From Solitalea longa (GTDB taxonomy: Bacteria; Bacteroidota; Bacteroidia; Sphingobacteriales; Sphingobacteriaceae), in NCBI RefSeq assembly GCF_002920915.1, contig NZ_PQVF01000003.1:1-64000 (forward strand): a DNA stretch of 64,000 nt, given 5' to 3'. A program made the position numbers and the translations under genes. A model generated the notes under the pieces. That model saw nothing but the letters and a program-made list of their open reading frames with translations. It was not told where the DNA came from and ran no database searches. Below, one piece after another: positions 1 to 64,000 of this stretch (positions are counted from its first letter, which is position 1; every line of letters begins with the position of its first letter).

Positions 1-348
1 TGATTTTTGAACGGTATCGCAGTCCCGATAGATCGGGAAGGTCGTAGGTTCGAATCCTGCCACCCCGACGGAAAAAGAAAAGCTCAATCATGAAAATGGT
101 TGGGCTTTTTTGTTTTTTATGATTTTTGAACCGTATCGCAGTTCCGATAGATCGGGAAGGTCATAGGTTCGAATCCTGTCACCCCGACGGGAAAAGAAAA
201 GCTCAATCATGAAAATGATTGGGCTTTTTTGTTTTTTATGATTTTTGAACCGTATCGCAGTCTCGATAGATCGGGAAGGTCGTAGGTTCGAATCCTGCCA
301 CCCCGACGGAAAAAGCTCAATCATGAAAATGGTTGGGCTTTTTTGTTT
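1..348 (+). repeat. three tandem tRNA-tail/terminator repeats
   Basis: Three head-to-tail copies (1-119, 120-238, 239-348; the last is about 5 bases shorter between tail and terminator). Each holds a hairpin TCCCGAT-AG-ATCGGGA (23-38 in copy 1), then a tRNA-like T arm (stem GTAGG 44-48, loop TTCGAAT 49-55, stem CCTGC 56-60), a 3' acceptor strand CACCCCGA, then an intrinsic terminator. No matching 5' acceptor strand (TCGGGGTG) is present, so none of the copies is a whole tRNA. Copy 2 changes the first T-stem pair from G-C to A-T on both sides, and the hairpin changes in copies 2 and 3 turn C-G into U-G, so folding is kept. An intact parent tRNA probably lies left of the window. The arrangement resembles the rtT repeats behind E. 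coli tyrT. Identity is certain as a repeat; a function is inference. Confidence 0.85.
314..344 (+). terminator. intrinsic terminator of the last tRNA-tail repeat
   Basis: Stem AGCTCAATC (314-322) pairs with GGTTGGGCT (331-339) through seven Watson-Crick and two G-U pairs, followed by a T run. The same hairpin ends the two preceding repeat copies; in copy 2 one G-U pair becomes A-U. Confidence 0.75.
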
Positions 349-420
349 AAACAGTTTTGGTTCTGCCGAAACTGCAATTCTGAAACTGATCTGGATGATT
401 ATAAATGGAATACAATAAAA

Positions 421-458
421 AATGAGCTGCCTGGTTTATTGGGCAGCTCATTTTTTTA
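421..458. terminator. bidirectional terminator
   Basis: Perfect 11-base-pair stem AATGAGCTGCC (421-431) with GGCAGCTCATT (442-452), 10-base loop, T run on the right and A run on the left. It can stop plus-strand transcription leaving the tRNA-tail repeats and minus-strand transcription of the small membrane peptide gene at 497-598. Confidence 0.85.
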
Positions 459-496
459 CTATCAGGTGAGTAACTGATGCATTTCTTTGCTTTGAA

Positions 497-598
497 TTAC
501 CATTTAGTGAACGAACTTACCATAAAGAAAATGGCAACAATGGCGAAAATTACAGCATGTTTAGTTTTGAATTCGAATTCTTTTTTTGTCCTTCTCAT
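497..598 (-). CDS. 33-residue single-span membrane peptide
   Basis: A short reading frame with ATG at 598 and TAA at 497-499. The peptide has a basic N terminus (MRRTKKEFEFKTKH) followed by one hydrophobic span, roughly residues 15-30 (AVIFAIVAIFFMVSSF), and ends FTKW. It looks like a small inner-membrane protein with the N terminus inside. Support for a real gene: a promoter-like TAAAATTTGCG sits directly before the ATG on the minus strand, as in other genes of this window where TTTGCG lies a few bases from the start, and a strong bidirectional terminator (421-458) follows the stop. I do not recognise the family and no function can be stated. Codon evidence is weak at this length, so moderate confidence only. 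Confidence 0.5.
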   Translation of the reverse strand: MRRTKKEFEFKTKHAVIFAIVAIFFMVSSFTKW

Positions 599-967
599 AA
601 GCGCAAATTTTACTAAGTGATCATTTAATTACTTATCCTACCCTCTAAAAACCACCTTATATTGTTAAATTATATTAACAGTATTGATAATTTTATGCCA
701 CATTGTACAACTTGCGATCGTTTTTAGATGAAAAGCAGTTAGGAGTGTTGTCTTTCTGCGTTTTTTCTTATTTTTTCTCCCTAGGTTTGATCTGCTATTG
801 CTAGTGCTTAATTGTTTAGAAAATGCTACGGTTTTTAAATGAAAAGTTTTAGGTGCTTATTGGAGCTTATTAAGCCGTTGAATATGAAAAAGGCTTAAGT
901 TTAATTCATAGTTCTTTTTAGCAGAGTTGAGGATGCTTTGGTTTTTAAGGGTTTTTAGCTGATTATC
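599..967. other. non-coding stretch between small peptide and FNR-like gene
   Basis: No reading frame with coding character. It holds the presumed promoter of the small peptide gene at its left end. A weak hairpin (TTATTAAGCC near 867 and GGCTTAA near 891) lies behind the regulator stop on the minus strand but has no T run, so it is not a convincing terminator. Confidence 0.5.
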
Positions 968-1663
968 TTATTTCGACTCGCGTTCAATTACGTTTTGCAG
1001 GTGTTCAGTATTTAAGAGTGCTATCTTTTTGCCGATTACCTTAACCGAATTTTCGGTAACCAGTTCATTCATTACCCGAAAAGCGGTTTCATAGGTAGTG
1101 CCGGAAAATGAAGCGATATCCTGTCGGCTAAGAGTAACATCCAGAAAATTCTCTTCATCCAACCCAAAGGTGTTTTTTAAAGATAGAAGACAGCTTGCTA
1201 CCCTTCCTTTTACTGACATGTGTGCAAGGTCTTTCATTCTTTTTTCTGATTCCTGCAATTCATTTGAATAGAACATCATTAGTTCAAACATTAATGTGGG
1301 GTTAACTTTTAATGAAGACAAAAAGAATTCTTTTTCAATAAAACAAACGGTAGTGGGCTCTAATGCCGTTGCTGAAACTGGGTAGTTCTTCTCTTTGCCA
1401 ATTCCCCGGTGTCCAAAAATTCCTCCTGATGTTGCAAATCGGATGATTAGTTCTTTGTCATCTCCCCATTTTTGATGAACCTTGACTTTTCCTTTATAAA
1501 TAAAATAAATGCCTTTTACCTCATCACCTTCACCGAAAATAAGTTCCCCTTTTTTATAGTCAAGGTTTTTTTTATGAATTTCTACAGCCGGTAGCCATTC
1601 TTTCACGCATAATGAACATAAAAAACAACTTTTTACATCGCACAGATCTTTACTTTTCTTCAT
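968..1663 (-). CDS. Crp/FNR-family regulator with probable Fe-S cluster
   Basis: Transcription factor of 231 residues with an N-terminal cyclic-nucleotide-binding-like beta barrel (about 25-130), a dimer helix, and a C-terminal winged helix (about 165-225; recognition stretch GTTYETAFRVM). Four cysteines are placed as in FNR: C8, C13, C16 and C19 at the N terminus and C107 in a context (TVCFIEKEFF) that lines up with the C122 region of E. coli FNR. Known FNR proteins hold an oxygen-labile [4Fe-4S] cluster there. The recognition helix keeps the Glu and Arg of FNR (E..R) but has Phe in place of the Ser. The gene follows cobA by 48 bases on the same strand and both diverge from nirB, so it probably controls the nitrate cluster. 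FNR-like sensing is inferred; a nitrate or nitric oxide response is equally possible. Confidence 0.85.
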   Translation of the reverse strand: MKKSKDLCDVKSCFLCSLCVKEWLPAVEIHKKNLDYKKGELIFGEGDEVKGIYFIYKGKVKVHQKWGDDKELIIRFATSGGIFGHRGIGKEKNYPVSATALEPTTVCFIEKEFFLSSLKVNPTLMFELMMFYSNELQESEKRMKDLAHMSVKGRVASCLLSLKNTFGLDEENFLDVTLSRQDIASFSGTTYETAFRVMNELVTENSVKVIGKKIALLNTEHLQNVIERESK

Positions 1664-1711
1664 TTATACTACCTCTTTTGATACTGTGGATTAATATACA
1701 ATGATAATCGA

Positions 1712-2443
1712 TTAAACTGCAAATTGGGTCTCTATTTTGGTTACTTCTCCTATAACAATTAATGCAGGGTGAGAGATCTCGCGCTCTTTTGCAAGTGATT
1801 CAAGATCCTTTATGCAGCCTTTGGTAATTTTCATATGAGGTAAGGATGCGTGCTGTATTAATGCAGCAGGAGTTTCACCTTTTCCGCATTTAATGCATTC
1901 GTTAACAATGGCTGGCAGGTTTTTCATTCCCATATAAATAACCACAGTGGTATTGCTTTGCATGGCCAGCTGAATATCTTTTGATAATGAGCCATCTTTT
2001 TTAGTGCCAGTAATGATCCAAATACCTTCGCTGATGCCTCGGTGTGTTAGTGTAATGTCTGACATTCCTACTGCCAGCATGCTGGTTATTCCGGGTATGT
2101 AGTTTGCCTTGATTCCGTTTTGTCTCGCGAAGATGATTTCTTCCATTCCCCGCCCAAAAATAAAGGGATCTCCACCTTTTAAGCGTACAACCAGTTTGTT
2201 GTTAATGGCCTTTTCTTTTATGAGCTCATGAATTCGTTCTTGTGGGGTGTATTCTTTATAAGGAGGTTTGCCCACATAAATTTTTTCACAATCATCTTTA
2301 GCATGATTCAGTAAAACCCGATTTATCAGGTTGTCATATAAAATTACGTCTGCTTTCTTTAAAATATTTACCGCTTTTAGTGTAATTAGCTCCGGATCGC
2401 CAGGTCCTGCGCCAATAATTGTTAATTCTGCTCCTGAATTCAT
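1712..2443 (-). CDS. cobA: uroporphyrinogen-III C-methyltransferase
   Basis: SAM-dependent enzyme of 243 residues that methylates uroporphyrinogen III to precorrin-2, the first step to siroheme. The full family pattern is visible: N-terminal LTIIGAGPGDPELITLKA, the VVRLKGGDPFIFGRG motif about residue 90, PGITSMLAVG about 120, and the TVVIYMGM stretch about 170. It lacks the CysG dehydrogenase/ferrochelatase part, so those steps must be coded elsewhere. Its product supplies siroheme to NirB, whose gene starts 316 bases away on the other strand. It is probably co-transcribed with the FNR-like regulator downstream. Function is firm; choice of the symbol cobA over sumT or cysG is convention. Confidence 0.93.
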   Translation of the reverse strand: MNSGAELTIIGAGPGDPELITLKAVNILKKADVILYDNLINRVLLNHAKDDCEKIYVGKPPYKEYTPQERIHELIKEKAINNKLVVRLKGGDPFIFGRGMEEIIFARQNGIKANYIPGITSMLAVGMSDITLTHRGISEGIWIITGTKKDGSLSKDIQLAMQSNTTVVIYMGMKNLPAIVNECIKCGKGETPAALIQHASLPHMKITKGCIKDLESLAKEREISHPALIVIGEVTKIETQFAV

Positions 2444-2759
2444 GTGTTTTCTAGTTTTTTGTATGAAAAATTCAGTAAAATCAATTTTTGTTTAAGTGTT
2501 ATTGATAAAACTGTAAATAAACGTATTTGTTTTCTCTGTTTATTTGGCTAAAATAGCATATTGAAATATTTTATTTTAATTTTTTTATGATTTTAAAGAT
2601 ATTTTATTTTATTTTTACATCAATAAGCAATTGTAAATCATAATTAACATCATATAATTGCTTTAATATTTACTTTTTTATAACGTTTTAGTAATAATCG
2701 ATATAAAAACATATGAAATCAGATAAAAATTCTCTTTTATAACTAAAAAATAACTGAAT
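2444..2759. promoter_or_regulatory. divergent cobA/nirB control region
   Basis: Very AT-rich 316-base gap between the divergent cobA-fnr and nirB operons, so promoters for both must lie here. Two inverted repeats stand out: ATCAAT (2480-2485) with ATTGAT (2501-2506), and TTTACA (2614-2619) with TGTAAA (2632-2637). Neither has the exact FNR layout TTGAT-N4-ATCAA. I found no clear TAnnTTTG element close to the nirB ATG. In such AT-rich DNA six-base arms can arise by chance. Confidence 0.4.
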
Positions 2760-5264
2760 ATGTCCGAAATATCTACAAAAAATATAGTAATTGTTGGAAA
2801 TGGGATGGTTGGTTATAAGTTTTGTGAAAAATTACTGGCCAAATCCAATAGATTTAATTTAATTGTCTTTGGAGAGGAGCCGAGAGTTGCCTATGACCGG
2901 GTTCATTTAAGTGAATTTTTCTCCGGGAAGACAGCTGATGATCTTAGCATGGCTGACATCAGCTGGTACTCCGACAATAACATAACGCTACACCTTGGCG
3001 ATCCAATAAAGGAAATTAACCGCGAAACCCAAACCATCTACTCTTCAAAAGGCCTCATTCAATCTTATGATTATTTAATTCTGGCAACCGGGTCGGCACC
3101 GTTTGTTCCTAATCTTCCGGGTATTGATAAAAAAGGTGTGTTTGTTTATCGAACTATAGAAGACCTGGAGGCAATGAGCAGACATGCTGAGTTTGCTAAA
3201 AAAGGTGTGGTTATGGGTGGTGGACTTTTAGGATTGGAAGCCGCTAAAGCCTTAATAGACCTGGGCATTGAAGAAACTCATGTAATAGAGTTTGCCCCTC
3301 GTTTAATGCCGCGTCAAATCGACCAAAACGGCAGTAAGTTGCTTCAAAATAAATTAAAAGAACTTGGCCTGCAGGTGCACCTGAATGTAAATACTTCTAA
3401 AATTTTAGGGGATGAAGAAATTACAGGCTTGCAGTTTGCCGACGATACTATAATGAGTTTGGATATGCTGGTGATTTCGGCAGGTATTCGCCCGCGTGAT
3501 GAATTGGCAAAACAATGCGGTTTAGAGGTTGGTCCTCGAGGAGGCATTGTGGTAAATGAGTTCATGCAAACATCTGATGAAAAAGTATTCGCAATTGGCG
3601 AGTGTGCCTTGTTTGATGGAATGATCTACGGGCTGGTGGCTCCCGGATATGAAATGGCCGACATTGTTGCTTCACATTTATGTGATATTGAAAAAAGATT
3701 TAAAGGCTATGATATGAGCACCAAACTTAAATTAATTGGTGTGGATGTGGCCAGCTTTGGAGATCCGTTTATCTGCGAGCCTGATTGTAAGACCATTGTA
3801 TTGGAAGATTCTAACAAAGGTGTTTACAAACGTATTAATATGACTACAGATGGGAAACACCTGTTGGGAGGCGTTTTGGTAGGTGATGCTGAAGCATACA
3901 ATATGTTATTGCAAACAGTAAACAACAAGATCGTGTTGCCTCCAAATCCTGAGGACCTGATATTGGGAGTCAGGGGAGGTGCGGTTGCTGAAGGTGCTGG
4001 TGTAATAAGTTTACCTGACGATGCTCTTATTTGTTCTTGTGAAGCCGTTACAAAAGGTACTATTTGTTCGGCGGTAATTGATCAGGAGATCACCACCATT
4101 GATGGTATGAAAAAATGCACTAAAGCAGGTACCGGTTGCGGTGGTTGTGTACCAATGGTGAAAGACCTGATCAATGGAACGCTGAAGGAAAATGGCAAAT
4201 ACGTTAAAAATGTAATTTGTGAGCATTTTAACTTTTCGCGCCAGGAACTGCTCGATCTCATCAAAATAAACAATATTAAAAATTATGATGAGGTGCTGGA
4301 TACTTTTGGAAAAGGTGACGGGTGCGAAGTGTGCAAACCTGCTGTTGCCAGTATTTTAGCAAGCCTGTGGAATGATCTGATTTTAAAACAAGCCACTATA
4401 CAAGATAGTAACGACCGTTTTTTAGCAAATATTCAAAAAGGCGGTACTTATTCGGTAGTACCTCGTATTGCAGGTGGTGAAATAACTCCCGAAAAGCTGA
4501 TCGTAATCGGTGAAGTCGCAAAAGAATTTGGCCTCTATACCAAAATTACCGGTGGTCAGCGTATCGATATGTTCGGTGCACATCTGAATGATTTACCATT
4601 GATTTGGAAAAGACTTACAGATGCAGGCTTTGAAAGTGGCCATGCCTACGGTAAATCATTGCGTACCGTAAAAAGTTGCGTTGGAAGTACCTGGTGCCGT
4701 TTTGGTTTACATGATAGTGTTTCATTTGCCATTGAAATTGAAAATCGCTACAAGGGTTTACGCTCTCCGCATAAATTAAAAGGCGGCGTTTCCGGATGTA
4801 TCCGCGAGTGTGCCGAAGCACAATCAAAAGACTTTGGAATTATCGCCACTGAAAAAGGCTGGAATCTGTACGTATGTGGTAATGGTGGTTCTAAACCGCA
4901 GCATGCTCAATTGCTGGCTGCCGATATTGATAGCGCAACCTGTATCAAATACCTCGATCGCTTTCTGATGTTCTATATCAAAACTGCTGATCCGCTAACC
5001 CGTACCGCAACCTGGTTAAATAAGATGGAAGGTGGAATGAGCTATTTGAAGAATGTGGTAGTGAATGACAGTTTGAACGTTGCTGAAGAGTTGGAGGCCG
5101 AAATGGAATTACTGATCAAAAACTACAAATGCGAGTGGCTCGAAGTGGTGGAAAACGATGAGATGAAAAAGAAATTCAGCCATTTTGTTAATGCACCTGA
5201 AGTAAAGGACCCTACCGTTTCTTTCGAACCATTAAGAGACCAGGTAATGGCTACTCAATGGTAA
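2760..5264 (+). CDS. nirB: assimilatory nitrite reductase, large subunit
   Basis: Cytoplasmic NAD(P)H-dependent enzyme, 834 residues, reducing nitrite to ammonium. Domains in order: FAD/NAD-binding oxidoreductase (1 to about 310; GNGMVGYKF at the start and GGGLLGLEAA about 155), NirB middle domain, two BFD-like [2Fe-2S] segments (about 420-530, CSCEAV and GTGCGGC), and the ferredoxin-like plus siroheme/[4Fe-4S] domains (about 560-830). The siroheme-cluster ligands are intact: C640-x5-C646 and C680-x3-C684. Length is usual for the family. First gene of the nirB-nirD-porin-narK-nasC-rubredoxin series; nirD starts 32 bases behind it. Siroheme comes from the neighbouring cobA. Confidence 0.96.
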   Translation: MSEISTKNIVIVGNGMVGYKFCEKLLAKSNRFNLIVFGEEPRVAYDRVHLSEFFSGKTADDLSMADISWYSDNNITLHLGDPIKEINRETQTIYSSKGLIQSYDYLILATGSAPFVPNLPGIDKKGVFVYRTIEDLEAMSRHAEFAKKGVVMGGGLLGLEAAKALIDLGIEETHVIEFAPRLMPRQIDQNGSKLLQNKLKELGLQVHLNVNTSKILGDEEITGLQFADDTIMSLDMLVISAGIRPRDELAKQCGLEVGPRGGIVVNEFMQTSDEKVFAIGECALFDGMIYGLVAPGYEMADIVASHLCDIEKRFKGYDMSTKLKLIGVDVASFGDPFICEPDCKTIVLEDSNKGVYKRINMTTDGKHLLGGVLVGDAEAYNMLLQTVNNKIVLPPNPEDLILGVRGGAVAEGAGVISLPDDALICSCEAVTKGTICSAVIDQEITTIDGMKKCTKAGTGCGGCVPMVKDLINGTLKENGKYVKNVICEHFNFSRQELLDLIKINNIKNYDEVLDTFGKGDGCEVCKPAVASILASLWNDLILKQATIQDSNDRFLANIQKGGTYSVVPRIAGGEITPEKLIVIGEVAKEFGLYTKITGGQRIDMFGAHLNDLPLIWKRLTDAGFESGHAYGKSLRTVKSCVGSTWCRFGLHDSVSFAIEIENRYKGLRSPHKLKGGVSGCIRECAEAQSKDFGIIATEKGWNLYVCGNGGSKPQHAQLLAADIDSATCIKYLDRFLMFYIKTADPLTRTATWLNKMEGGMSYLKNVVVNDSLNVAEELEAEMELLIKNYKCEWLEVVENDEMKKKFSHFVNAPEVKDPTVSFEPLRDQVMATQW

Positions 5265-5296
5265 TTGATAATTCTGTTAACTAAAAAACTACTGCT

Positions 5297-5653
5297 ATGA
5301 ATCAAGATGTAATGACAGCCTGTGAATGGGTTATGGTGTGTGATGCCACTGATATTCCCGAAAATGGAGGAGCCTGTGTAAAAGTTGAAGATGTACAAAT
5401 TGCCGTTTTCAACTTTGCAAGAAGAAATGAGTGGTATGCAACTCAAAATTTATGTCCTCATAAACAACAAATGGTGCTTTCGAGGGGAATGATAGGAAGC
5501 GCCGGCGATAACTGTGAACCTAAAGTGGCCTGCCCGTTTCATAAGAATACCTTTTCACTGCAAACCGGAAAATGCCTCAGTAATGATGAGTTAGAAATAA
5601 AAGTATATCCGATTAAAGTTGAAAACGGGAAGGTATATGTGAGTTTGGAATAA
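5297..5653 (+). CDS. nirD: nitrite reductase small subunit, Rieske type
   Basis: Protein of 118 residues of the NirD/Rieske ferredoxin family, the partner of NirB. Unlike E. coli NirD, which lost its cluster ligands, this one keeps a full Rieske set: C53-x-H55 (CPH) and C79-x2-H82 (CPFH), so it should bind [2Fe-2S]. It probably passes electrons or stabilises the NirB complex in the cytoplasm. The gene starts 32 bases after nirB. Membership in the family is clear; whether the cluster takes part in catalysis is inference. Confidence 0.93.
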   Translation: MNQDVMTACEWVMVCDATDIPENGGACVKVEDVQIAVFNFARRNEWYATQNLCPHKQQMVLSRGMIGSAGDNCEPKVACPFHKNTFSLQTGKCLSNDELEIKVYPIKVENGKVYVSLE

Positions 5654-5673
5654 AGATCTGATGAAAAGAAAAA

Positions 5674-5704
5674 CCCCAACCCAGAATTGCAGTCTGTATT
5701 GGGG
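5674..5704 (+). other. stem-loop between nirD and porin gene
   Basis: CCCCAA (5674-5679) pairs with TTGGGG (5699-5704) over a 19-base loop, in the 94-base gap that is the longest within the operon. No T run follows, so it is more likely an mRNA processing or stability element, or a weak attenuator, than a terminator. Confidence 0.4.
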
Positions 5705-5747
5705 AAATAAGTTTCAAGATCTGTTAATTACTTAAAACCAGTGCCAA

Positions 5748-7286
5748 ATGTATTTAAAAAATAGATTATTTGCTGCCGTTTTTGTTCTCATTCTGATTTT
5801 TTCAGCAACTACAAATTCTTTCGCCCAATTGACGCTAAATGCACAACTACGGGCACGCGCTGAATACCGAAATGGCTTTTCCAATCTTTTACCTTCCAGT
5901 GCTCAATCAGCCGACTTTATTTCGCAACGAACCCGCTTAGGCTTTGGGTATAAGTGGAATTTTTTGGTGGTGGGAGGCAGTATTCAGGATGTGAGGGTAT
6001 GGGGACAAGATGCTTCAACCATTAGCAATTCGGATGGTAATAAGCTGATGTTGCACGAAGGTTGGGCCGAAGTTATTTTGGCGAATAAAGCCGATACTTC
6101 CAACCAGTTCAAGCTCCTAGATTTTCTTTCATTTAAAATTGGTCGTCAGGAACTGATCTATGATGATGCCCGATTAATTGGCAACCTCGATTGGACGCAA
6201 CAAGGCCGTCGATTCGACATGGCTTTACTAAAAGCTGTTCATAAAGGCTGGCAACTCGATTTAGGCTATGCCTATAATCAAAACAGCGAAAAAATGTCGG
6301 GTAACAATTATGTTCCCGGTAATGTTCCGCAGTATATAAAAAATGATCAGGGAGTGCTGGTACCTACGCCCGAGGGAATGGTCCCTTTAACCAATGCTTC
6401 GGGAAATAGTGCGGCCAATGGAAATCCCACGTACACCAATCCGCCCACAACAAACGGGGGCACACAGGATTATAAAAAGTTTGCCAGTGTTTACCTGAGC
6501 AAATCGTTTAACAATACCAAGCTTTCGGCATTGTTCTTTAATGATAAGTTTGGAAAGTACCGCGCCGCCATCGTTGAAACGAACGGAGGTGTTGTGTACG
6601 GCAGATATTTCGATGTTGAAGGTTCTTCCAGTCGCTTAACTTATGGGCTTATGGCTGTGCAAAGCTTTCCGATAACAGCTAATAAAAGTACGGTTAAGCT
6701 TCAGTTGAATTACTACCAACAGTCGGGAGAAGATCGTGATGACCGTGATCTGAATGCCTATCATTACAGTGTATTTGCCACTTTTAATAAAGGCCGATTT
6801 AGCATCGGTCCTGGTTTCGACTATTTATCAGGAAATAAAGCTTCAACCCCATCAACAGAAAGCAAACGCTTTGATCCGCTTTACGGAACCCCGCACAAGT
6901 TTTGGGGCTACATGGATTATTTCTACGCAGCAACCGGTTCTCCGGCGCAGGGATTAAAAAATGCTTACATCAAATCTAAGTTCACCGAAAAGATCTACTC
7001 AGTTGCTTTGGATTACCACCATTTTGAGGTAGCCAATGAAATGGCCGCTACCACACAAAAAAATCTGGGCGATGAGTTTGACTTAACAGCAAGTTGCAAC
7101 CTGAATAAATTCACCACGCTCGATTTTGGATACTCAGTTATGCTTGCAACCGATGCCATGCCATATGCTAAAGGGCAATCTCCCACGATGCCAACAGCAA
7201 ACTTCGATAAAACGGCGCAGTGGGCCTATCTGTCGGTCAGTATAAAGCCTGAGTTTATTTTCAGCAAGCAAGCGTCCGTCAAATAA
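5748..7286 (+). CDS. outer-membrane beta-barrel porin, alginate-export-like
   Basis: Protein of 512 residues with a clear signal peptide (cleavage after about residue 26, SFAQ) and then alternating aromatic/polar beta strands of an outer-membrane barrel (for example RLGFGYKWNF, LDLGYAYNQ, TLDFGYSVML). It resembles the alginate-export family barrels that Bacteroidota often carry beside nitrate transporters. Position between nirD and narK suggests that it lets nitrate or nitrite through the outer membrane; this role is inferred from context only. A low-complexity Asn/Gly/Thr/Pro loop (about residues 215-240) is probably exposed. No catalytic residues are recognisable. Confidence 0.8.
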   Translation: MYLKNRLFAAVFVLILIFSATTNSFAQLTLNAQLRARAEYRNGFSNLLPSSAQSADFISQRTRLGFGYKWNFLVVGGSIQDVRVWGQDASTISNSDGNKLMLHEGWAEVILANKADTSNQFKLLDFLSFKIGRQELIYDDARLIGNLDWTQQGRRFDMALLKAVHKGWQLDLGYAYNQNSEKMSGNNYVPGNVPQYIKNDQGVLVPTPEGMVPLTNASGNSAANGNPTYTNPPTTNGGTQDYKKFASVYLSKSFNNTKLSALFFNDKFGKYRAAIVETNGGVVYGRYFDVEGSSSRLTYGLMAVQSFPITANKSTVKLQLNYYQQSGEDRDDRDLNAYHYSVFATFNKGRFSIGPGFDYLSGNKASTPSTESKRFDPLYGTPHKFWGYMDYFYAATGSPAQGLKNAYIKSKFTEKIYSVALDYHHFEVANEMAATTQKNLGDEFDLTASCNLNKFTTLDFGYSVMLATDAMPYAKGQSPTMPTANFDKTAQWAYLSVSIKPEFIFSKQASVK

Positions 7287-7322
7287 TAATCCCTCCTAAT
7301 TAATTACCTCAAAAAAATCAAC

Positions 7323-8627
7323 ATGGAAAACTTCAACACAAAACCCCTGACAAAACTGAATATATTTTCCTTTAAAGGCGTTCAAATGCGAACGTTCCAT
7401 ATCACCTGGTTAACCTTTTTTGTTTGTTTCTTCGGATGGTTCGGACTGGCTCCTTTAATGCCAACTATTCGAACCGATCTTGGTTTGTCTAAAGCACAGG
7501 TGGGTAATACAATTATAGCGGCTGTTTCGGCTACTATTTTTGCCCGGTTAATTATAGGTAAACTGTGTGATACCTGGGGCCCAAGGAAAACGTATACTAC
7601 TTTATTGATCATTGGTTCATTACCGGTGATGTTGGTGGGTTTAGCCCATTCATATACTACGTTTTTATTGTTCCGGTTGGCTATTGGTGTAATTGGAGCT
7701 TCGTTCGTTATTACCCAGTTTCATACTTCGATAATGTTTGCCCCCAAAATTAAAGGAACGGTAAATGCTGTTGCAGGGGGGTGGGGTAATTTGGGCGGTG
7801 GAGTAACCAACATGTTAATGCCACTGATCTTTGCCATGATCGTTGGTTTCGGTTATACTTCATCACAAGCCTGGCGCTATGCAATGATCTTTCCTGGGGT
7901 GTTGCTCCTGGTTATGGCTTACCTATATTATAACTACACAACCGATACACCCGAAGGTAATTTCAGCGAACTTAACAGAACACATAAAACTTCTTCGAAA
8001 ACCGATTGGAGCATTTTAGCCGATTGGAGAGTGTGGTCATTAGCATTGGCTTACTCAGTTTGCTTTGGTATGGAAATCACTTTCGATGGAGTTGCCGCTC
8101 TCCACTTTACCGATTCATTTCACCTTTCTCAATCATCTGCCGGTTTTTGGGCAGGTATTTTCGGCTTTATGAATTTGTTTGCAAGAGCATTAGGTGGCAT
8201 TGCCGCCGATAAGGTGAACCTGAAATTCGGAATAAGGGGTAAAGGTATTTTACTTGCCTGTTTGCTGCTGTTAGAAGGAGTGGGAATTATTCTTTTTGCA
8301 CAGGCAGGATCATTAGTAATGGCGATTATCTCCATGCTTGGTTTTGCCATGTTCCTTAAAATGGCAAATGGTGCCACATATTCTATCACACCTTTTGTAA
8401 ATGAAAAAAATGTGGGTTTGGTAAGCGGTATTGTTGGCGCGGGCGGGAATGTTGGAGGTATGTTATTCGGATTTCTGTTTAAATCAGAGTCGATTAGCTA
8501 CGAACAGGCATTTGTTTATATAGGTTATGTAGTTATTGCTGTGTCGTGTTTGGTGCTATTTACTCGTTTTGCTAAACCTAAGGTAAGCGAAGATTACGTT
8601 TTGGATAGCAAGATGGCCGGAGCATAA
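7323..8627 (+). CDS. narK: nitrate/nitrite transporter of the major facilitator type
   Basis: Inner-membrane transporter of 434 residues with about 12 membrane spans. Both nitrate signatures of the NarK/NasA/NRT2 group are present: GGWGNLGGGVTNMLMP in the fifth span region and GIVGAGGNVGGMLFGF in the eleventh. The substrate-contacting arginine of span 2 is in FARLIIGKLCD. It should take up nitrate (or exchange nitrate for nitrite). It lies 36 bases after the porin gene and 30 bases before the nitrate reductase gene, consistent with one transcript. NarK is used in the broad sense; NasA would be an equally fair name. Confidence 0.93.
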   Translation: MENFNTKPLTKLNIFSFKGVQMRTFHITWLTFFVCFFGWFGLAPLMPTIRTDLGLSKAQVGNTIIAAVSATIFARLIIGKLCDTWGPRKTYTTLLIIGSLPVMLVGLAHSYTTFLLFRLAIGVIGASFVITQFHTSIMFAPKIKGTVNAVAGGWGNLGGGVTNMLMPLIFAMIVGFGYTSSQAWRYAMIFPGVLLLVMAYLYYNYTTDTPEGNFSELNRTHKTSSKTDWSILADWRVWSLALAYSVCFGMEITFDGVAALHFTDSFHLSQSSAGFWAGIFGFMNLFARALGGIAADKVNLKFGIRGKGILLACLLLLEGVGIILFAQAGSLVMAIISMLGFAMFLKMANGATYSITPFVNEKNVGLVSGIVGAGGNVGGMLFGFLFKSESISYEQAFVYIGYVVIAVSCLVLFTRFAKPKVSEDYVLDSKMAGA

Positions 8628-8657
8628 CAAAATAATTGAAAACGAAATTTGGGTACT

Positions 8658-11600
8658 ATGTCGGAAAAGAAGAAAAATACCTTTGAAACTACTTGCTGTT
8701 ATTGCGGCACTGGCTGCGGTATTCTGGCAAGTGTAACTAAAAATGGGAAGGTAGATGTTGAGGGAAACCCTGACCACGCGGTAAATAAGGGAATGCTTTG
8801 CAGTAAAGGCATGAACTTACATTACACCGTAAACGATCGCAGCGATCGGTTGCTTTACCCGCAAATGCGTTTTAATAAAAATATGCCATTGCAACGCGTC
8901 AGTTGGGACAATGCCCTCGATCGCACAGCAGCAGTTTTTAAAACCTTTATTGATAAGTATGGTCCTGATTCGGTTGCCTTTTATGTTTCGGGGCAATGTC
9001 TTACCGAAGAGTACTATGTAATTAACAAACTTATAAAAGGCTTTATTGGCAGCAACAATATTGACACAAACTCTCGTTTATGTATGAGTAGTGCTGTTGT
9101 GGGTTACAAAATGGCTTTGGGCGAAGATAGTGTTCCTGTTTGCTATGATGATATTGAACACGCCGACTGCTTTTTTGTAACCGGTGCCAATCCGGCCTGG
9201 TGTCATCCGATTATTTGGCGCAGGGTGGAGGCGCATAAAGCAGCCAACCCAAATGTGAAAATAATTGTTGTGGATCCCCGCAAAACTGACAGTTGTTCTG
9301 TTGCCGATATTCATTTGCAGATAAACCCCGGAACCGATGTTACGCTGAATAATGCTATTGGTCGTTTGTTAATTGAGAATGGCCGGATAAACAGTGAATT
9401 TTTAAAAAATAATACCGAAGGATTTGAACGTTACAAGGAACAGGTTTTTGAACGTACAGTTGCTGAAGCAGCTTCAATTTGTGGGGTGTCCCTAAATGAT
9501 ATTAAAAGAACGGCGGCTTATATTGGTGCTGCGAAGGGTTTTTTAACCATGTGGACGATGGGCTTAAATCAGAGTGCTATTGGCGTAAATAAAAACCTGA
9601 GTTTGATCAATCTTAACCTTATCACCGGACATATTGGGAAGCCAGGTTCAGGACCGTTTTCATTAACCGGCCAGCCCAATGCAATGGGTGGACGAGAGGT
9701 AGGTGGCTTGTCGAATCTTTTGCCGGCTCACCGTAACCTGAATAATCCTTTGCATCGTAAAGAAATACAGGAGTTTTGGGGAGGAGCTGCAATTTCTGAA
9801 AAGCCGGGACTTACAGCCACGGAAATGTTTGAAGCCCTTGAAAATGGTTCACTAAAAGCGATCTGGATCATTTGTACCAATCCGTTGGTAAGCCTGCCCG
9901 ATGTTAGGCAGGCTGAGCGAGCCCTTAAAAAAGCAAAATTTGTGGTGGTTCAGGAAATTAGCAATAAGCCGGAAACGCTGGCGTATGCTGATGTAATTCT
10001 TCCTGCAGCCGCCTGGTTGGAAAAGGAGGGTACTATGACCAACTCCGAACGTCGCATCAGTCATCTCGCTAAAGTTTTGGAACCGGTTGGCGAAGCCCTG
10101 CCGGATCGGGAGATTATTTGTCGGTTTGCACAAAAAATGGGTTTTTCAGGTTTCGATTTTAAAAATGATGCTGACGTGTATGAAGAACATGCCGCTTTAA
10201 CTTCCGGTACCTCCATTGATGTATCGGGATTAAATTATGAATTGATCAAAGGATTGAAAACGGTGCAATGGCCATTTCCAAAAGATTCAATCCAAACGGA
10301 ATCGAAACGCTTGTTTGAGGATCATCGTTTCTTAACACCTTCAAAAAAAGCGATTATTCATTCGGTAGGTGACGCAATTGCAAGTGAGCAACCTGATGAC
10401 AATTTTCCTTTGATACTAACCACTGGCCGTACCCGCGACCAATGGCACACCATGAGCAAAACCGGTAAGGTGAATAAGCTGAAGCAACATCTGGCCAAAG
10501 CTTTACTGGAAATTCATCCTGATGATGCCGCTTCATTACAGATAAAAGATGGAGACATCGTATCGGTGAACTCCAGAAGGGGAGAAGTGCAAATAAAAGC
10601 TTCTCTAACCAATGCATTAAAAAGAGGAGTAGTTTTTTTGCCTATGCACTGGGGTAAAGTGCTCAATAGTGATTTAAACCGGGCAAATAATCTTACCAAC
10701 AACTTGGTGGATCCTGTTTCTAAAGAACCTGATTTTAAGTTTTGTGCAGTTAAGGTTAGTAAGTACAGTAAGCCAAAACAACGCATTGTTGTAATTGGCG
10801 CAGGAGCGGGTGCCTTTGGTTTTGTTAAGTCGTACCGCGAGCTGAACAAAACGGATGAGATCGTGATCTTCAGTGCGGAGAAGTTTCCGTTTTATAACCG
10901 TGTGATGTTGCCAGATTATATTTCGGGCGCGCAAAGCTGGCAGCAGTTGATAAAAATGAAAGAAGATGAAGAACCTGATTACCTGATTGATTTTAGAAAA
11001 GGGGTTAAGGTTGTACATATTGATCGAGTGAACAAAGTTATAACCGATTCGAATGGCGAGGCTACGGACTACGATGTATTGCTGGTGGCTACAGGAAGCC
11101 GCCCTTCTGTTCCTAAAAACCTCCCAAACCTGGAAGGAATATTTACCATGCGCAGCAGAATAGATGCAGACAGTTTTATTAATTATTTGCCCAAAGGCGG
11201 ACAGGTTGTAATTGTTGGCGGAGGTTTGCTGGGACTCGAATTGGCGGCATCATTAACAGAGGTAAATGTTAAGCCTACTATTATTCAGCGCAGTTCGAGG
11301 TTTTTGGACCGGCAGCTCGATACCATTGGTAGCATGCTGCTGCATGAAGAAATGATTGATCAGGGCTGCGATATTTACTATAACGATGAAGTGCAGGTGA
11401 TAAATGGTCAAACTAAAGTAACCGGAATAAGGTTGAAAAGTGGCAGAACGATTAATTGCGATGCGATTGTATATGCAATTGGTACCACCCCTAATATTGA
11501 ACTTACCAAAGATTGCGGTTTGGAACATAAACGAGGTGTTATTGTGAACGAGCGCCTACAAACTTCCGATGAAAATATTTTTGCCATAGGTGAGATCGCT

Positions 11601-12173
11601 GAGTTTAACAATATGCTTTACGGAATAACTGCCGGGGCAGAACAACAGGCTGAAGTAGTTGCCAATTACCTGAACGGCGATATTGCCAGTTTCTACGATG
11701 GAACATTGTTAATGAATATTATCAAAGTTCATGGGTTTGACCTTTGCAGTATGGGTATGGTTGAATGTCCGCCAAATGATGATAATTATGAGGAGATCGT
11801 ATTTAAGGACCTTGCAAAAAGGTATTATAAGAAATGTATCATCCACGAAGATAAATTGGTAGGCGCCATTTTAATAGGTGATAAAAATGAGTTTTTAGAG
11901 TACAAAGGGCTCATTGCAAATGGTACCGAATTAAGCGAAAAACGGTTGAGCCTGTTAAGAAGCGGTAAATCCACCGAACCGGTTATAGGCAAGCTGGTTT
12001 GCAGCTGCAATAGTGTGGGTATAGGTAATATTCAGCAGCAGATTAAAAAAGGCTGTGTAACGCTAAAAGAGGTATGCTCTGTTACAGGTGCCGGAACCGG
12101 CTGTGGCTCTTGTCGGCCGCAAGTACAACAAATATTAGATGAACTGATGGCTCAAATAGCAGAGGAGGTTTAA
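8658..12173 (+). CDS. nasC: assimilatory nitrate reductase fused to flavoprotein donor module
   Basis: Fusion of 1171 residues counted from the ATG at 8658; an in-frame TTG nine bases upstream is a poorer start. Residues 1 to about 705 are a Nas/Nap-type molybdopterin nitrate reductase: [4Fe-4S] ligands C13-x2-C16-x3-C20-x27-C48 and the molybdenum ligand near C142 in RLCMSSAV. Residues about 708-1090 are a NirB-like FAD/NAD(P)H oxidoreductase (IVVIGAGAGAFGF, VIVGGGLLGLELA). Residues about 1110-1165 form a BFD-like [2Fe-2S] domain (CSC...GTGCGSC). In Bacillus these electron-donor parts are a separate protein (NasB); here NAD(P)H oxidation and nitrate reduction sit on one chain. It is cytoplasmic, with no signal peptide. 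The next gene starts 2 bases after the stop. Confidence 0.94.
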   Translation: MSEKKKNTFETTCCYCGTGCGILASVTKNGKVDVEGNPDHAVNKGMLCSKGMNLHYTVNDRSDRLLYPQMRFNKNMPLQRVSWDNALDRTAAVFKTFIDKYGPDSVAFYVSGQCLTEEYYVINKLIKGFIGSNNIDTNSRLCMSSAVVGYKMALGEDSVPVCYDDIEHADCFFVTGANPAWCHPIIWRRVEAHKAANPNVKIIVVDPRKTDSCSVADIHLQINPGTDVTLNNAIGRLLIENGRINSEFLKNNTEGFERYKEQVFERTVAEAASICGVSLNDIKRTAAYIGAAKGFLTMWTMGLNQSAIGVNKNLSLINLNLITGHIGKPGSGPFSLTGQPNAMGGREVGGLSNLLPAHRNLNNPLHRKEIQEFWGGAAISEKPGLTATEMFEALENGSLKAIWIICTNPLVSLPDVRQAERALKKAKFVVVQEISNKPETLAYADVILPAAAWLEKEGTMTNSERRISHLAKVLEPVGEALPDREIICRFAQKMGFSGFDFKNDADVYEEHAALTSGTSIDVSGLNYELIKGLKTVQWPFPKDSIQTESKRLFEDHRFLTPSKKAIIHSVGDAIASEQPDDNFPLILTTGRTRDQWHTMSKTGKVNKLKQHLAKALLEIHPDDAASLQIKDGDIVSVNSRRGEVQIKASLTNALKRGVVFLPMHWGKVLNSDLNRANNLTNNLVDPVSKEPDFKFCAVKVSKYSKPKQRIVVIGAGAGAFGFVKSYRELNKTDEIVIFSAEKFPFYNRVMLPDYISGAQSWQQLIKMKEDEEPDYLIDFRKGVKVVHIDRVNKVITDSNGEATDYDVLLVATGSRPSVPKNLPNLEGIFTMRSRIDADSFINYLPKGGQVVIVGGGLLGLELAASLTEVNVKPTIIQRSSRFLDRQLDTIGSMLLHEEMIDQGCDIYYNDEVQVINGQTKVTGIRLKSGRTINCDAIVYAIGTTPNIELTKDCGLEHKRGVIVNERLQTSDENIFAIGEIAEFNNMLYGITAGAEQQAEVVANYLNGDIASFYDGTLLMNIIKVHGFDLCSMGMVECPPNDDNYEEIVFKDLAKRYYKKCIIHEDKLVGAILIGDKNEFLEYKGLIANGTELSEKRLSLLRSGKSTEPVIGKLVCSCNSVGIGNIQQQIKKGCVTLKEVCSVTGAGTGCGSCRPQVQQILDELMAQIAEEV

Positions 12174-12174
12174 T

Positions 12175-13659
12175 ATGGCAAGTAAAAAAAGCACGGTAAA
12201 AATCAATTTGCCCGGAGGAATACTTTCGGCCGGCGACTTGCGGACAATTGTTAAGGCGGCTGAAGTTGTTGGTGTAAAAGAGGTACAAATGAGCGTACGG
12301 CAGCAATTGTATATAAACCTGCCGCATTCAAAAATTTCTGAAATTGTAACAGAGCTCGATAATTCGGGTTTGTTTTATGAGATCGATTTTGATGAATACC
12401 CCAATATTGTAAGCTCTTATGTAACTGATGAAGTGTTTAATCAGCCAGACTGGCTTACCGAAGGTGTTTACGCGGATGTGCTGGATTCATTTGATTATCG
12501 ACCTCAACTGAAAATTAATTTGGTTGACAGCACTCAAACCCTGGTGCCTTTTTTTACCGGAAATATCAATTTTATTTCAAGCGCTGTTCCTAATTATTGG
12601 CATTTGTTCATTCGATTTCCTAAAGTTTCGGTGAATTATCAGTGGGATGGATTGATTTATACTGATGATATTGCAAAGTTAGCTAAAGCCATAGAATCAG
12701 CCATTTTAGCCAACAAAGAATTGTTTTACGAAAAAACAAATGCTAACGGGGAGTTTTTACAGGCGTTGATCGAGAGGGAGCATAATTTTGCATTTCGTAA
12801 AACGGAGGAAGAATTGGAAATGCCTGAATTTGCCTTGCCGTATTACGAAGGTTTTAATAACTACGGAAAAAAGATATGGCTGGGCGTTTATCGACGCGAT
12901 GAACTTTTTTCTATCGACTTTTTAAAAGATATATGTGCGATCTGCCTTAAAACCAAAATTGGTCGTATTTATACTACTCCCTGGAAATCGATCATTGTTA
13001 AAGGCATTGAGCCGGAGGATCAAAAATACTGGAGTTATATTTTAGGTAAGCATCAGATTAATGTTCGACATGCTTCCAATGAGCTGAATTGGCAGGTGGA
13101 AGATCTTTCGGCCGAAGGCCTAACCATAAAAAAATACCTGGCCCGCAGATTCGATAGTATCGATTTGAAAACGCATGGCTTATGCTTTGCCATTAAAACC
13201 CAGCCTCGTACCGGCTTGTTTGGCTCTGTTGTTATTAAAAAACTGCATAACGTTAGAAAGTCAAAAACGAAAACGTCTGATCGCTTCGATATTTTATATA
13301 CTCCAAATTTTAATGCCAACTCCAAAAACTACATTGTTTATAAAAGCCGGGTGCTGTTAACCGATATGGATGAATATTTGGCTGAATTAAGTCGATTTTA
13401 TTATGAAGAGAAGGGTTTAAATAATGACTTTAACCAGCATTTTAAAATTGAAGAAGTTAAACAGGAAGAGGATGATGAATTAGTAGAAGTTTACCAATGT
13501 AAAGAGTGCCTTAGTGTTTATGATGTCACTTATGGCGACGAAATAGGGGATGTATTACCAGGCACTACTTTTAATGATTTACCTGACTCTTATTGCTGCC
13601 CAATTTGTGATGCTCCTAAGACCAGTTTTGTTTTAACTAATCTCAATTTTAAGTTATAA
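12175..13659 (+). CDS. nitrite/sulfite-reductase-like protein with C-terminal rubredoxin
   Basis: Protein of 494 residues. The N terminus (LPGGILSAGDLRTIVKAAE, then QMSVRQQLYINLP) matches the ferredoxin-like half domain of nitrite/sulfite reductases. The middle continues in that style but has no C-x5-C plus C-x3-C set, so it should not bind siroheme. Residues 440-485 are a complete rubredoxin: C442-x2-C445 and C475-x2-C478, with the usual GDEIGDVLPGTTFNDLP linker, binding one iron. The start lies 2 bases behind the nitrate reductase stop, implying translational coupling. A role as electron carrier or assembly partner for the nitrate or nitrite reductase is inferred. Similar rubredoxin fusions accompany nitrate clusters in Bacteroidota, but I know no assigned function. 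Confidence 0.8.
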   Translation: MASKKSTVKINLPGGILSAGDLRTIVKAAEVVGVKEVQMSVRQQLYINLPHSKISEIVTELDNSGLFYEIDFDEYPNIVSSYVTDEVFNQPDWLTEGVYADVLDSFDYRPQLKINLVDSTQTLVPFFTGNINFISSAVPNYWHLFIRFPKVSVNYQWDGLIYTDDIAKLAKAIESAILANKELFYEKTNANGEFLQALIEREHNFAFRKTEEELEMPEFALPYYEGFNNYGKKIWLGVYRRDELFSIDFLKDICAICLKTKIGRIYTTPWKSIIVKGIEPEDQKYWSYILGKHQINVRHASNELNWQVEDLSAEGLTIKKYLARRFDSIDLKTHGLCFAIKTQPRTGLFGSVVIKKLHNVRKSKTKTSDRFDILYTPNFNANSKNYIVYKSRVLLTDMDEYLAELSRFYYEEKGLNNDFNQHFKIEEVKQEEDDELVEVYQCKECLSVYDVTYGDEIGDVLPGTTFNDLPDSYCCPICDAPKTSFVLTNLNFKL

Positions 13660-13727
13660 GAGTAAAGTAGTTTTTGTAAATTAAAAGCATATGATGCTTT
13701 ATCCGTTTTTCATAGATCTGAATTTAC

Positions 13728-14447
13728 ATGAAACTGCTTTATTTACTTGCGATTCCTTTATTACTGATTTACAGTTGTACTAATGATCCTTCCAATGGAA
13801 CTCCCATTGATAATTTAAGTGCCAAGGTGCAGCTTTTTGATGATTTGGGTAATGAGATTAAACCCGCTAATGGCGTGTCAATGACCATTGATAATGTAAA
13901 GCCAAAACGAACAGGCACATCCAACAATAGTGGAAATATTCAAATATTAAGTGTGGCGCCAGGTAAGTACGATGTTTTTTTTAGTAAAAGCGGATACGAT
14001 ACATATTGGGTTTATCAACATGAGCATGGGCAGCGTCAGTCGGGGATTGATGGGGTTAAACTCTCTATGTTTTCAACCACGCGGTTAAGCAACCTTACAG
14101 TGAAGTTTAATACGGCTGGAGAAAAGTATGAAATAGAAGGTGATATTTCACCCGTGACAGCTGATGATCGATGGGTCCGGTTGTTTTTTGGAGCCAGTGA
14201 TGTTTCTTCGACAAATTACAGCTATTCACCACCTGTGCCTTTAATCGTTACAAACGGATCCTTTAAAGTCGACCTTAATAAGAATGATATTGCCGGATTA
14301 GGTATAGCTCAGGGGGCAAAGTTTTATGTGATCGGTTATGGAGCCTCAGCAGTTTCTGCCACTTACCTCCATCCTCAAACTAAAAAAAATGTATATACTT
14401 CACTTTCAACCAATCCTTCAAATATTGCAGAAGGCATTGTTGAATAG
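13728..14447 (+). CDS. lipoprotein with carboxypeptidase-regulatory-like domain
   Basis: Exported protein of 239 residues. The lipobox LLIYSC places the lipidated cysteine at residue 17. Residues about 30-110 read as a carboxypeptidase-regulatory-like (CnaB-type) beta sandwich (AKVQLFDDLGNEIKP, GVSMTIDN, then GTSNNSGNIQILSVAPGKYD), followed by a second beta-rich part. It probably sits in the envelope as a binding or structural lipoprotein. It lies 68 bases behind the nitrate cluster, with a promoter-like TAGTTTTTG at 13668-13676, so it may be transcribed on its own. No catalytic motif; function unknown. Confidence 0.7.
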   Translation: MKLLYLLAIPLLLIYSCTNDPSNGTPIDNLSAKVQLFDDLGNEIKPANGVSMTIDNVKPKRTGTSNNSGNIQILSVAPGKYDVFFSKSGYDTYWVYQHEHGQRQSGIDGVKLSMFSTTRLSNLTVKFNTAGEKYEIEGDISPVTADDRWVRLFFGASDVSSTNYSYSPPVPLIVTNGSFKVDLNKNDIAGLGIAQGAKFYVIGYGASAVSATYLHPQTKKNVYTSLSTNPSNIAEGIVE

Positions 14448-14486
14448 TGATATGTTGCTGTAAATTATTTGAATGACCAGGGGCGG

Positions 14487-16478
14487 TTAATGACCTAAAA
14501 TAGAAAACTCCACTCTTCGGTTTTGTTGAAATTCTTTTTCAGTGCATTTAACGCCATCTCTGCAATTATTTACCGGCTGCGATTCTCCATAACTTTTGGC
14601 TTTGATACGCTTTTTATTGATTTTTTTGGTAACTAGATAATTTATTACTGATTGCGCTCTTTTTTTGCTTAAAGCCAAATTGTAACTGTCCGATCCTCTT
14701 GAATCAGCATGGGCTCTAAGTTCAATTGACATGGTTGGATTATTTTTCATTACCTGAACCAATTGGTTAAGATCTTTGATCGCAGTCTTTCTGATATTAA
14801 ACTTGTCGAAGTCGAAATAAATATTCTTAAACTTGAGGTTCTTTTGCTGATTTATAACAATAGAATCGAGTTCTAATTGGACAGAAAATAGTTTAGAATC
14901 AGCATAACCGATAGTGCTTATGCTATCCTTTTGGGCAATGTGAAAGTTTGTCGTTTCTGCAGATACAGAGTAGTTGTTGTTTTCTTCTAACTGAAATTCA
15001 AATTCCCCTTTTTCATTTGTCGTAGTTTCAAGGTTAGCGCCGTTTATCTGATTGCAAAGATTAATTTTTGAGTTTTTCAGGGGGGCACGCGTTTTCTTAT
15101 TTATCACTAGTCCTTTCAGTTTAAAATGAAGCTCCTTCTTCCTAAACTCATAGATATCGTCGGAGCCTTTTCCGCCTGTACGGTTGCTGGATAAATAACC
15201 ACTTTTGCCCCCAACAGTAAAAACAATGTCGAAGTCGTCTTGATGAGTATTAAGCGGATAGCCCAGGTTTTTCGGCGGGTTCCATTTGGTGGTTTCATTG
15301 TTATATTTCGAAATAAAAATATCCAAGCCGCCCATTCCGCCCCAACCATTGCTGGCAAAATATAAATTGTTGTTTTGATCTGATGTTGGGAAACGTTCAC
15401 TTCCCCATGAATTTAGCTGCCGAAGGTTAACCGGCTTGTCCCAGGTTCCATCATTAAGCTTTTTACAATAATACAAATCCGACTGGCCCACACCGCCCGG
15501 CATGTCAGAAGAGAAGTATAAAAACTGACCATCATTACTTAGGCAGGCATCACTCACTGAATATTGCAAGGGAGCATTATACACAAAGGGTTGAGGTTCA
15601 GTCCAGGTGTTGGTAATTGAATCAAATTTAGCGGAGTATATTTCAAGTTTGATGGTGTAATCTTTTTGTAATCGAGGGTCTTGAGTGTAATTTTTACTGT
15701 CAGTAATTCCACGGGTTCGTGTAAAGAATACCTCCTTTTTATCGGCCGAGAAGGTTGCCGGGCCATTGTGAAAAGGTCCGTTCAAATTATCTGAAAACGG
15801 AATGGCTTGTTGCCAGCCATTTGCTGTTTTTTCTGCATAAAATAATTTTAAATACGGTAAGCCAGTCCAGCCGTAGTAATTCTTCTTCAAGTTGTTGTTT
15901 ACATTGAAAAACAAAAAGCGCTTATCTTTCATGTAATTGGGGTCAATAATTCGGTCGGACGTGAAAACGATGCCATTTTTATAGGGAACAGCTCCCCAAT
16001 CGCTTTGCGGGGTGTTCAATAAGGTGTCGTGAGTAAAATCATAGTTAACCGGCTTAAGCATCCAGTATTTTGCCGAATCGCATGAAGCTATCAAACTGCC
16101 GATATTTGGAACGGCGTCTTTTCCTGCTTCGGTTTGATGTTTTTTGTACCATTCTTTAGCCTTATCATATTTGGCATTATTTCTTAATGATTCGGCGTAA
16201 TAAAGAAAATCTGCTGGTTGGGCTTCTTTCATTTCTACTACTTGGGCATACCATGTTTCGGCAAGCGTGTATTCATTTAACTGGCGATAACTTTCGGCCA
16301 AACCCCGTGCGGAAGCAATCGTTTTCTTTTTGTTAAAGGCTTTTTCATATAAGTGGATGGCCTGCTGATAGTTTAATAATTCCGACTGGCGCTGGGCTTC
16401 TCGTAAAACAGCCTGGGCGTTAACCTTATTTACTGCCAGGCAAATTGTTAACAAAGCATATAAGTAGAGCAATCTCAT
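14487..16478 (-). CDS. OmpA-family protein with TPR and beta-propeller (PorE-like)
   Basis: Exported protein of 663 residues: signal peptide (1 to about 21), TPR repeats (about 22-130), PD40/WD40-like propeller blades (about 150-450; repeated Y/F-FSSD and GGMGGLDIFISK stretches), a carboxypeptidase-regulatory-like domain (about 455-540), and a C-terminal OmpA peptidoglycan-binding domain (about 550-660; FDFDKFNIRKTA, RAHADSRGSDSYN, LSKKRAQSVINYL). This is the domain order of PorE of the type IX secretion system. It follows the PorP/SprF-like gene by 19 bases, a very common pair in Bacteroidota. It probably anchors the outer-membrane PorP-like protein to peptidoglycan. Bacteroidota carry many such pairs, so this need not be the core secretion copy. 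Confidence 0.9.
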   Translation of the reverse strand: MRLLYLYALLTICLAVNKVNAQAVLREAQRQSELLNYQQAIHLYEKAFNKKKTIASARGLAESYRQLNEYTLAETWYAQVVEMKEAQPADFLYYAESLRNNAKYDKAKEWYKKHQTEAGKDAVPNIGSLIASCDSAKYWMLKPVNYDFTHDTLLNTPQSDWGAVPYKNGIVFTSDRIIDPNYMKDKRFLFFNVNNNLKKNYYGWTGLPYLKLFYAEKTANGWQQAIPFSDNLNGPFHNGPATFSADKKEVFFTRTRGITDSKNYTQDPRLQKDYTIKLEIYSAKFDSITNTWTEPQPFVYNAPLQYSVSDACLSNDGQFLYFSSDMPGGVGQSDLYYCKKLNDGTWDKPVNLRQLNSWGSERFPTSDQNNNLYFASNGWGGMGGLDIFISKYNNETTKWNPPKNLGYPLNTHQDDFDIVFTVGGKSGYLSSNRTGGKGSDDIYEFRKKELHFKLKGLVINKKTRAPLKNSKINLCNQINGANLETTTNEKGEFEFQLEENNNYSVSAETTNFHIAQKDSISTIGYADSKLFSVQLELDSIVINQQKNLKFKNIYFDFDKFNIRKTAIKDLNQLVQVMKNNPTMSIELRAHADSRGSDSYNLALSKKRAQSVINYLVTKKINKKRIKAKSYGESQPVNNCRDGVKCTEKEFQQNRRVEFSILGH

Positions 16479-16497
16479 TATCGGTGTCCCGTAATTG

Positions 16498-17472
16498 TTA
16501 AAAATACCTTGGTGTAAGCATTTTTATTTTCTTTGGAATGAATGAAAAACCTAAAGAGATCTCATGCGTTCCGTAGTTGTAATTTTTAAACTCAGAGAGC
16601 GAAAAGTCGTAGGCATAACCAATCCGCAGCCTGTCGGTAGCATATATTTCAATTAATGCGGCAATAGCATTATTCATGTTTAAGTCACTCTGTAAATTTT
16701 CTCTTCCAAGGAACATAACCCCTGTACGGTACGATGCTCCTAGCCAAACCCTGTCGTAAAACAATACAAAAGCATTAAGGTCTAAGGTTGAGGGTGCTTT
16801 TTGCTCTACTTTAAACAGGGTTGATGGTTTTAATACAATCGATTGAGATAGGGGAATCAGGCAGCCAGCGGTTAAATAAAAATGAGGGTATTTTTTTGGG
16901 ACAAGTATGGAAGGGTCTTTTGTATAATTCATGTATTGGCTGATGATGTTATCAGCCGAAAAACCACCGTAAAATCGGTCGGTAGTATAAAATATTCCTG
17001 CCCGAAAGTCGGGCACCACTACACTCTGTTTAGTAAGTGGAACGGAGGGGTCAACGGGTTCATTTGGGTCTAATTGGCTCCCGTCAATTGCATATTGTGC
17101 AATGCCTAATCCTAAACCAAAAGCCAGTCTTCCCGTTTCGCTTACTTTTAACCGATAGGCGTAGTTAAGATAACCGGCCAGAGAACTTTCTGCACCAACG
17201 CGGTCGCCGACAATATTCACTGCCAGGCCCACATTGTTGTTGTTGGCTATAGCATCCAGCGCAAAGGTGAATGTTTCAGGATTGCCTTCCAATCCGCCGG
17301 TCCATTGTGAGCGGAAAAACATGTGCATGTTTAACTGTTCCTTATAGCCTGCATATGCCGGGTTGATATAAATACCGTTAAACATGTATTGGCTAAACTG
17401 TGCATCTGTTTGAGCAAATAAAGAAACGGGCCCGATTATAAAAAATAATATTAGTAGAGAGCGGTTTTTCAT
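16498..17472 (-). CDS. PorP/SprF-family outer-membrane protein
   Basis: Protein of 324 residues with a signal peptide (cleavage after about residue 20, SLFAQ) and the family start TDAQFSQYMFNGIYINPAYAGYKEQLN, then about 14 beta strands, ending ISLGFSFIPKKIKML. PorP/SprF proteins are outer-membrane barrels linked to type IX secretion, gliding or surface-adhesin export. First gene of a two-gene minus-strand operon with the OmpA-family protein at 14487-16478. The upstream region shows a TTTTTGC stretch but no complete TAnnTTTG. Which adhesin or secreted protein it serves cannot be told; none is next to it. Confidence 0.92.
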   Translation of the reverse strand: MKNRSLLILFFIIGPVSLFAQTDAQFSQYMFNGIYINPAYAGYKEQLNMHMFFRSQWTGGLEGNPETFTFALDAIANNNNVGLAVNIVGDRVGAESSLAGYLNYAYRLKVSETGRLAFGLGLGIAQYAIDGSQLDPNEPVDPSVPLTKQSVVVPDFRAGIFYTTDRFYGGFSADNIISQYMNYTKDPSILVPKKYPHFYLTAGCLIPLSQSIVLKPSTLFKVEQKAPSTLDLNAFVLFYDRVWLGASYRTGVMFLGRENLQSDLNMNNAIAALIEIYATDRLRIGYAYDFSLSEFKNYNYGTHEISLGFSFIPKKIKMLTPRYF

Positions 17473-17688
17473 AACTTTTGGCTAATGATTTATCGTTGCA
17501 AAAAGTCAGTAGTTCTAATGGTGAAAGATAATGTGATGAAAAATGAAGGAAAGGAATGAGTCTTGCAAGGTTCTTTAAACAGTCTTAACTTGAATTTAGC
17601 TTTTTTTGCTCCAAGAAGCAAATTAAGATACAGTTGAATCACATCGGGCTTCTATAGATGATAAGTACAGAATAATTATTAATTTTAA

Positions 17689-17720
17689 TTTGCACAATAA
17701 GATAGATGTATCTATATTTG
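17689..17720 (+). promoter_or_regulatory. canonical Bacteroidota promoter of rpmE2
   Basis: TTTG at 17689-17692, a 20-base spacer, and TATATTTG at 17713-17720 match the -33 and -7 elements of the Bacteroidota primary sigma factor. It lies 26 bases before the rpmE2 ATG. Confidence 0.85.
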
Positions 17721-17746
17721 CACCTCATTTAAAAATAAGTGCGAAG

Positions 17747-17995
17747 ATGAAAGCTGATATCCACCCAAAAAATTATAGATTAGTAGTATTTAAGGATATG
17801 TCGTGCGATTACGCATTCCTTACCAAATCAACTGTTGACACTCGTGATTCCATCGTTTGGGAAGATGGAAACGAATATCCGTTAGTAAAATTAGAGATCT
17901 CTGATAAATCTCACCCGTTTTATACCGGTAAGATGAAATTGGTTGATACTGCGGGTCGTATCGATAAATTCAAAAACCGTTACGCTAAAAAATAG
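17747..17995 (+). CDS. rpmE2: 50S ribosomal protein L31 type B
   Basis: Ribosomal protein of 82 residues ([20 protein letters not shown]...). It lacks the CxxC zinc-binding pair of type A L31 and has the type B length and the HPFYTGK stretch. The ATG at 17747 is chosen because an upstream in-frame extension would run over the canonical promoter at 17689-17720. A strong terminator follows at 18014, so the gene is monocistronic. Function in the large ribosomal subunit is firm. In other bacteria type B copies replace the zinc form under zinc shortage; whether this is the only L31 here is unknown. Confidence 0.96.
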
Positions 17996-18013
17996 TTTCG
18001 GTTTACCTGATAT

Positions 18014-18049
18014 AAAAAGTCTGTTGGAGGAATTCAACAGACTTTTTTT
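18014..18049 (+). terminator. intrinsic terminator of rpmE2
   Basis: Perfect 13-base-pair stem (18014-18026 with 18035-18047), 8-base loop and a T run. Confidence 0.92.
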
Positions 18050-18064
18050 GTGGACTTTTGCCAA

Positions 18065-18100
18065 CTCATAAATAAAAGTTGATAACAATTTATTTATGAG
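18065..18100. promoter_or_regulatory. operator-like perfect inverted repeat
   Basis: CTCATAAATAAA (18065-18076) and TTTATTTATGAG (18089-18100) are perfect 12-base arms around a 12-base centre. It ends 20 bases before the -7 element of the GlmU-like gene, covering the expected -33 position. There is no T run and a strong terminator already lies upstream, so an operator is more likely than a terminator. Confidence 0.55.
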
Positions 18101-18119
18101 TTTACTCCTTAAGGTTTTT

Positions 18120-18127
18120 TATTTTTG
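18120..18127 (+). promoter_or_regulatory. -7 element of the GlmU-like/tpiA operon
   Basis: TATTTTTG matches TAnnTTTG and ends 4 bases before the ATG at 18132, so the mRNA would be leaderless or nearly so. No TTG lies at the proper -33 distance; the inverted repeat at 18065-18100 occupies that place. Confidence 0.55.
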
Positions 18128-18131
18128 AATA

Positions 18132-19313
18132 ATGAGAAACTATATTTTGTTCGATGATAAAACAATTCGTCGACAATTGCTGCCTCTTACTTTTACCCGT
18201 CCTATTGCCGATCTGCGAATAGGGATATTCACCATTCGCCAAAAATGGGAAACACTCCTTAAGCAACAGCTATCCACCTTTACGGAAGATTATTTACAGG
18301 AAAAGTTCCCATTGATTTTAGAGGAAGACAATGTATTTATCAATGGGGCCATTATTCCAAATGATCTTTTGGTAAAACATATTCAGCAATTAAAACCTGG
18401 AGAATGTATTGGACATAATGAGTTGCTTATTGCGGCCTTTGTTACAAAGGAGCAGTTTGCCTCTTTCAATTTTACTTCAATCTTTGATAATTATAGCGAA
18501 GATTTTTATAGTCTGCGTTTTCCGGAGGATATATTCCAGTTCAATGATAAAGCGATTCGGGATGATTTTAAACGTTTAACGGCTAACAAAAACTCACAAC
18601 GGTTTCCAACTGAGGCCCATATTTTAGGAAATGAGTTATTTATCGAGGAAGGAGCGAAGGTGGGGTTTGCTTACATTAACACCCAAACAGGACCTGTTTA
18701 TATAGGTAAAAATGCCGAAATTATGGAAGGAGCCATGATTCGGGGGCCTTTTGCAGCAGGCGAAGGTACCGTGGTTAAGATGGGAGCGAAAATTTATGGA
18801 GCAACTACCCTTGGTCCTAATACAGTTGTAGGCGGAGAGCTGAAAAACTGTGTTTTTATAGGTAATTCAAATAAAGGCCATGATGGTTACCTGGGAGATT
18901 CGGTGATTGGGGAATGGTGCAATATGGGAGCGGATACCAATAATTCTAACCTGAAAAATAATTTTGGAAATGTTAAGGTTTGGAGCTACGCTACAGGCAG
19001 TTTGAGGGATACGAATCTGATGAAATATGGCGTGATCATGGCCGATCATACAAAAACTGCAATAAACACCATGCTTAATACAGGTACAGTAACTGGATTG
19101 GGATGCAGTATTGCAACAATGGGTTTTCCTCCTAAATTTGTAACCGATTTTAGTTGGTTGCAGAACGAAGTTACCGCTGAGTTCGACTTTGAAAAATTTT
19201 GTAAAGCGGCTTCTGCAATGATGCAAACAAAAAAAACCGAGTTCAATGCTGTTGAAAAGCGTATACTTGAATTCATTTTTACTCACACAAGAACACACAA
19301 ACTATTCTATTAA
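18132..19313 (+). CDS. alternative GlmU-like sugar nucleotidyl/acetyltransferase
   Basis: Cytoplasmic protein of 393 residues of the Bacteroidota GlmU-like group. The N-terminal half (1 to about 150; YILFDDKTIRRQLLPLTFTRPIADLRIGI) is a divergent nucleotidyltransferase; residues about 150-330 hold hexapeptide repeats of a left-handed beta helix (GPVYIGKNAEIMEGAMIRG, GAKIYGATTLGPNTVVGG). The family is thought to supply UDP-N-acetylglucosamine for cell wall and lipopolysaccharide where a normal GlmU is absent; the exact reaction is inferred. tpiA starts 2 bases after its stop, so both are one operon, perhaps controlled through the inverted repeat at 18065-18100. Confidence 0.85.
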   Translation: MRNYILFDDKTIRRQLLPLTFTRPIADLRIGIFTIRQKWETLLKQQLSTFTEDYLQEKFPLILEEDNVFINGAIIPNDLLVKHIQQLKPGECIGHNELLIAAFVTKEQFASFNFTSIFDNYSEDFYSLRFPEDIFQFNDKAIRDDFKRLTANKNSQRFPTEAHILGNELFIEEGAKVGFAYINTQTGPVYIGKNAEIMEGAMIRGPFAAGEGTVVKMGAKIYGATTLGPNTVVGGELKNCVFIGNSNKGHDGYLGDSVIGEWCNMGADTNNSNLKNNFGNVKVWSYATGSLRDTNLMKYGVIMADHTKTAINTMLNTGTVTGLGCSIATMGFPPKFVTDFSWLQNEVTAEFDFEKFCKAASAMMQTKKTEFNAVEKRILEFIFTHTRTHKLFY

Positions 19314-19315
19314 TA

Positions 19316-20092
19316 ATGAGACAGAAAATTGTTGCCGGAAACTGGAAGATGAATAACGATTTAAAAGAATCGTTAAAATTAATCTCTGAAGTTGCCAATA
19401 TGGTTACCGATGAGGTAAGCAATGATGCAGTTGTTATTGTATCTGCGCCATTTACTAATATTTATGCTCTGGATCAGTGGAAAACCGGATCTAGTGCTGT
19501 TGATAAAATTAAACTTGCAGGCCAAAACTGCTGCTGGGAAGAGTCGGGAGCTTACACGGGTGAGGTTTCTGCAAAAATGTTAAAGTCAATTGGTGCTGAT
19601 TACGTGATTTTAGGCCACTCTGAGCGTCGCCAGTATTTTGCAGAAAGCAACAGTCAGTTGGCTAAAAAAGTGGACCTAGCCTTAAAACATGAACTGATTC
19701 CAATTTTCTGCGTTGGTGAAACATTGCAGGAGCGTGAGCAAGGCATTCATTTCGATGTGATCAAATCGCAGTTAAAAGAGGGCTTATATCACCTGATCAA
19801 AAGTGTATTTAAAACGGTTGTTATTGCTTATGAGCCAGTTTGGGCCATTGGCACAGGCCTAACCGCCACTCCGGAGCAGGCTCAGGAAGTGCATGCTTAT
19901 ATCCGCCAGCTGATTGCTGAAGGTTATGATGAAGAAACTGCTGAAAGTGTAAGCATTTTATACGGTGGAAGCTGTAATCCATCAAATGCCGCCTCTTTAT
20001 TTTCGCAAAAAGATATTGACGGTGGATTGATCGGTGGTGCGTCATTAAAATCTCGCGACTTTACCGACATCATCAAAACGTTTAATTCGTAA
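19316..20092 (+). CDS. tpiA: triosephosphate isomerase
   Basis: Glycolytic enzyme of 258 residues interconverting glyceraldehyde-3-phosphate and dihydroxyacetone phosphate in the cytoplasm. Active-site motifs are complete: GNWKMN (Lys near residue 11), LGHSERR (His near 100) and AYEPVWAIGTG (Glu near 172), plus the phosphate-binding LYGGSCNPSNAA and GGLIGGASL. Length is usual. It is the second gene of an operon with the GlmU-like enzyme, 2 bases apart, and is followed by a terminator at 20107. Confidence 0.97.
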   Translation: MRQKIVAGNWKMNNDLKESLKLISEVANMVTDEVSNDAVVIVSAPFTNIYALDQWKTGSSAVDKIKLAGQNCCWEESGAYTGEVSAKMLKSIGADYVILGHSERRQYFAESNSQLAKKVDLALKHELIPIFCVGETLQEREQGIHFDVIKSQLKEGLYHLIKSVFKTVVIAYEPVWAIGTGLTATPEQAQEVHAYIRQLIAEGYDEETAESVSILYGGSCNPSNAASLFSQKDIDGGLIGGASLKSRDFTDIIKTFNS

Positions 20093-20106
20093 TCAAATAA
20101 TTGTTT

Positions 20107-20158
20107 AAAATCACTGATTCTGTTCATTGTTTATGGATGGGATCAGTGATTTTATTTT
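20107..20158 (+). terminator. intrinsic terminator of tpiA
   Basis: AAAATCACTGAT (20107-20118) pairs with ATCAGTGATTTT (20142-20153) over a 23-base loop, followed by a T-rich stretch. Confidence 0.75.
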
Positions 20159-20225
20159 TGTTAATACCAACAAGATGAATATCTTGTGGGCAATTTAACG
20201 TGACCAAGTGCTTACAATTTAAATT

Positions 20226-21080
20226 ATGCTCTCAATATCCATGAATTATCTCGAACTCGTTTTCACTGTTAACGACCCTGAAGGGTTTGTTAAAGACCTG
20301 CTTATTGCCGAATTATCTGAAATAGATTTCGATACATTTGAAGACACCGATAAAGGTTTTAAGGCCTATATACCTGCTGATAAATTTGACGAAACTGCTT
20401 TAAAAGACCAACTGGCGCATTATGCTGAACAGTTTAGGTTTTCGTATGCCATTAATGAAATTCCTCAGAAAAATTGGAACGAAGTATGGGAAAGCAATTT
20501 TGAACCGGTTACGGTGGGAGATAAGCTTCATATCCGGGCAACTTTTCATCCTTCAAAATCTGATGAATTTCCTTTGGAAATTGTTATCGATCCTAAAATG
20601 GCTTTCGGTACCGGTCACCACGAAACCACCTATCTGATGTCGGAGTTTTTATTGCAATCAGAAGTAGAAGGTAAAAAGGTTTTAGATATGGGTTGTGGAT
20701 CTGGTATTCTGGCTATCCTTGCTTCAAAACTAGGCGCAGAAGAACTATTAGCAGTCGACATTGACCCTGTTTGCGTTTCGAGTACTGTAGAAAATGCTCA
20801 ATTAAATGAAACGGATAATATAACATCGGAGCTGGGCGATATTGATGAGGTGAATGACTCTGGTTTTGATTTGATCTTAGCCAATATCAATCGCAATATT
20901 TTGATCAGACACATGGCAAGGTATGCCGAAATGCTGGAAGATGAAGGTGAGCTGATCATGAGCGGCTTTTATGAAGTTCCTGATTTGCCTATAATACAAG
21001 AAGAAGCATCCAAATATGATCTGAAATATATCAGTCATTATACACGCAATAATTGGGTTGCTGCCAAGTTTGTGAAATAA
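20226..21080 (+). CDS. prmA: ribosomal protein L11 methyltransferase
   Basis: SAM-dependent methyltransferase of 284 residues that methylates ribosomal protein L11. Motifs: substrate-side MAFGTGHHETT (about residue 125), SAM-binding LDMGCGSGILAI (about 155), and LANINRNIL (about 220) as the catalytic loop. The N terminus is the short Bacteroidota-type substrate-recognition domain. An in-frame ATG at 20241 (MNYLELVF) is an equally good start and fits the family better; the longer form adds MLSIS. The DinB-like gene follows 18 bases later. No clear promoter element is visible upstream. Confidence 0.92.
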   Translation: MLSISMNYLELVFTVNDPEGFVKDLLIAELSEIDFDTFEDTDKGFKAYIPADKFDETALKDQLAHYAEQFRFSYAINEIPQKNWNEVWESNFEPVTVGDKLHIRATFHPSKSDEFPLEIVIDPKMAFGTGHHETTYLMSEFLLQSEVEGKKVLDMGCGSGILAILASKLGAEELLAVDIDPVCVSSTVENAQLNETDNITSELGDIDEVNDSGFDLILANINRNILIRHMARYAEMLEDEGELIMSGFYEVPDLPIIQEEASKYDLKYISHYTRNNWVAAKFVK

Positions 21081-21098
21081 GCGGATTAGATACTTCAT

Positions 21099-21542
21099 AT
21101 GCTACCAACCCTAAAAGCATTATATACCCGGGATCTTTTAAAGCTGAAGGCCGAAATAGAGGCTTATCGTAAAGAAGAAAATATCTGGAAAACAGATGGA
21201 GCCATTGCCAATTCTGCCGGTAACCTTTGCCTGCATTTGATAGGAAACTTAAACCATTATATAGGAAATATTTTGGGAGGCAGCGGTTATGTTAGAAACC
21301 GGGAGCTGGAGTTTTCTCAAAAAAATGTTCCCCTGGCTGAGCTTTTTTCAATGATTGATTGTACGATAACTGTTGTCGATCAATCTTTGGACAAGATTTC
21401 CTTTGAGCAGTTAAAAGAAGAATACCCAATATTGGTTTTCACTGAAAAAACATCAGTTGAATTTTTGATTGTTCACCTGGTAATGCATCTTTCGTATCAC
21501 CTGGGGCAGATTTCCTATCATCGCCGATTGTTGGATAATTAA
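21099..21542 (+). CDS. DinB/DUF1572-like four-helix protein
   Basis: Protein of 147 residues predicted as a helical bundle of the DinB superfamily. Candidate metal ligands are conserved in place: a His in the second helix (LHLIGNLNHYIG) and two in the last (HLVMHLSYHLGQISYHRR). Members are metal-binding proteins, some of them thiol transferases; the reaction here is unknown. It lies between prmA (18 bases) and mpl (62 bases) and is probably co-transcribed with prmA. Recognition of the fold is good, function open. Confidence 0.8.
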   Translation: MLPTLKALYTRDLLKLKAEIEAYRKEENIWKTDGAIANSAGNLCLHLIGNLNHYIGNILGGSGYVRNRELEFSQKNVPLAELFSMIDCTITVVDQSLDKISFEQLKEEYPILVFTEKTSVEFLIVHLVMHLSYHLGQISYHRRLLDN

Positions 21543-21604
21543 TCATTCTATCTCTTGTTTTTGAATAAATAAATCCGAATTTCGCTCGCAATTCCTGCAA
21601 AAAC

Positions 21605-22966
21605 ATGAACGTACATTTTATTTCTATTGGCGGTAGTGCGATGCACAATCTGGCTATTGCCCTCCATAAAAAAGGCTATAAGGTAACCGGATCTGATGAT
21701 GAGGTTTTCGAGCCTTCCAAATCAAGATTGGCTGCAATGGGCTTATTGCCCGAACAAATGGGCTGGCAACCGGAGCTGATCACAGCCGAGTTAGATGCCG
21801 TTATTTTAGGGATGCATGCCCGTGCCGATAATCCGGAGTTAATTAAGGCGAAAGAATTAGGCATTAAAATCTATTCGTATCCCGAATATATCTACGAGCA
21901 GTCAAAAGATAAGATTCGCGTAGTAATTGGTGGCAGCCATGGCAAGACAACCATTACAGCCATGATTTTGCATGTTTTGCACCAATGCAATATTGATTGC
22001 GATTATCTGGTGGGTGCTCAATTGGCGGGTTTTGATACCATGGTGCGCATCACACAAAATGCACCTGTGATTATTATAGAGGGCGATGAATATTTGTCAT
22101 CTCCAATCGATCGTCGACCTAAATTCCATTTATATAAAGCCAACCTTGCAATTTTAAGTGGTATTGCCTGGGATCATATAAACGTATTTCCAACTTTTGA
22201 GAATTACGTAGAACAGTTTAAGATATTTCTCGATACCATTCAGCCTAATGGCTTTTTGGCTTATTGCGAGGCTGATGATGAATTAAAGAAATTAGTAGCT
22301 CATTATGCGAATCCTGTTTTTGAAACTGTAGGATATGGATTACCACAGCATGAGGTTGTTAATGGAGTTACCAGTTTGAATACCGAACAAGGTAAAGTGG
22401 AACTGGAAGTTTTTGGTGAGCATAATCTGATGAACTTAAATGGCGCCCGCTTAATTTGTAATAAGTTGGGTGTAAGCAATGCCGATTTTTATAACGCAAT
22501 TTCGAGTTTTAAGGGAGCGGCTAAACGATTGGAACTGGTTAGCAAAAATGAAACAACTGCTGTTTATAAAGATTTTGCCCATTCTCCATCAAAATTAAAG
22601 GCAACTACAGCAGCCATGAAAGCGCAGTTCCCAAATCGTAAGTTAATTGCTGCAATGGAACTGCATACATTCAGCAGCTTAAATAAAACCTTTTTACAAG
22701 AATATGATGGAGCCATGGCAACCGCGGATGTGGCCTTGGTTTATTTCAACCATCATACTATTGAACATAAAAAACTTGAACCAATCACAGAAGAGCAGGT
22801 TAAAAGTGCTTTTAATTCAGCCAATGTTCAGGTTTTTACCAACTCGCAAGAACTCGAAAAATACCTGTTGGATCAAAACTGGTTAAATACAAATCTTTTG
22901 TTGATGAGTTCCGGAAATTTCGATGGTATCGACTTTAAGGAACTGGCAGAAAAAGTATTGAATTAA
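21605..22966 (+). CDS. mpl: UDP-MurNAc:tripeptide ligase, peptidoglycan recycling
   Basis: Mur-ligase family enzyme of 453 residues. By family it joins the recycled L-Ala-gamma-D-Glu-meso-Dap tripeptide to UDP-N-acetylmuramate with ATP. Visible: N-terminal Rossmann motif ISIGGSAMHNLA, ATP loop GGSHGKTTITAM (about residue 110), IIEGDEYLSS, then DFAHSPSKLKATTAA of the C-terminal domain. MurC starts with a GxGGxGM-type motif; GGSAMHNLAIALHKKGYKVTGSDDE is typical of Mpl. A perfect 12-base hairpin (22980-23009) follows the stop and probably ends the transcript. Substrate is inferred from family. Confidence 0.9.
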   Translation: MNVHFISIGGSAMHNLAIALHKKGYKVTGSDDEVFEPSKSRLAAMGLLPEQMGWQPELITAELDAVILGMHARADNPELIKAKELGIKIYSYPEYIYEQSKDKIRVVIGGSHGKTTITAMILHVLHQCNIDCDYLVGAQLAGFDTMVRITQNAPVIIIEGDEYLSSPIDRRPKFHLYKANLAILSGIAWDHINVFPTFENYVEQFKIFLDTIQPNGFLAYCEADDELKKLVAHYANPVFETVGYGLPQHEVVNGVTSLNTEQGKVELEVFGEHNLMNLNGARLICNKLGVSNADFYNAISSFKGAAKRLELVSKNETTAVYKDFAHSPSKLKATTAAMKAQFPNRKLIAAMELHTFSSLNKTFLQEYDGAMATADVALVYFNHHTIEHKKLEPITEEQVKSAFNSANVQVFTNSQELEKYLLDQNWLNTNLLLMSSGNFDGIDFKELAEKVLN

Positions 22967-22979
22967 AATATAAATCAGC

Positions 22980-23009
22980 GTCCATGATTAGCTAATACTA
23001 ATCATGGAC
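22980..23009. terminator. perfect hairpin behind mpl
   Basis: GTCCATGATTAG (22980-22991) and CTAATCATGGAC (22998-23009) form a perfect 12-base-pair stem with a 6-base loop. No T run follows, so it may end or stabilise the mpl mRNA without being a classic terminator. It could also be an operator, but it lies 95 bases ahead of the ftsK promoter. Confidence 0.5.
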
Positions 23010-23103
23010 CTATTAAACATCATCCAGCCCAATCAACTGTTGTAAATTCATCTGTTTTACAACAAAATAATTCTCAAACCAGCTTTTCTTTACCAAAAAT
23101 CTA

Positions 23104-23134
23104 TTTGCTACTTTATAATGGCTCGTTATCTTTG
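23104..23134 (+). promoter_or_regulatory. canonical Bacteroidota promoter of ftsK
   Basis: TTTG (23104-23107), 19-base spacer, TATCTTTG (23127-23134). The ATG of ftsK follows 17 bases later. Confidence 0.8.
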
Positions 23135-23151
23135 AGAGATATATTTTTCTG

Positions 23152-25704
23152 ATGCAAGAACGTACGAATCGTTTTAGAAACGAGATTAAAGATCCTGAGG
23201 CCGAGAAAATTAGCCAAAAACCAAAGATCAAGTATCCGCCAAAGCAAGAGGAGGAAAAGAAACCGTTTTTCAGTTTACCTGAAGTTAATCCAAAACTGAT
23301 CAAGATAACCGGTTTGTTTTTACTCATTCTTTCCATTTATTTTCTGGTTGCTTTTACTTCATATATTTTAACATGGGATGAAGATCAGAGCGTGGTGATG
23401 AAAATGTCATGGAATAAAATATTTACTCCGCAAGAACACCCGGTTGAAAACTGGATGGGTTTATGGGGAGCGATGATTGCTCACCAGTTTATTTACAAAT
23501 GGTTTGGTGTTGCCTCTTTTGTATTTGTTTTCGTGTTTTTTGTAATAGGATACAGGCTCTTGTTTAAAGTGGCCGTTTTGCCTATTGTAAAATCGCTTGC
23601 ATATGCTTTTTTCTTTTTGGTATTCCTTTCGGTTTTTGCAGGTTACATTAACAGTTTCTTTAATCCAATGCCTCATTTTCTCGAAGGCGTATTCGGATTT
23701 CAGTTGAATAATTGGTTGGGAGCTACCCTGGGTAAAACAGGCGTTTTGGGTGTTTTGGTTTTTGCAGGTCTCGTGTTTGTGATCATTGCATTCAATCCTG
23801 ATTTCTCTCCAAAGCAAAAGCCATTAACTGCCCCCCCAGCTGATCTTCCTCGTAGGAATAAATTTGATGATCTGGCAACAGAAGAAGAAATAGATTTTAC
23901 TCCGCGTCGCGAATATTCATCATCCAATGGTCCAATAAAACCAAACCTTGCTTATTTGGAAGAGGAGTTAACACCGGAAGTTAAAACAATTGATTTTGAA
24001 ACCAATAATCAGGTCGCCCTCGAAACAGAACCGGTAGTAGAGGATGTTCCCGAAGAAATTGAATTTACCCATGTTCAACAGCCTGAAGAGCCTGCTGTTA
24101 TGCCGATTGAGCCTACTGAAGAAGAGCTAGAGCTAAGCATTGAACATACAGAGGAAGAGAAGTTAGCACAAGACTTGGTTAGCCAGCATGGAGAGTTTGA
24201 TCCTACGCTGGATTTGGCTTCGTATAAATATCCAACTATTGATTCGCTGGATCATCATGGCTCGAATAAAATTCATGTTGATCAGCAGGAACTTGAGGCC
24301 AATAAAAATAAGATCGTAGACACACTTGGCCATTACGGTATTGAGATTGACAAGATCAAGGCTACCATTGGTCCAACTGTTACATTATATGAAATTATTC
24401 CGGCTCCGGGAGTTCGTATTTCCAAGATCAAAAATCTCGAAGATGATATTGCCTTGAGTTTGGCGGCATTGGGTATTCGTATCATTGCTCCAATACCGGG
24501 CAAAGGAACTATTGGTATTGAGGTGCCAAATCAGCATCCTGAACTGGTATCGATGCGTTCGGTAATGGCGACGGAAAAATTCCAGGCTTCAACAATGGAT
24601 TTGCCGGTTGCTTTGGGTAAAACAATCTCTAATGAGGTGTTTATTGCCGATTTAGCTAAAATGCCACACATGCTGATGGCAGGTGCTACAGGTCAGGGTA
24701 AGTCGGTTGGTATCAATGCTTTAATTGCTTCTTTACTTTACAAAAAGCACCCTTCGCAGTTAAAATTTGTTTTTGTTGATCCGAAGAAAGTTGAGTTAAC
24801 CCTTTATAAGAAGATTGAACGACATTTTCTTGCCAAATTACCGGGTGAGGGAGACGCTATTATCACTGATACCAAGAAGGTGATCAACACATTGAATTCA
24901 TTGTGTATTGAGATGGATAACCGGTATGAATTATTAAAGGATGCCGGGGTACGTAACCTTAAAGAATACAATCAGAAATTTGTTTCAAGAAGACTGAATC
25001 CAGAAAATGGCCATCGTTATCTTCCGTACATCGTATTGGTTATTGACGAGTTCGCCGATCTGATCATGACAGCGGGTAAGGAAGTGGAAACACCTATTGC
25101 GCGTTTGGCTCAATTGGCCCGGGCAATTGGTATTCACTTGGTAATTGCTACCCAGCGTCCTTCAGTAAACGTTATTACAGGTATCATTAAGGCCAATTTC
25201 CCTGCGCGTTTAGCCTTTAGGGTAACGGCTAAAATCGATTCGAGAACTATTCTGGATGCCGGTGGTGCCGATCAGTTAATTGGTCGTGGTGATATGCTGT
25301 TTTCTACGGGCTCCGACTTAATACGCTTGCAATGTGCTTTCCTTGACACACCGGAAGTGGAGAGAATTTGTGAATATATTGGGTCGCAAAGAGGGTACAC
25401 CAGCGCTTATGAACTGCCTGAATATGTTGGTGAGGATGGAGAAGGTTCAGTTAAAGATTTCGACCCAAGTGACCGTGATGCTTTATTTGAAGATGCCGCA
25501 CGTTTGGTGGTTATTCACCAGCAAGGTTCTACTTCGTTGATTCAGCGTAAGTTAAAGTTGGGGTATAACCGTGCAGGGCGGATTATTGACCAATTAGAAG
25601 CCGCCGGAATTGTCGGTCCTTTTGAAGGAAGCAAGGCAAGGGAAGTGCTTTATCCTGATGAATATTCACTGGAACAATATCTCAATACTTTAAACGGAAA
25701 ATAG
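23152..25704 (+). CDS. ftsK: DNA translocase FtsK
   Basis: Septum-located DNA pump of 850 residues that clears and aligns chromosome ends at division. An N-terminal membrane part has about four spans (residues 50-220), then an acidic Glu/Pro-rich linker (about 240-360), then the RecA-like motor: Walker A GATGQGKSVGIN near 510 and Walker B VLVIDEFADLIM near 630. The C-terminal gamma winged helix (DAARLVVIHQQGSTSLIQRK to the end) should read KOPS-like sequences. Its own canonical promoter lies at 23104-23134. lolA follows with its own -7 element. Confidence 0.96.
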   Translation: MQERTNRFRNEIKDPEAEKISQKPKIKYPPKQEEEKKPFFSLPEVNPKLIKITGLFLLILSIYFLVAFTSYILTWDEDQSVVMKMSWNKIFTPQEHPVENWMGLWGAMIAHQFIYKWFGVASFVFVFVFFVIGYRLLFKVAVLPIVKSLAYAFFFLVFLSVFAGYINSFFNPMPHFLEGVFGFQLNNWLGATLGKTGVLGVLVFAGLVFVIIAFNPDFSPKQKPLTAPPADLPRRNKFDDLATEEEIDFTPRREYSSSNGPIKPNLAYLEEELTPEVKTIDFETNNQVALETEPVVEDVPEEIEFTHVQQPEEPAVMPIEPTEEELELSIEHTEEEKLAQDLVSQHGEFDPTLDLASYKYPTIDSLDHHGSNKIHVDQQELEANKNKIVDTLGHYGIEIDKIKATIGPTVTLYEIIPAPGVRISKIKNLEDDIALSLAALGIRIIAPIPGKGTIGIEVPNQHPELVSMRSVMATEKFQASTMDLPVALGKTISNEVFIADLAKMPHMLMAGATGQGKSVGINALIASLLYKKHPSQLKFVFVDPKKVELTLYKKIERHFLAKLPGEGDAIITDTKKVINTLNSLCIEMDNRYELLKDAGVRNLKEYNQKFVSRRLNPENGHRYLPYIVLVIDEFADLIMTAGKEVETPIARLAQLARAIGIHLVIATQRPSVNVITGIIKANFPARLAFRVTAKIDSRTILDAGGADQLIGRGDMLFSTGSDLIRLQCAFLDTPEVERICEYIGSQRGYTSAYELPEYVGEDGEGSVKDFDPSDRDALFEDAARLVVIHQQGSTSLIQRKLKLGYNRAGRIIDQLEAAGIVGPFEGSKAREVLYPDEYSLEQYLNTLNGK

Positions 25705-25714
25705 TTAGAATAGT

Positions 25715-25722
25715 TAAATTTG
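25715..25722 (+). promoter_or_regulatory. -7 element for lolA
   Basis: TAAATTTG matches TAnnTTTG and is followed by GCCC. It lies 64 bases before the lolA ATG; no TTG is seen at the -33 position. Confidence 0.4.
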
Positions 25723-25785
25723 CCCTTCATTTTAAACGGCACGACTTGTGATAAGTCTATATACTCTGATAGAATAAAATTAATA

Positions 25786-26439
25786 ATGAAAAAAACACTT
25801 TTTACTTCGGCTTTGGCGATAATTGTTTCAGTAGCTGCATTTGCGCAATCGCCAGCTGAAAAACAGGCAAAAGACATCTTAACCGGTGTAAGTGCCAAAT
25901 ACCGTTCATTGGATGGTTTAAAAACTGATTTCTCGTATACGCTCGAAAATCCTTCTGAAAAAATCAATGAAACTCAAAACGGTACTTTGTATATCAAACA
26001 AAAATCAAATAAATACAAAGTAATTTTAGGTGGAACAGAGTTGTTTAGTGATGGCAAGCTTTCTTACACTTACTTAAAGGAAACTAAAGAATTACAAATT
26101 AATAACTTAGAGAAAAACGGTGAAAGCTTAAATCCAACCCAGATCTTCACCATTTATGAAAAAGGTTATAAATATATGTTGAAAGGTGAGAAGAAGGATG
26201 GTGCCAGTACTGTTCAACTAATTGACCTTGTTCCTTTAGCAACTAAACAGTTTTCGAAAATTGAACTTACAGTTGATAAAAAGCTTAAGCAATTAAAGCA
26301 GATCAAGATTTTTGATAAGAACGGAAATCGCTACACCTATAAGGTGAAAACTTTTGTACAAAACCCTAAAGTAGACGATTCTTTCTTTGCTTTTGATAAG
26401 AAAAAATATCCGGGTGTAGATGTGGTTGATTTACGCTAA
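25786..26439 (+). CDS. lolA: outer-membrane lipoprotein carrier LolA-like
   Basis: Periplasmic carrier of 217 residues. The signal peptide is clear (MKKTLFTSALAIIVSVAAFAQ), which fixes the ATG at 25786; a longer in-frame start would put 22 extra residues before it. The LolA fold is recognised from the alternating strand pattern (LKTDFSYTLENP, QNGTLYIKQKSNKYKVIL, IELTVDKKLKQLKQIKIFDKNGN). LolA proteins ferry lipoproteins from the inner to the outer membrane. Bacteroidota often have several homologues, so this may be the principal or a specialised one. Terminator at 26467. Confidence 0.9.
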   Translation: MKKTLFTSALAIIVSVAAFAQSPAEKQAKDILTGVSAKYRSLDGLKTDFSYTLENPSEKINETQNGTLYIKQKSNKYKVILGGTELFSDGKLSYTYLKETKELQINNLEKNGESLNPTQIFTIYEKGYKYMLKGEKKDGASTVQLIDLVPLATKQFSKIELTVDKKLKQLKQIKIFDKNGNRYTYKVKTFVQNPKVDDSFFAFDKKKYPGVDVVDLR

Positions 26440-26466
26440 TCATTAAGTGTAATTAATATGAAATTT

Positions 26467-26503
26467 AATCCCAAATGCTAATTTAGCTTTGGGATTATTT
26501 TTT
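26467..26503 (+). terminator. intrinsic terminator of lolA
   Basis: AATCCCAAA (26467-26475) pairs with TTTGGGATT (26488-26496), with a nested GCTA...TAGC in the loop, followed by a T-rich tail. Confidence 0.85.
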
Positions 26504-26583
26504 TAAAGAGCTAAGAATGATGAAAGAAAAGGTTAATTATTCTTGCTATCATTCAACTAACCTTTTAACTTGATGCTATCTTC

Positions 26584-26859
26584 ATGCTGAATATAACGAA
26601 CCATACACTTGAAAAATTGGAAACCTTATTACGTGACCTTGAATACAAGGTTAGGTACGAAAAAGGAAATTTTAAATCGGGTGCCTGTTTGCTGCAATCA
26701 ACCAAAGTGGTAGTGGTAAATAAGTTTATTACGCTTGAACAAAAGATCAATGCCCTTGTTGAAATTGTAAAGCAGGTGAGAGCGGATGAAAGTTTGCTTG
26801 ATGAAAAACAAAAGGCTTTTTATTTGAGTCTGAAGCAGATAAAATTAGACTTAGAATAA
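26584..26859 (+). CDS. small conserved hypothetical protein, 91 residues
   Basis: Protein of 91 residues, no signal peptide and no membrane span. It is predicted mostly helical (NHTLEKLETLLRDLEYKV and ALVEIVKQVRADESLLDEKQK) around a short strand pair (GNFKSGACLLQSTKVVVVNKF). The even mix of charged and hydrophobic residues and the tidy position between lolA and the metallo-hydrolase gene support a real gene. I do not recognise a family with known function. Palindromic word repeats begin 9 bases behind its stop (26869). Confidence 0.65.
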   Translation: MLNITNHTLEKLETLLRDLEYKVRYEKGNFKSGACLLQSTKVVVVNKFITLEQKINALVEIVKQVRADESLLDEKQKAFYLSLKQIKLDLE

Positions 26860-26868
26860 GTGGTTTAT

Positions 26869-26940
26869 GAATTGTGAGTTTCGAGTTGCGTGTTATCTAT
26901 TACAAGTTTTAACATGTATCTCATAACCTGAAATACGAAC
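26869..26940. repeat. short intergenic word repeat (GAATTGCGAGTT type)
   Basis: The left arm 26869-26892 (GAATTGTGAGTT, then TCGAGTTGCGTG) and the right arm 26922-26940 (CATAACCTGAAATACGAAC) are partly complementary words of the same kind as those at 62486-62795. It lies between a stop codon and the next ATG. Confidence 0.55.
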
Positions 26941-26942
26941 AA

Positions 26943-27704
26943 ATGAAAATAACTTTTCTAGGAACGGGAACATCACAGGGAGTGCCTGTCATAGCTTGTG
27001 ATTGTGCCGTTTGTGTTTCAACGGACAAGCGCGATAATCGCTTGCGGTCGTCTATTTTGGTAGAATGGAACAGTACTTCGGTGGTTATTGATTGCGGTCC
27101 CGATTTTCGCTACCAAATGCTTAGGGCCGGAGTGAAAAAACTTGATGCCATTGTTTTTACACATGAGCACAAAGATCATATTGCCGGTTTGGACGATGTA
27201 AGGGCTTTTAACTTTAAGCTAAACAGGGAGATGGATGTTTTTGCTGCACCGAGGGTTCAGGAAGCCGTGATAAGGGAGTTTGCTTACGTTTTCGCTTCCA
27301 TAAAATATCCGGGCATTCCCAAAGTGAATTTGGTGGAAATTGGCAACAAACCTTTTACTGTTCATGGCATCGAGTTTAAACCTATCGAAGTAATGCACTA
27401 TAAACTGCCTGTTTTTGGATTTCGCATTGGCGATTTTTCCTACATTACCGATATGAAAACCATTAAGGATGAGGAAAAAGAGAAGTTGAAAGGGACTAAG
27501 GTTTTGGTGTTGAATGCACTACAACGAGAAAGTCATGTTTCGCATTTGACACTGGAAGAAGCTATTGAGCTTGCAAAGGAAATTAAAGCTGAACAAACTT
27601 ATTTTACCCATATCAGCCATCGCTTAGGTAAACATGAAGACCTGGAAAGGGAACTGCCTAAAGGAATTGACCTGGCTTATGATGGTCTTGTTCTTTCGAT
27701 GTAA
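26943..27704 (+). CDS. MBL-fold metallo-hydrolase, PhnP-like
   Basis: Cytoplasmic hydrolase of 253 residues. Metal-binding motif THEHKDHIAGLDD (about residue 77) is the HxHxDH set of the metallo-beta-lactamase fold; further ligands are the Asp in YITDMKTI and the last His in FTHISHRLGKHEDL. The start LGTGTSQGVPVIACDCAVC carries a cysteine-rich loop typical of the PhnP-like phosphodiesterase branch, which uses it for an extra zinc. The exact substrate (a cyclic phosphate or another phosphodiester) cannot be told. Convergent with the gene at 27706, one base between the two stop codons. Confidence 0.87.
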   Translation: MKITFLGTGTSQGVPVIACDCAVCVSTDKRDNRLRSSILVEWNSTSVVIDCGPDFRYQMLRAGVKKLDAIVFTHEHKDHIAGLDDVRAFNFKLNREMDVFAAPRVQEAVIREFAYVFASIKYPGIPKVNLVEIGNKPFTVHGIEFKPIEVMHYKLPVFGFRIGDFSYITDMKTIKDEEKEKLKGTKVLVLNALQRESHVSHLTLEEAIELAKEIKAEQTYFTHISHRLGKHEDLERELPKGIDLAYDGLVLSM

Positions 27705-27705
27705 A

Positions 27706-28284
27706 TTACTCTAAATGCGGTCCGCGCTGATACTTATCTTCCGGTTCAACCTCCAAAGCAGTATTAAATGATTCGATCTGCTGACTAATCAGCTTGTAAA
27801 ATTGCTTAACCCTACGCGTATAGTCGGTACTGCGTTTATTCTTTAAATAGTTAGCATAATCCTCCTCAATGCATATCCTTGCCGCCGAATTGGAAGTGTA
27901 TTGCGATTTTTCATACAGCCTGCCTTTAAATTTGTCAATTTTATAAGCATAAGCATTGTCGTATACATCAATATGGATCTTATATTCAAAAATAACCTTG
28001 TTTAAATTATGAAGGTCCATTTGATTGAATTCAAGTGATCCATTGGCCTCAATCAAGCTGTCTGTTCTATTGTTATCATTAAACGAAGTGTTTTGAGCCG
28101 GGAAACATTTCAATACCCAGTTTTTTGCCCTGGCATATATCGAATCTTTTGAAACGTTGTTTACAAATACGGTATCGGAAAACACAACTTTGTTATGATG
28201 TATTGGAAACTCAACAGTTTGTGCGCCGGCTTCAGCAAGAGAAAGCATGCACAGAAGACAGAAGAACAGTAAACGAGTGATCAT
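27706..28284 (-). CDS. secreted DUF4468 (TBP-like fold) protein
   Basis: Exported protein of 192 residues with a signal peptide (cleavage about residue 22, AGAQ). The body matches the DUF4468 pattern common in Bacteroidota: VFVNNVSKDSIYARAKNWV, FNDNNRTDSLIEANGSLEF, then IHIDVYDNAYAYKIDKFKGRLY. The fold is a TBP-like helix-grip; function unknown. It is second in a two-gene minus-strand unit, with one base between it and the preceding gene at 28286-28693. Confidence 0.8.
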   Translation of the reverse strand: MITRLLFFCLLCMLSLAEAGAQTVEFPIHHNKVVFSDTVFVNNVSKDSIYARAKNWVLKCFPAQNTSFNDNNRTDSLIEANGSLEFNQMDLHNLNKVIFEYKIHIDVYDNAYAYKIDKFKGRLYEKSQYTSNSAARICIEEDYANYLKNKRSTDYTRRVKQFYKLISQQIESFNTALEVEPEDKYQRGPHLE

Positions 28285-28285
28285 T

Positions 28286-28693
28286 TTAGGGTCTTAATTT
28301 TTTGAACACCATAGGTCCCGTATTTCCTTGCTCATCTTTGTAAATGCCTCGCAGCGTATTACCATCAGGGCTTAACTCTAAAATATGTTCTCCAGAAAGT
28401 GCCCATCCGGGAATAGCCTTGGTAACCTTTACTTTATAGTCAACCTTGTTTCCTGTGATGTTTCCTTCGCCTATTTCAACCATTGGTGTTCCCTTAAACT
28501 CCAAATAATGAGCCACTTTTACCTTATTTCCTTCCTGAGAAAAGATAGCATAGCAATGGCTGAAATTGGTTGAGTTTGAATCGGCCCAAAGACCAGTAAT
28601 ATTAATTGGTGGAGACGAGTGATCGGTAAATGCAGGAAAAAGAAAAAGTCCGCTTAGGGCTAAAAACGGAAAAATGACTTTAGTTAATTTCAT
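28286..28693 (-). CDS. secreted small beta-barrel protein, unknown
   Basis: Exported protein of 135 residues: signal peptide (1 to about 22), then a short beta-rich body (ITGLWADSNSTNFSHCYAIFSQEGNKVKVAHYLEFKGT, ending ILELSPDGNTLRGIYKDEQGN). The pattern of GLW near the start, a central strand ladder and a C-terminal NTLRG resembles small lipocalin-like secreted proteins of Bacteroidota, but I cannot name the family. It is the first gene of the pair with the DUF4468 protein. Confidence 0.65.
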   Translation of the reverse strand: MKLTKVIFPFLALSGLFLFPAFTDHSSPPINITGLWADSNSTNFSHCYAIFSQEGNKVKVAHYLEFKGTPMVEIGEGNITGNKVDYKVKVTKAIPGWALSGEHILELSPDGNTLRGIYKDEQGNTGPMVFKKLRP

Positions 28694-28755
28694 ATTTTAA
28701 ATGATGACACCCCTAAAATAGAAATTATATAAATAATTTAGTAAGAAGGATTGGC

Positions 28756-29052
28756 TCACCCTTGGGTTAAAAAACAAACCGAATCTTCCAGTGCTTCTAC
28801 TGTATGCATTATTTCAACCGGAATGTCAGTATAATCATAACGTGCCAACTCAATGTTCTTATCACTTTCTTTGTAAATAACCTTGCCGTTTACAACAGTT
28901 AAGCGACTTGGTAAATGGGCTTTGTGCTCCTTTAATATCATTCCTTTTTTAAAGGTCACCACTAATACTCTGAAATTTTCACCGGCATGAAGAGCGCCGG
29001 CCATTGGATGGGTGGATGATTCCAGCTTATGGAGCAAATCTTTAATAATCAT
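28756..29052 (-). CDS. small cupin-like protein
   Basis: Single-domain protein of 98 residues from the ATG at 29052 (MIIKDLLHKLE); an upstream in-frame ATG at 29088 would add 12 residues with little family likeness. The cupin pattern is visible: MILKEHKAHLPSRLTVVNGKVIYK, then DIPVEIMHTVEALEDSVCFL, with His residues in both cupin boxes that could bind a metal. Function unknown; small cupins of this type are often sensors or detoxifying enzymes. It diverges from the toxin-antitoxin operon at 29196, and the two share the 29053-29195 control region. Confidence 0.75.
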   Translation of the reverse strand: MIIKDLLHKLESSTHPMAGALHAGENFRVLVVTFKKGMILKEHKAHLPSRLTVVNGKVIYKESDKNIELARYDYTDIPVEIMHTVEALEDSVCFLTQG

Positions 29053-29139
29053 AGTCTTAGGTATGAATATCTCGTTTCCAAGATACAAACAAATAATTTA
29101 AGAATGATTCTAGAATAGGAGGGAAAGATGGTGAAAAAA

Positions 29140-29156
29140 TTCTTAATGCTTAAGAA
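29140..29156. promoter_or_regulatory. palindromic operator of the Xre/RES operon
   Basis: TTCTTAA-TGC-TTAAGAA is a perfect 7-base inverted repeat. It lies a few bases upstream of a -7-like TATCTTG (29163-29169) and 39 bases before the antitoxin ATG chosen here. Antitoxins of this family repress their own promoter, so this is the likely binding site. Confidence 0.65.
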
Positions 29157-29195
29157 AAATTGTATCTTGTTTTAAGTTCTCAAAATGAAAGCCTT

Positions 29196-29708
29196 ATGGA
29201 AAGAAAACCAAAAAGCAGTACTCCCGCACCTTATAAAACTGCTGATGAAGAAGCAATTTCTATAGTTGCAGAAGAGTTGGTGGCTTATGAAATCAATACT
29301 GAAGATTTCCTGAAAACTGTTCATGAGAAAATCCATGATAAGGGCTACTATGTTTTAAAGCTTTCGCAGGATGGTTTACCGATTGAACGACTTTTTGATT
29401 TGATAAGAATTGCAGGCTTAACTCAAAAAGAAACAGAATACATTTTTGATTCGTCATTTAGAACCTTTAATATTTATCGTAAAGAACAAAAGCAGTTAAA
29501 TGTTTCTGATTCTGAAAGGCTTTTAAAGCTTATTGATCTATGGGGAAACGGCTTTGACACTTTTGGAAGCTATGATAAGTTCAATAAATGGATGCGTCAG
29601 CCCTCTTATGGTTTATATGGAGAAATTCCACTTACTATTTTAAATGCAATTTCAGGCATTGATGAAGTTAATAAAGAACTTAACCGTATTAAATCCGGAG
29701 ATTTTTAA
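29196..29708 (+). CDS. Xre/MbcA/ParS-family antitoxin of a RES system
   Basis: Antitoxin of 170 residues (from ATG 29196; an in-frame ATG at 29160 would start on top of the promoter). The N-terminal half carries the HTH region (LPIERLFDLIRIAGLTQKETEYIFD); the C-terminal part is the MbcA/ParS toxin-binding domain (SERLLKLIDLWGNGFDTFGSYDKFNKWMRQPSYGLYG). It should neutralise the RES toxin coded 24 bases downstream and repress the operon through the palindrome at 29140-29156. The order antitoxin then toxin is the family rule. Confidence 0.9.
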   Translation: MERKPKSSTPAPYKTADEEAISIVAEELVAYEINTEDFLKTVHEKIHDKGYYVLKLSQDGLPIERLFDLIRIAGLTQKETEYIFDSSFRTFNIYRKEQKQLNVSDSERLLKLIDLWGNGFDTFGSYDKFNKWMRQPSYGLYGEIPLTILNAISGIDEVNKELNRIKSGDF

Positions 29709-29732
29709 TATTCACATCTACTTGCATTGTTA

Positions 29733-30161
29733 ATGAACATTTACCGAATTAGCAGAAACCCTGTTATAAACAATGCCAGTGTGGAGGGCCGGTGGAATTT
29801 GGGTGGCTCTTATGTTAAATATGCGTCTGAGAGCAGAGCTTTAGCCTGCATGGAAAACCTGGTCCATATGGGTGGAATTCTTCCAAGCGCCGATTATTAT
29901 TTGCTTACCATTGAGTTGCCAGCGAATTATTCATGTTTAGTATTGAAGGAAGATCAGCTTCCAAAAAACTGGCGTACTAATCTTTATTATACACGAAGAT
30001 TAGGTGATGATTGGTATGAAGCCAATGAATCGCTTATTTTACAGGTGCCTTCTTGTGTTATGTCTGATGAATATAACTTTCTTATACATGCCAAGCATGA
30101 ACAATTTCAACAAGTAAGGTTTAAAACTACTCCGTTTGCTTTTGATTTCAGGGTGTTTTGA
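29733..30161 (+). CDS. RES-domain toxin
   Basis: Toxin of 142 residues from the ATG at 29733. The RES signature begins with IYRISR and continues GRWNLGG, where the Arg-x-Asn part lies in the active cleft, then SESRALACMENLVH with its conserved Glu, and ends in TPFAFDFRVF. Characterised RES toxins are ADP-ribosyltransferase-like enzymes that break down cytosolic NAD+ (glycohydrolase or phosphorylase). Residues match an active toxin, with no truncation. Adjacent to its Xre antitoxin; a terminator for the neighbouring minus-strand operon lies beyond it (30228). Confidence 0.9.
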   Translation: MNIYRISRNPVINNASVEGRWNLGGSYVKYASESRALACMENLVHMGGILPSADYYLLTIELPANYSCLVLKEDQLPKNWRTNLYYTRRLGDDWYEANESLILQVPSCVMSDEYNFLIHAKHEQFQQVRFKTTPFAFDFRVF

Positions 30162-30227
30162 TTTATTACGGTAAGCTTTGGTAATTTTAGTTTAGTACTT
30201 TTTCAGGAAAAGCCTCTGATTACTCAT

Positions 30228-30258
30228 AAAAAAGCCCCTCCTGAAATCAGGAGAGGCT
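30228..30258 (-). terminator. intrinsic terminator of the RND efflux operon
   Basis: On the minus strand a 12-base-pair stem (AGCCTCTCCTGA with TCAGGAGGGGCT, one G-U pair) closes on a 2-base loop and is followed by six T. The single imperfect pair is a G-U wobble only on the minus-strand RNA, which fixes the direction. Confidence 0.9.
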
Positions 30259-30286
30259 AAACTAACCACTTAAACTAAAGAAACCT

Positions 30287-33200
30287 TTAATGAACCACTA
30301 GATCATCCTCATATGTATGCTTATGCGGATGTTTAGTACTCTCATCTTCATATAACTGTTCAATGATATGATTATTGCCTTTGTTGAAACCAAATTTGGT
30401 CAGGAACATGTCAATAATTTTATAAACCACCGGAACCACAATTAGTGTTAAGAACATCGAACTGATCAGCCCCCCGATAATTACCCAGGCTAAACCATTT
30501 TTAATGGCTGCTGTACCGCCTGTTGCCAGCGCTAAAGGAAGCATACCAATTACCATGGCGATGGTAGTCATCAGAATAGGACGTAAACGAGCGTTGTTCG
30601 CATCAATAAGTGCTTCGTTGGTTGATTTACCTTCCGCTTTAGCTTGATTAGCAAAGTCGACGATAAGGATGGCGTTTTTGGCCACCAAACCAATTAGCAT
30701 GATGATACCCATAATAGAGAAAATGTTCAGCGTGTTGTTGGTCAATGCAAGTGCCAATAAAGCACCGATCAAGGCCAACGGAATGGAGAACATAACCACA
30801 AACGGATAAACATAACTGTCGTATAAGGCCACCATGATCAGGTAAACCATCACAATTGAAATTAATAAGGCAATTCCTAAAGTGCTGAATGAGTCGCCCT
30901 GATTTTCAGCATCACCACCCATAATAAAGCTTACACCGGTTGGCTTAGGCATTTTATCAAGTTTTGCTTTTAACTCGCTGATAATAGTTCCTGACGGACG
31001 ACCAACAACCTGACCCTGAACCGACACCGAAGTGCTCTTATCCCGACGCTCTAAACGGCTTGGGCCTGATGCTTCTGTGATAGAGGCAAACTGCGATAGT
31101 TTAACCAATTGTTGCTGCTTGTTTACGAAAGTAATATTCGCTACGTCTTCAATGCTCTTACGGTTGAAATCATCAAAGCGAACATTGATATCGTATTCAT
31201 ATTCACCCTGACTAAATTTAGCATCTGTATTTCCGCTGAAGGCCATTTGCATGGTACCTCCAACAGCATCCATCGATAATCCTAAGGATGCCATTTTATC
31301 ACGGTCAACCTGAACATTGATTTCCGGATTACCTTCTTCAACCGAAAGCTTAACATCTTTAGAACCTTTGAGGTTTTTTAGTTCGGCCATTGCTGTTTTT
31401 GCAAAAGCCATCGCACTGTCTAAATCAGCACCCATAACGATCACATCAATAGGAGCGCGGTTAGCAGTACCTAAAATACTCACAGGAGTGGTTTTCACTT
31501 TTACACCCTGAAGATTTGATAACAGTTCGTTTTTTAGTTTGGCCGCATAAATGTCAGATGGATCTTTACGTTCTTTGGCATCAATCAGCATCACGGTGAT
31601 CTCCGATTTATACGCTGTAGACTGTGATGCACCAAAACCGTCTTCACTGCTTTGACCTACTGTTGTAATCATTGACATTACTTCTTTTTTAGAAGCAATA
31701 AACTGTTCAGCTTGTGCAGTAACTTTGTTCATTTGCTCAACCGAGGCATCTTTTGGCAATTCTAACTGAACAATAAACTGTCCACGATCGCCCTGAGCGA
31801 TAAACTCACCACCAATAAATCCTTTAGTTAACAGCATAAACGAACCGATCAATAAGGCTACCGCCACCGCAATGGTTCTGCGTTTATGAGCTAAAGCCCA
31901 TTCCAAAATACCGGTTATCCAAGCGGTGAATTTATCTAATTGCGCTTCAAACCATAAAATAAAACGGCCAAATGCTGTTTTCCTGGTTAGATGCTCCAGT
32001 TTACCAAAGCGTGATGATAATAAAGGAACAATTGTAAATGAGGTGAACAAACTCAACATGGTTGCGATCATTACCACCACACAGAACTCGCGCAGGATCT
32101 TTGACACCAGCTCATTGGTTAATGAGATTGGTAAGAACACTACCACAATAACCAACGTAATGGATGTAACCGTAAAACCGATTTCTTTTACACCTTCGAA
32201 AGCTGCCTTAACCCGGTTTTTGCCCATTTCCATGTGGCGATATATATTCTCCAATACCACGATCGCATCATCAACAAGGATACCCACCACCAATGAAAGA
32301 CCCATTAATGACATTAGGTTTAAAGAGAAACCCATCATTTTCATTCCAATGAATGTGGCAATCAATGATGCAGGGATTGATACCATTACGATCAGCGCAT
32401 TACGAATGCTATGCAAGAACAGTAACATTACAGCAGCTACCAATACAATCGCCAGGATTAAGTCGTGAATAACTGAATCAGCTGCTTCCAGTGTAAAGTC
32501 AGAAGTATCGTTAGCTATTTTGATCTTCAGGTTTTCCTTAGCGTAATCTTTTTCAATTTGAGCGATTGCCTTTTTTATGCCTTTACTAACGTTTACGGCA
32601 TTGGCATCCGTTTGCTTTTGAATTTGAATGGCAATGGCACCTTGGCGGTCAACCCGAGCCAGTTTATCGGCATCTTTTTGAGCATCCTGAACATCAGCGA
32701 TATCGCTTAAACGGATCTGTGCTCCATCCGGTGCATTATAAACCACCATGTTGCGCAACTGATCTACGGTTTTAAATTTACCGGCTAAACGGATCAGTAC
32801 CTGGTTATCGGTGTTTTTGATCTTACCGGTTGGAAAATCAAGGTTAGCACCTTTGATAGCCTGCGTAACCTGCATAATTGAAAGGTTATAGGCTTTTAAC
32901 CGGTCGGCATTAATGCTTACCTGAATTTCGCGAGGTTGACCACCAATAAGGTTCGCCTGCGCAACCCCTTGAATACGTGATAAAGCTGGTTGAATACGTT
33001 TGTCGATCAGGTCATATAGCTGGGCTCCATCCATTTTGGCGGTAGCCGCTAAGGTCATGATCGGTAAATCTTCCAACGAAAACTTATTCAATGCCGGTGT
33101 TTTAGCATCATCAGGAAGTTTTGATAAGATCGCATTTATCTTACGTTGGGCTTCCTGCAAGCCAATGTCGGCGTTTGCATTGCTGGTTAATTCAACGGTA

Positions 33201-33472
33201 ACAATTGATACACCTTCCACCGAACGAGAGGTGATCTTTTTAATATTTTCCATGGATGCCACCGCATCTTCAATTTTCTTCGTCACCGTATTTTCCACCT
33301 CGTTAGGAGAAGCTCCAGGATACACGGTAGAAATGGTTAAAGTAGGCGAGGAGAACTTAGGTAACAATTCGTAGTTCAACGAAAAGTAGCTAAGCAGACC
33401 CATAAGGGTGAGGACGGTAAAAATTACCACCACCAAGGTTGGCCTTTTAATCGATACTTCTGTAATTTTCAT
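30287..33472 (-). CDS. RND multidrug efflux permease
   Basis: Inner-membrane pump of 1061 residues of the HAE1 (AcrB/MexB) type with 12 membrane spans and two large periplasmic loops. Visible: N-terminal MKITEVSIKRPTLVVVIFTVL, the proton-relay span GLSLVVGILVDDAIVVLENI with two Asp (span 4), and the second-half counterpart MGIIMLIGLVAKNAILIVDF. It pumps drugs, detergents or bile-like compounds with proton motive force, together with the adaptor and TolC proteins coded upstream in the same operon. The last about 30 residues are His/Asp/Glu-rich and variable. Substrate is unknown. Confidence 0.95.
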   Translation of the reverse strand: MKITEVSIKRPTLVVVIFTVLTLMGLLSYFSLNYELLPKFSSPTLTISTVYPGASPNEVENTVTKKIEDAVASMENIKKITSRSVEGVSIVTVELTSNANADIGLQEAQRKINAILSKLPDDAKTPALNKFSLEDLPIMTLAATAKMDGAQLYDLIDKRIQPALSRIQGVAQANLIGGQPREIQVSINADRLKAYNLSIMQVTQAIKGANLDFPTGKIKNTDNQVLIRLAGKFKTVDQLRNMVVYNAPDGAQIRLSDIADVQDAQKDADKLARVDRQGAIAIQIQKQTDANAVNVSKGIKKAIAQIEKDYAKENLKIKIANDTSDFTLEAADSVIHDLILAIVLVAAVMLLFLHSIRNALIVMVSIPASLIATFIGMKMMGFSLNLMSLMGLSLVVGILVDDAIVVLENIYRHMEMGKNRVKAAFEGVKEIGFTVTSITLVIVVVFLPISLTNELVSKILREFCVVVMIATMLSLFTSFTIVPLLSSRFGKLEHLTRKTAFGRFILWFEAQLDKFTAWITGILEWALAHKRRTIAVAVALLIGSFMLLTKGFIGGEFIAQGDRGQFIVQLELPKDASVEQMNKVTAQAEQFIASKKEVMSMITTVGQSSEDGFGASQSTAYKSEITVMLIDAKERKDPSDIYAAKLKNELLSNLQGVKVKTTPVSILGTANRAPIDVIVMGADLDSAMAFAKTAMAELKNLKGSKDVKLSVEEGNPEINVQVDRDKMASLGLSMDAVGGTMQMAFSGNTDAKFSQGEYEYDINVRFDDFNRKSIEDVANITFVNKQQQLVKLSQFASITEASGPSRLERRDKSTSVSVQGQVVGRPSGTIISELKAKLDKMPKPTGVSFIMGGDAENQGDSFSTLGIALLISIVMVYLIMVALYDSYVYPFVVMFSIPLALIGALLALALTNNTLNIFSIMGIIMLIGLVAKNAILIVDFANQAKAEGKSTNEALIDANNARLRPILMTTIAMVIGMLPLALATGGTAAIKNGLAWVIIGGLISSMFLTLIVVPVVYKIIDMFLTKFGFNKGNNHIIEQLYEDESTKHPHKHTYEDDLVVH

Positions 33473-33482
33473 CTATGTTTAT

Positions 33483-33515
33483 GAAAGAATGATTGAATGA
33501 GAGATTGATTGAATA
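33483..33515. repeat. short tandem words in the RND leader
   Basis: Repeated GATTGAAT-like words (GAATGATTGAATGAGAG, then ATTGATTGAATAG) fill much of the 82-base gap between adaptor and pump genes. It is a single-arm word patch like those in other gaps of this window. Confidence 0.45.
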
Positions 33516-33554
33516 GGGGCGTGAAACACCCACTATTTTTGCAATCCTCTTATT

Positions 33555-34616
33555 TTATTTCTGAACCTCTACCTTGCTTCCATCGTTAAGGTTGATCTGG
33601 CCGCTGGTAATTACAGTTTCTCCTTCGTTAAGGCCGCTTTCAACTACCACTTTTTCGGCCATGATTTGACCCGCAACTACTTTGCGTAATTTGGCAACCC
33701 CGTTTTCTTCAACATATACCTGATTGCTGTTTACACCACCCACAAAAGCGTTACGAGAAATAAGAATGCCTGGAGTAGACTGAAGTCCATCGAAATTAGC
33801 TGTACCATACATACCCGCTTTAATTTGCTGATCTTTTAAATTGGTTACTTCAATTTCAACAGGGTAGTTCAATGTGTTGTCGCCTTTGGCCGCGATAAAA
33901 GTGATTTTGCCACCATACACAGCTCCAGGGAACACTTTACAGTCAACAGTTACTTTGCCGTTTAATTTTAAGTTTACCACTTGAGCCTCAGGTACGGTAA
34001 CATTCAGTTTTAAGGTTGATACATCAACAATGTCGAATAATTTAGTGCCCGGAGACAGGTAAGAACCTAACTCTACATATTTTTTATTGATGATACCTGA
34101 GATAGGCGCTTTAATCTGCGTGTCGGTCATTTTACGACGAGCGGTAACCATTCGGCTTTCTGCTTGTCTGATTTGGAAGTTGATATCGTCAACTTGTTTT
34201 TGAGTAACACCGCCGGTTTGTAAAGCACTTTCAAAACGCTCACGATCTTTTCTCAATTGATCTAAAGTGGTTTGAGCTGCCTGAACATCAGCGTTTAAAA
34301 TTTCAGCATCAATGCGTGCTATTACTTGTCCTTTGCTTACAAAACTGCCTTCGTCAACTAATAATGAAGTAATACGACCAGAGTTTTCAGAAACAAATGA
34401 AAGCTCATGAACAGGGGCAAAAGTACCATTGGCAACGAAATTGCGAGCAAATGTGGCTTTTATCACCTTTTCAGCCTGAACCGGAATGATTGCAGCACCT
34501 TGCTGTACAATGGCTGTTTTTTCTTCGTTCAGTTTTTTATTTGTATTTAATTTCCAGCTGATCAATGCAAATGCAGCAATGACAACAGCTCCGTAGATGA
34601 AATATTTCTTGTTCAT
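33555..34616 (-). CDS. RND periplasmic adaptor (membrane fusion protein)
   Basis: Adaptor of 353 residues with one N-terminal membrane span (YFIYGAVVIAAFALISW), no lipobox, then the barrel-sandwich hybrid and alpha-hairpin (FVSENSGRITSLLVDEGSFVSKGQVIARID, then coiled-coil to about residue 150) and lipoyl-like MKAPISG-type IKAPISGIINKKYVELGS. It bridges the RND pump and the TolC channel. The stop lies 82 bases before the pump gene and the start 7 bases behind the tolC-type gene, so the three form one transcript. Confidence 0.93.
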   Translation of the reverse strand: MNKKYFIYGAVVIAAFALISWKLNTNKKLNEEKTAIVQQGAAIIPVQAEKVIKATFARNFVANGTFAPVHELSFVSENSGRITSLLVDEGSFVSKGQVIARIDAEILNADVQAAQTTLDQLRKDRERFESALQTGGVTQKQVDDINFQIRQAESRMVTARRKMTDTQIKAPISGIINKKYVELGSYLSPGTKLFDIVDVSTLKLNVTVPEAQVVNLKLNGKVTVDCKVFPGAVYGGKITFIAAKGDNTLNYPVEIEVTNLKDQQIKAGMYGTANFDGLQSTPGILISRNAFVGGVNSNQVYVEENGVAKLRKVVAGQIMAEKVVVESGLNEGETVITSGQINLNDGSKVEVQK

Positions 34617-34623
34617 TATAGTC

Positions 34624-35979
34624 TTAGTTTAAAAGTGTTCTTAAATTTCCGTTTGATTTAATAAGTTCGATCTCAGCTATTTTGTAGTTCAATAAAGCCT
34701 GAGAGTAATTGTTTTGGGCTTCAGTTAACGAAACCTCAGCAGCCAGCAGGTCGGTTAAATCAGCCAAACCCAGGTTGTAATTATTTTGGCTCGATTTATA
34801 CACCTCTTCAGCTAAAGCCACATTTTCTTTTTGAGAAGCAATGGTATTCAGGCTGTTTTTAAGCTGAATTTTTGAATTCTCGTAAGCCATGTTTAGCGAC
34901 AGTTTGGTGTATTCTTTCGATTTATCGAGTTGTTTAATGCTTACATTCGTTTGATTTACTCTAGAACGACGGGCAAATCCATCAAAAATTGGAATACGAA
35001 CTCTTAGGCCTACAGATGACATATCGTACCATGTGGCTGATCCTCCTGATTTATACAAATCGAATTCATTGCTTAAACCATTGTATGAATAGTTGGCAAA
35101 CAGGGAAACCGTTGGATAATACTCCGAAATATTAGCCTTGCGCTGTAGTTGCAACAGCTCACCTTGTTTATCCAATAATTTAAACTCAGTACGGTTGTTA
35201 ATATTAAACTGATCAAGGGCCAAAGTAGCAGCCGACTGCCTTTCAATGGCTTTTAAATCAAGTTTTGGTAATGCAATTGTTTGCTCAATAGGCATTCCCA
35301 TAGCATATTTCAGCTGATTGGTTTGTAAAGTAATGGTATTGGTAAGTTCTATTCGTTGTGTATTCAGGTTGGTCAGATTTACCTTAATGCGATCGAGGTC
35401 AACCTTTTTTGCCAAACCGTTTTGGTATTGTGAAGTAGTAGTCTTTACCAATTGTTCTACTCGTTTAATATTTGCATCAATAACATCTATTTTTTGCTGA
35501 GCCACCAAAACAGTATAGTAAAGTTTAGAAACGCCTTGCAGCACTTCTTCTTCGCTCATAGCGGTACTCAGCTGATAATATTGCTCACTTTTTTTTGCCG
35601 CTTTTAAACCTGTAAATACCTGTTGGTTAAATAATTGTTGGTTCAATTCAACGCCTGCACTGGCATTGTAAGTAGTACCTGCTTCAACAGCCATTACCGA
35701 TCCCGGTCTGCCTACAAGTTCGCCAGGTAACACCATTTGTTGTTTGAGCACATTGTCGGTAAAGTTTGCATTTGCATTAATTTGCGGAAGTGCCTGTGCC
35801 CTTATTTCGTCCGTTTTATAACGTCCGCTTTCTTCATTCAATTTCGTTGAAGCCAGCCTTTGATTATTGGCTAATGCGTACTTTAAACAGTCTTTAAGGC
35901 TCAGTTCATTGTTTTGCGCTTCAGCCTTAAAGCCTAAAATGCTTAATGAAAGCAGTAAAATGCCGGTTATTCTTTTCAT
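34624..35979 (-). CDS. TolC-family outer-membrane efflux channel
   Basis: Protein of 451 residues with a signal peptide (cleavage about residue 21, KAEAQ) and two TolC repeats of long alpha-helical hairpins (LSLKDCLKYALANNQRL ... and YENSKIQLKNSLNTIASQKENVALAEEVYKSSQNNYNLGLADLTDLLAAE). It forms the outer-membrane exit tunnel of the efflux machine. Coded between the TetR gene at 35986 (6 bases) and the adaptor (7 bases). Function is clear from family; exported compound unknown. Confidence 0.93.
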   Translation of the reverse strand: MKRITGILLLSLSILGFKAEAQNNELSLKDCLKYALANNQRLASTKLNEESGRYKTDEIRAQALPQINANANFTDNVLKQQMVLPGELVGRPGSVMAVEAGTTYNASAGVELNQQLFNQQVFTGLKAAKKSEQYYQLSTAMSEEEVLQGVSKLYYTVLVAQQKIDVIDANIKRVEQLVKTTTSQYQNGLAKKVDLDRIKVNLTNLNTQRIELTNTITLQTNQLKYAMGMPIEQTIALPKLDLKAIERQSAATLALDQFNINNRTEFKLLDKQGELLQLQRKANISEYYPTVSLFANYSYNGLSNEFDLYKSGGSATWYDMSSVGLRVRIPIFDGFARRSRVNQTNVSIKQLDKSKEYTKLSLNMAYENSKIQLKNSLNTIASQKENVALAEEVYKSSQNNYNLGLADLTDLLAAEVSLTEAQNNYSQALLNYKIAEIELIKSNGNLRTLLN

Positions 35980-35985
35980 TATTTA

Positions 35986-36588
35986 TTATGCTTCTTTGAT
36001 ATAGTGTTCAATTAATTCTCTTCCTTCCAAGGTGGCAATACCAAGCATGAAATGTTCTGTATGGGCGAGTGCTACCTCTCTTAATTTTTTTTGCTGAAGA
36101 ACGCTGTTTTCCGGGTTGAACAATGCATCGATTTCAAGTAACCTCAGCTCTGTCATGATCTCAAGATTAATATCCTCTCTGAACCAGCCTTCTTTAATAC
36201 CACGTTCGATATTATCGCGTATGGTGTTCTTAAGGATATAGTTTTTGAAGAATGTAGCCTCTTTCCAGCATTCCGGATGGTATTTCTTTATATCGTAAGT
36301 GAAACTTGGATTGATGGCAAGAGCCAATTGTTCGATATATTTTAATGCGATGTAATTCTCCTCTACTGCATCATGGGCTTCAATTTTACATTTGTCTAAA
36401 GCGATTTGATAGTTCAGCAAAATCTGATTCATCAACAGATTTACTATTGACGATTTATCTTTGTATTGCTCATAAATGGTACGTTTAGAAACACCTGCCT
36501 TTGCCGAAATTTCGTCCATGCTAATGCTTTTTACTCCGTAAGCCGTAAAAAGCTTTTCTGCTGTTTGTATAATTTTGTCTTTTACCAT
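35986..36588 (-). CDS. TetR-family regulator within efflux operon (second)
   Basis: Repressor-like protein of 200 residues. The N-terminal HTH (IIQTAEKLFTAYGVKSISMDEISAKAGVSKRTIYEQYKDK) is typical TetR; the rest is the helical ligand-binding and dimer domain. It lies between a second TetR gene (2 bases away, 36591) and the tolC-type gene (6 bases). It is not close in sequence to its TetR neighbour: its helix reads SKRTIYEQYKDK, where the neighbour has SKALIYYYFPDK. Two unrelated TetR proteins in one efflux operon suggest two input signals. Ligand unknown. Confidence 0.88.
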   Translation of the reverse strand: MVKDKIIQTAEKLFTAYGVKSISMDEISAKAGVSKRTIYEQYKDKSSIVNLLMNQILLNYQIALDKCKIEAHDAVEENYIALKYIEQLALAINPSFTYDIKKYHPECWKEATFFKNYILKNTIRDNIERGIKEGWFREDINLEIMTELRLLEIDALFNPENSVLQQKKLREVALAHTEHFMLGIATLEGRELIEHYIKEA

Positions 36589-36590
36589 GT

Positions 36591-37217
36591 TTAGTGCTTG
36601 GTTGGAGTTTTATGTGCTTTAACAAAAAGTTCGGTCATTAAACGTGTTTTATGGTTGATCTCCTTTAAAAGGTCTTCGTCAATTATCGGAGTGCAGGCTC
36701 CCGGAGTTACATAGCTGAACCTAATTCCTTTCATCAAATCGATATACAAATCCGCCTGTTCCTCAGTGTTGGTGATTGATAATTCTCCGGTTTTATTGGC
36801 TTTCTCCAATAGTGTAGCAACAAATGCTTTCTCTCGTTTTATTGCTCTTGCCGCTACTTCATCAAGCGAATTTTTATTGCCTTCCAAAAAGTTTCTGTTC
36901 AAGCCCATGTTGAAAAAAAACTTCATGAAAAAATCGTGACGAACTGCGATAAGGTTGTAGAGTGCTTTTTCAACCGTTTTGGAATGATTGGCCTCACATT
37001 CAATTTCAAGGAAATAGTTATTCAGGATTTTTTCCAGAACGGCATTCAATAAACTCGCTTTATCGGGGAAATAGTAATAGATCAATGCCTTTGAAAGGCG
37101 TAAATCATCAGCTATTTCATTCATGGTTGTTTTAGAAGGGCCGAAGTGGGCAAAGCGTTTTAACGCCGCGTCTACAATCAGCTCTTGCTTGTCATCCTGT
37201 ATTTCAATTTGACTCAT
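36591..37217 (-). CDS. TetR-family regulator, first gene of efflux operon
   Basis: Protein of 208 residues with a TetR HTH (LKRFAHFGPSKTTMNEIADDLRLSKALIYYYFPDKAS) and a helical ligand domain. It is transcribed from the canonical promoter at 37247-37278, and two matched TGACT-N13-AGTCA sites (37226-37248 and 37313-37335) flank that promoter, one over the start of transcription. This is what an autorepressing operon head looks like. The HTH is about 70 percent identical by eye to that of the TetR at 37569-38171, so the two are paralogues from a local duplication. Ligand unknown. Confidence 0.9.
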   Translation of the reverse strand: MSQIEIQDDKQELIVDAALKRFAHFGPSKTTMNEIADDLRLSKALIYYYFPDKASLLNAVLEKILNNYFLEIECEANHSKTVEKALYNLIAVRHDFFMKFFFNMGLNRNFLEGNKNSLDEVAARAIKREKAFVATLLEKANKTGELSITNTEEQADLYIDLMKGIRFSYVTPGACTPIIDEDLLKEINHKTRLMTELFVKAHKTPTKH

Positions 37218-37225
37218 TTACTTTC

Positions 37226-37248
37226 TGACTTTTTGAAATTAATAGTCA
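37226..37248. promoter_or_regulatory. TetR operator 1 over the efflux transcription start
   Basis: TGACT (37226-37230), 13 bases, AGTCA (37244-37248). It overlaps the last two bases of the -7 element and covers the expected transcription start. Read on the minus strand it shares 18 of 23 positions with the site at 37313-37335, including TGACTATT and AAAAGTCA. Confidence 0.7.
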
Positions 37249-37278
37249 AATATACAGTTAGGAAACTTTCATTTCCAA
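37247..37278 (-). promoter_or_regulatory. canonical promoter of the TetR-TetR-TolC-MFP-RND operon
   Basis: On the minus strand TTTTTG (TTG at 37278-37276), 21-base spacer, TATATTTG (37254-37247), then the ATG at 37217. The spacer holds GGAAA-CTTTCA-TTTCC (37261-37276), and GGAAAC (37261-37266) pairs at longer range with GTTTCC (37283-37288), a further possible regulator site. Confidence 0.8.
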
Positions 37279-37312
37279 AAATGTTTCCATTTGTAACGAA
37301 GTATTTACTTAC

Positions 37313-37335
37313 TGACTATTTAGGTTGAAAAGTCA
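37313..37335. promoter_or_regulatory. TetR operator 2 upstream of the efflux promoter
   Basis: TGACT (37313-37317), 13 bases, AGTCA (37331-37335), opposite in orientation to operator 1 and 87 bases away centre to centre. The pair could support DNA looping across the promoter. Confidence 0.65.
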
Positions 37336-37339
37336 AGGT

Positions 37340-37567
37340 GGTGTTAGATTTTGGATTGAAGATTTTAGGATGATTTTAGATGTTAGAGTGGAGATTTTAG
37401 AAGTACAAAGTGAGAAGTACAAAGGGAGGTTAGATTTTGGATTGTGAATTTAGGAAGAAGTACAAAGTACAAATGGAAGTTAGATTTCGGATTTTAGGAG
37501 CTGCTTTAATCTAAAATCGTAATTCTAAAATTCTACTTCTAAACTTGTACTTTTAACTTCGTACTTC
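37340..37567. repeat. long imperfect inverted repeat of short words (AAGTACAAAG type)
   Basis: Left arm (about 37343-37500) is built from AGATTTTGGATT, AGATTTTAGA and GAAGTACAAAGT words; right arm (about 37507-37567) has the complements (AATCTAAAATCG, CTTGTACTTTTAAC, CTTCGTACTTCAC). It starts directly behind the TAG stop of the TetR gene at 37569 as read on the minus strand, so it would be that gene's 3' untranslated hairpin. No reading frame is present. Same words occur at 42436-42656. Confidence 0.8.
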
Positions 37568-37568
37568 A

Positions 37569-38171
37569 CTAGGCTTTTAATCCTCTGATGATCAAGTCGG
37601 AAAGGAGTTGTTGTTTTTCGAGAATGGTGTTAAACAGTTCGTCATCGGGTTGAGGCGAATTATTATATTCAAGTACTACGAAACGGATTCCTAGTAAGGC
37701 ATCAAAGATGAGGGCTTCGGTTTTCTCCGGGTCATCAATCTTAAACTCACCTGATTGGATTCCCTGAGCTAAAATATTTGTTAAAAACGATTTTTCCTTG
37801 GCTCTGATGGTTGAAAATGAGTTTTGTTTTTGAGCAAAACTCTCCTTGTTGAAACTCTTATTAAACTCCAAAAGGATGTAGTATTTTTTGATGAACTCGT
37901 GCCGTTTCCGTAAATAAATACTCAACGCCTCGGCACTGGAAGCTGATTGGTCAATTTCTTTCTTAATCTCAATGGCATGCACTTCAAACAACTGATTAAT
38001 AACCGTGGAGTACAGCGCATTTTTATCCGGAAAATAATAATATAACAACGCTTTCGACATCGAGAGATCATCGGCAATTTCATTCATCGTTGTTTTTGAC
38101 AACCCATAATGAGCAAAACGTTTTAAGGCAATTTCAATTATACGATCTCTTTTCTTGTCCTGGTTTTCCAT
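37569..38171 (-). CDS. TetR-family regulator, paralogue of the efflux TetR
   Basis: Protein of 200 residues with HTH ALKRFAHYGLSKTTMNEIADDLSMSKALLYYYFPDKNA, nearly the same as in the TetR at 36591-37217, and a divergent ligand domain. It stands alone: upstream lies a word repeat (38217-38340), downstream another (37340-37567). I see no TGACT-N13-AGTCA site before it, so if it shares the efflux operators it would act there rather than on itself. Its close HTH makes cross-regulation of the efflux promoter likely (inference). Confidence 0.88.
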   Translation of the reverse strand: MENQDKKRDRIIEIALKRFAHYGLSKTTMNEIADDLSMSKALLYYYFPDKNALYSTVINQLFEVHAIEIKKEIDQSASSAEALSIYLRKRHEFIKKYYILLEFNKSFNKESFAQKQNSFSTIRAKEKSFLTNILAQGIQSGEFKIDDPEKTEALIFDALLGIRFVVLEYNNSPQPDDELFNTILEKQQLLSDLIIRGLKA

Positions 38172-38216
38172 TAAAGCTTTTGTGTGTGTTTTTCAGGCTC
38201 GAAGATAAGTTTTAGA

Positions 38217-38340
38217 GATTCAAGAGACAAGAGCCAAGAGATAAGAATCAGGATACAAAAACCAAGAACTATGAGTATAGAATGGAGTTGCTGATATCGC
38301 ATTTAGTCTTATATCATGGTTCTTATATCTTAACTCTCTT
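38217..38340. repeat. imperfect inverted word repeat (CAAGAGCCAAGAGATAAGA type)
   Basis: The left arm (38217-38274) repeats AAGAG/AAGA words (CAAGAGACAAGAGCC, AAGAGATAAGAATCAGG); the right arm (38304-38340) carries complements (AGTCTTATATCATGGTTC, TTATATCTTAACTCTCTT). The right arm overlaps the last codons and the TAA stop of the thrC-like gene (38330-38332). Confidence 0.65.
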
Positions 38341-39451
38341 TAAGAATCTTCAATATTTTATCGGTTGATTTAAGTCCATGCCCGGTAAATAACGAAACTA
38401 CCAATTCTGCTGGCTGCTCAGTGAGGTATTTTCTGAGTCCTGCAATTGTGGCGGCAGAAGTTGGTTCAATATAATAACCCATTTTGCCGCAATACAGTAA
38501 TGAATCCTTTATTTCTTCTTCTGTTACTGAATAGAATTTCCCTTTAGTCTCCAGCACCATTTTTAATAATTGATTGCCTCTTACCGGGGTAGCAATAGCA
38601 ATTCCTTCGGCTAAAGTTTGTTTTGTTGGTACTTCATTGTAAGTATTCAAACTTTTATTAAATGCTTGCGAAAGGGGAGAGCAGGCCTCTGCTTGAACCG
38701 CTATAATTTTTGGAAGTTTATCAATAATTCCAGCTTTTAGTAAATCATTGAAGCCAATATAGCAGCCAATTAAAAGGGTGCCATTTCCTGCCGGAACTAC
38801 AACCGCATCAGGAGCCGTCCAGCCTAGTTGTTCGCAAACTTCGTAAGCAAAGGTTTTGGTTCCCTGGTAAAAGAATGGGTTATAGCAATGACTGGCATAA
38901 AAAGTGGATCCAGCGGCTTTTAAGGCGGCTGCAGCGGTGTCTTCCCTGCTACCGGGTACGCGTTCAATTTCGGTTCCATACATACGCATTTGAGCTATTT
39001 TGGCTTCAGCGGTATCGGCCGGAAGATAAATTCGACAATTAATATTTGCCTTAGCAGCATAAGCAGCTATAGCACATCCGGCATTGCCAGAGGAATCCTG
39101 AATTACTTTTTTGATACCTAGTTCTTTGACGAAGCTCATTAAGACGGTAGCACCCCGGTCTTTGTAGGAGCCTGTGCTGAAAAGTTGCTCTTGTTTAATG
39201 AAAGCTTGTTTACCGTCAAAATCAATGGGTATTAGAGGAGTGAATCCTTCTTCAAAACTGACAATTGAATTTTCGTTGGTAATGGGTAAAGCTTCCAGGT
39301 AACGCCATAAATTCGGTTTTCGATCCTTAATTTTTTCCAAATCAAACTTTGCTTCAAACTCCAGATCCAATAAATGGCCATCATTGCTACGCCAACGCGG
39401 AATGTTAACAGGATATTTTTTGCCGGTTACAGAACAGATAAATTGAAGCAT
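38330..39451 (-). CDS. thrC: threonine synthase-like PLP enzyme
   Basis: Cytoplasmic pyridoxal-phosphate enzyme of 373 residues. The PLP lysine is K97 in FSTGSYKDRGA; the phosphate loop is PAGNGTLLIG (about 219) and the SSGNAGCAIAAYA stretch (about 120) binds the cofactor ring. The N-terminal CSVTGKKYP region recalls the zinc-like lead of threonine synthases with just one Cys pair element. It should convert O-phosphohomoserine to threonine; threonine dehydratase-like members are close, so the substrate is probable rather than certain. It is the last gene of the 42404-to-38330 minus-strand series. Confidence 0.8.
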   Translation of the reverse strand: MLQFICSVTGKKYPVNIPRWRSNDGHLLDLEFEAKFDLEKIKDRKPNLWRYLEALPITNENSIVSFEEGFTPLIPIDFDGKQAFIKQEQLFSTGSYKDRGATVLMSFVKELGIKKVIQDSSGNAGCAIAAYAAKANINCRIYLPADTAEAKIAQMRMYGTEIERVPGSREDTAAAALKAAGSTFYASHCYNPFFYQGTKTFAYEVCEQLGWTAPDAVVVPAGNGTLLIGCYIGFNDLLKAGIIDKLPKIIAVQAEACSPLSQAFNKSLNTYNEVPTKQTLAEGIAIATPVRGNQLLKMVLETKGKFYSVTEEEIKDSLLYCGKMGYYIEPTSAATIAGLRKYLTEQPAELVVSLFTGHGLKSTDKILKILKES

Positions 39452-39470
39452 GGAATAAAGTTAGATTTTA

Positions 39471-39498
39471 GAATTACGAATTACGAATTACGAATTTT
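39471..39498. repeat. tandem 7-base repeat GAATTAC
   Basis: Three exact copies of GAATTAC (39471-39491) and a fourth altered one (GAATTTT), directly preceded by AGATTTTA. It lies between the stop of the hydrolase gene (39506) and the thrC-like ATG, 7 bases behind that stop. Confidence 0.8.
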
Positions 39499-39505
39499 TG
39501 TTTTA

Positions 39506-40150
39506 TCAATTAATTATAGTTGTTAAGATAGAAGAGACCTCAACAGCGCGATTATAAACCATAAAATGACCGCCATTTTTAATTGTAAACTCGGCGGTAA
39601 TCAATTTGTAAGGCAAAATTAAATCACTTGTTCCATGAATATGGATGATATCTTTTGATGGATTTTCATGCCGCCAGGTCAATACTTTATCAATGGCCCA
39701 ATGCATAAAATTAGTACTTGTATCGTTTAAAATATCTTTGAACAGTTGTTGCTCCTCCAATGATTGTAGACCAAATAATTTAAATGAAAACCAATTAGCT
39801 GATTTAAGTAATGGGCTAAGGATGAGTTTGTGTAATTTGAGTTTACCTGCAAACCTAAAATACCAAGGGAACTCAATTGTTGATTTTACACTTGAAATAA
39901 TGATAGCTTTTTGGGGTGAGACAACTTTTAATAATTCGGATAAGATAATTCCACCGAAAGACAAGCCAATCAAACAAAATGCCTTTGAAGTATCGATTTG
40001 TAAACTTAAACGCTTTACATAATCAGTAATTGGCTCTTTTGGGTAGGGCTCTATCCAGGTAATATGATGTATTTGGAAATTGGTTGGTAGTGATAATTTA
40101 TCAAATACCCGTTTGTCTGCGCCTAAGCCGCTTATAAAATAAACGTTCAT
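39506..40150 (-). CDS. alpha/beta hydrolase
   Basis: Protein of 214 residues starting VYFISGLGADKRVFDKLSL, typical of the alpha/beta-hydrolase fold. The nucleophile elbow is GLSFGGIILSE (Ser about residue 64); the acid and base would be the Asp of HIHGTSDLILPY and His of NGGHFMVY. Substrate unknown; probably an esterase or a thioesterase-like enzyme. Its ATG overlaps the stop of ridA by one base (TAATG), which implies translational coupling. Confidence 0.82.
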   Translation of the reverse strand: MNVYFISGLGADKRVFDKLSLPTNFQIHHITWIEPYPKEPITDYVKRLSLQIDTSKAFCLIGLSFGGIILSELLKVVSPQKAIIISSVKSTIEFPWYFRFAGKLKLHKLILSPLLKSANWFSFKLFGLQSLEEQQLFKDILNDTSTNFMHWAIDKVLTWRHENPSKDIIHIHGTSDLILPYKLITAEFTIKNGGHFMVYNRAVEVSSILTTIIN

Positions 40151-40515
40151 TAAATCGCTGCAATAGCCTCAATTTCTACCTTATAACCATAATGAAGTGC
40201 CGGAACCGGCACAATGCTGCGGGCTGGTTTATTATTTGGTCCGAAGAATTCGGCATAGGCGGCATTTACCGCGGGCCAATCATTTACATCAGCAATATAA
40301 ACGGTAGTTTTTACAATCTTTTCTATCGAACTTCCTCCCGCTTCAGCAATGGCTATAACTCGTTGTAAAGCAATTTTCACCTGTTCTTCTAACGAAGTTT
40401 CGGCAGGAAAGCCGGTTGGTAATTGTCCGGATATAAAAATAAATTGATGAGCAGCCATTCCCTGGTTGTAATGTCCGGCAGGACTGGGTACTTCGGTAGA
40501 AAAAACTGGAGTCAT
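40150..40515 (-). CDS. ridA: RidA-family enamine/imine deaminase
   Basis: Trimeric-fold protein of 121 residues. The family pattern is full: PSPAGHYNQGMAAHQFIFISGQLP, then VIAIAEAGGSSIEKIVKTTVYIADVNDWPAVNAAYAEFF, and the active-site arginine in PARSIVPVPALHYG, followed by VEIEAIA. RidA hydrolyses reactive 2-aminoacrylate formed by threonine/serine dehydratase-type PLP enzymes. The thrC-like PLP enzyme lies in the same operon, a sensible pairing. Overlaps the next gene's start by one base. Confidence 0.92.
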   Translation of the reverse strand: MTPVFSTEVPSPAGHYNQGMAAHQFIFISGQLPTGFPAETSLEEQVKIALQRVIAIAEAGGSSIEKIVKTTVYIADVNDWPAVNAAYAEFFGPNNKPARSIVPVPALHYGYKVEIEAIAAI

Positions 40516-40541
40516 AAGATAGCTGGTTTTATATGGGTATT

Positions 40542-41003
40542 TTATAAGAACCTCATTGCTTCTTGAGGCACAAAAGGACTAACGTCGCCATTGTTTTTCA
40601 AAATATCACGCACAATGGTTGAACTAATGGCCGAATATTCAGGCTTGCTTAAAATGAATATGGTTTCTATTTCGGGTTTCATGGCTGCATTAATTTGTGC
40701 AATAGCACGCTCATACTCAAAGTCGGCAACCGAACGTATGCCTCTGATCATGTATTGTGCACCTAATTTTTCGCAGAAATCAACGGTTAAACCTTCATAG
40801 GTTTTAATTTCGATTTTAGGATCATAATTAAAAACGGCATGTACAAGTTCCTGACGTTTTTCGGGGGATAAAAATGAAGGTTTCGAACTGTTTAAACCTA
40901 TGCCAATAACCACCTTGTCGAACAAAGGCATGGCGCGTTTAACAATGTCCAGATGTGCAATGGTAATCGGGTCAAACGAGCCTGGAAATAAAGCTATTTT
41001 CAT
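40542..41003 (-). CDS. coaD: phosphopantetheine adenylyltransferase
   Basis: Enzyme of 153 residues making dephospho-CoA from 4'-phosphopantetheine and ATP. The nucleotidyltransferase motif is FPGSFDPITIAHLDIV (TxxH, His about residue 18); ISSTIVRDILKNNGDVSPFVP gives the C-terminal ATP site. Length is usual. It lies 26 bases before ridA and 19 bases behind rsmD on the minus strand; rsmD-coaD is a widely conserved pair. Confidence 0.95.
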   Translation of the reverse strand: MKIALFPGSFDPITIAHLDIVKRAMPLFDKVVIGIGLNSSKPSFLSPEKRQELVHAVFNYDPKIEIKTYEGLTVDFCEKLGAQYMIRGIRSVADFEYERAIAQINAAMKPEIETIFILSKPEYSAISSTIVRDILKNNGDVSPFVPQEAMRFL

Positions 41004-41022
41004 GATATTCTTCGAAGATTAT

Positions 41023-41574
41023 TTATTCTTTAATCGGTTCTGTAACCTCAAAAAAACTAAAAGTTGATTGCCCGTATTTTCTTGCCCATGAAAAATTAGG
41101 CTGATTTTCTAAGTTTACCTGCGAAGCGTGCTCAATTACCAAAAGTCCATCCGTTTTTAATAGATTTCTTTCAAAGACTTTTTCGGCTATTCGTTCAGGG
41201 TTGGGCATATCGTAAGGCGGATCGGCAAAAATCAAATCGTATTGAACATTTTCTAAATCTAAATATTTAAATACATCCGCTTTATAGGTTTTTATAGCTG
41301 TAAGTTGATGCTGGGCAGCGGTGCGTTTAATGTATTCAACACAACCGGGGAATTTATCAACTGAAGTGACTGCCGGGCATCCTCTCGAAGCCAATTCAAA
41401 CGAAATATTTCCGGTGCCGGCAAAAAGATCGAGCGCGCTTATTTCATCAAAATTAAAGCGATTAAAAAGGATATTGAAAAGCGATTCTTTTGAAATATCG
41501 GTTGTAGGGCGAACAGGAAGATTTTTGGGAGCCTGCAACCGTATACTCTTTAACTTTCCGCCAATTATGCGCAT
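41023..41574 (-). CDS. rsmD: 16S rRNA (guanine966-N2)-methyltransferase
   Basis: SAM-dependent rRNA methyltransferase of 183 residues. Motifs: RIIGGKLKSIRLQAP at the start, SAM site LDLFAGTGNISFELASRG (about residue 53), catalytic DPPYDMP (about 117). The start overlaps the end of the DUF3822 gene by 10 bases, so the two are coupled. The coaD gene follows 19 bases later. Confidence 0.94.
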   Translation of the reverse strand: MRIIGGKLKSIRLQAPKNLPVRPTTDISKESLFNILFNRFNFDEISALDLFAGTGNISFELASRGCPAVTSVDKFPGCVEYIKRTAAQHQLTAIKTYKADVFKYLDLENVQYDLIFADPPYDMPNPERIAEKVFERNLLKTDGLLVIEHASQVNLENQPNFSWARKYGQSTFSFFEVTEPIKE

Positions 41575-42404
41575 AATTCAATATTAAGCAATGAATAAAA
41601 ACGATGTTGCGGAATTTGCGTCATCACTTTGCTGAAAAATAGTTCTTTTGAAAGTTCGCCAAAGCTGATGCGACGAAAATGTTCATGTATCAGTCTATAA
41701 CTGTCATCGCCCGGCCTGATGGCTCCAAGCATAAATACATGTAAATCTTTAGGATCCAATCCCAACGTATTACAAACGTAAAGCGGGAAATAGATGAACT
41801 CTTCAGCCGACCTATACTCAAACCGATTATAAAGCTGCAATTTACCATTGTCGAAAACGGCCATTTGCAAGCAGTTTTTAACTACATGGATGTACAGCAA
41901 TTGTTTTTCGGTATGACTGCTTTGTCTGATCAATCCCTCAAGGAGTGGAGTCCCTTCAAAAAAGATCAAAGCCCCTTCAAAATATTTATGGATGATTTGC
42001 TCAATTTTCTCATTAAGCGTAAAGATCTGCGTGGCATTTAACGATGGAATATCATTGGTCATTACACGCCCTTCTTTTTTGCTGAAGTTTAACGAAACAT
42101 AATCGTTAAGATTTTTCTGCTCAAAGTATTCATTAGGTATAATGGTATGTTCATCTGAAGGAACGATAATCCTGAGTTTTGCATACGGAAGTTTTAATAA
42201 CTCATCAGCAGCAATCTCCTTATCATACGTAAAGGGGCTCAGGTTTTCATGGTTCGAAAGCACCACGTAACGCTGTGTCGCAGGGTCATAGATACAATAG
42301 TTTAAACCTGTTTCAGTAAACTTTATAGTAAGATGATACTTAGTTGTTTGCTTAATTTTAAACGATTTATCTATTATTTTAAATTGCTGAAGGTTCTGCT
42401 GCAT
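41565..42404 (-). CDS. DUF3822 family protein
   Basis: Protein of 279 residues from the ATG at 42404 (MQQNLQQFKIID); an upstream in-frame ATG at 42434 would add ten residues. It matches DUF3822, a Bacteroidota family usually coded directly ahead of rsmD and having an actin-like (ASKHA) fold by the pattern of strands (LTIKFTETGLNYCIYDP, LLYIHVVKNCLQMAVFDNGKLQLYN). It lacks signal peptide and membrane spans. Function unknown. It is the first gene of the series ending at the thrC-like gene; the word repeat 42436-42656 lies upstream. Confidence 0.82.
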   Translation of the reverse strand: MQQNLQQFKIIDKSFKIKQTTKYHLTIKFTETGLNYCIYDPATQRYVVLSNHENLSPFTYDKEIAADELLKLPYAKLRIIVPSDEHTIIPNEYFEQKNLNDYVSLNFSKKEGRVMTNDIPSLNATQIFTLNEKIEQIIHKYFEGALIFFEGTPLLEGLIRQSSHTEKQLLYIHVVKNCLQMAVFDNGKLQLYNRFEYRSAEEFIYFPLYVCNTLGLDPKDLHVFMLGAIRPGDDSYRLIHEHFRRISFGELSKELFFSKVMTQIPQHRFYSLLNIELCA

Positions 42405-42435
42405 ATTTTTAGGACAATTCCGACAAAAATACAAT

Positions 42436-42656
42436 TTAAGTACAAAGTAAGAAGTACAAAGTAGGAATTGGAAAGTACAAAGTATGATTTCGGATTTACG
42501 ATTTTAGAGTGAAAGTGGGAAGTGTGGTATGCGGGGCAATCTAAAATCGTACTTCTACAATCTAACTTTAATTGTACTTCTACCTTCGTAAATTTAAAAT
42601 CGTACATCCTCCTTCGTCCTTCTAAAATTATACTTCTACCTTCGTACTTTAATTTT
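42436..42656. repeat. imperfect inverted word repeat between divergent genes (AAGTACAAAG type)
   Basis: The left arm (42436-42513) has three to four AAGTACAAAGTA words plus GATTTCGGATTT and CGATTTTAGAG. The right arm (42537-42655) has their complements (AATCTAAAATCGTACTTC, AATTGTACTTCTACC, CTTCGTACTTTAA). It fills nearly the whole gap between the DUF3822 and helicase start codons, so here it sits in promoter space, unlike the copies behind stop codons. Confidence 0.78.
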
Positions 42657-42663
42657 CCCGTCC

Positions 42664-44076
42664 ATGCTCGATTCAACCGTTTTAGAAAAAGTTTTTCCGC
42701 ACCAGCCCACCTTTCAGCAACAGGAGTTATTCAGAGATCTCGATGAGTTTTTGCTCCGTCGAAGCAATAATTCGGTGTTTATTGTTCGGGGCTATGCCGG
42801 AACGGGGAAAACTACGGTGGTGAGTGCATTGGTTAAATTGTTGCCAATGTATAAGCTGAAATCGGTTTTGCTGGCACCCACAGGCCGGGCGGCAAAGGTG
42901 ATCAGTTCTTATGCCGGTAAGGAAGCCTTCACTATTCATAAAAAAATATACCGGAAACGTGATGCCGCCAGCCCTGTTTCAGGGTTTTCAAGAGGGATTA
43001 ATCCGCATACCGATACTATTTTTATTGTGGACGAGGCATCTATGATCTCTAACCAGCAAACGGATGGGCCTGATCTTTATGGTCAAAACCTGTTAACTGA
43101 TTTGCTCGAATACGTATTCAATCAAAAGAACTGTAAACTCATTTTGGTAGGTGATACCGCCCAGCTACCTCCGGTTGGTCTTACCTATAGCCCGGCTTTA
43201 GACAAAGAGTATCTCGAAGGACATTATAATCTGGAGGTTAAAGATGTGGAATTAACAGAAGTGCTTCGTCAACAACAGCAATCAGGAATTTTGGAAAATG
43301 CTACCCGTATCAGAGAATTGATAAGTGATGAAATTGAAACCTTTCCGAAAATAGTGACTAAGGGTTATACCGATACCTACCGGATGAATGGTGAGCGCAT
43401 GGTGGAAGGATTGAATTATGCATATGATAAATACGGTGTAGAGGATACATTGATCATTACCCGGTCGAACAAAGGTGCTAATTTATTCAATCAGCAAATC
43501 AGGGGGAGGATTTTGTATAGGGAGGAGGAAATATCAACCGGTGATTACCTAATGGTGGTAAAGAATAATTATTTCTGGCTTCCGGATGAATCAAACCATG
43601 CATTTATTGCCAATGGCGATATTGGTCGCATCCGCAGAATTAAAGGAACCTCTGAATTGTATGGATTTCGCTTTGCAGAGGTCACACTTGAGTTTCCGGA
43701 TTACCCGGATGAACCGGAACTTACTTGTAAGATCTTATTAGATACGCTTACTTCAGAAAGCCCTAACCTGAACTTTAACGACAGTAAACGGTTGTATGAA
43801 GCCGTTAGCGAAGACTATAAACATATTTCCAATAAACGGGAAAGAGCTCAGAAATTAAAAGAAGATCCTTATTATAATGCTTTGCAGGTGAAGTTTGCCT
43901 ATGCGGTAACTTGTCATAAGGCCCAGGGTGGACAATGGAAAGCCGTTTTTGTTGACCAGGGTTATCTGACTGAAGAAATGGTAAATACCGACTTTTTAAG
44001 ATGGTTGTATACGGCGGTGAGTCGTTCAACAGAGGAACTATTCTTTGTAAATTTTAGCGAGCAGTTTTTTGAGTAA
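42664..44076 (+). CDS. RecD-like superfamily 1 DNA helicase
   Basis: ATPase of 470 residues. Walker A is GYAGTGKTTVVSALV near residue 42; Walker B is IFIVDEASMIS; then VGDTAQLPPVG (motif III), LTEVLRQ (motif IV), and C-terminal FAYAVTCHKAQGGQWKAVFVDQG with LYTAVSRS (motifs V-VI) of the UvrD-like fold. It resembles the short RecD/Pif1-like helicases of Bacteroidota, lacking a nuclease or RecBC partner nearby. It probably unwinds DNA 5' to 3' in repair; the role is inferred. The cyanophycinase gene follows 26 bases later. Confidence 0.88.
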   Translation: MLDSTVLEKVFPHQPTFQQQELFRDLDEFLLRRSNNSVFIVRGYAGTGKTTVVSALVKLLPMYKLKSVLLAPTGRAAKVISSYAGKEAFTIHKKIYRKRDAASPVSGFSRGINPHTDTIFIVDEASMISNQQTDGPDLYGQNLLTDLLEYVFNQKNCKLILVGDTAQLPPVGLTYSPALDKEYLEGHYNLEVKDVELTEVLRQQQQSGILENATRIRELISDEIETFPKIVTKGYTDTYRMNGERMVEGLNYAYDKYGVEDTLIITRSNKGANLFNQQIRGRILYREEEISTGDYLMVVKNNYFWLPDESNHAFIANGDIGRIRRIKGTSELYGFRFAEVTLEFPDYPDEPELTCKILLDTLTSESPNLNFNDSKRLYEAVSEDYKHISNKRERAQKLKEDPYYNALQVKFAYAVTCHKAQGGQWKAVFVDQGYLTEEMVNTDFLRWLYTAVSRSTEELFFVNFSEQFFE

Positions 44077-44102
44077 AGGTTAATAAACTTTATTTTTCCT
44101 AT

Positions 44103-44942
44103 ATGAAGAAAGAAAGTTTATTGATCATTGCTCTTTTGGCGTTTCTATCAACCATTTGTACAGCTCAATCAGTTAAATCCAAAGGCAAATTATTTATAAT
44201 AGGTGGAGGGAAACGATCTGAAGCTCTCATTAACCGAATGATAACTGAAGCCAATGTTGGTTTAACGGATTATGTGGCCATTTTACCTTTGGCAAGCGAA
44301 GAACCAGATTCAGCTTATTATTTTGCAAAGCAGCAATTTGAAAAAGCAGGACTTAAAACCATCAATTTTAACTTTACTTCAAATAAACCTTTAGGTAACG
44401 CTGCAGTAGATTCAATTTCAAAAGCAAAGTTTATTTATTTGCCGGGGGGCGATCAAAGTCGTTTTATGAGCCTGCTGAATGGAACGCCAGTAAAAGAAGC
44501 AATTGTAAAAGCTTATTTTAACGGTGCATTAGTTGCCGGTACCAGTGCCGGAGCCGCAGTAATGAGCAAAGAAATGATCACTGGAAATGAAATTTTACAT
44601 CCCGATTATCAGTCGACAGCGCAATCAATAGAAGCCGGAAATATTGAGATAAAGGAAGGCTTGGGGTTGTTGCAATCGGCAATTATCGATCAGCATTTTT
44701 TAATCAGAAGTCGGCATAACCGTTTGTTAAGTATAGTGATTGAATACCCTGGAAAAAAAGCGATAGGTATTGATGAATCAACTGCCATTTTAGTGAAAAA
44801 TGGTTGGGCCGAGGTTATTGGCGATTCGCAGGTGTTGGTGTATCAAAATCCAACTAAATCAAAAACAATACAAAATCATAAAATGGGTTCCAAAGGCTTG
44901 AAGTTGGATATTTATTTGCCAGGAGAGAAATTCCTCTTATAA
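44103..44942 (+). CDS. exported cyanophycinase, peptidase S51
   Basis: Serine peptidase of 279 residues with a signal peptide (cleavage about residue 21, ICTAQ). The S51 nucleophile is Ser148 in GTSAGAAVMS; DQHFLIRSRHNRLLS (Asp196-Gln-His198) supplies the remaining active-site pattern of cyanophycinases. It cuts multi-L-arginyl-poly-aspartate (cyanophycin) to dipeptides. Because it is exported and no cyanophycin synthetase is seen in the window, it likely scavenges polymer released by other cells, or acts on another beta-linked Asp peptide. It is convergent with the hexosaminidase gene, 11 bases apart, with no terminator visible. Confidence 0.88.
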   Translation: MKKESLLIIALLAFLSTICTAQSVKSKGKLFIIGGGKRSEALINRMITEANVGLTDYVAILPLASEEPDSAYYFAKQQFEKAGLKTINFNFTSNKPLGNAAVDSISKAKFIYLPGGDQSRFMSLLNGTPVKEAIVKAYFNGALVAGTSAGAAVMSKEMITGNEILHPDYQSTAQSIEAGNIEIKEGLGLLQSAIIDQHFLIRSRHNRLLSIVIEYPGKKAIGIDESTAILVKNGWAEVIGDSQVLVYQNPTKSKTIQNHKMGSKGLKLDIYLPGEKFLL

Positions 44943-44953
44943 AAGATCTAAAA

Positions 44954-46843
44954 TTAATAGCCCTGGCGAATCCGTTTATCCAGGTCTTTCATTTTAAGGC
45001 TAACTACCTTACCAATTTTTTTACCGTTTCTATACGTTACGGCTTTAAAGGTGTCGGCTCCTTTTGGAATAGTTAAGGGCTGCGAATAAAGCGGGTAGAA
45101 ACTGTCCGGATCCGGGCCCTCGAAGCTATAATAAATATCGAGTCCACTAACTTCAGTGTTTACACTAATTAGGTAATTACCCTCATTGTTTTTATTTACC
45201 CGTATCACCGGATCGAACGAACTTAGCGAATAATTGATCTGAGCCTGGTCAAAGCGTGTAAAATGTGTTTCCATTCTACGGGTAAAATCATGCCAGTTGC
45301 GGCTTTCCTGTGGTGTCCAAAATACTTCGGAAACGGCAAAGGCCCTTGGCCAAACCATGTATTCAAGATGACGGGTATTGGGGATGTTTTCTGTCCAAAC
45401 ATTCGCTTGTCCACCTAAAATAAATTTCTTGTCAATACCTTCTGGAACCGGATTTAAGCTGTAAGTAGTACTTAAACGATTTATGGAGTAGGTTTTATAC
45501 TCCACATCCGGATCGCCCTGGTAAAGGTCCAGATAACAATATTTATCGGGGGTCATAATTACATTATGGCCCATGTTGGCGGCATTAACACCTCCTTTAA
45601 GTCCCCGCCACGACATAACCGTTGCTTCCGGAGCAAGGCCTCCTTCTAAAATCTCATCCCAGCCAATCATTCTTTTGCCTTTGCTAATTACCAGCTGTTC
45701 CATTCGGTGTATGAAATAACTTTGCAAACCCTCGAGCGATGAAATACTGTCGGTTTTCATGCGTGCTTTACATTTAGGGCATTTCTCCCAATATCCTTTA
45801 TAACACTCATCGCCACCAATATGAATGTATTTGCCCGGAAACATGGCTGCAATTTCGGTTAACACCGAGTCCATTAATTCAAAAGAACATTCATTGCCAA
45901 TGCACAAAGAATTTTCCATTTTTTTATAGAATTTGTCACCAACGTTCGGTTTAAAATTGCCCCCAAAGCATGATAATTCGGGATAAGCAGCCAAGGCGGC
46001 TAATGAATGACCGGGAACATCAATTTCGGGCAGAACCGTAATATTTCTTGCAGCGGCATAATCCAAAATCTCTTTTACATCTTCTTTTGTATAGAAACCA
46101 CCGTAGGTTGATTGTTCGCCATCTGCTTGTGGGGTTTGGGTCCACCATTCACCCATTCTTGGTGCTCTCCAGCCGCCAATTTGCGTTAACCTTGGAAAAC
46201 TCTTGATCTCAATCCTCCATCCCTGGTCGTCGGTAAGGTGCCAATGAAAAACATTGTATTTGTACCGGGCCATATTGTCGAGGTATTTTTTAATATATTC
46301 TTTAGGGAAAAAATGGCGACAAACATCCAGCATCATGCCCCTCCATGCAAAACGAGGATAATCAACAATGTCAACGCAAGGGATCGTCCAAGCTACTCCG
46401 GATTTTGTTTTTGCAGACATTACTTCGGCAGGTAATAATTGAACCAGGCTTTGCATTCCATAAAAAAGCCCTCCTGCTGTATTTGCTGTAATTTCAATGC
46501 AATTGGCGTTTACCTGCAGTTTATAACCTTCGCTGCCAAGGGTTGAATCTCTAAGTGATGATAAATAAAAACGTATAGATTTTTGTTTGCCTAAAAATTG
46601 GTTTTCGTGAATCAGCTCAAAAGAAATTCCTGTTGAAACAGCGATCGTCTCTTTGAAGAACTGAGCAACAGATTTACTGCTGTCATTATTATAAACTAAA
46701 AAGACATCGGAGGTTAAGGTAAAATGCCCTGGAAAAGATTTAACGGCAACCGGTTTTGGAATGATATTATTTAATGAATCTTGGGCATAAGCAAGGGTGC
46801 ATACTATCCCTATTATAATTATCAGCAGTAATCTTTTTAGCAT
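44954..46843 (-). CDS. beta-N-acetylhexosaminidase, family GH20
   Basis: Exported glycosidase of 629 residues: signal peptide (1 to about 20), N-terminal GH20b domain (about 25-155), catalytic barrel from about 160 (FAWRGMMLDVCRHFFP, WHLTDDQGWRIEIKSFP), catalytic Asp-Glu about residues 345-346 in IHIGGDECYKG, and a C-terminal beta domain (about 540-620). It removes terminal N-acetylglucosamine or N-acetylgalactosamine from glycans or chitin fragments by substrate-assisted catalysis, in the periplasm or outside. No SusCD pair or other glycan gene is adjacent, so it is not in a polysaccharide locus. Confidence 0.95.
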   Translation of the reverse strand: MLKRLLLIIIIGIVCTLAYAQDSLNNIIPKPVAVKSFPGHFTLTSDVFLVYNNDSSKSVAQFFKETIAVSTGISFELIHENQFLGKQKSIRFYLSSLRDSTLGSEGYKLQVNANCIEITANTAGGLFYGMQSLVQLLPAEVMSAKTKSGVAWTIPCVDIVDYPRFAWRGMMLDVCRHFFPKEYIKKYLDNMARYKYNVFHWHLTDDQGWRIEIKSFPRLTQIGGWRAPRMGEWWTQTPQADGEQSTYGGFYTKEDVKEILDYAAARNITVLPEIDVPGHSLAALAAYPELSCFGGNFKPNVGDKFYKKMENSLCIGNECSFELMDSVLTEIAAMFPGKYIHIGGDECYKGYWEKCPKCKARMKTDSISSLEGLQSYFIHRMEQLVISKGKRMIGWDEILEGGLAPEATVMSWRGLKGGVNAANMGHNVIMTPDKYCYLDLYQGDPDVEYKTYSINRLSTTYSLNPVPEGIDKKFILGGQANVWTENIPNTRHLEYMVWPRAFAVSEVFWTPQESRNWHDFTRRMETHFTRFDQAQINYSLSSFDPVIRVNKNNEGNYLISVNTEVSGLDIYYSFEGPDPDSFYPLYSQPLTIPKGADTFKAVTYRNGKKIGKVVSLKMKDLDKRIRQGY

Positions 46844-47059
46844 TCGAAAAATTCACTCTTGTTTAGCAGGTCCGAAAATAAAGATTTTTAGGGTATAAAA
46901 TTCCTCAAAAGCGATCAATGTCTTTTCGTAGGTAAACTAGTTGTTAAAAAAAGGTTAATATTTGGAGTGAATAATGTATCCGCTTTACAATTGGCCACCT
47001 TTTTTATTAGTTATTAATAATCACGTATTTGTACTTATGATTATAATTTTTAACTTGAA

Positions 47060-47067
47060 TATCTTTG
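47060..47067 (+). promoter_or_regulatory. -7 element of the small lipoprotein gene
   Basis: TATCTTTG matches TAnnTTTG and lies 21 bases before the ATG at 47089. The nearest upstream TTTG (47028-47031) is too far away. Confidence 0.5.
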
Positions 47068-47088
47068 AAGGATCAACAGTCAATAATT

Positions 47089-47505
47089 ATGAAACTTATA
47101 AGACCTTTTTTTACAGTTATCATACTTTATTCAATATTGATTTTTGGAGGATGTTATAAGCACAAGAACCATAAAATAAAGCTTCCTGAAACGGTGTACA
47201 TAACTTCTCTTATAGCAAAAGGCAAGGATAATTTTGTGTTAAGTAATGTTAAGTGGGACAATTATTCGCCAAACAGATATGTGCTAAGCATTGATCTGAA
47301 AAATATTCCTATAAAATTTACAAACAATAAATTGCCTAAAATTTATTTAATGCGAAAACACGAAAATGATACCTTTTCAAAATATAAGCTGGATGAAAAA
47401 TTATTTGATTTCGAATTCAGGTCCGATCAATTAATTGTTTACTGTAATACAGAAAATAGTTCTGAAATGGAAGGTGATATTTTGAGTTTCGAGTTAACGC
47501 CTTAG
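47089..47505 (+). CDS. small lipoprotein of unknown function
   Basis: Exported protein of 138 residues. The ATG at 47089 gives a proper lipoprotein signal (MKLIRPFFTVIILYSILIFGG then C22), preceded by a -7 element. The body is beta-rich (NFVLSNVKWDNYSPNRYVLSIDLK, YCNTENSSEMEGDILSFEL). No family recognised. It is convergent with the gene at 47514. Lipid anchoring is a firm reading; function open. Confidence 0.68.
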   Translation: MKLIRPFFTVIILYSILIFGGCYKHKNHKIKLPETVYITSLIAKGKDNFVLSNVKWDNYSPNRYVLSIDLKNIPIKFTNNKLPKIYLMRKHENDTFSKYKLDEKLFDFEFRSDQLIVYCNTENSSEMEGDILSFELTP

Positions 47506-47513
47506 TCAATTGC

Positions 47514-48071
47514 CTATTTAAGCATTGCAAGTATTTTTTTTCCTCTTGATTGGATCCCAGCGGATCCATTTTTCATTAAAAAATGAATTTGTTCTTCCAA
47601 TTCATCTTTGATCCATGGAAATTTAAAACTAAGGTTATATAAGGTTTCCATAGCGAAAGCTGTTACGGCAATTTTTGTTTTCGGATCAATCAGCCAATCA
47701 AATAAAGCCTCTATAGCCGGTTCTAAATCTGTTTGTTCAAGAGATGATCTAATTTCATTGTTTATTTTTCTGCTATGAAAATTCCGGGTGTATTCCTCGG
47801 CTATTTTAGCGTAATGTCGCTTGCAACTTTCATTGCTAACATGTGGTAAGCGACTTAAAAAGTAACTTAACCAGGGTATAAATAGATATTGATGGTTTAA
47901 GGCAATCTGTTCAAGGATCCAAGCGGCCCTAAAAGCAGGTTCTTTCTCATGATAAAAGGTAAGGTCGATGAGTTCCATTATAGAAACGTTGTTTTTAACC
48001 AATTCTGAGCTGATTTTTACTACTTCCTTTTTGCCAACGGCCTTCGAAATTCTTTTGATTAAATCTTCCAT
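47514..48071 (-). CDS. all-helical HEAT-like protein
   Basis: Cytoplasmic protein of 185 residues from ATG 48071 (MEDLIKRISKAV); a start at 48107 would add twelve residues. Paired helices follow in ARM/HEAT style (LIDLTFYHEKEPAFRAAWILEQIA, WLIDPKTKIAVTAFAMETLYNLSFKFPWIKDELEEQIHFLM). Bacteroidota homologues are sometimes called adenylosuccinate lyase-like by mistake; no catalytic motif is visible. It may be a protein-binding scaffold. Divergent from 48138. Confidence 0.65.
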   Translation of the reverse strand: MEDLIKRISKAVGKKEVVKISSELVKNNVSIMELIDLTFYHEKEPAFRAAWILEQIALNHQYLFIPWLSYFLSRLPHVSNESCKRHYAKIAEEYTRNFHSRKINNEIRSSLEQTDLEPAIEALFDWLIDPKTKIAVTAFAMETLYNLSFKFPWIKDELEEQIHFLMKNGSAGIQSRGKKILAMLK

Positions 48072-48137
48072 AATCCAGATGCTTTGCGAGGCAAAAATCG
48101 AAAACAATCACTAAATTCATAATCTAAATCTAATGTT

Positions 48138-48698
48138 ATGCTCGATAATCTTTTAAACCTTGTTAAGCAATATGCGGGGGATGCCATAGTGCAAAATCCG
48201 GATATTCCGAATGAACATAACGATGCTGCAATAGAAGCTGCTTCAGGTTCAATTTTTAACAGTTTACAGAACCAGGTAACAGGTGGAGGCTTATCCAATG
48301 TTTTAAGTATGTTTACTGGCGGTGGAGGCAGTGGAGTTGGGAATGGTAGTCCTGTTACTAATAACGCCATGGCTAGTGTTGCCGGGTCACTAATGGAAAA
48401 GTTCGGGCTCGATTCTTCTAAAGCGCAGGGGATAGCCGCTACATTGGTGCCACAGGTGTTGAGTGGTTTGGTGAACCGAACCAATGATCCCAATGATTCG
48501 AGCTTTAATATCAACGGAATTTTTAGTTCGTTAACAGGCGGCAAAACTGAAGGAGTAAATTTCGACAATGTACTAACCCAGTTAAAGGGTAGTGATGGTA
48601 AATTTTCATTAGATGACATTACGGGATTGTTTAACCAGCAGGAGGGAGATCAGGGAGGCGGAATAATGGATAAATTAAAGGGATTGTTTGGCAGCTAG
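48138..48698 (+). CDS. DUF937-like Gly/Ser/Asn-rich protein
   Basis: Protein of 186 residues starting MLDNLLNLVKQYAGDAIVQNPDIPNEHNDAAIEAASG, as in DUF937-type proteins, with a glycine-rich linker (about 72-88, TGGGGSGVGNGS) and a helical second half (LMEKFGLDSSKAQGIAATLVPQVLSGLVNR). No signal peptide. Function unknown; homologues are linked to stress or envelope in other bacteria but without a mechanism. Terminator at 48725. Confidence 0.72.
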   Translation: MLDNLLNLVKQYAGDAIVQNPDIPNEHNDAAIEAASGSIFNSLQNQVTGGGLSNVLSMFTGGGGSGVGNGSPVTNNAMASVAGSLMEKFGLDSSKAQGIAATLVPQVLSGLVNRTNDPNDSSFNINGIFSSLTGGKTEGVNFDNVLTQLKGSDGKFSLDDITGLFNQQEGDQGGGIMDKLKGLFGS

Positions 48699-48724
48699 CA
48701 TCAGAAATACAACTTGATATATGG

Positions 48725-48756
48725 AAGGCAGGATTTAACAATTCTGCCTTATTTTT
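48725..48756. terminator. terminator behind the DUF937-like gene
   Basis: AAGGCAG (48725-48731) pairs with CTGCCTT (48744-48750), followed by TATTTTTT. The end of the convergent DUF4230 gene (stop at 48749) lies inside it. Confidence 0.75.
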
Positions 48757-49339
48757 TGTACTGATAAATAACTTTTTTGTAACCGAAAGCGGCAAAAAAT
48801 GGAGTAAGTACTTTTTGTGCGCTAATTTTGGTTTCCTCTAAAATCCCGGCTTTAAGGGCGGTGGTTTTCAATTGCGCCTCGGCGCTTTTGTAGGCTTGAT
48901 CAACCAGTTCGGCTTCCACTAAAAAAGCATAGCTGGTTTGATAAACCTTTGAATTCTTGTGATCGATCTTATAATAACAAAGTTCGGGCTGAGGGAGCTG
49001 AATGGTTAAAACAGTATCATTGGTGGATATATCGTTTTTGGTAACTTTTGTCAGATCAATACATCCCACGGCTTCTCCACTTACGATCAATAAGGCTTTA
49101 GGATCAGGCAGCCACTGTTGTATCATTTCATGCTCTACAATGTCTTTAAACTTATAACGTACCAATTCAAGCTTGCCGAGCGATTCAATTTTTTCGAGTA
49201 TAACGTTGTGCACTGTAGTAGAGCTGGAGTCATTCTTTCCGCAGGTACGCATTGATAAAATACCTAAAATTAAAACCACCACCCAGGGAAAAATCCGGAC
49301 AAAATCCGAACGTTGTTTTTTCTTTTCAGCGTAACTCAT
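48749..49339 (-). CDS. DUF4230 membrane-anchored protein
   Basis: Protein of 196 residues with one N-terminal span (FPWVVVLILGILSM, about residues 18-32) and a periplasmic domain of the DUF4230 family (VHNVILEKIESLGKLELVRYKFKDIVEHE ... ALLIVSGEAVGCIDLTKVT ... LPQPELCYYKIDHKNSKVY). Common in Bacteroidota and Firmicutes; function unknown. A perfect 21-base palindrome touches its start codon (49340-49360), which suggests tight control. Confidence 0.82.
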   Translation of the reverse strand: MSYAEKKKQRSDFVRIFPWVVVLILGILSMRTCGKNDSSSTTVHNVILEKIESLGKLELVRYKFKDIVEHEMIQQWLPDPKALLIVSGEAVGCIDLTKVTKNDISTNDTVLTIQLPQPELCYYKIDHKNSKVYQTSYAFLVEAELVDQAYKSAEAQLKTTALKAGILEETKISAQKVLTPFFAAFGYKKVIYQYKK

Positions 49340-49360
49340 TCTTAAATTTAAAATTTAAGA
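49340..49360. promoter_or_regulatory. perfect 21-base palindrome at the DUF4230 start
   Basis: TCTTAAATTT (49340-49349), one central A, AAATTTAAGA (49351-49360). It abuts the CAT of the start codon (49337-49339), so it would cover the ribosome site or the transcription start. The sequence is pure A/T apart from one pair, so chance is not excluded. Confidence 0.45.
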
Positions 49361-49543
49361 TGCTTAAACGGTAATTTGTGGGAATGTTTTTTGGTTTCAA
49401 TCCTTTGTTTTTAAATTGAACAATTGATTACAACTTATTGATAAATAGTTTTTTGCAGAAAATAGCCTGTAGGTGATAGCAGAAAATGCGAAAAAAGGCA
49501 TTATAGATTACAAGAAAGTGTTTTTCTAATAAAAGGGAGTTTA

Positions 49544-49551
49544 TATATTTG
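49544..49551 (+). promoter_or_regulatory. -7 element of the tRNA-Leu operon
   Basis: TATATTTG, matching TAnnTTTG, ends 9 bases before the first tRNA base. The -33 region reads GTGTTT rather than TTTG. Confidence 0.65.
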
Positions 49552-49560
49552 CAACCCCAC

Positions 49561-49643
49561 GCGCGGATGGCGAAATTGGTAGACGCACCATCTTGAGGGG
49601 GTGGCGCCCGCAGGGCGTGTGAGTTCGAATCTCATTCCGCGCA
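49561..49643 (+). tRNA. tRNA-Leu, anticodon GAG
   Basis: Class II tRNA of 83 bases. Acceptor GCGCGGA pairs with TCCGCGC, discriminator A. Anticodon arm CCATC-TTGAGGG-GGTGG gives GAG. The long variable arm has stem GCCC/GGGC; the T arm is GTGAG-TTCGAAT-CTCAT. CCA is not encoded. Reads CUC and CUU leucine codons. Confidence 0.96.
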
Positions 49644-49683
49644 CAATTTATTCAGGTTTTCGCCATGAGTAAATTTCAAAGGC

Positions 49684-49765
49684 GCCCAGGTGGCGAAATT
49701 GGTAAACGTTGCGGTCTCAGAAGCCGTTGGGAATACCCTTGCGAGTTCGAGTCTCGCCCTGGGCA
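49684..49765 (+). tRNA. tRNA-Leu, anticodon CAG
   Basis: Class II tRNA of 82 bases, 40 bases behind the first. Acceptor GCCCAGG pairs with CCTGGGC, discriminator A. Anticodon loop CTCAGAA gives CAG. The T arm is GCGAG-TTCGAGT-CTCGC. CCA is not encoded. Reads CUG leucine codons; probably one transcript with the GAG tRNA. Confidence 0.95.
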
Positions 49766-49772
49766 CAACATT

Positions 49773-49821
49773 AAAACAAAAAACACCTGTAAACTAATAT
49801 TTTACAGGTGTTTTTTGTTTT
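49773..49821 (+). terminator. strong terminator of the tRNA-Leu operon
   Basis: Perfect 21-base-pair stem (49773-49793 with 49801-49821), 7-base loop, T-rich right arm. The longest perfect terminator in the window. Confidence 0.95.
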
Positions 49822-49898
49822 AGGGTAAAACGTAGGTAAAACATTTAAATTTACGCTTATTATGGGTCATTGGCCCCCAATTTGAATTATCAATATCC

Positions 49899-50615
49899 TT
49901 AAGTTGTTAGTTTGAAATACATAACCCCAATAATCGAAGCGGTTACTAAAATCAGCCACCACATTCCTTTTTTTGTCTTGTTGTCAATGTTCTTACTTCT
50001 TTGGGTTTCATAGAAAGAATACCCTAAAAGCATTAATAAAACCGTTCCACAAATGCCTACAACTATTTTGTCTTTGTCTGTGTAAACAATCACCATTAAG
50101 CCAATTGTAAATAAAGAAAGTATGCGGTTATATTTTTGAAGAAAGGATTCATTGCTTTGAGTTGAAATAGGTTTTTTTTCGGCCAGTAATTTTTCAAGTT
50201 TTTCAATTTCATTAATTTGTGCAGGGACTGCAATTACATTTACTGCTGAATTCCCTTTAATGACAAAACCTCCATCAGATTTTTTTATTATTTCAGTTAA
50301 CTCATTGTTATCAATAGTTATAGTTGGTGTATTATGCTGCTCCCTTACAATGCTTAGATCATCAACAGAGAGTTTATAACTGTCGAAAATTACTTTTTGT
50401 CTATTAACTCCACGATAGAGCCCAAATGCCATTGCTGCTAACATCATTGGAATTACATATGGCAATACATTTACGTCATCTGGTTGCCCATTCGAATTGA
50501 AATGACTTATGGCCAAACCTGCGGATGCAGCCAATAATGAAATTGGAATTGCTTTAATAAGTAAAGCGTTCCTTATCTCTTTAAATCCACCTTCTCTGAT
50601 TTTGAAATTCTCCAT
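49899..50615 (-). CDS. multi-span membrane protein with PH-like domain
   Basis: Protein of 238 residues with two N-terminal spans (about 20-37 and 50-67), a soluble beta-rich middle (VIFDSYKLSVDDLSIVREQ, ITIDNNELTEIIKKSDGGFVIKG) that reads like a bacterial PH domain, then three C-terminal spans (about 165-235). Function unknown. It is alone, convergent to the tRNA terminator and divergent from the EamA-like gene at 50794. Confidence 0.68.
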   Translation of the reverse strand: MENFKIREGGFKEIRNALLIKAIPISLLAASAGLAISHFNSNGQPDDVNVLPYVIPMMLAAMAFGLYRGVNRQKVIFDSYKLSVDDLSIVREQHNTPTITIDNNELTEIIKKSDGGFVIKGNSAVNVIAVPAQINEIEKLEKLLAEKKPISTQSNESFLQKYNRILSLFTIGLMVIVYTDKDKIVVGICGTVLLMLLGYSFYETQRSKNIDNKTKKGMWWLILVTASIIGVMYFKLTT

Positions 50616-50793
50616 TATTCTTATTTAAAACTAGGTTTTGGTTAAAACGGCCAAAAATACAATAATAGGGTATCTTGCAGAGGTAGAAAATACGTTTTGT
50701 TAAAGGTGAAAGTTCAAAGGTTTTTAATTGCCAATCCCTAATATTCCACTCTTTCTTTTACTATTTTTAATAAACAACAACCTTAATTCTGTT

Positions 50794-51210
50794 ATGTGGA
50801 TCTTCTATGCAATATTATCCGCTTTGTTCGCTTCGCTTACGGCAATATTTGCCAAGCTGGGGATTGCTAATGTGAATTCAAATCTGGCAACTGCGATCAG
50901 AACTATTGTGGTTTTAATTATGATATGGTTGATCGTTTTTACAAGGGGTGAGGCTAAGGGGATCAATATGATTTCAAAGCAGAACCTGTTTTTTCTTATT
51001 GTTTCCGGAGTAACAACGGGTTTGTCATGGGTGTTTTACTTTAAAGCACTGCAAATTGGCAATGTTTCGCAGGTTTCAATTATTGATAAATCGAGTTTAG
51101 CCTTGACCATTCTGTTAGCAGCATTATTCTTAGGAGAGACCTTAACCCTTAAAACTATAATTGGGGCGGCATTAATTATTGCCGGAACAGTGGTAATCGT
51201 TTTTAAATAG
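50794..51210 (+). CDS. half-size EamA/DMT transporter
   Basis: Inner-membrane protein of 138 residues with about five spans, covering only one EamA domain; full DMT exporters have two. The start MWIFYAILSALFASLTAIFAKLG and the end ALFLGETLTLKTIIGAALIIAGTVVIVFK are typical of EamA. The ATG at 50794 is preferred over an upstream in-frame TTG that would add 22 residues. It probably works as a homodimer to export a small metabolite; substrate unknown. Confidence 0.82.
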   Translation: MWIFYAILSALFASLTAIFAKLGIANVNSNLATAIRTIVVLIMIWLIVFTRGEAKGINMISKQNLFFLIVSGVTTGLSWVFYFKALQIGNVSQVSIIDKSSLALTILLAALFLGETLTLKTIIGAALIIAGTVVIVFK

Positions 51211-51230
51211 ATAAATGCTTATGATTTGAA

Positions 51231-51953
51231 TTAATTCAACTTATAAATTACTGGTAGTACAAATTGAAAATTAACGTATTCTCCATCGTGAATACCTGGT
51301 TCCCAATTAGGTAATGAGTTTACCACTCGAAGCGCTTCATTATCCAACTCATTATTTATTCCTTGTTTGATATAAGCTCCTGTTATCAATCCTGTAGGGT
51401 TAATCGTAAATCGAACCATTACCTTTCCCTCAATTCCTTTTTTACGAGATGAAGAAGGATATTTTAAATTTCGCTGCAAATAACTCGTTAAAGAATAGAT
51501 GCCTCCCGGAAACTGTGGACGTTTGTGAAATAAGGTATGTGCTTTTTCCACTCCCAATGAATCATAACAACGACCTTCAATAAGGGAGTCTATTTTGTAA
51601 ACATCCTTGCGTTTCAATTGACCATTTTTATAATAGGTAGTTACTTCACCATCTAATTGATTTTCTTTATAGCTTACCGCTTCTTTAAGTTGGCCGCTGT
51701 TAAACCAATATTTTGATACACCAGATAAAGTCATCTTTTTTAAATTGGAAAATGACTCTTCCGATCTTGGTTTTCCATCAATACTACATATTTTCTTTAT
51801 TCCGGCAATTGAATCAGTCATGGTAATCTCCATTTTGTAGGTTGCTAATGACTGGTCCTTAACTTCATTGTAGTTAATGTCTAAGTAGGTAATCTGGCCG
51901 TGAGCGTTTAGGCTAATAAGTAAAACCGCAAGTATCCCCAAGAGCTTGTTCAT
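51231..51953 (-). CDS. TonB C-terminal domain protein with MORN-like repeats
   Basis: Exported protein of 240 residues with a signal peptide (1 to about 19, LNAHGQ). Middle part holds YwqK/MORN-like repeats (KYWFNSGQLKEAVSYKENQLDGEVTTYYKNGQLKRKDVY). The C-terminal about 90 residues are a TonB C-terminal domain (FPGGIYSLTSYLQRNLKYPSSSRKKGIEGKVMVRFTINPTGLI ... VVNSLPNWEPG). It has no N-terminal membrane anchor or proline-rich spacer, so it is not a classic energy transducer; a periplasmic binding role is likelier. Confidence 0.83.
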   Translation of the reverse strand: MNKLLGILAVLLISLNAHGQITYLDINYNEVKDQSLATYKMEITMTDSIAGIKKICSIDGKPRSEESFSNLKKMTLSGVSKYWFNSGQLKEAVSYKENQLDGEVTTYYKNGQLKRKDVYKIDSLIEGRCYDSLGVEKAHTLFHKRPQFPGGIYSLTSYLQRNLKYPSSSRKKGIEGKVMVRFTINPTGLITGAYIKQGINNELDNEALRVVNSLPNWEPGIHDGEYVNFQFVLPVIYKLN

Positions 51954-52032
51954 AGTAGTTAAAAATGATAAGGAAAAATATTACTAATGTTTTTCAAAAG
52001 GTTAGTTCAATTACCGAATATAGTAATTATTT

Positions 52033-52635
52033 CTAAATGTCTTTAATCAAGCTTTTTATAGCCGGATAAGTGTTTTCAATAACCATGTTAAATTGCTCTT
52101 TCTTTAACCATCTCACCTCAGCAATGTCTTCTTCAGTTTGTGGTACCAATTGTTGGTTTCCGTTGTAATTCATTGCAAACCAATAAGTTCTTTTTAAAAC
52201 CAGTTCGCCTTTTAATTTATATATATGGAAAGTGGATGGCAATTCATGGGATACTGAATTAATAGTAATGCCGCATTCTTCTTCTACCTCACGAACGGCA
52301 CATTCAATAATTGATTCTTTTTTTTCGAGTTTACCTTTTGGCAAATCCCATTTATTTAACCGATAAATGAATAAATATTCTTCATTTTTATTTTTAACCA
52401 AGCCTCCGGCAGCTTCTATATAGCAGAGTTTTTCCATTAAATTTTTCAAGGCCTTTTCCGGAGAATCAGATTTTAATACTAGTGATTGAGTGGATTTTTC
52501 CTCTAAAATTTTTTCTATCTCTTTGGTTATATTATCTTCATTTACAGAAAATAATATTGTATCTTTTGGTAAATCATCGGGTTGAATAAGAAAAAGGGGT
52601 GTGTCCTTAATATAAATTATATACCTTTGCGCCAT
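52033..52635 (-). CDS. Nudix hydrolase
   Basis: Protein of 200 residues. Residues about 1-70 are an extra N-terminal part; the Nudix domain starts at about YIEAAGGLVKNKNEEYLFIYR. The Nudix box is complete: GKLEKKESIIECAVREVEEECGI (G-x5-E-x7-REVxEExGI). It hydrolyses a nucleoside diphosphate linked to another group; substrate not known. The ATG (52635-52633) overlaps the pyrE ATG on the other strand in the shared CATG, an exceptionally tight divergent pair. Confidence 0.9.
   Translation of the reverse strand: MAQRYIIYIKDTPLFLIQPDDLPKDTILFSVNEDNITKEIEKILEEKSTQSLVLKSDSPEKALKNLMEKLCYIEAAGGLVKNKNEEYLFIYRLNKWDLPKGKLEKKESIIECAVREVEEECGITINSVSHELPSTFHIYKLKGELVLKRTYWFAMNYNGNQQLVPQTEEDIAEVRWLKKEQFNMVIENTYPAIKSLIKDI
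52622..52629 (+). promoter_or_regulatory. -7 element of pyrE
   Basis: TACCTTTG followed by CGCC and then the pyrE ATG, 4 bases after the element. The mRNA would be leaderless or nearly so. It lies inside the first codons of the Nudix gene; no good -33 is visible. Confidence 0.65.
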
Positions 52636-53275
52636 GTCTTTAAAGAATGAATCCGCTGTAAAGATTGCAGAGTTTTTACTGCAAATTAAAGCAATAAAAT
52701 TGCAACCCGATAATCCATTTACCTGGACATCGGGCTGGAAGTCGCCAATTTATTGTGATAACCGTGTGTCGTTATCACACCCAAGTGTTCGCACTTACAT
52801 CCGTCAGCAGTTAACAAGTCTCGTAAATGAAGAATTTGGTTCTGTTGGAGCCATTGCAGGTGTAGCTACTGCAGGTATTCCGCAAGGAGTGTTAGTAGCT
52901 CAAGATCTAGGGTTGCCTTTTGCATATGTTCGCTCAGAAGCTAAAAAGCACGGAATGGGCAATATGATTGAGGGTGAGTTAAAACCAGGAGAACGCGTAG
53001 TGGTGGTTGAAGATTTGATCTCAACAGGAAAAAGCTCTTTAGCTGCAGTTGAAGCATTACGTGCCGCAGGTTGCGACGTTGCCGGTTTGGTATCTATTTT
53101 TAGTTATGGTTTTGCTCAATCTGAAGAAGCATTTAAAGAAGCAAAATGTGTTTTTCATAGCTTGAGTAATTACAATGTTTTAATTGAAACGGCCATGAAG
53201 AATGGTTTCATTGCTGAGTCGCAATTAGATAACCTAAGCCAGTGGAGAGAAAACCCATCACAATGGGGACAATAA
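52634..53275 (+). CDS. pyrE: orotate phosphoribosyltransferase
   Basis: Enzyme of 213 residues turning orotate and PRPP into orotidine monophosphate in pyrimidine synthesis. Visible: PFTWTSGWKSPIYCDNR at the orotate site, VRSEAKKHGMGNMIEG, and the PRPP motif RVVVVEDLISTGKSSLAAV near residue 122. Length is usual. Start codon overlaps that of the Nudix gene by two bases. A bidirectional terminator at 53300 ends it. Confidence 0.96.
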   Translation: MSLKNESAVKIAEFLLQIKAIKLQPDNPFTWTSGWKSPIYCDNRVSLSHPSVRTYIRQQLTSLVNEEFGSVGAIAGVATAGIPQGVLVAQDLGLPFAYVRSEAKKHGMGNMIEGELKPGERVVVVEDLISTGKSSLAAVEALRAAGCDVAGLVSIFSYGFAQSEEAFKEAKCVFHSLSNYNVLIETAMKNGFIAESQLDNLSQWRENPSQWGQ

Positions 53276-53299
53276 TCGTTTTTAAATTATTTCAAGTAT

Positions 53300-53337
53300 A
53301 AAACAAGGGCCAATGATTAATCTTTGGCCCTTGTTTT
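53300..53337. terminator. bidirectional terminator between pyrE and protease
   Basis: Perfect 14-base-pair stem (53300-53313 with 53324-53337), 10-base loop, T run at the right and A-rich at the left. Serves both convergent genes. Confidence 0.93.
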
Positions 53338-53355
53338 TATAGTAAACCAACTGTT

Positions 53356-54846
53356 TTAAAGGTCAACTGCTTTTCCGGCATTTACCCTTCCGCTACCGAA
53401 ATAATCATCTTTTCCAGGTTTTCCTTTGTCATCTGCTGAGCGTTTTAAGATTGATTCAACCTGAGCTGGCGAAATATTACCATTGTATTTACCAACAATT
53501 AATGCTGCAACTCCGGCGGCATGTGGTGAGGCCATGCTTGTTCCTCCACTCCAGTACCATGAATTGTTGCCTGTGCTAAATACTAAATCGAAGGCATAGC
53601 ATGGCGCTCCAATTACCACGGTACAATTTCCGGTAACTGATGGATAAATATCTCCACCTGGTGCTGCCAGACTTACTCCTGAGGTGCCGAAATTGGTGTA
53701 GGTGGTTGGTACATCTAAGTCAGTTGCAAAATTCTTAGCCCAGCCAATAGGTGATGAAGCTGAAATGCTGATCACATGCGAGCAATTGGAAGGATAATGC
53801 TCTAGGTCTTTTGAATGGTTAAAATCAAGTGCATCATTTCCTGCGGCGGCAATTATGGTTACTCCTTTTTGATAGGCATAAGTTGTTACCCGGTTCATGG
53901 CAACTAAAAGCTGTTGAATTTCTTTCGTTTCATTAATAACACCATCAGGTGTTTTTTCTTGAAAATGATGTGGAATAAGAGCTCCAAGGCTCATGTTAAT
54001 AACATTTGCACCATTATCTGCCGCGTAAATTATTCCCTGCATCAGCCATGAAAAATCACCAGAACCTGAATCTCTTAAAACTTTAACAAGCATTAATTTG
54101 GCTTGGGGAGCCACTCCAATTACGCCAAATGCATTATCAGCAGCAGCAATTGTTCCGGCAACATGGGTTCCGTGACTAAATGGACTGGCTGAGGCGAATT
54201 CCAATGTTTCTCCCGGAACAAAATTTTGGCTAATACCAAGATTGATATTAGGAGCAAGATCCGGATGATCCAGGTCAAAACCTCCGTCTAGTACCGCAAC
54301 GGTGGCTCCATTACCTTTGTACCCTTTTGCCCAGGCCTCTTTGGCGTCAATCGCTAACATACCCCATTCCAACGGGAAGTAGAAATCATCATCTGGGGAA
54401 GGAAAACCTGTATGAGATTCAGCAACAAGTTCTTGCGAAACTACATTTTCATTAGGGTCAAACCATTGGGCCCTGATATCGTGAATTACCGCCTGTACAC
54501 CTTTGATCTTCGATGCTTTGTTGATAAAATCCGAATCATCAGAGCTGACAAAGGCAAGCCCGATCTTATTCAGCTTTCCATTAAATTTCCCTCCTGATTT
54601 TTGAATTTCACTCTCAATATTAACGGGTAAGCTATTCGTGCTTTGTGCTATTAAAATGAAATTATTGGTGAATTCATAGGCTTTAGAAGAAGTTTTGCCG
54701 GCTGTTAATGATTGTAGTTGATTGTTTTGCTTCGTGACATTAAGCGCATTTTTTTTCTGAACTTCATCTTGTTTAGAACATCCAAACAATAAGCTTGCAA
54801 CCAACATTCCGCTTAGAATGCGTTGAGAGAGAGCGTAAATTTTCAT
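53356..54846 (-). CDS. subtilisin-family (S8) lipoprotein protease
   Basis: Exported protease of 496 residues. The lipobox LLFGC puts the lipid cysteine at residue 23. An inhibitor-I9-like propeptide follows (about 50-130). The catalytic triad is visible: Asp in VAVLDGGFDLDHPDL, His in SHGTHVAGTIAA, Ser in GTSMASPHAAGVAALI, with the oxyanion Asn in AAAGNDALDF. It probably cleaves proteins at the cell surface or in the periplasm, lipid-anchored. No immunity or transport gene is adjacent. Convergent with pyrE. Confidence 0.93.
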   Translation of the reverse strand: MKIYALSQRILSGMLVASLLFGCSKQDEVQKKNALNVTKQNNQLQSLTAGKTSSKAYEFTNNFILIAQSTNSLPVNIESEIQKSGGKFNGKLNKIGLAFVSSDDSDFINKASKIKGVQAVIHDIRAQWFDPNENVVSQELVAESHTGFPSPDDDFYFPLEWGMLAIDAKEAWAKGYKGNGATVAVLDGGFDLDHPDLAPNINLGISQNFVPGETLEFASASPFSHGTHVAGTIAAADNAFGVIGVAPQAKLMLVKVLRDSGSGDFSWLMQGIIYAADNGANVINMSLGALIPHHFQEKTPDGVINETKEIQQLLVAMNRVTTYAYQKGVTIIAAAGNDALDFNHSKDLEHYPSNCSHVISISASSPIGWAKNFATDLDVPTTYTNFGTSGVSLAAPGGDIYPSVTGNCTVVIGAPCYAFDLVFSTGNNSWYWSGGTSMASPHAAGVAALIVGKYNGNISPAQVESILKRSADDKGKPGKDDYFGSGRVNAGKAVDL

Positions 54847-55120
54847 AAAGTGAATTTTTAGAGTTTATAGGTAATATTTAGGGTTTATTAGGTTATTAAA
54901 TCTACTTAATTACTTTAATAAAATAAACAGTAGAATGAATTGTTTATAAATCTTTTCAGGCTTAATATTTCATAACATCCTGAAAAAAAATCATGTTTTC
55001 AACAAATTGAACCGACAAATTGTCGCTATGGATTGGTTTTACCTGATAATTTTTCTGATTAACTTTACTATTCTTTGCTTGGTTAATTCTTTGATAAACC
55101 TTTCTCCGAGGATTTAACTT

Positions 55121-57733
55121 ATGAATTTTAACAACTTCACAATTAAAGCACAGGAAGCTGTAAATAAGGCTTCAGAGATTGCAATGGGCTTTCAACAGCA
55201 GTCTATTGAATCGGCTCATTTACTCAAAGGTATTTTGTCGGTAGATGAGAACATTGCCGCTTATCTTCTGAAAAAATTAAATGTAAATATTCAACGCCTG
55301 GAGACAGGGCTCGATGAACAAATCCAATCGTTTTCAAAAGTAACGGGTAGTGGTTTGTATTTATCAAATGATGCTACAAAGGCTTTACAAAAGGCCAATT
55401 CTTATTTAAAAGAGTTTAATGATGAATTTGTTTCAATTGAACACATTCTTTTAGGTGTGTTAAGTGGTAATGATAAAACAGCATCGTTATTAAAGGATTT
55501 AGGGGTAAACGAAAAGGACCTGAAAAAAGCCATAAACCAGCTAAGAGGAGGTAACCGTGTCACCGACCAAAATGCAGAAGCCACTTACAATGCATTAAAT
55601 AAATACGCCAAAAACCTTAATGAAATGGCGCAGCAGGGTAAACTCGATCCGGTTATTGGACGTGATGAAGAAATTCGTCGTGTGATTCAAATTTTATCGC
55701 GCCGAACTAAAAATAACCCTATTCTTATCGGGGAGCCTGGTGTGGGTAAAACAGCCATCGCCGAAGGTATCGCTCATCGTATTGTAAATGGTGATGTTCC
55801 TGAAAACCTTAAGTCTAAAACGATCTATTCACTTGATATGGGCGCCCTGATCGCTGGTGCAAAATACAAAGGAGAGTTCGAAGAGCGTTTAAAAGCAGTG
55901 GTTAAAGAGGTGCAGGGTTCCGATGGTGAGATCATCATGTTTATTGATGAGATTCACACATTGGTGGGCGCTGGAGCTTCAGAAGGAGCCATGGATGCAG
56001 CTAATATTTTAAAACCAGCCTTGGCTCGTGGTGAATTACGTTCTGTAGGAGCTACTACATTAAATGAATATCAAAAATACTTTGAAAAGGATAAAGCGCT
56101 CGAACGCCGTTTTCAAAAGGTGATGGTTGAAGAACCGTCGCGTGAAGATGCGATATCAATTTTGCGAGGTATTAAAGAACGTTACGAGTCTCATCATAAA
56201 GTTAGAATTAAAGATGAGGCCATCATTGCTTCAGTTGAACTTTCGCAACGTTATATTTCCGATCGATTTTTACCGGATAAAGCCATCGATTTAATGGATG
56301 AGGCTGCCGCAAAATTACGTTTAGAAATGGATTCGAAACCCGAAGCATTGGATGAGTTGGATCGTAAGATCATGCAGCTCGAAATTGAAAGGGAAGCCAT
56401 TAAGCGTGAGAATGATGAGCCTAAACTAGTTCGCTTGAATGAAGAAATAGCCAATTTAAGCGAACAGCGCAACGATCTGAAAGCTAAATGGCAAGGTGAA
56501 AAAGATTTGGTGGAGGAAGTTCAAACCAAAAAGAAAGACCTTGAGAGCTATAAGCTGGCTGTAGAACAAGCCAAACGTAACGGCGATTTTGCTTATGCTT
56601 CGGAACTTCAGTACGGAAAACTGCCTGAAACTGAAAAGCAAATTGAAGAGCTGAATCAAAAGCTGGATGAAATGCAGCATGGTCAGCGTATGCTTAAAGA
56701 AGAAGTTAATGCCGATGATATTGCAGGTGTGGTTGCTCGTTGGACCGGTATTCCGGTAACCAAGCTGGTAGAAAGTGAGAAGCAAAAACTGCTTCACTTG
56801 GAAGAAGAGTTGCATAAACGTGTGGCAGGACAAGAAGAAGCGATAGAAGCCGTAGCTGATGCCATCCGCAGAAGCAGGGCTGGTTTACAAGATCGAAACC
56901 GTCCAATTGGCTCTTTTATTTTTCTGGGAACCACTGGTGTGGGTAAAACTGAGCTGGCAAAAGCTTTGGCGGAGATCCTGTTTAATGATGAGCATAATAT
57001 GGTTCGAATTGATATGTCGGAATATCAGGAACGCCATGCTGTTTCCCGTTTGATTGGGGCGCCTCCTGGATACGTTGGGTACGATGAAGGCGGACAATTG
57101 ACGGAAGCCGTTCGTCGTCGTCCTTATTCGGTTATTTTGCTCGATGAAATTGAAAAGGCTCATCCGGATGTGTTTAACATTCTGTTGCAGGTGCTGGATG
57201 ATGGTCGCTTAACAGACAATAAAGGCCGGGTGGTTGATTTTAAAAACGCTATTATCATCATGACCTCAAATATTGGTTCGCAGATCATCCAGGAAAGTTT
57301 CCTTGAGATGGATGAGTTCAATAAGGACGAAGTGATTGCCCGAACTAAAAATGAGGTTTTCGAACTGATGAAGAAAAGTGTTCGTCCTGAATTTTTAAAT
57401 CGCATTGATGAGGTAGTGATGTTTACACCGCTTGGCAGAGACGAGATCGGGGAGATTGTTCGCATTCAGTTTGCCAGTGTTCAGCGCACATTGCGGGAAA
57501 TTGGAGTTGAAATGGAATCGAGCGAAGATGCACTTGATTGGCTGGCTCAATTGGGCTATGATCCGCAGTTTGGAGCACGGCCATTAAAACGTGTTATTCA
57601 AAAACGCATTTTGAATGAACTTTCAAAACAAATTTTGGCAGGTAAAGTACAAAAAGAATCAAAAATCAAACTGGATGTGTTTGATAACCAGTTTGTGTTT
57701 TACAATGCAAATGAAAACGAAACAGCTAAATAA
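55121..57733 (+). CDS. clpB: ATP-dependent disaggregase ClpB
   Basis: Hexameric AAA+ chaperone of 870 residues. Order: N domain (1 to about 145), NBD1 with Walker [14 protein letters not shown] near 204, the long coiled-coil middle domain (about 400-520; [27 protein letters not shown]), NBD2 with [14 protein letters not shown] near 603, and a C-terminal domain. There is no ClpP-binding loop, in line with ClpB. It rescues aggregated proteins with DnaK. The 274-base upstream gap has GACAAATTGTC (55014-55024), a short palindrome that might be a heat-shock operator, but weakly supported. Terminator at 57753. Confidence 0.97.
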
Positions 57734-57752
57734 TAGTTAATTGAAAAGCAAA

Positions 57753-57775
57753 AAAGTCCGGTTTATCCGGACTTT
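57753..57775. terminator. bidirectional terminator behind clpB
   Basis: AAAGTCCGG (57753-57761), loop TTTAT, CCGGACTTT (57767-57775), with A and T tracts on the outside. Between convergent clpB and the repeat protein gene. Confidence 0.9.
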
Positions 57776-57798
57776 CTACTTTTCTAAATACTTTAATC

Positions 57799-58989
57799 TT
57801 ATTCAAATGAATTCAAGCGTTGAGGAGTTTGAAGCATAATTGATTGAAAACTATCCAATATTAATTGCATTTCATCCTGAACCCGTTTAATGCGCCAAGC
57901 CTTGTACTGGTCCTTTGCTTGTCGGTTCTTTTCTTTTTCTTCGTCAATATCAGTAATCGTTTCTTCACTAATTACTTTACCATTTTGGCTTAAGGTTGAT
58001 TTTATCTTAAAGTCATAAAACCGGTATTGATAAACTTTTCCTTTCACACGCACCTCGGTTTTATAATCCATTTTAATCTTACTGGTTCGGTTTTGAGCTA
58101 GTTGATCTTCAAAAGCATTTGAACCATGGCCGCTATAGTAACCTATAGATTGGTTAATGCTATCCGGTACTGAGGTTTTAAAGGTAGGATACCGATCATT
58201 TAATGGTGCGAACCAGGTCGTAAACCATTCTTCACTATTTTTTTTCAGTAGTGATTCTTTTAAATCAGTAGAATCGGCCCCTGATATCTCAAACCAACCT
58301 TTTATCACTGGTGGTTTTTCCCCTTTGGCCAAAGCTTTTTTCGCAGAGTCGGTAGCCTTTACGTTCTTTTTGGTGGATGCTTTTTTCAGCGAATCGAGCT
58401 GTTTAGGTGATAATTTGAGATTGCCTTTTTTTGAAAGCGAATCAATTGCCTTTGTTTTTTTGGCTGTTGCTGATTTTTTACTCAGTGAATCCAAAGGTCT
58501 GCCTGCACCTTTAATAGCGGCTTTTTTGGTAGAATCACTTACAGCGACACTTTTTTTACCAGTTGATTTTTTACTTAAAGAGTCCGTTCCCTTAACCGAT
58601 TTTTTGGCTGCGGACTTTTTTAACGAATCAGTAGCTTTTACAGTTGATTTTTTTGTTAAAGAATCTACAGGTTTAACTGTTTTTTTTGCAGTGGCCTTCT
58701 TTAATGAATCTGCAGCTTTTGAACTGGGTTTTACAGCTGATTTTTTTGCTAAAGAATCTGCAGGTTTAGCTGTTTTTTTAGCAGTTGATTTTTTTACAGA
58801 ATCCTGTGTGCTCTTTACAGCAGGCTTTAAGGTTGAGTCAACAGCTTTTGCAGCTTGTTTTTTTATCGTTGTATCGACAGGTTTAGTGGTTTTCTTTACG
58901 GTTGTTTTTGTGGATGTTTTGGCTGGTGCATTCTGAGCCAAAACAGTCAATGGTAGTAAAAAAACAAAAAGGAAGAGCAGTTTTTTCAT
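57799..58989 (-). CDS. exported Lys/Ser/Asp repeat protein
   Basis: Protein of 396 residues from the ATG at 58989 (an in-frame ATG at 59016 would add nine residues ahead of the signal peptide). A signal peptide (MKKLLFLFVFLLPLTVLAQ) is followed by about 200 residues made of roughly 13 degenerate repeats of 11-16 residues with core DSLxKKSxxKK (PADSLAKKSAVK, ATDSLKKSAAKK, GTDSLSKKSTGKK, QLDSLKKASTKK). The last about 150 residues form a folded-looking domain (GWFEISGADSTDLKES..., YQYRFYDFKIKSTLSQNGK). The repeats resemble histone-H1-like tails but are sent out of the cytoplasm, so binding to an acidic envelope polymer is more likely than to the chromosome. Family unknown. Confidence 0.8.
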   Translation of the reverse strand: MKKLLFLFVFLLPLTVLAQNAPAKTSTKTTVKKTTKPVDTTIKKQAAKAVDSTLKPAVKSTQDSVKKSTAKKTAKPADSLAKKSAVKPSSKAADSLKKATAKKTVKPVDSLTKKSTVKATDSLKKSAAKKSVKGTDSLSKKSTGKKSVAVSDSTKKAAIKGAGRPLDSLSKKSATAKKTKAIDSLSKKGNLKLSPKQLDSLKKASTKKNVKATDSAKKALAKGEKPPVIKGWFEISGADSTDLKESLLKKNSEEWFTTWFAPLNDRYPTFKTSVPDSINQSIGYYSGHGSNAFEDQLAQNRTSKIKMDYKTEVRVKGKVYQYRFYDFKIKSTLSQNGKVISEETITDIDEEKEKNRQAKDQYKAWRIKRVQDEMQLILDSFQSIMLQTPQRLNSFE

Positions 58990-59085
58990 TCTATGTAGGT
59001 TCAATTTCTTGCGCAAAATAATATAAATTCTTTGATTCTACCGTTTCGTTGATCAGGGGCATTTTTCAAAATGAGGTTAATTCAA

Positions 59086-59093
59086 TATTTTTG
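59086..59093 (+). promoter_or_regulatory. -7 element of ccmB
   Basis: TATTTTTG fits TAnnTTTG and lies 18 bases before the ccmB ATG. No TTG at -33. Confidence 0.5.
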
Positions 59094-59111
59094 GCCGATT
59101 TAATTTTCTAA

Positions 59112-59771
59112 ATGACTTTATATTCCCAGGTACGATCATTAATAAAAAAAGAACTGGTGCTCGAATGGCGCTCGAAATATGCCATCAATGGAATCTTGCT
59201 CTACATTGCTTCCACCGTTTTTATCTGTTATCAATCCTTTAAAAAAGTTGAACCGGTAACCTGGAATGCCCTTTTTTGGATCATAATGTTGTTTGCAGCT
59301 ATTAATGCGGTAGCCAAAAGCTTTATGAACGAAAGCAAAGGCCGGCAACTCTATTACTATACATTGGTAAGCCCGCAAGCTATCATCATCTCTAAAATCG
59401 TTTATAACTTTTTGCTGATGATCGCTTTATCGGTAATTGCCTTGTTTTTTTATAATGTGGTTTTTGGGAATACCATAGGCGATGTACCCTTATACCTTGT
59501 GAGTGTATTGATCGGAAGTTTGAGTTTTGCCACTTCATTTACCATGATTTCGGCTATTGCCTCAAAAGCAGGCAATAATGCCACCTTAATGGCGGTGTTA
59601 AGTTTTCCGGTGGTAATTCCGGTGTTAATGGCCATTATTAAACTCTCAAAAAATGCCATGGATGGACTCGACCGATCAGTGAGTGTTGATGAAATCGTGC
59701 TTTTACTGGGCATTAATGTAATTATATCAGCCACATCTTTATTGCTCTTTCCTTATCTTTGGCGAGAATAA
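59112..59771 (+). CDS. ccmB: heme exporter membrane subunit CcmB
   Basis: Inner-membrane protein of 219 residues with six spans, starting VRSLIKKELVLEWRSKYAINGILLYI as in CcmB. With the ATPase CcmA it belongs to the ABC unit that frees holo-CcmE during cytochrome c maturation. The ccmA gene is not next to it, so CcmA must be coded elsewhere. It is followed by ccmC after a 62-base gap that holds an inverted repeat (59792-59813). Confidence 0.92.
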   Translation: MTLYSQVRSLIKKELVLEWRSKYAINGILLYIASTVFICYQSFKKVEPVTWNALFWIIMLFAAINAVAKSFMNESKGRQLYYYTLVSPQAIIISKIVYNFLLMIALSVIALFFYNVVFGNTIGDVPLYLVSVLIGSLSFATSFTMISAIASKAGNNATLMAVLSFPVVIPVLMAIIKLSKNAMDGLDRSVSVDEIVLLLGINVIISATSLLLFPYLWRE

Positions 59772-59791
59772 ATTAGTTTAATCTCTACCGG

Positions 59792-59813
59792 AAGATGACC
59801 AATGCGTCATCTT
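59792..59813. promoter_or_regulatory. inverted repeat between ccmB and ccmC
   Basis: AAGATGAC (59792-59799), 6-base loop, GTCATCTT (59806-59813): perfect 8-base arms. It ends 20 bases before the ccmC ATG. Either an mRNA hairpin or an operator. Confidence 0.45.
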
Positions 59814-59833
59814 TCATAATAAAATAATACTAT

Positions 59834-60496
59834 ATGACGAAGAATTGGTGGAAACTACTGGCCGTAGTGTTTATCATCTACACAATTATTGCAGGTTTAC
59901 TTTTTAAAGTGCCGCATTTAGCCATTCTGCATGAATCGATTCGCAATCTGTATTTTCACGTTCCGATGTGGTTTACAATGATCATGTTGTTTTTATCATC
60001 GGTGATTTACAGTGTGAAATATTTGAAAAGTGGTAATGAACAGGATGACTTAAGAGCGGTGGAAGGAGTAAACGTAGGTGTGATCTTTGGTATTTTGGGT
60101 TTATTGACCGGCTCACTTTGGGCTAAATTTACCTGGGGTACCTGGTGGACAACTGATCCGAAGTTAAACTCTGCATTAATAGCCATTCTTATTTACCTGG
60201 CGTATTTGGTTTTAAGAGGTTCGTTGGATGAAGAGCAGAAGCGTGCCCGTATCGGAGCCGTTTACAACATTTTTGCCTTTCCGGTAATGATCGTTTTGGT
60301 GTTTGTATTGCCTCGGATGACCGACTCATTGCACCCTGGAAATGGCGGAAATCCTGGTTTTGGTAGCTACGATCTTGATAGAAATATGCGTATGGTATTT
60401 TATCCGGCTTGTATCGGTTGGATATTGATCGGTTTTTGGATTAAACAGCTCCGCTTCAGAATAAGAAAAATGGAGAATTATTTCCTTTCAAAATAA
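59834..60496 (+). CDS. ccmC: heme handling protein CcmC (CcsA family)
   Basis: Inner-membrane protein of 220 residues with six spans and the tryptophan-rich WWD-type motif (GSLWAKFTWGTWWTTDPKLNSA, about residues 95-115), flanked by a conserved His in the spans (HVPMWFTMI and PRMTDSLHPG). CcmC attaches heme to CcmE. Followed by the small ccmD-like gene after 42 bases. Confidence 0.93.
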   Translation: MTKNWWKLLAVVFIIYTIIAGLLFKVPHLAILHESIRNLYFHVPMWFTMIMLFLSSVIYSVKYLKSGNEQDDLRAVEGVNVGVIFGILGLLTGSLWAKFTWGTWWTTDPKLNSALIAILIYLAYLVLRGSLDEEQKRARIGAVYNIFAFPVMIVLVFVLPRMTDSLHPGNGGNPGFGSYDLDRNMRMVFYPACIGWILIGFWIKQLRFRIRKMENYFLSK

Positions 60497-60538
60497 ATTA
60501 AAACTATTGCTCTCATCACTCTTATAAATTAAACAACA

Positions 60539-60763
60539 ATGAAAAAATACATATTGAGCCTGGTTTTAATGTTGATCTCTATTGCAACGTTTGCTCAAAA
60601 TAACGGAACGGTGGAAATGGCCGATGAAATGCGTGGATCAGGTAAAATTTACGTAGTAGTAGGTGTTATTACGATCATCTTTATCGGTATTTCTTTTTAC
60701 TTGTTCTCTATCGACAAAAAACTTTCTAAGCTTGAAAAAGACCATAATCAGCTAAGAAATTAA
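60539..60763 (+). CDS. ccmD: CcmD-like small membrane protein
   Basis: Protein of 74 residues: an N-terminal hydrophobic stretch that looks like a signal peptide (MKKYILSLVLMLISIATFAQ), a short linker, one membrane span (KIYVVVGVITIIFIGISFYLF, about 35-56) and a charged tail (SIDKKLSKLEKDHNQLRN). Size and position behind ccmC fit CcmD, which helps release heme-loaded CcmE. The added signal peptide is typical of Bacteroidota versions. Assignment rests on position and shape. Confidence 0.78.
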   Translation: MKKYILSLVLMLISIATFAQNNGTVEMADEMRGSGKIYVVVGVITIIFIGISFYLFSIDKKLSKLEKDHNQLRN

Positions 60764-60928
60764 GCTGAAATGAGGTTTGGAAATATTCGCTGTTGAAATT
60801 CTAGTTGCATATAAGTGATTAGAATCATCCTAATGTTTAACCCAACTATTTGAAAATCAGGTTTAAAATAGTTGAAGAGAAAATAGAAAAACAAGCTGTG
60901 GTAGTTTGAGAATAAAGTTTTAATGCTA

Positions 60929-60957
60929 AGGGCAATTGTTTGATCAATTGTCGCCCT
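60929..60957 (+). other. hairpin behind ccmD
   Basis: AGGGC (60929-60933) with GCCCT (60953-60957) and, nested, CAATTG (60933-60938) with CAATTG (60945-60950). Bulged, with no T run. It probably shapes the 3' end of the ccmBCD mRNA ahead of the terminator at 60971. Confidence 0.4.
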
Positions 60958-60970
60958 GAAGATAATATAT

Positions 60971-61020
60971 AGCCAAATGCTTAAGTATTTATTGCTGAAG
61001 TGTTTGGCTTTCTTTATTTT
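60971..61020 (+). terminator. terminator of ccmBCD
   Basis: AGCCAAA (60971-60977) pairs with TTTGGCT (61003-61009), with a nested CTT/AAG pair, followed by TTCTTTATTTTT. It ends 25 bases before the glutamate dehydrogenase ATG. Confidence 0.7.
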
Positions 61021-61044
61021 TAAGATTACCCAATCATTTAATCT

Positions 61045-62481
61045 ATGTCTAAGAAAACCATCAAGACATCCTTCCATGAAATTAGTTTGTGGGATGATGT
61101 GTGTGACTATTTTAATCACGCCGCTTCCTTTACCAATCACCCTAAAGATATTCTTGAAATGATCCGTAAATGCACCAGCATTTATTCTTTTCAGTTTCCA
61201 ATTAGAAAGAATAACGGGTTCGAATTGATATCAGCCTGGCGGGTTGAGCATTCTCATCACCAACTGCCAACAAAAGGAGGAATAAGGTACAGCGAATTCG
61301 TTAGTGAAGATGAAGTAAAGGCTTTGGCGGCTCTGATGACCTATAAATGCGCTATAGTGAATGTGCCTTTTGGGGGAGCCAAGGGAGGTGTAAAAGTAAA
61401 TCCTAAAAATTATAACGAAAGGGAATTGGAAAACATTACCCGGCGTTATACTTCTGAATTAATTAAAAAGAATTTTATTGGTCCTGGCATCGATGTTCCT
61501 GCTCCTGATTATGGAACAGGCGAACGTGAAATGTCATGGATCGTTGATACCTACCAATCTTATAACCCCGGACAAATCGACTCGAATGCTTGTGTAACAG
61601 GTAAACCCATAGCCCAATACGGTATTGCGGGAAGGAGGGAAGCTACCGGTCGGGGTGTTTTTTTTGCAACCCGCGAGTGTGTTAATGTTCCCGAGGATAT
61701 GAAAAAACTGAAACTATCTGCAGGGATTAAAGATAAACGGGTAATTGTTCAGGGTTTAGGAAATGTTGGATATTATTCGGCAAAGTTCGTTCAGGAAGCC
61801 GGGGGAATTATTGTTGGTCTTTGCGAATTTGAGGGCGCTATTTATGACTCAAAAGGGCTGGATGTTGATGATGTGTTGAGGCACCGTAAAGAAACAGGTT
61901 CTATTTTAAATTATAAAAAGGCGAAAAACTTTAAAAATAGCAGTGAGGGTTTAGAGCAGGACTGCGATATTCTTATTCCGGCGGCGCTGGAAAATCAGCT
62001 GCACGAGGGGAATATCAAAAACATTAAAGCTAAAATTATAGTAGAGGGAGCCAACGGTCCAACTACACCTGATGCTGCAGGCATATTTGTAAAGGCTGGA
62101 GGCCTGATAGTACCCGATATGTATGCTAATGCCGGAGGTGTTACGGTTTCCTATTTCGAATGGCTGAAAAATTTGTCTCATGTAGCCTTCGGCCGAATGA
62201 ACAAACGGTTTGAAGAAAATGCTGCGCGTAATATGGTGGATATGGTGGAGCGAATCACCGGTCAGTCTATTACTGCCGATCAACGCACAACGATTGTGAA
62301 GGGAGCTTCAGAGCTTGAACTGGTAAACTCTGGCTTGGAAGAAACAATGATCAGGGCTTATCATGAAATTCGGGATATTAAACTGGCCGACAAGAAAATT
62401 ACCGATTTACGAGTGGCTGCCTTTGTCTGCGCCATTGATCGTGTGGCAGTTTCATATAAAAATTTGGGCATTTTTCCGTAA
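61045..62481 (+). CDS. glutamate dehydrogenase family enzyme
   Basis: Enzyme of 478 residues interconverting glutamate and 2-oxoglutarate plus ammonium (Glu/Leu/Phe/Val dehydrogenase family). Substrate site: LPTKGGIRYSEFVSEDEVKALAALMTYKCAIVNVPFGGAKGG with the catalytic lysine in GGAKGG; then PAPDYGTGEREMSWIVDTY; the nucleotide fold is VQGLGNVGYYSAKFVQEAGG. NAD versus NADP use is not clear from the motif. It sits between ccmD and ccmE but has a terminator before it and long repeats behind it, so it is an independent unit. It may catch ammonium from the nitrate cluster, though far away. Confidence 0.9.
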   Translation: MSKKTIKTSFHEISLWDDVCDYFNHAASFTNHPKDILEMIRKCTSIYSFQFPIRKNNGFELISAWRVEHSHHQLPTKGGIRYSEFVSEDEVKALAALMTYKCAIVNVPFGGAKGGVKVNPKNYNERELENITRRYTSELIKKNFIGPGIDVPAPDYGTGEREMSWIVDTYQSYNPGQIDSNACVTGKPIAQYGIAGRREATGRGVFFATRECVNVPEDMKKLKLSAGIKDKRVIVQGLGNVGYYSAKFVQEAGGIIVGLCEFEGAIYDSKGLDVDDVLRHRKETGSILNYKKAKNFKNSSEGLEQDCDILIPAALENQLHEGNIKNIKAKIIVEGANGPTTPDAAGIFVKAGGLIVPDMYANAGGVTVSYFEWLKNLSHVAFGRMNKRFEENAARNMVDMVERITGQSITADQRTTIVKGASELELVNSGLEETMIRAYHEIRDIKLADKKITDLRVAAFVCAIDRVAVSYKNLGIFP

Positions 62482-62485
62482 AAAT

Positions 62486-62795
62486 CGGGTTAACAGTTCG
62501 GGTGCGAATTGTAAATTTCGAATTTCGGGTTAAGAATTGCGGGTGGTGAATTTCGAGTTGTGGGTTACGAATTGCGAGTTCTGGTTAGTGTTTTATTAAT
62601 GTGTTATTTGATATAGCAGTATTGTTTATCAATAAAACAATAATCCTCAACTCCTAACCCTAAATTCGTAACCCGTAATCCATAATCAATATTTAATACA
62701 ATAAAATCTCAACTCGCAACTCGCAATCCGTAACCAATATTTAAAACAATAAACTTCAACTCCCAACCCGAAATTCGCAACCCGTAATCCATACA
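62486..62795. repeat. long imperfect inverted word repeat (GAATTGCGAGTT type)
   Basis: Left arm 62486-62585 is built of AATTTCG, GGGTTA, GAATTGCG and CGAGTTGTGGG words. The right arm 62643-62795 holds three sub-blocks of the complements (CTCAACTCC, TTCGTAACCCGTAATCC; CTCAACTCGCAACTCGCAATCC; CCCAACCCGAAATTCGC), separated by AATATTTAA-rich spacers near 62688 and 62736. It begins 4 bases after the glutamate dehydrogenase stop. No open frame. Confidence 0.8.
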
Positions 62796-62870
62796 TTAAA
62801 TCAATTGTTCATCACTAAAATCTATGTAACAAAATCCGCTAACCAGTCGGTTTTACAAGGCAAAAAAACG

Positions 62871-62878
62871 TATCTTTG
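62871..62878 (+). promoter_or_regulatory. -7 element of ccmE
   Basis: TATCTTTG followed by CGC, 27 bases before the ccmE ATG. The -33 region holds GTTTTAC rather than an exact TTG. Confidence 0.6.
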
Positions 62879-62905
62879 CGCAACTTTATAAATCATTGAT
62901 TATTA

Positions 62906-63322
62906 ATGAAAAAGACGCATATTGTAGGGATTATTATCATTGCCGTTGCCATTGCGATTATTGTATCTACATATGGTAATTCGAGTACTTACGCCACATT
63001 CAGTGAAGCCAAAGAAACAACTAAAGAGCTTCATGTGGTGAGTCACCTGGTAAAAACCAAACCTCAGCATTACGATCCGATTAAAGATGCTAATTATTTC
63101 AGCTTCTATGCTATTGATAATAAGGGTGTTGAGTGTAAAGTGGTGTTCTTTGGAACTAAACCTCAGGATTTTGAAAAATCAGAGCAAATTGTACTTACCG
63201 GGGGAATGGTTGGTGACGAATTTCATGCTTCAAAAATTTTAATGAAATGCCCTTCAAAATATACGGATCAGCAAGCCGACATGAAGGAATTCTCTTCAGT
63301 AAAAAAATCAACTTCATTATAA
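62906..63322 (+). CDS. ccmE: heme chaperone CcmE, cysteine-type
   Basis: Periplasm-facing heme carrier of 138 residues with one N-terminal anchor (HIVGIIIIAVAIAIIVSTY) and an OB-fold domain (HVVSHLVKTKPQHYDPIKDANYFSFYAIDNKGVECKVVFFG ... QIVLTGGMVGDEFHASKILMKCPSKY). Where E. coli has HxxxY (heme on His130), this protein has C115-P-S-K-Y119, i.e. CxxxY. That variant is known from Desulfovibrio and archaeal systems lacking CcmH. The next gene is ccmF. Family firm; heme attachment through Cys inferred. Confidence 0.9.
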   Translation: MKKTHIVGIIIIAVAIAIIVSTYGNSSTYATFSEAKETTKELHVVSHLVKTKPQHYDPIKDANYFSFYAIDNKGVECKVVFFGTKPQDFEKSEQIVLTGGMVGDEFHASKILMKCPSKYTDQQADMKEFSSVKKSTSL

Positions 63323-63404
63323 TTTTAAAATAAACTGTTTTAATAGCCCTGGGTAAATCCAAGAAAGCTATTAACTCTTTTTATATACACTTCTCAGATC
63401 TTAG

Positions 63405-64000
63405 ATGGATATTCAATTCGTAGGAGAACACCTTCTTCCGGGTAAATTAGGCCAGTTTTTTATTGTATTGGCTTTTGGCGCCTCCCTTTTATCAACGGTT
63501 GCTTATTATTTTCAAACGGTAAAAGACAAAAATGATTTGTCATGGCGACAAATTGCTCGTTGGTCGTTCCGCATACAGTCGGTGGCGGTAATCGGAATTA
63601 TTGCTTCGTTGTTCTACATCATCTATAATCACTATTTTGAATATAATTACGCCTGGTCACACTCTTCAAAAACACTTCCGGTTGAATACATGATCTCTTG
63701 TTTTTGGGAAGGTCAGGAAGGTAGTTTCCTTTTATGGGCGTTTTGGCAATTGGTGATCGGTAATATCATTATGCGAACTGCAAAGGATTGGGAAGACAGT
63801 GTAATGACTGTGATCAGCCTTTCTCAGGTTTTCATTCTTTCAATGCTGCTTGGTATTGAAATCTTTGGCCATCGCATTGGCAGCTCGCCTTTTATATTGT
63901 TAAGGGAAGCTATGCAGGATGCTCCGATCTTTAAAGATCCGGAATATCTGGTAAAATATATTACCGACGGAAAAGGCTTAAATCCTTTGCTACAGAACTA
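63405..64000 (+). CDS. ccmF: cytochrome c heme lyase subunit CcmF, partial
   Basis: Reading frame open from the ATG at 63405 to the right edge, about 198 codons of an expected 650 or more; the 3' part is outside the window. It begins MDIQFVGEHLLPGKLGQFF, has membrane spans (IVLAFGASLLSTVAYYF, VAVIGIIASLFYIIYN), and the CcmF start motif SCFWEGQEGSFLLWAFW, which matches the WxxxEGSLLLW pattern of CcmF. It joins heme from CcmE to apocytochrome. It lies 82 bases behind ccmE. Confidence 0.9.
   Translation, partial: MDIQFVGEHLLPGKLGQFFIVLAFGASLLSTVAYYFQTVKDKNDLSWRQIARWSFRIQSVAVIGIIASLFYIIYNHYFEYNYAWSHSSKTLPVEYMISCFWEGQEGSFLLWAFWQLVIGNIIMRTAKDWEDSVMTVISLSQVFILSMLLGIEIFGHRIGSSPFILLREAMQDAPIFKDPEYLVKYITDGKGLNPLLQN

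Follow-up and report, generated by a model that had tools for sequence, protein, structure and literature searches.

The first 348 nucleotides of the window, by which we mean the whole 64,000-nucleotide stretch of Solitalea longa DNA that was analysed, probably constitute a remnant, devoid of an open reading frame (ORF), of a tRNA-Pro element of the tRNA-tail GIY-YIG family, left behind by recombination across the tails. The full layout of such an element, as read in relatives, comprises an intact tRNA gene, a terminator, a GIY-YIG ORF of ~80 residues, a palindrome-bearing broken copy of that same tRNA and a terminator, and it occurs singly or in tandem. A sequence-only reading had described the array as tandem repeats of a tRNA tail. 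The observation is confirmed and its interpretation partly supported, and the analysis goes beyond it in two respects: a palindrome replaces the anticodon arm, and behind many tRNAs a tail of this kind forms the end of a GIY-YIG nuclease gene.

Anatomy of the array

Tandem Repeats Finder reported a single array at window positions 1-348, with a period of 119, 3.0 copies and 93% matches. Together with direct reading and folding, this result confirmed the three units of about 119 bp that the sequence-only reading had described, each with a 16-nt hairpin, a T arm, a 7-nt acceptor 3′ strand and a terminator hairpin (Table 1). The same reading had found no 5′ half of a tRNA, and on this point it needs correction. 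Alignment with the second tRNA-Pro(TGG) of contig C9 resolved each unit into 9 nt of D arm, the palindrome, a variable region, the T arm, the acceptor 3′ strand and the terminator; a piece of the tRNA-Pro D arm thus precedes the hairpin, and the 16-nt palindrome occupies the slot of the 17-nt anticodon arm in every unit. No tRNA was found in the array by ARAGORN or by Rfam at gathering scores, and Rfam revealed no known RNA family there. Just 3′ of the array, window positions 968-8627 look, from ORF reading only, like a nitrite assimilation cluster, with ORFs for a CRP-like regulator, a uroporphyrinogen methyltransferase, nitrite reductase subunits, an outer-membrane protein and a transporter.

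Table 1. Features of the array, with positions in the window
Feature	Position	Strand	Basis or remark
Unit 1: link, D-arm remnant, palindrome, T arm, acceptor 3′ strand, terminator	1-118	+	Begins at contig end
Unit 2	119-237	+	
Unit 3	238-348	+	Several bases short ahead of terminator and at its end
tRNA-Pro D-arm remnant CGGTATCGC, unit 1	12-20	+	Exact against parent tRNA (alignment)
D-arm remnant CCGTATCGC, units 2 and 3	131-139 and 250-258	+	One change against parent tRNA (alignment)
Palindrome TCCCGATAGATCGGGA replacing anticodon arm, unit 1	23-38	+	
Palindrome TTCCGATAGATCGGGA, unit 2	142-157	+	
Palindrome TCTCGATAGATCGGGA, unit 3	261-276	+	
T arm (44-60) and acceptor 3′ strand (61-67), unit 1	44-67	+	Identical to tRNA-Pro(TGG) parent on contig C9
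T arm (163-179) and acceptor 3′ strand (180-186), unit 2	163-186	+	A163-T179 double change (alignment)
T arm (282-298) and acceptor 3′ strand (299-305), unit 3	282-305	+	Alignment
Intrinsic terminator, unit 1	76-111	+	Terminator scan
Intrinsic terminator, unit 2	195-230	+	Terminator scan
Terminator-like hairpin, unit 3	310-344	+	Fold and reading; absent from terminator scan list

The base changes that the sequence-only reading had singled out between copies were all found. The first T-stem pair is G44-C60 in unit 1 and G282-C298 in unit 3 but A163-T179, altered on both sides, in unit 2, and the palindromes of units 2 and 3 each carry one C-to-T change that turns a C-G into a U.G pair. On its further claim that folding persists, each of the three units folded better than any of 200 shuffled sequences. 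The T arm is missing from the minimum-energy fold of units 2 and 3, where UUGAACC pairs with GGUUCGAA in one long hairpin. Because the structure-keeping changes are so few, they argue only weakly for selection on structure.

These data bear on whether the tails are kept as RNA, whether as decoys for tRNA-processing or tRNA-cutting enzymes, as a source of small RNAs or as a stabilising 3′ end of the nuclease messenger. Such a role could account for the retention of a T arm and acceptor strand that match the parent, for the stable folds, for the two-sided T-stem change of unit 2 and for the position of the tail directly 3′ of the ORF in full elements. We nonetheless consider it quite improbable, given that terminators lie before and after each unit, that a sigma-70 type scan, which covers Bacteroidota promoters poorly, detected no promoter-like site in the array, that two of the three units favour a fold without the T arm, and that the T arm itself is interrupted by a palindrome in several elements. 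The double change in unit 2 was also considered separately as a sign of selected RNA structure and was set aside, as it is one double change accompanied by a few wobble-keeping ones in an array where the other fold is preferred by most units.

The parent tRNA-Pro gene and same-genus genomes

The array begins at base 1 of contig C23 in a genome assembled into 36 contigs, so the three copies are a lower bound. Read outward, the end of contig C9 carries tRNA-Ser(GCT), two consecutive copies of tRNA-Pro(TGG) and then the terminator of the array. The tRNA-Pro(TGG) at this end, with T arm, acceptor strand and terminator matching those of the array, is the intact parent for which the sequence-only reading had proposed to look on the left of the window. 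Judged by this alignment, the array units are evidently broken copies of the tRNA-Pro(TGG) gene that precedes the array. The join between C9 and C23 is supported by a same-genus genome, G001, in which an intact tRNA-Pro and its terminator are followed by TTTTTTATGATTTTTGAACAATATCGCAGTCC, corresponding to the link, D-arm remnant and palindrome start of the window, before the sequences diverge.

Contig C9 could be aligned with G001 and with two further same-genus genomes, G002 and G003, over 2.5-4.2 kb at 77-82% identity. Among the four same-genus genomes, only Solitalea longa (G000) and G001 have tRNA-Pro tails, that of G001 being a relic; G002 and G003 have no tail directly 3′ of their tRNA-Pro genes. 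The expectation that copies would lie at the same place in relatives was therefore borne out in one of these genomes and not in the other two. In G002, a degenerate tRNA-Pro 3′ end with the old terminator is situated ~40 kb from the tRNA-Pro genes (G002:C1:1750923-1791245), and the same terminator sequence is present once more at 1862407, an arrangement that resembles an island or a rearrangement at tRNA-Pro.

A distant 3′ end of this kind is what an inserted island would leave, and it is the one point in favour of interpreting the tails as attachment-site remnants of integrative islands that used tRNA-Pro. This origin was set aside because, in the array as read from the contig break onwards, one 119-bp unit follows directly on another and no sequence intervenes. 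Moreover, each unit has a palindrome and a terminator, neither of which an attachment site needs, and the same layout recurs with a GIY-YIG ORF; altogether we regard an attachment-site origin as highly improbable.

Related loci in Solitalea longa and its genus

A second tRNA locus of the same genome contains what the array lacks. Contig C3 starts with a tRNA-Lys 3′ half and terminator, followed by a GIY-YIG ORF (PF01541, C3:72-284), a D-arm remnant and TCCCGATTTATCGGGA; beyond TCCCGATTTATCGGGA lie the tRNA-Lys T arm and acceptor strand, a terminator and a repeat of the first 14 nt of the ORF. The tRNA-Lys locus of Solitalea longa is the full form of the element, with its GIY-YIG ORF. At another contig end (L061, G000:C4:1-1200, - strand), intact tRNA-Lys(TTT) genes alternate in an array with a full tRNA-Lys 5′ half that has TCCCGATTTATCGGGA as its anticodon arm and is cut off within the T arm. 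The palindrome TCCCGAT(0-5)ATCGGGA occurs at 11 sites in this 4.5 Mb genome, compared with 0 for the pattern read backwards, and five of these sites are inside tRNA copies and one is behind tRNA-Gln. Dispersed copies of the window unit were not found in the genome, and unit 1 gave no blastn match in a phage collection.

Within the genus, the tRNA-Asp site is empty in Solitalea longa, whereas G002 has a single ORF there and G001 has four units. The latter (L286, G001:C29) are tandem GIY-YIG units of ~366 bp each behind the tRNA-Asp genes, and past the last terminator the first ORF bases recur ahead of host sequence. Occupied and empty sites at one locus in related genomes, a trait of free-standing homing endonuclease elements, were thus observed for both tRNA-Asp and tRNA-Pro.

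Layout and spread of the full element

Broken copies with the palindrome TCCCGA..TCGGGA or a similar one lie behind genes for tRNA-Val, Met, Leu, Ala, Asp, Asn, Arg, Lys and Pro. A search for the palindrome together with a T arm returned 25 places in 13 of 251 family genomes and 0 in the control; most of those loci carry the full layout, and some broken copies have no ORF. When named genomes were searched for the pattern, at least 117 stretches matched. Among the matches listed, 72 of the 80 from Bacteroidota were broken copies, 39 of these with a GIY-YIG ORF within 300 nt, and most of those from other phyla lay in ordinary intact tRNAs. A few Ignavibacteriota, Nitrospirota, Kiritimatiellota and other records also contain broken copies, for which contamination of metagenome bins is possible.

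The pattern searches selected CCCGA palindromes, and only a sample based on PF01541 is free of that choice. This palindrome-independent search of 81 family genomes yielded 90 loci, which were read individually. Here a tRNA was located upstream of 1 of 48 small ORFs in the YhbQ-like clade as against 40 of 54 other small GIY-YIG ORFs (p = 3e-15); the isotypes in this sample include Val, Met, Leu, Ala, Asp, Asn, Arg and Ser. Where the ORF lies <200 nt from the tRNA, it starts 19-75 nt behind it in 25 of 30 cases. Behind the majority of tRNA-linked ORFs comes a copy of the parent 3′ half, with a score well beyond those of shuffled sequences. The tRNA 3′ half plus terminator forms direct repeats flanking the ORF; in several loci the repeat extends to the ORF start. 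One locus has the reverse of the usual order, with a GIY-YIG ORF 13 nt before an intact tRNA-Arg(CCT) and no upstream tRNA within the stretch read (L240, G047:C1:102099-102296, - strand).

On these comparisons, the tRNA-tail GIY-YIG elements appear to be a widespread and seemingly undescribed family, mainly of Bacteroidota. The open papers searched, a set outside which most subscription journals and preprints fall, included no account of an association between GIY-YIG genes and tRNAs or their tails, the closest being the study of phage SegB discussed below. Under the terms searched, the GIY-YIG superfamily survey (PMC1564403) likewise held nothing on such an association. Literature searches on rtT repeats brought up nothing of use.

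The GIY-YIG ORF

Five ORFs from full elements match PF01541 at 46-64 bits, compared with a curated cut-off of 22.6. The GIY-YIG active site is made up of an invariant Tyr, Tyr-x-Gly, Arg and Glu, and Y5, Y16, G18, R26 and E62 are invariant in the alignment. By sequence, the closest solved structures are PDB 1zg2 and 1ywl, which are YhbQ/YazA-like (UPF0213) proteins. With dN/dS values of 0.05-0.18 where computable, the ORF is under purifying selection.

On a tree of the ORFs, which rests on 81 columns and has many unsupported forks, the YhbQ-like rows form a separate, supported clade without tails. The tRNA isotypes cluster on this tree, requiring 19 changes in comparison with a shuffled mean of 39.9, and 0 of 200 shuffles gave a value as low; despite the few columns, this clustering points to target-specific nuclease lineages. 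Switches of isotype were also seen, for instance Chryseobacterium Arg(TCT) inside the Val group. The TCCGCC/TCCGTT palindromes, seven in total, all belong to a single Met clade. A tblastn search with one representative ORF found nothing in phage or plasmid collections, and an alignment-based search of viral contigs returned no relatives of the tRNA-linked proteins.

Tails resemble their own parent tRNA

Over its last 25 nt, the tail matches its own parent at 0.90 and foreign parents of the same isotype at 0.75, the own-parent match being higher in 47 tails and lower in 3 (p = 2e-9); on the D-arm side, the own parent is scarcely better than foreign ones. The two tandem ORFs of G014 have diverged at 80% of their synonymous sites and at 14% of their nonsynonymous ones, and their tails are nonetheless near the parent. 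Judging from this likeness, the tails are not ordinary old debris, and tail and parent are kept alike either through recombination or through selection on the tail. Since tails match their own parent far above same-isotype parents elsewhere, recombination with the parent tRNA is the best fit among the three roles that the sequence-only reading had put forward; its decoy and small-RNA roles gained no support.

The stretches from ORF to tail end also contain longer palindromes than expected, with a best perfect stem of 6.8 bp on average versus 4.3 bp in shuffles, 5.0 bp in the parents and 5.5 bp downstream of tail-less controls. The palindrome is placed in the D loop for Asn, in the anticodon arm for Val, Lys, Pro and some Leu, just past the anticodon arm for Met and Asp, and in the T arm or T loop for Leu, Met and Ser. 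Because its place differs among elements, the data do not point to one fixed position in the tRNA at which cutting would occur. Individual tail copies in two tRNA-Pro arrays (L132 and L125) hold further, differing palindromes in the T arm, as if palindromes came repeatedly into broken tRNA copies. An intact parent tRNA persists beside the palindrome-interrupted broken copy in the elements.

Origin of the ORF-less array

Arrays of at least two ORF-less units are present at L106 (Algoriphagus, Pro), L125, L132, L201, L212 and L218. The loss of an ORF inside an array is demonstrated by L082, where the ORF-less units retain GGCTGATCTCAAAGTAG, with which the ORF of the neighbouring unit ends (its final codons and stop). 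The window array has the palindrome-marked tandem copies of an adjacent tRNA, with terminator, that characterise the family and has no GIY-YIG ORF; a tblastn search of the window unit with all collected GIY-YIG ORFs recognised no ORF remnant. Since the units hold no such remnant, we infer the status of the array from its layout and do not call it a full member. Elsewhere (L046, G035:C28), an ORF-less tRNA-Pro tail with a palindrome lies ~150 bp upstream of a tRNA-Pro gene and is oriented opposite to it.

A lack of ORF remnants is equally what would be expected if unequal crossover had duplicated the tRNA-Pro 3′ half and terminator, with the copies now decaying as neutral debris and the GIY-YIG elements at other tRNAs being unrelated. 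The palindromes of units 2 and 3, which are starting to lose pairs to wobbles, and the absence of tails from two of the four same-genus genomes would agree with this history. However, plain duplication leaves a palindrome in the anticodon-arm slot unexplained, L082 has ORF-less units adjoining ORF-bearing ones, and the palindrome, D-arm remnant and tail of the window array are arranged as in the ORF-bearing units at tRNA-Lys in the same genome and in the tRNA-Pro elements L122, L134 and L052. Neutral duplication is thus, in our judgement, unlikely.

The preferred reading, that the array is what remains of a tRNA-Pro element, can be framed with a phage precedent, which is the nearest case to have been demonstrated. 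In phage T6, the free-standing GIY-YIG homing endonuclease SegB causes tRNA-Tyr and its own gene to be amplified in tandem via breaks and homologous recombination, and SegB homologues have been reported from phages of Bacteroidota too (PMC13096335). With a conserved nuclease gene, flanking direct repeats, tandem arrays and empty sites in related species, the elements hold what a SegB-like process needs. We propose that the nuclease would cut at or near the tRNA copy, and that units would be inserted, multiplied or deleted when the break is repaired through homologous recombination between copies of the tRNA 3′ half and terminator. The palindrome would prevent the copy from functioning as a tRNA; it may also mark where cutting takes place, or be a scar of it. 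In the window, the ORF may have been lost through such a deletion, after which the short tail units would have multiplied.

A bolder and more doubtful possibility is that these loci represent a new kind of single-gene element, in which a minimal GIY-YIG nuclease might act on tRNA-shaped or palindromic DNA, bring palindromes into spare tRNA copies and spread along tRNA genes of many isotypes, recombining through a tail that is kept identical to the local tRNA. The window array would then be a non-autonomous form, on which the tRNA-Lys nuclease encoded elsewhere in this genome perhaps still acts in trans.

Should the preferred reading be correct, a whole bacterial phylum would harbour, at its tRNA genes, hidden elements with a tiny nuclease and a piece of the gene behind which they lie. 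Arrays of tRNA tails in tandem would then be explained, as would assembly contigs that break at tRNA genes. What is known of SegB in phages would be carried over to bacterial chromosomes, and the persistence of a nuclease beside essential genes could be addressed in a compact system.

Comparison with known systems

The rtT repeats of E. coli are tandem, lie behind tyrT and contain a piece of the tRNA 3′ end. The parallel drawn by the sequence-only reading holds for this layout of tandem repeats behind a tRNA gene with part of its 3′ end, but the Rfam RtT covariance model gave no match at E up to 1 in the locus holding window positions 1-1860 (L001), and the window units differ in having a palindrome, a D-arm remnant and a terminator each and a tie to GIY-YIG genes. 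MITEs are non-autonomous derivatives, and they resemble the ORF-less copies that retain the ends of the parent element, as seen in L082 and presumed for the window array; unlike MITEs, the copies here were seen only in tandem at the home site, the window unit not being dispersed in the genome. REP palindromes accompany RAYT transposases, which are Y1 transposases. The pairing of short palindromes with a small single-gene nuclease is common to REP/RAYT systems (REP families: PMC3733652) and the elements described here, in which, however, the enzyme is a GIY-YIG protein and the palindromes are inside tRNA copies. YhbQ/YazA-like proteins (UPF0213) have the same domain and size as the tRNA-linked ORFs and differ in their clade, in their rarity near tRNAs and in lacking tails. 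Compared with SegB of the T-even phages, the elements, known here from sequence alone, are chromosomal, encode ~80 residues and are always found behind a tRNA and followed by a palindrome-marked broken copy of it; they share with SegB a GIY-YIG gene beside tRNA genes of many isotypes and the tandem amplification of tRNA plus nuclease (PMC13096335).
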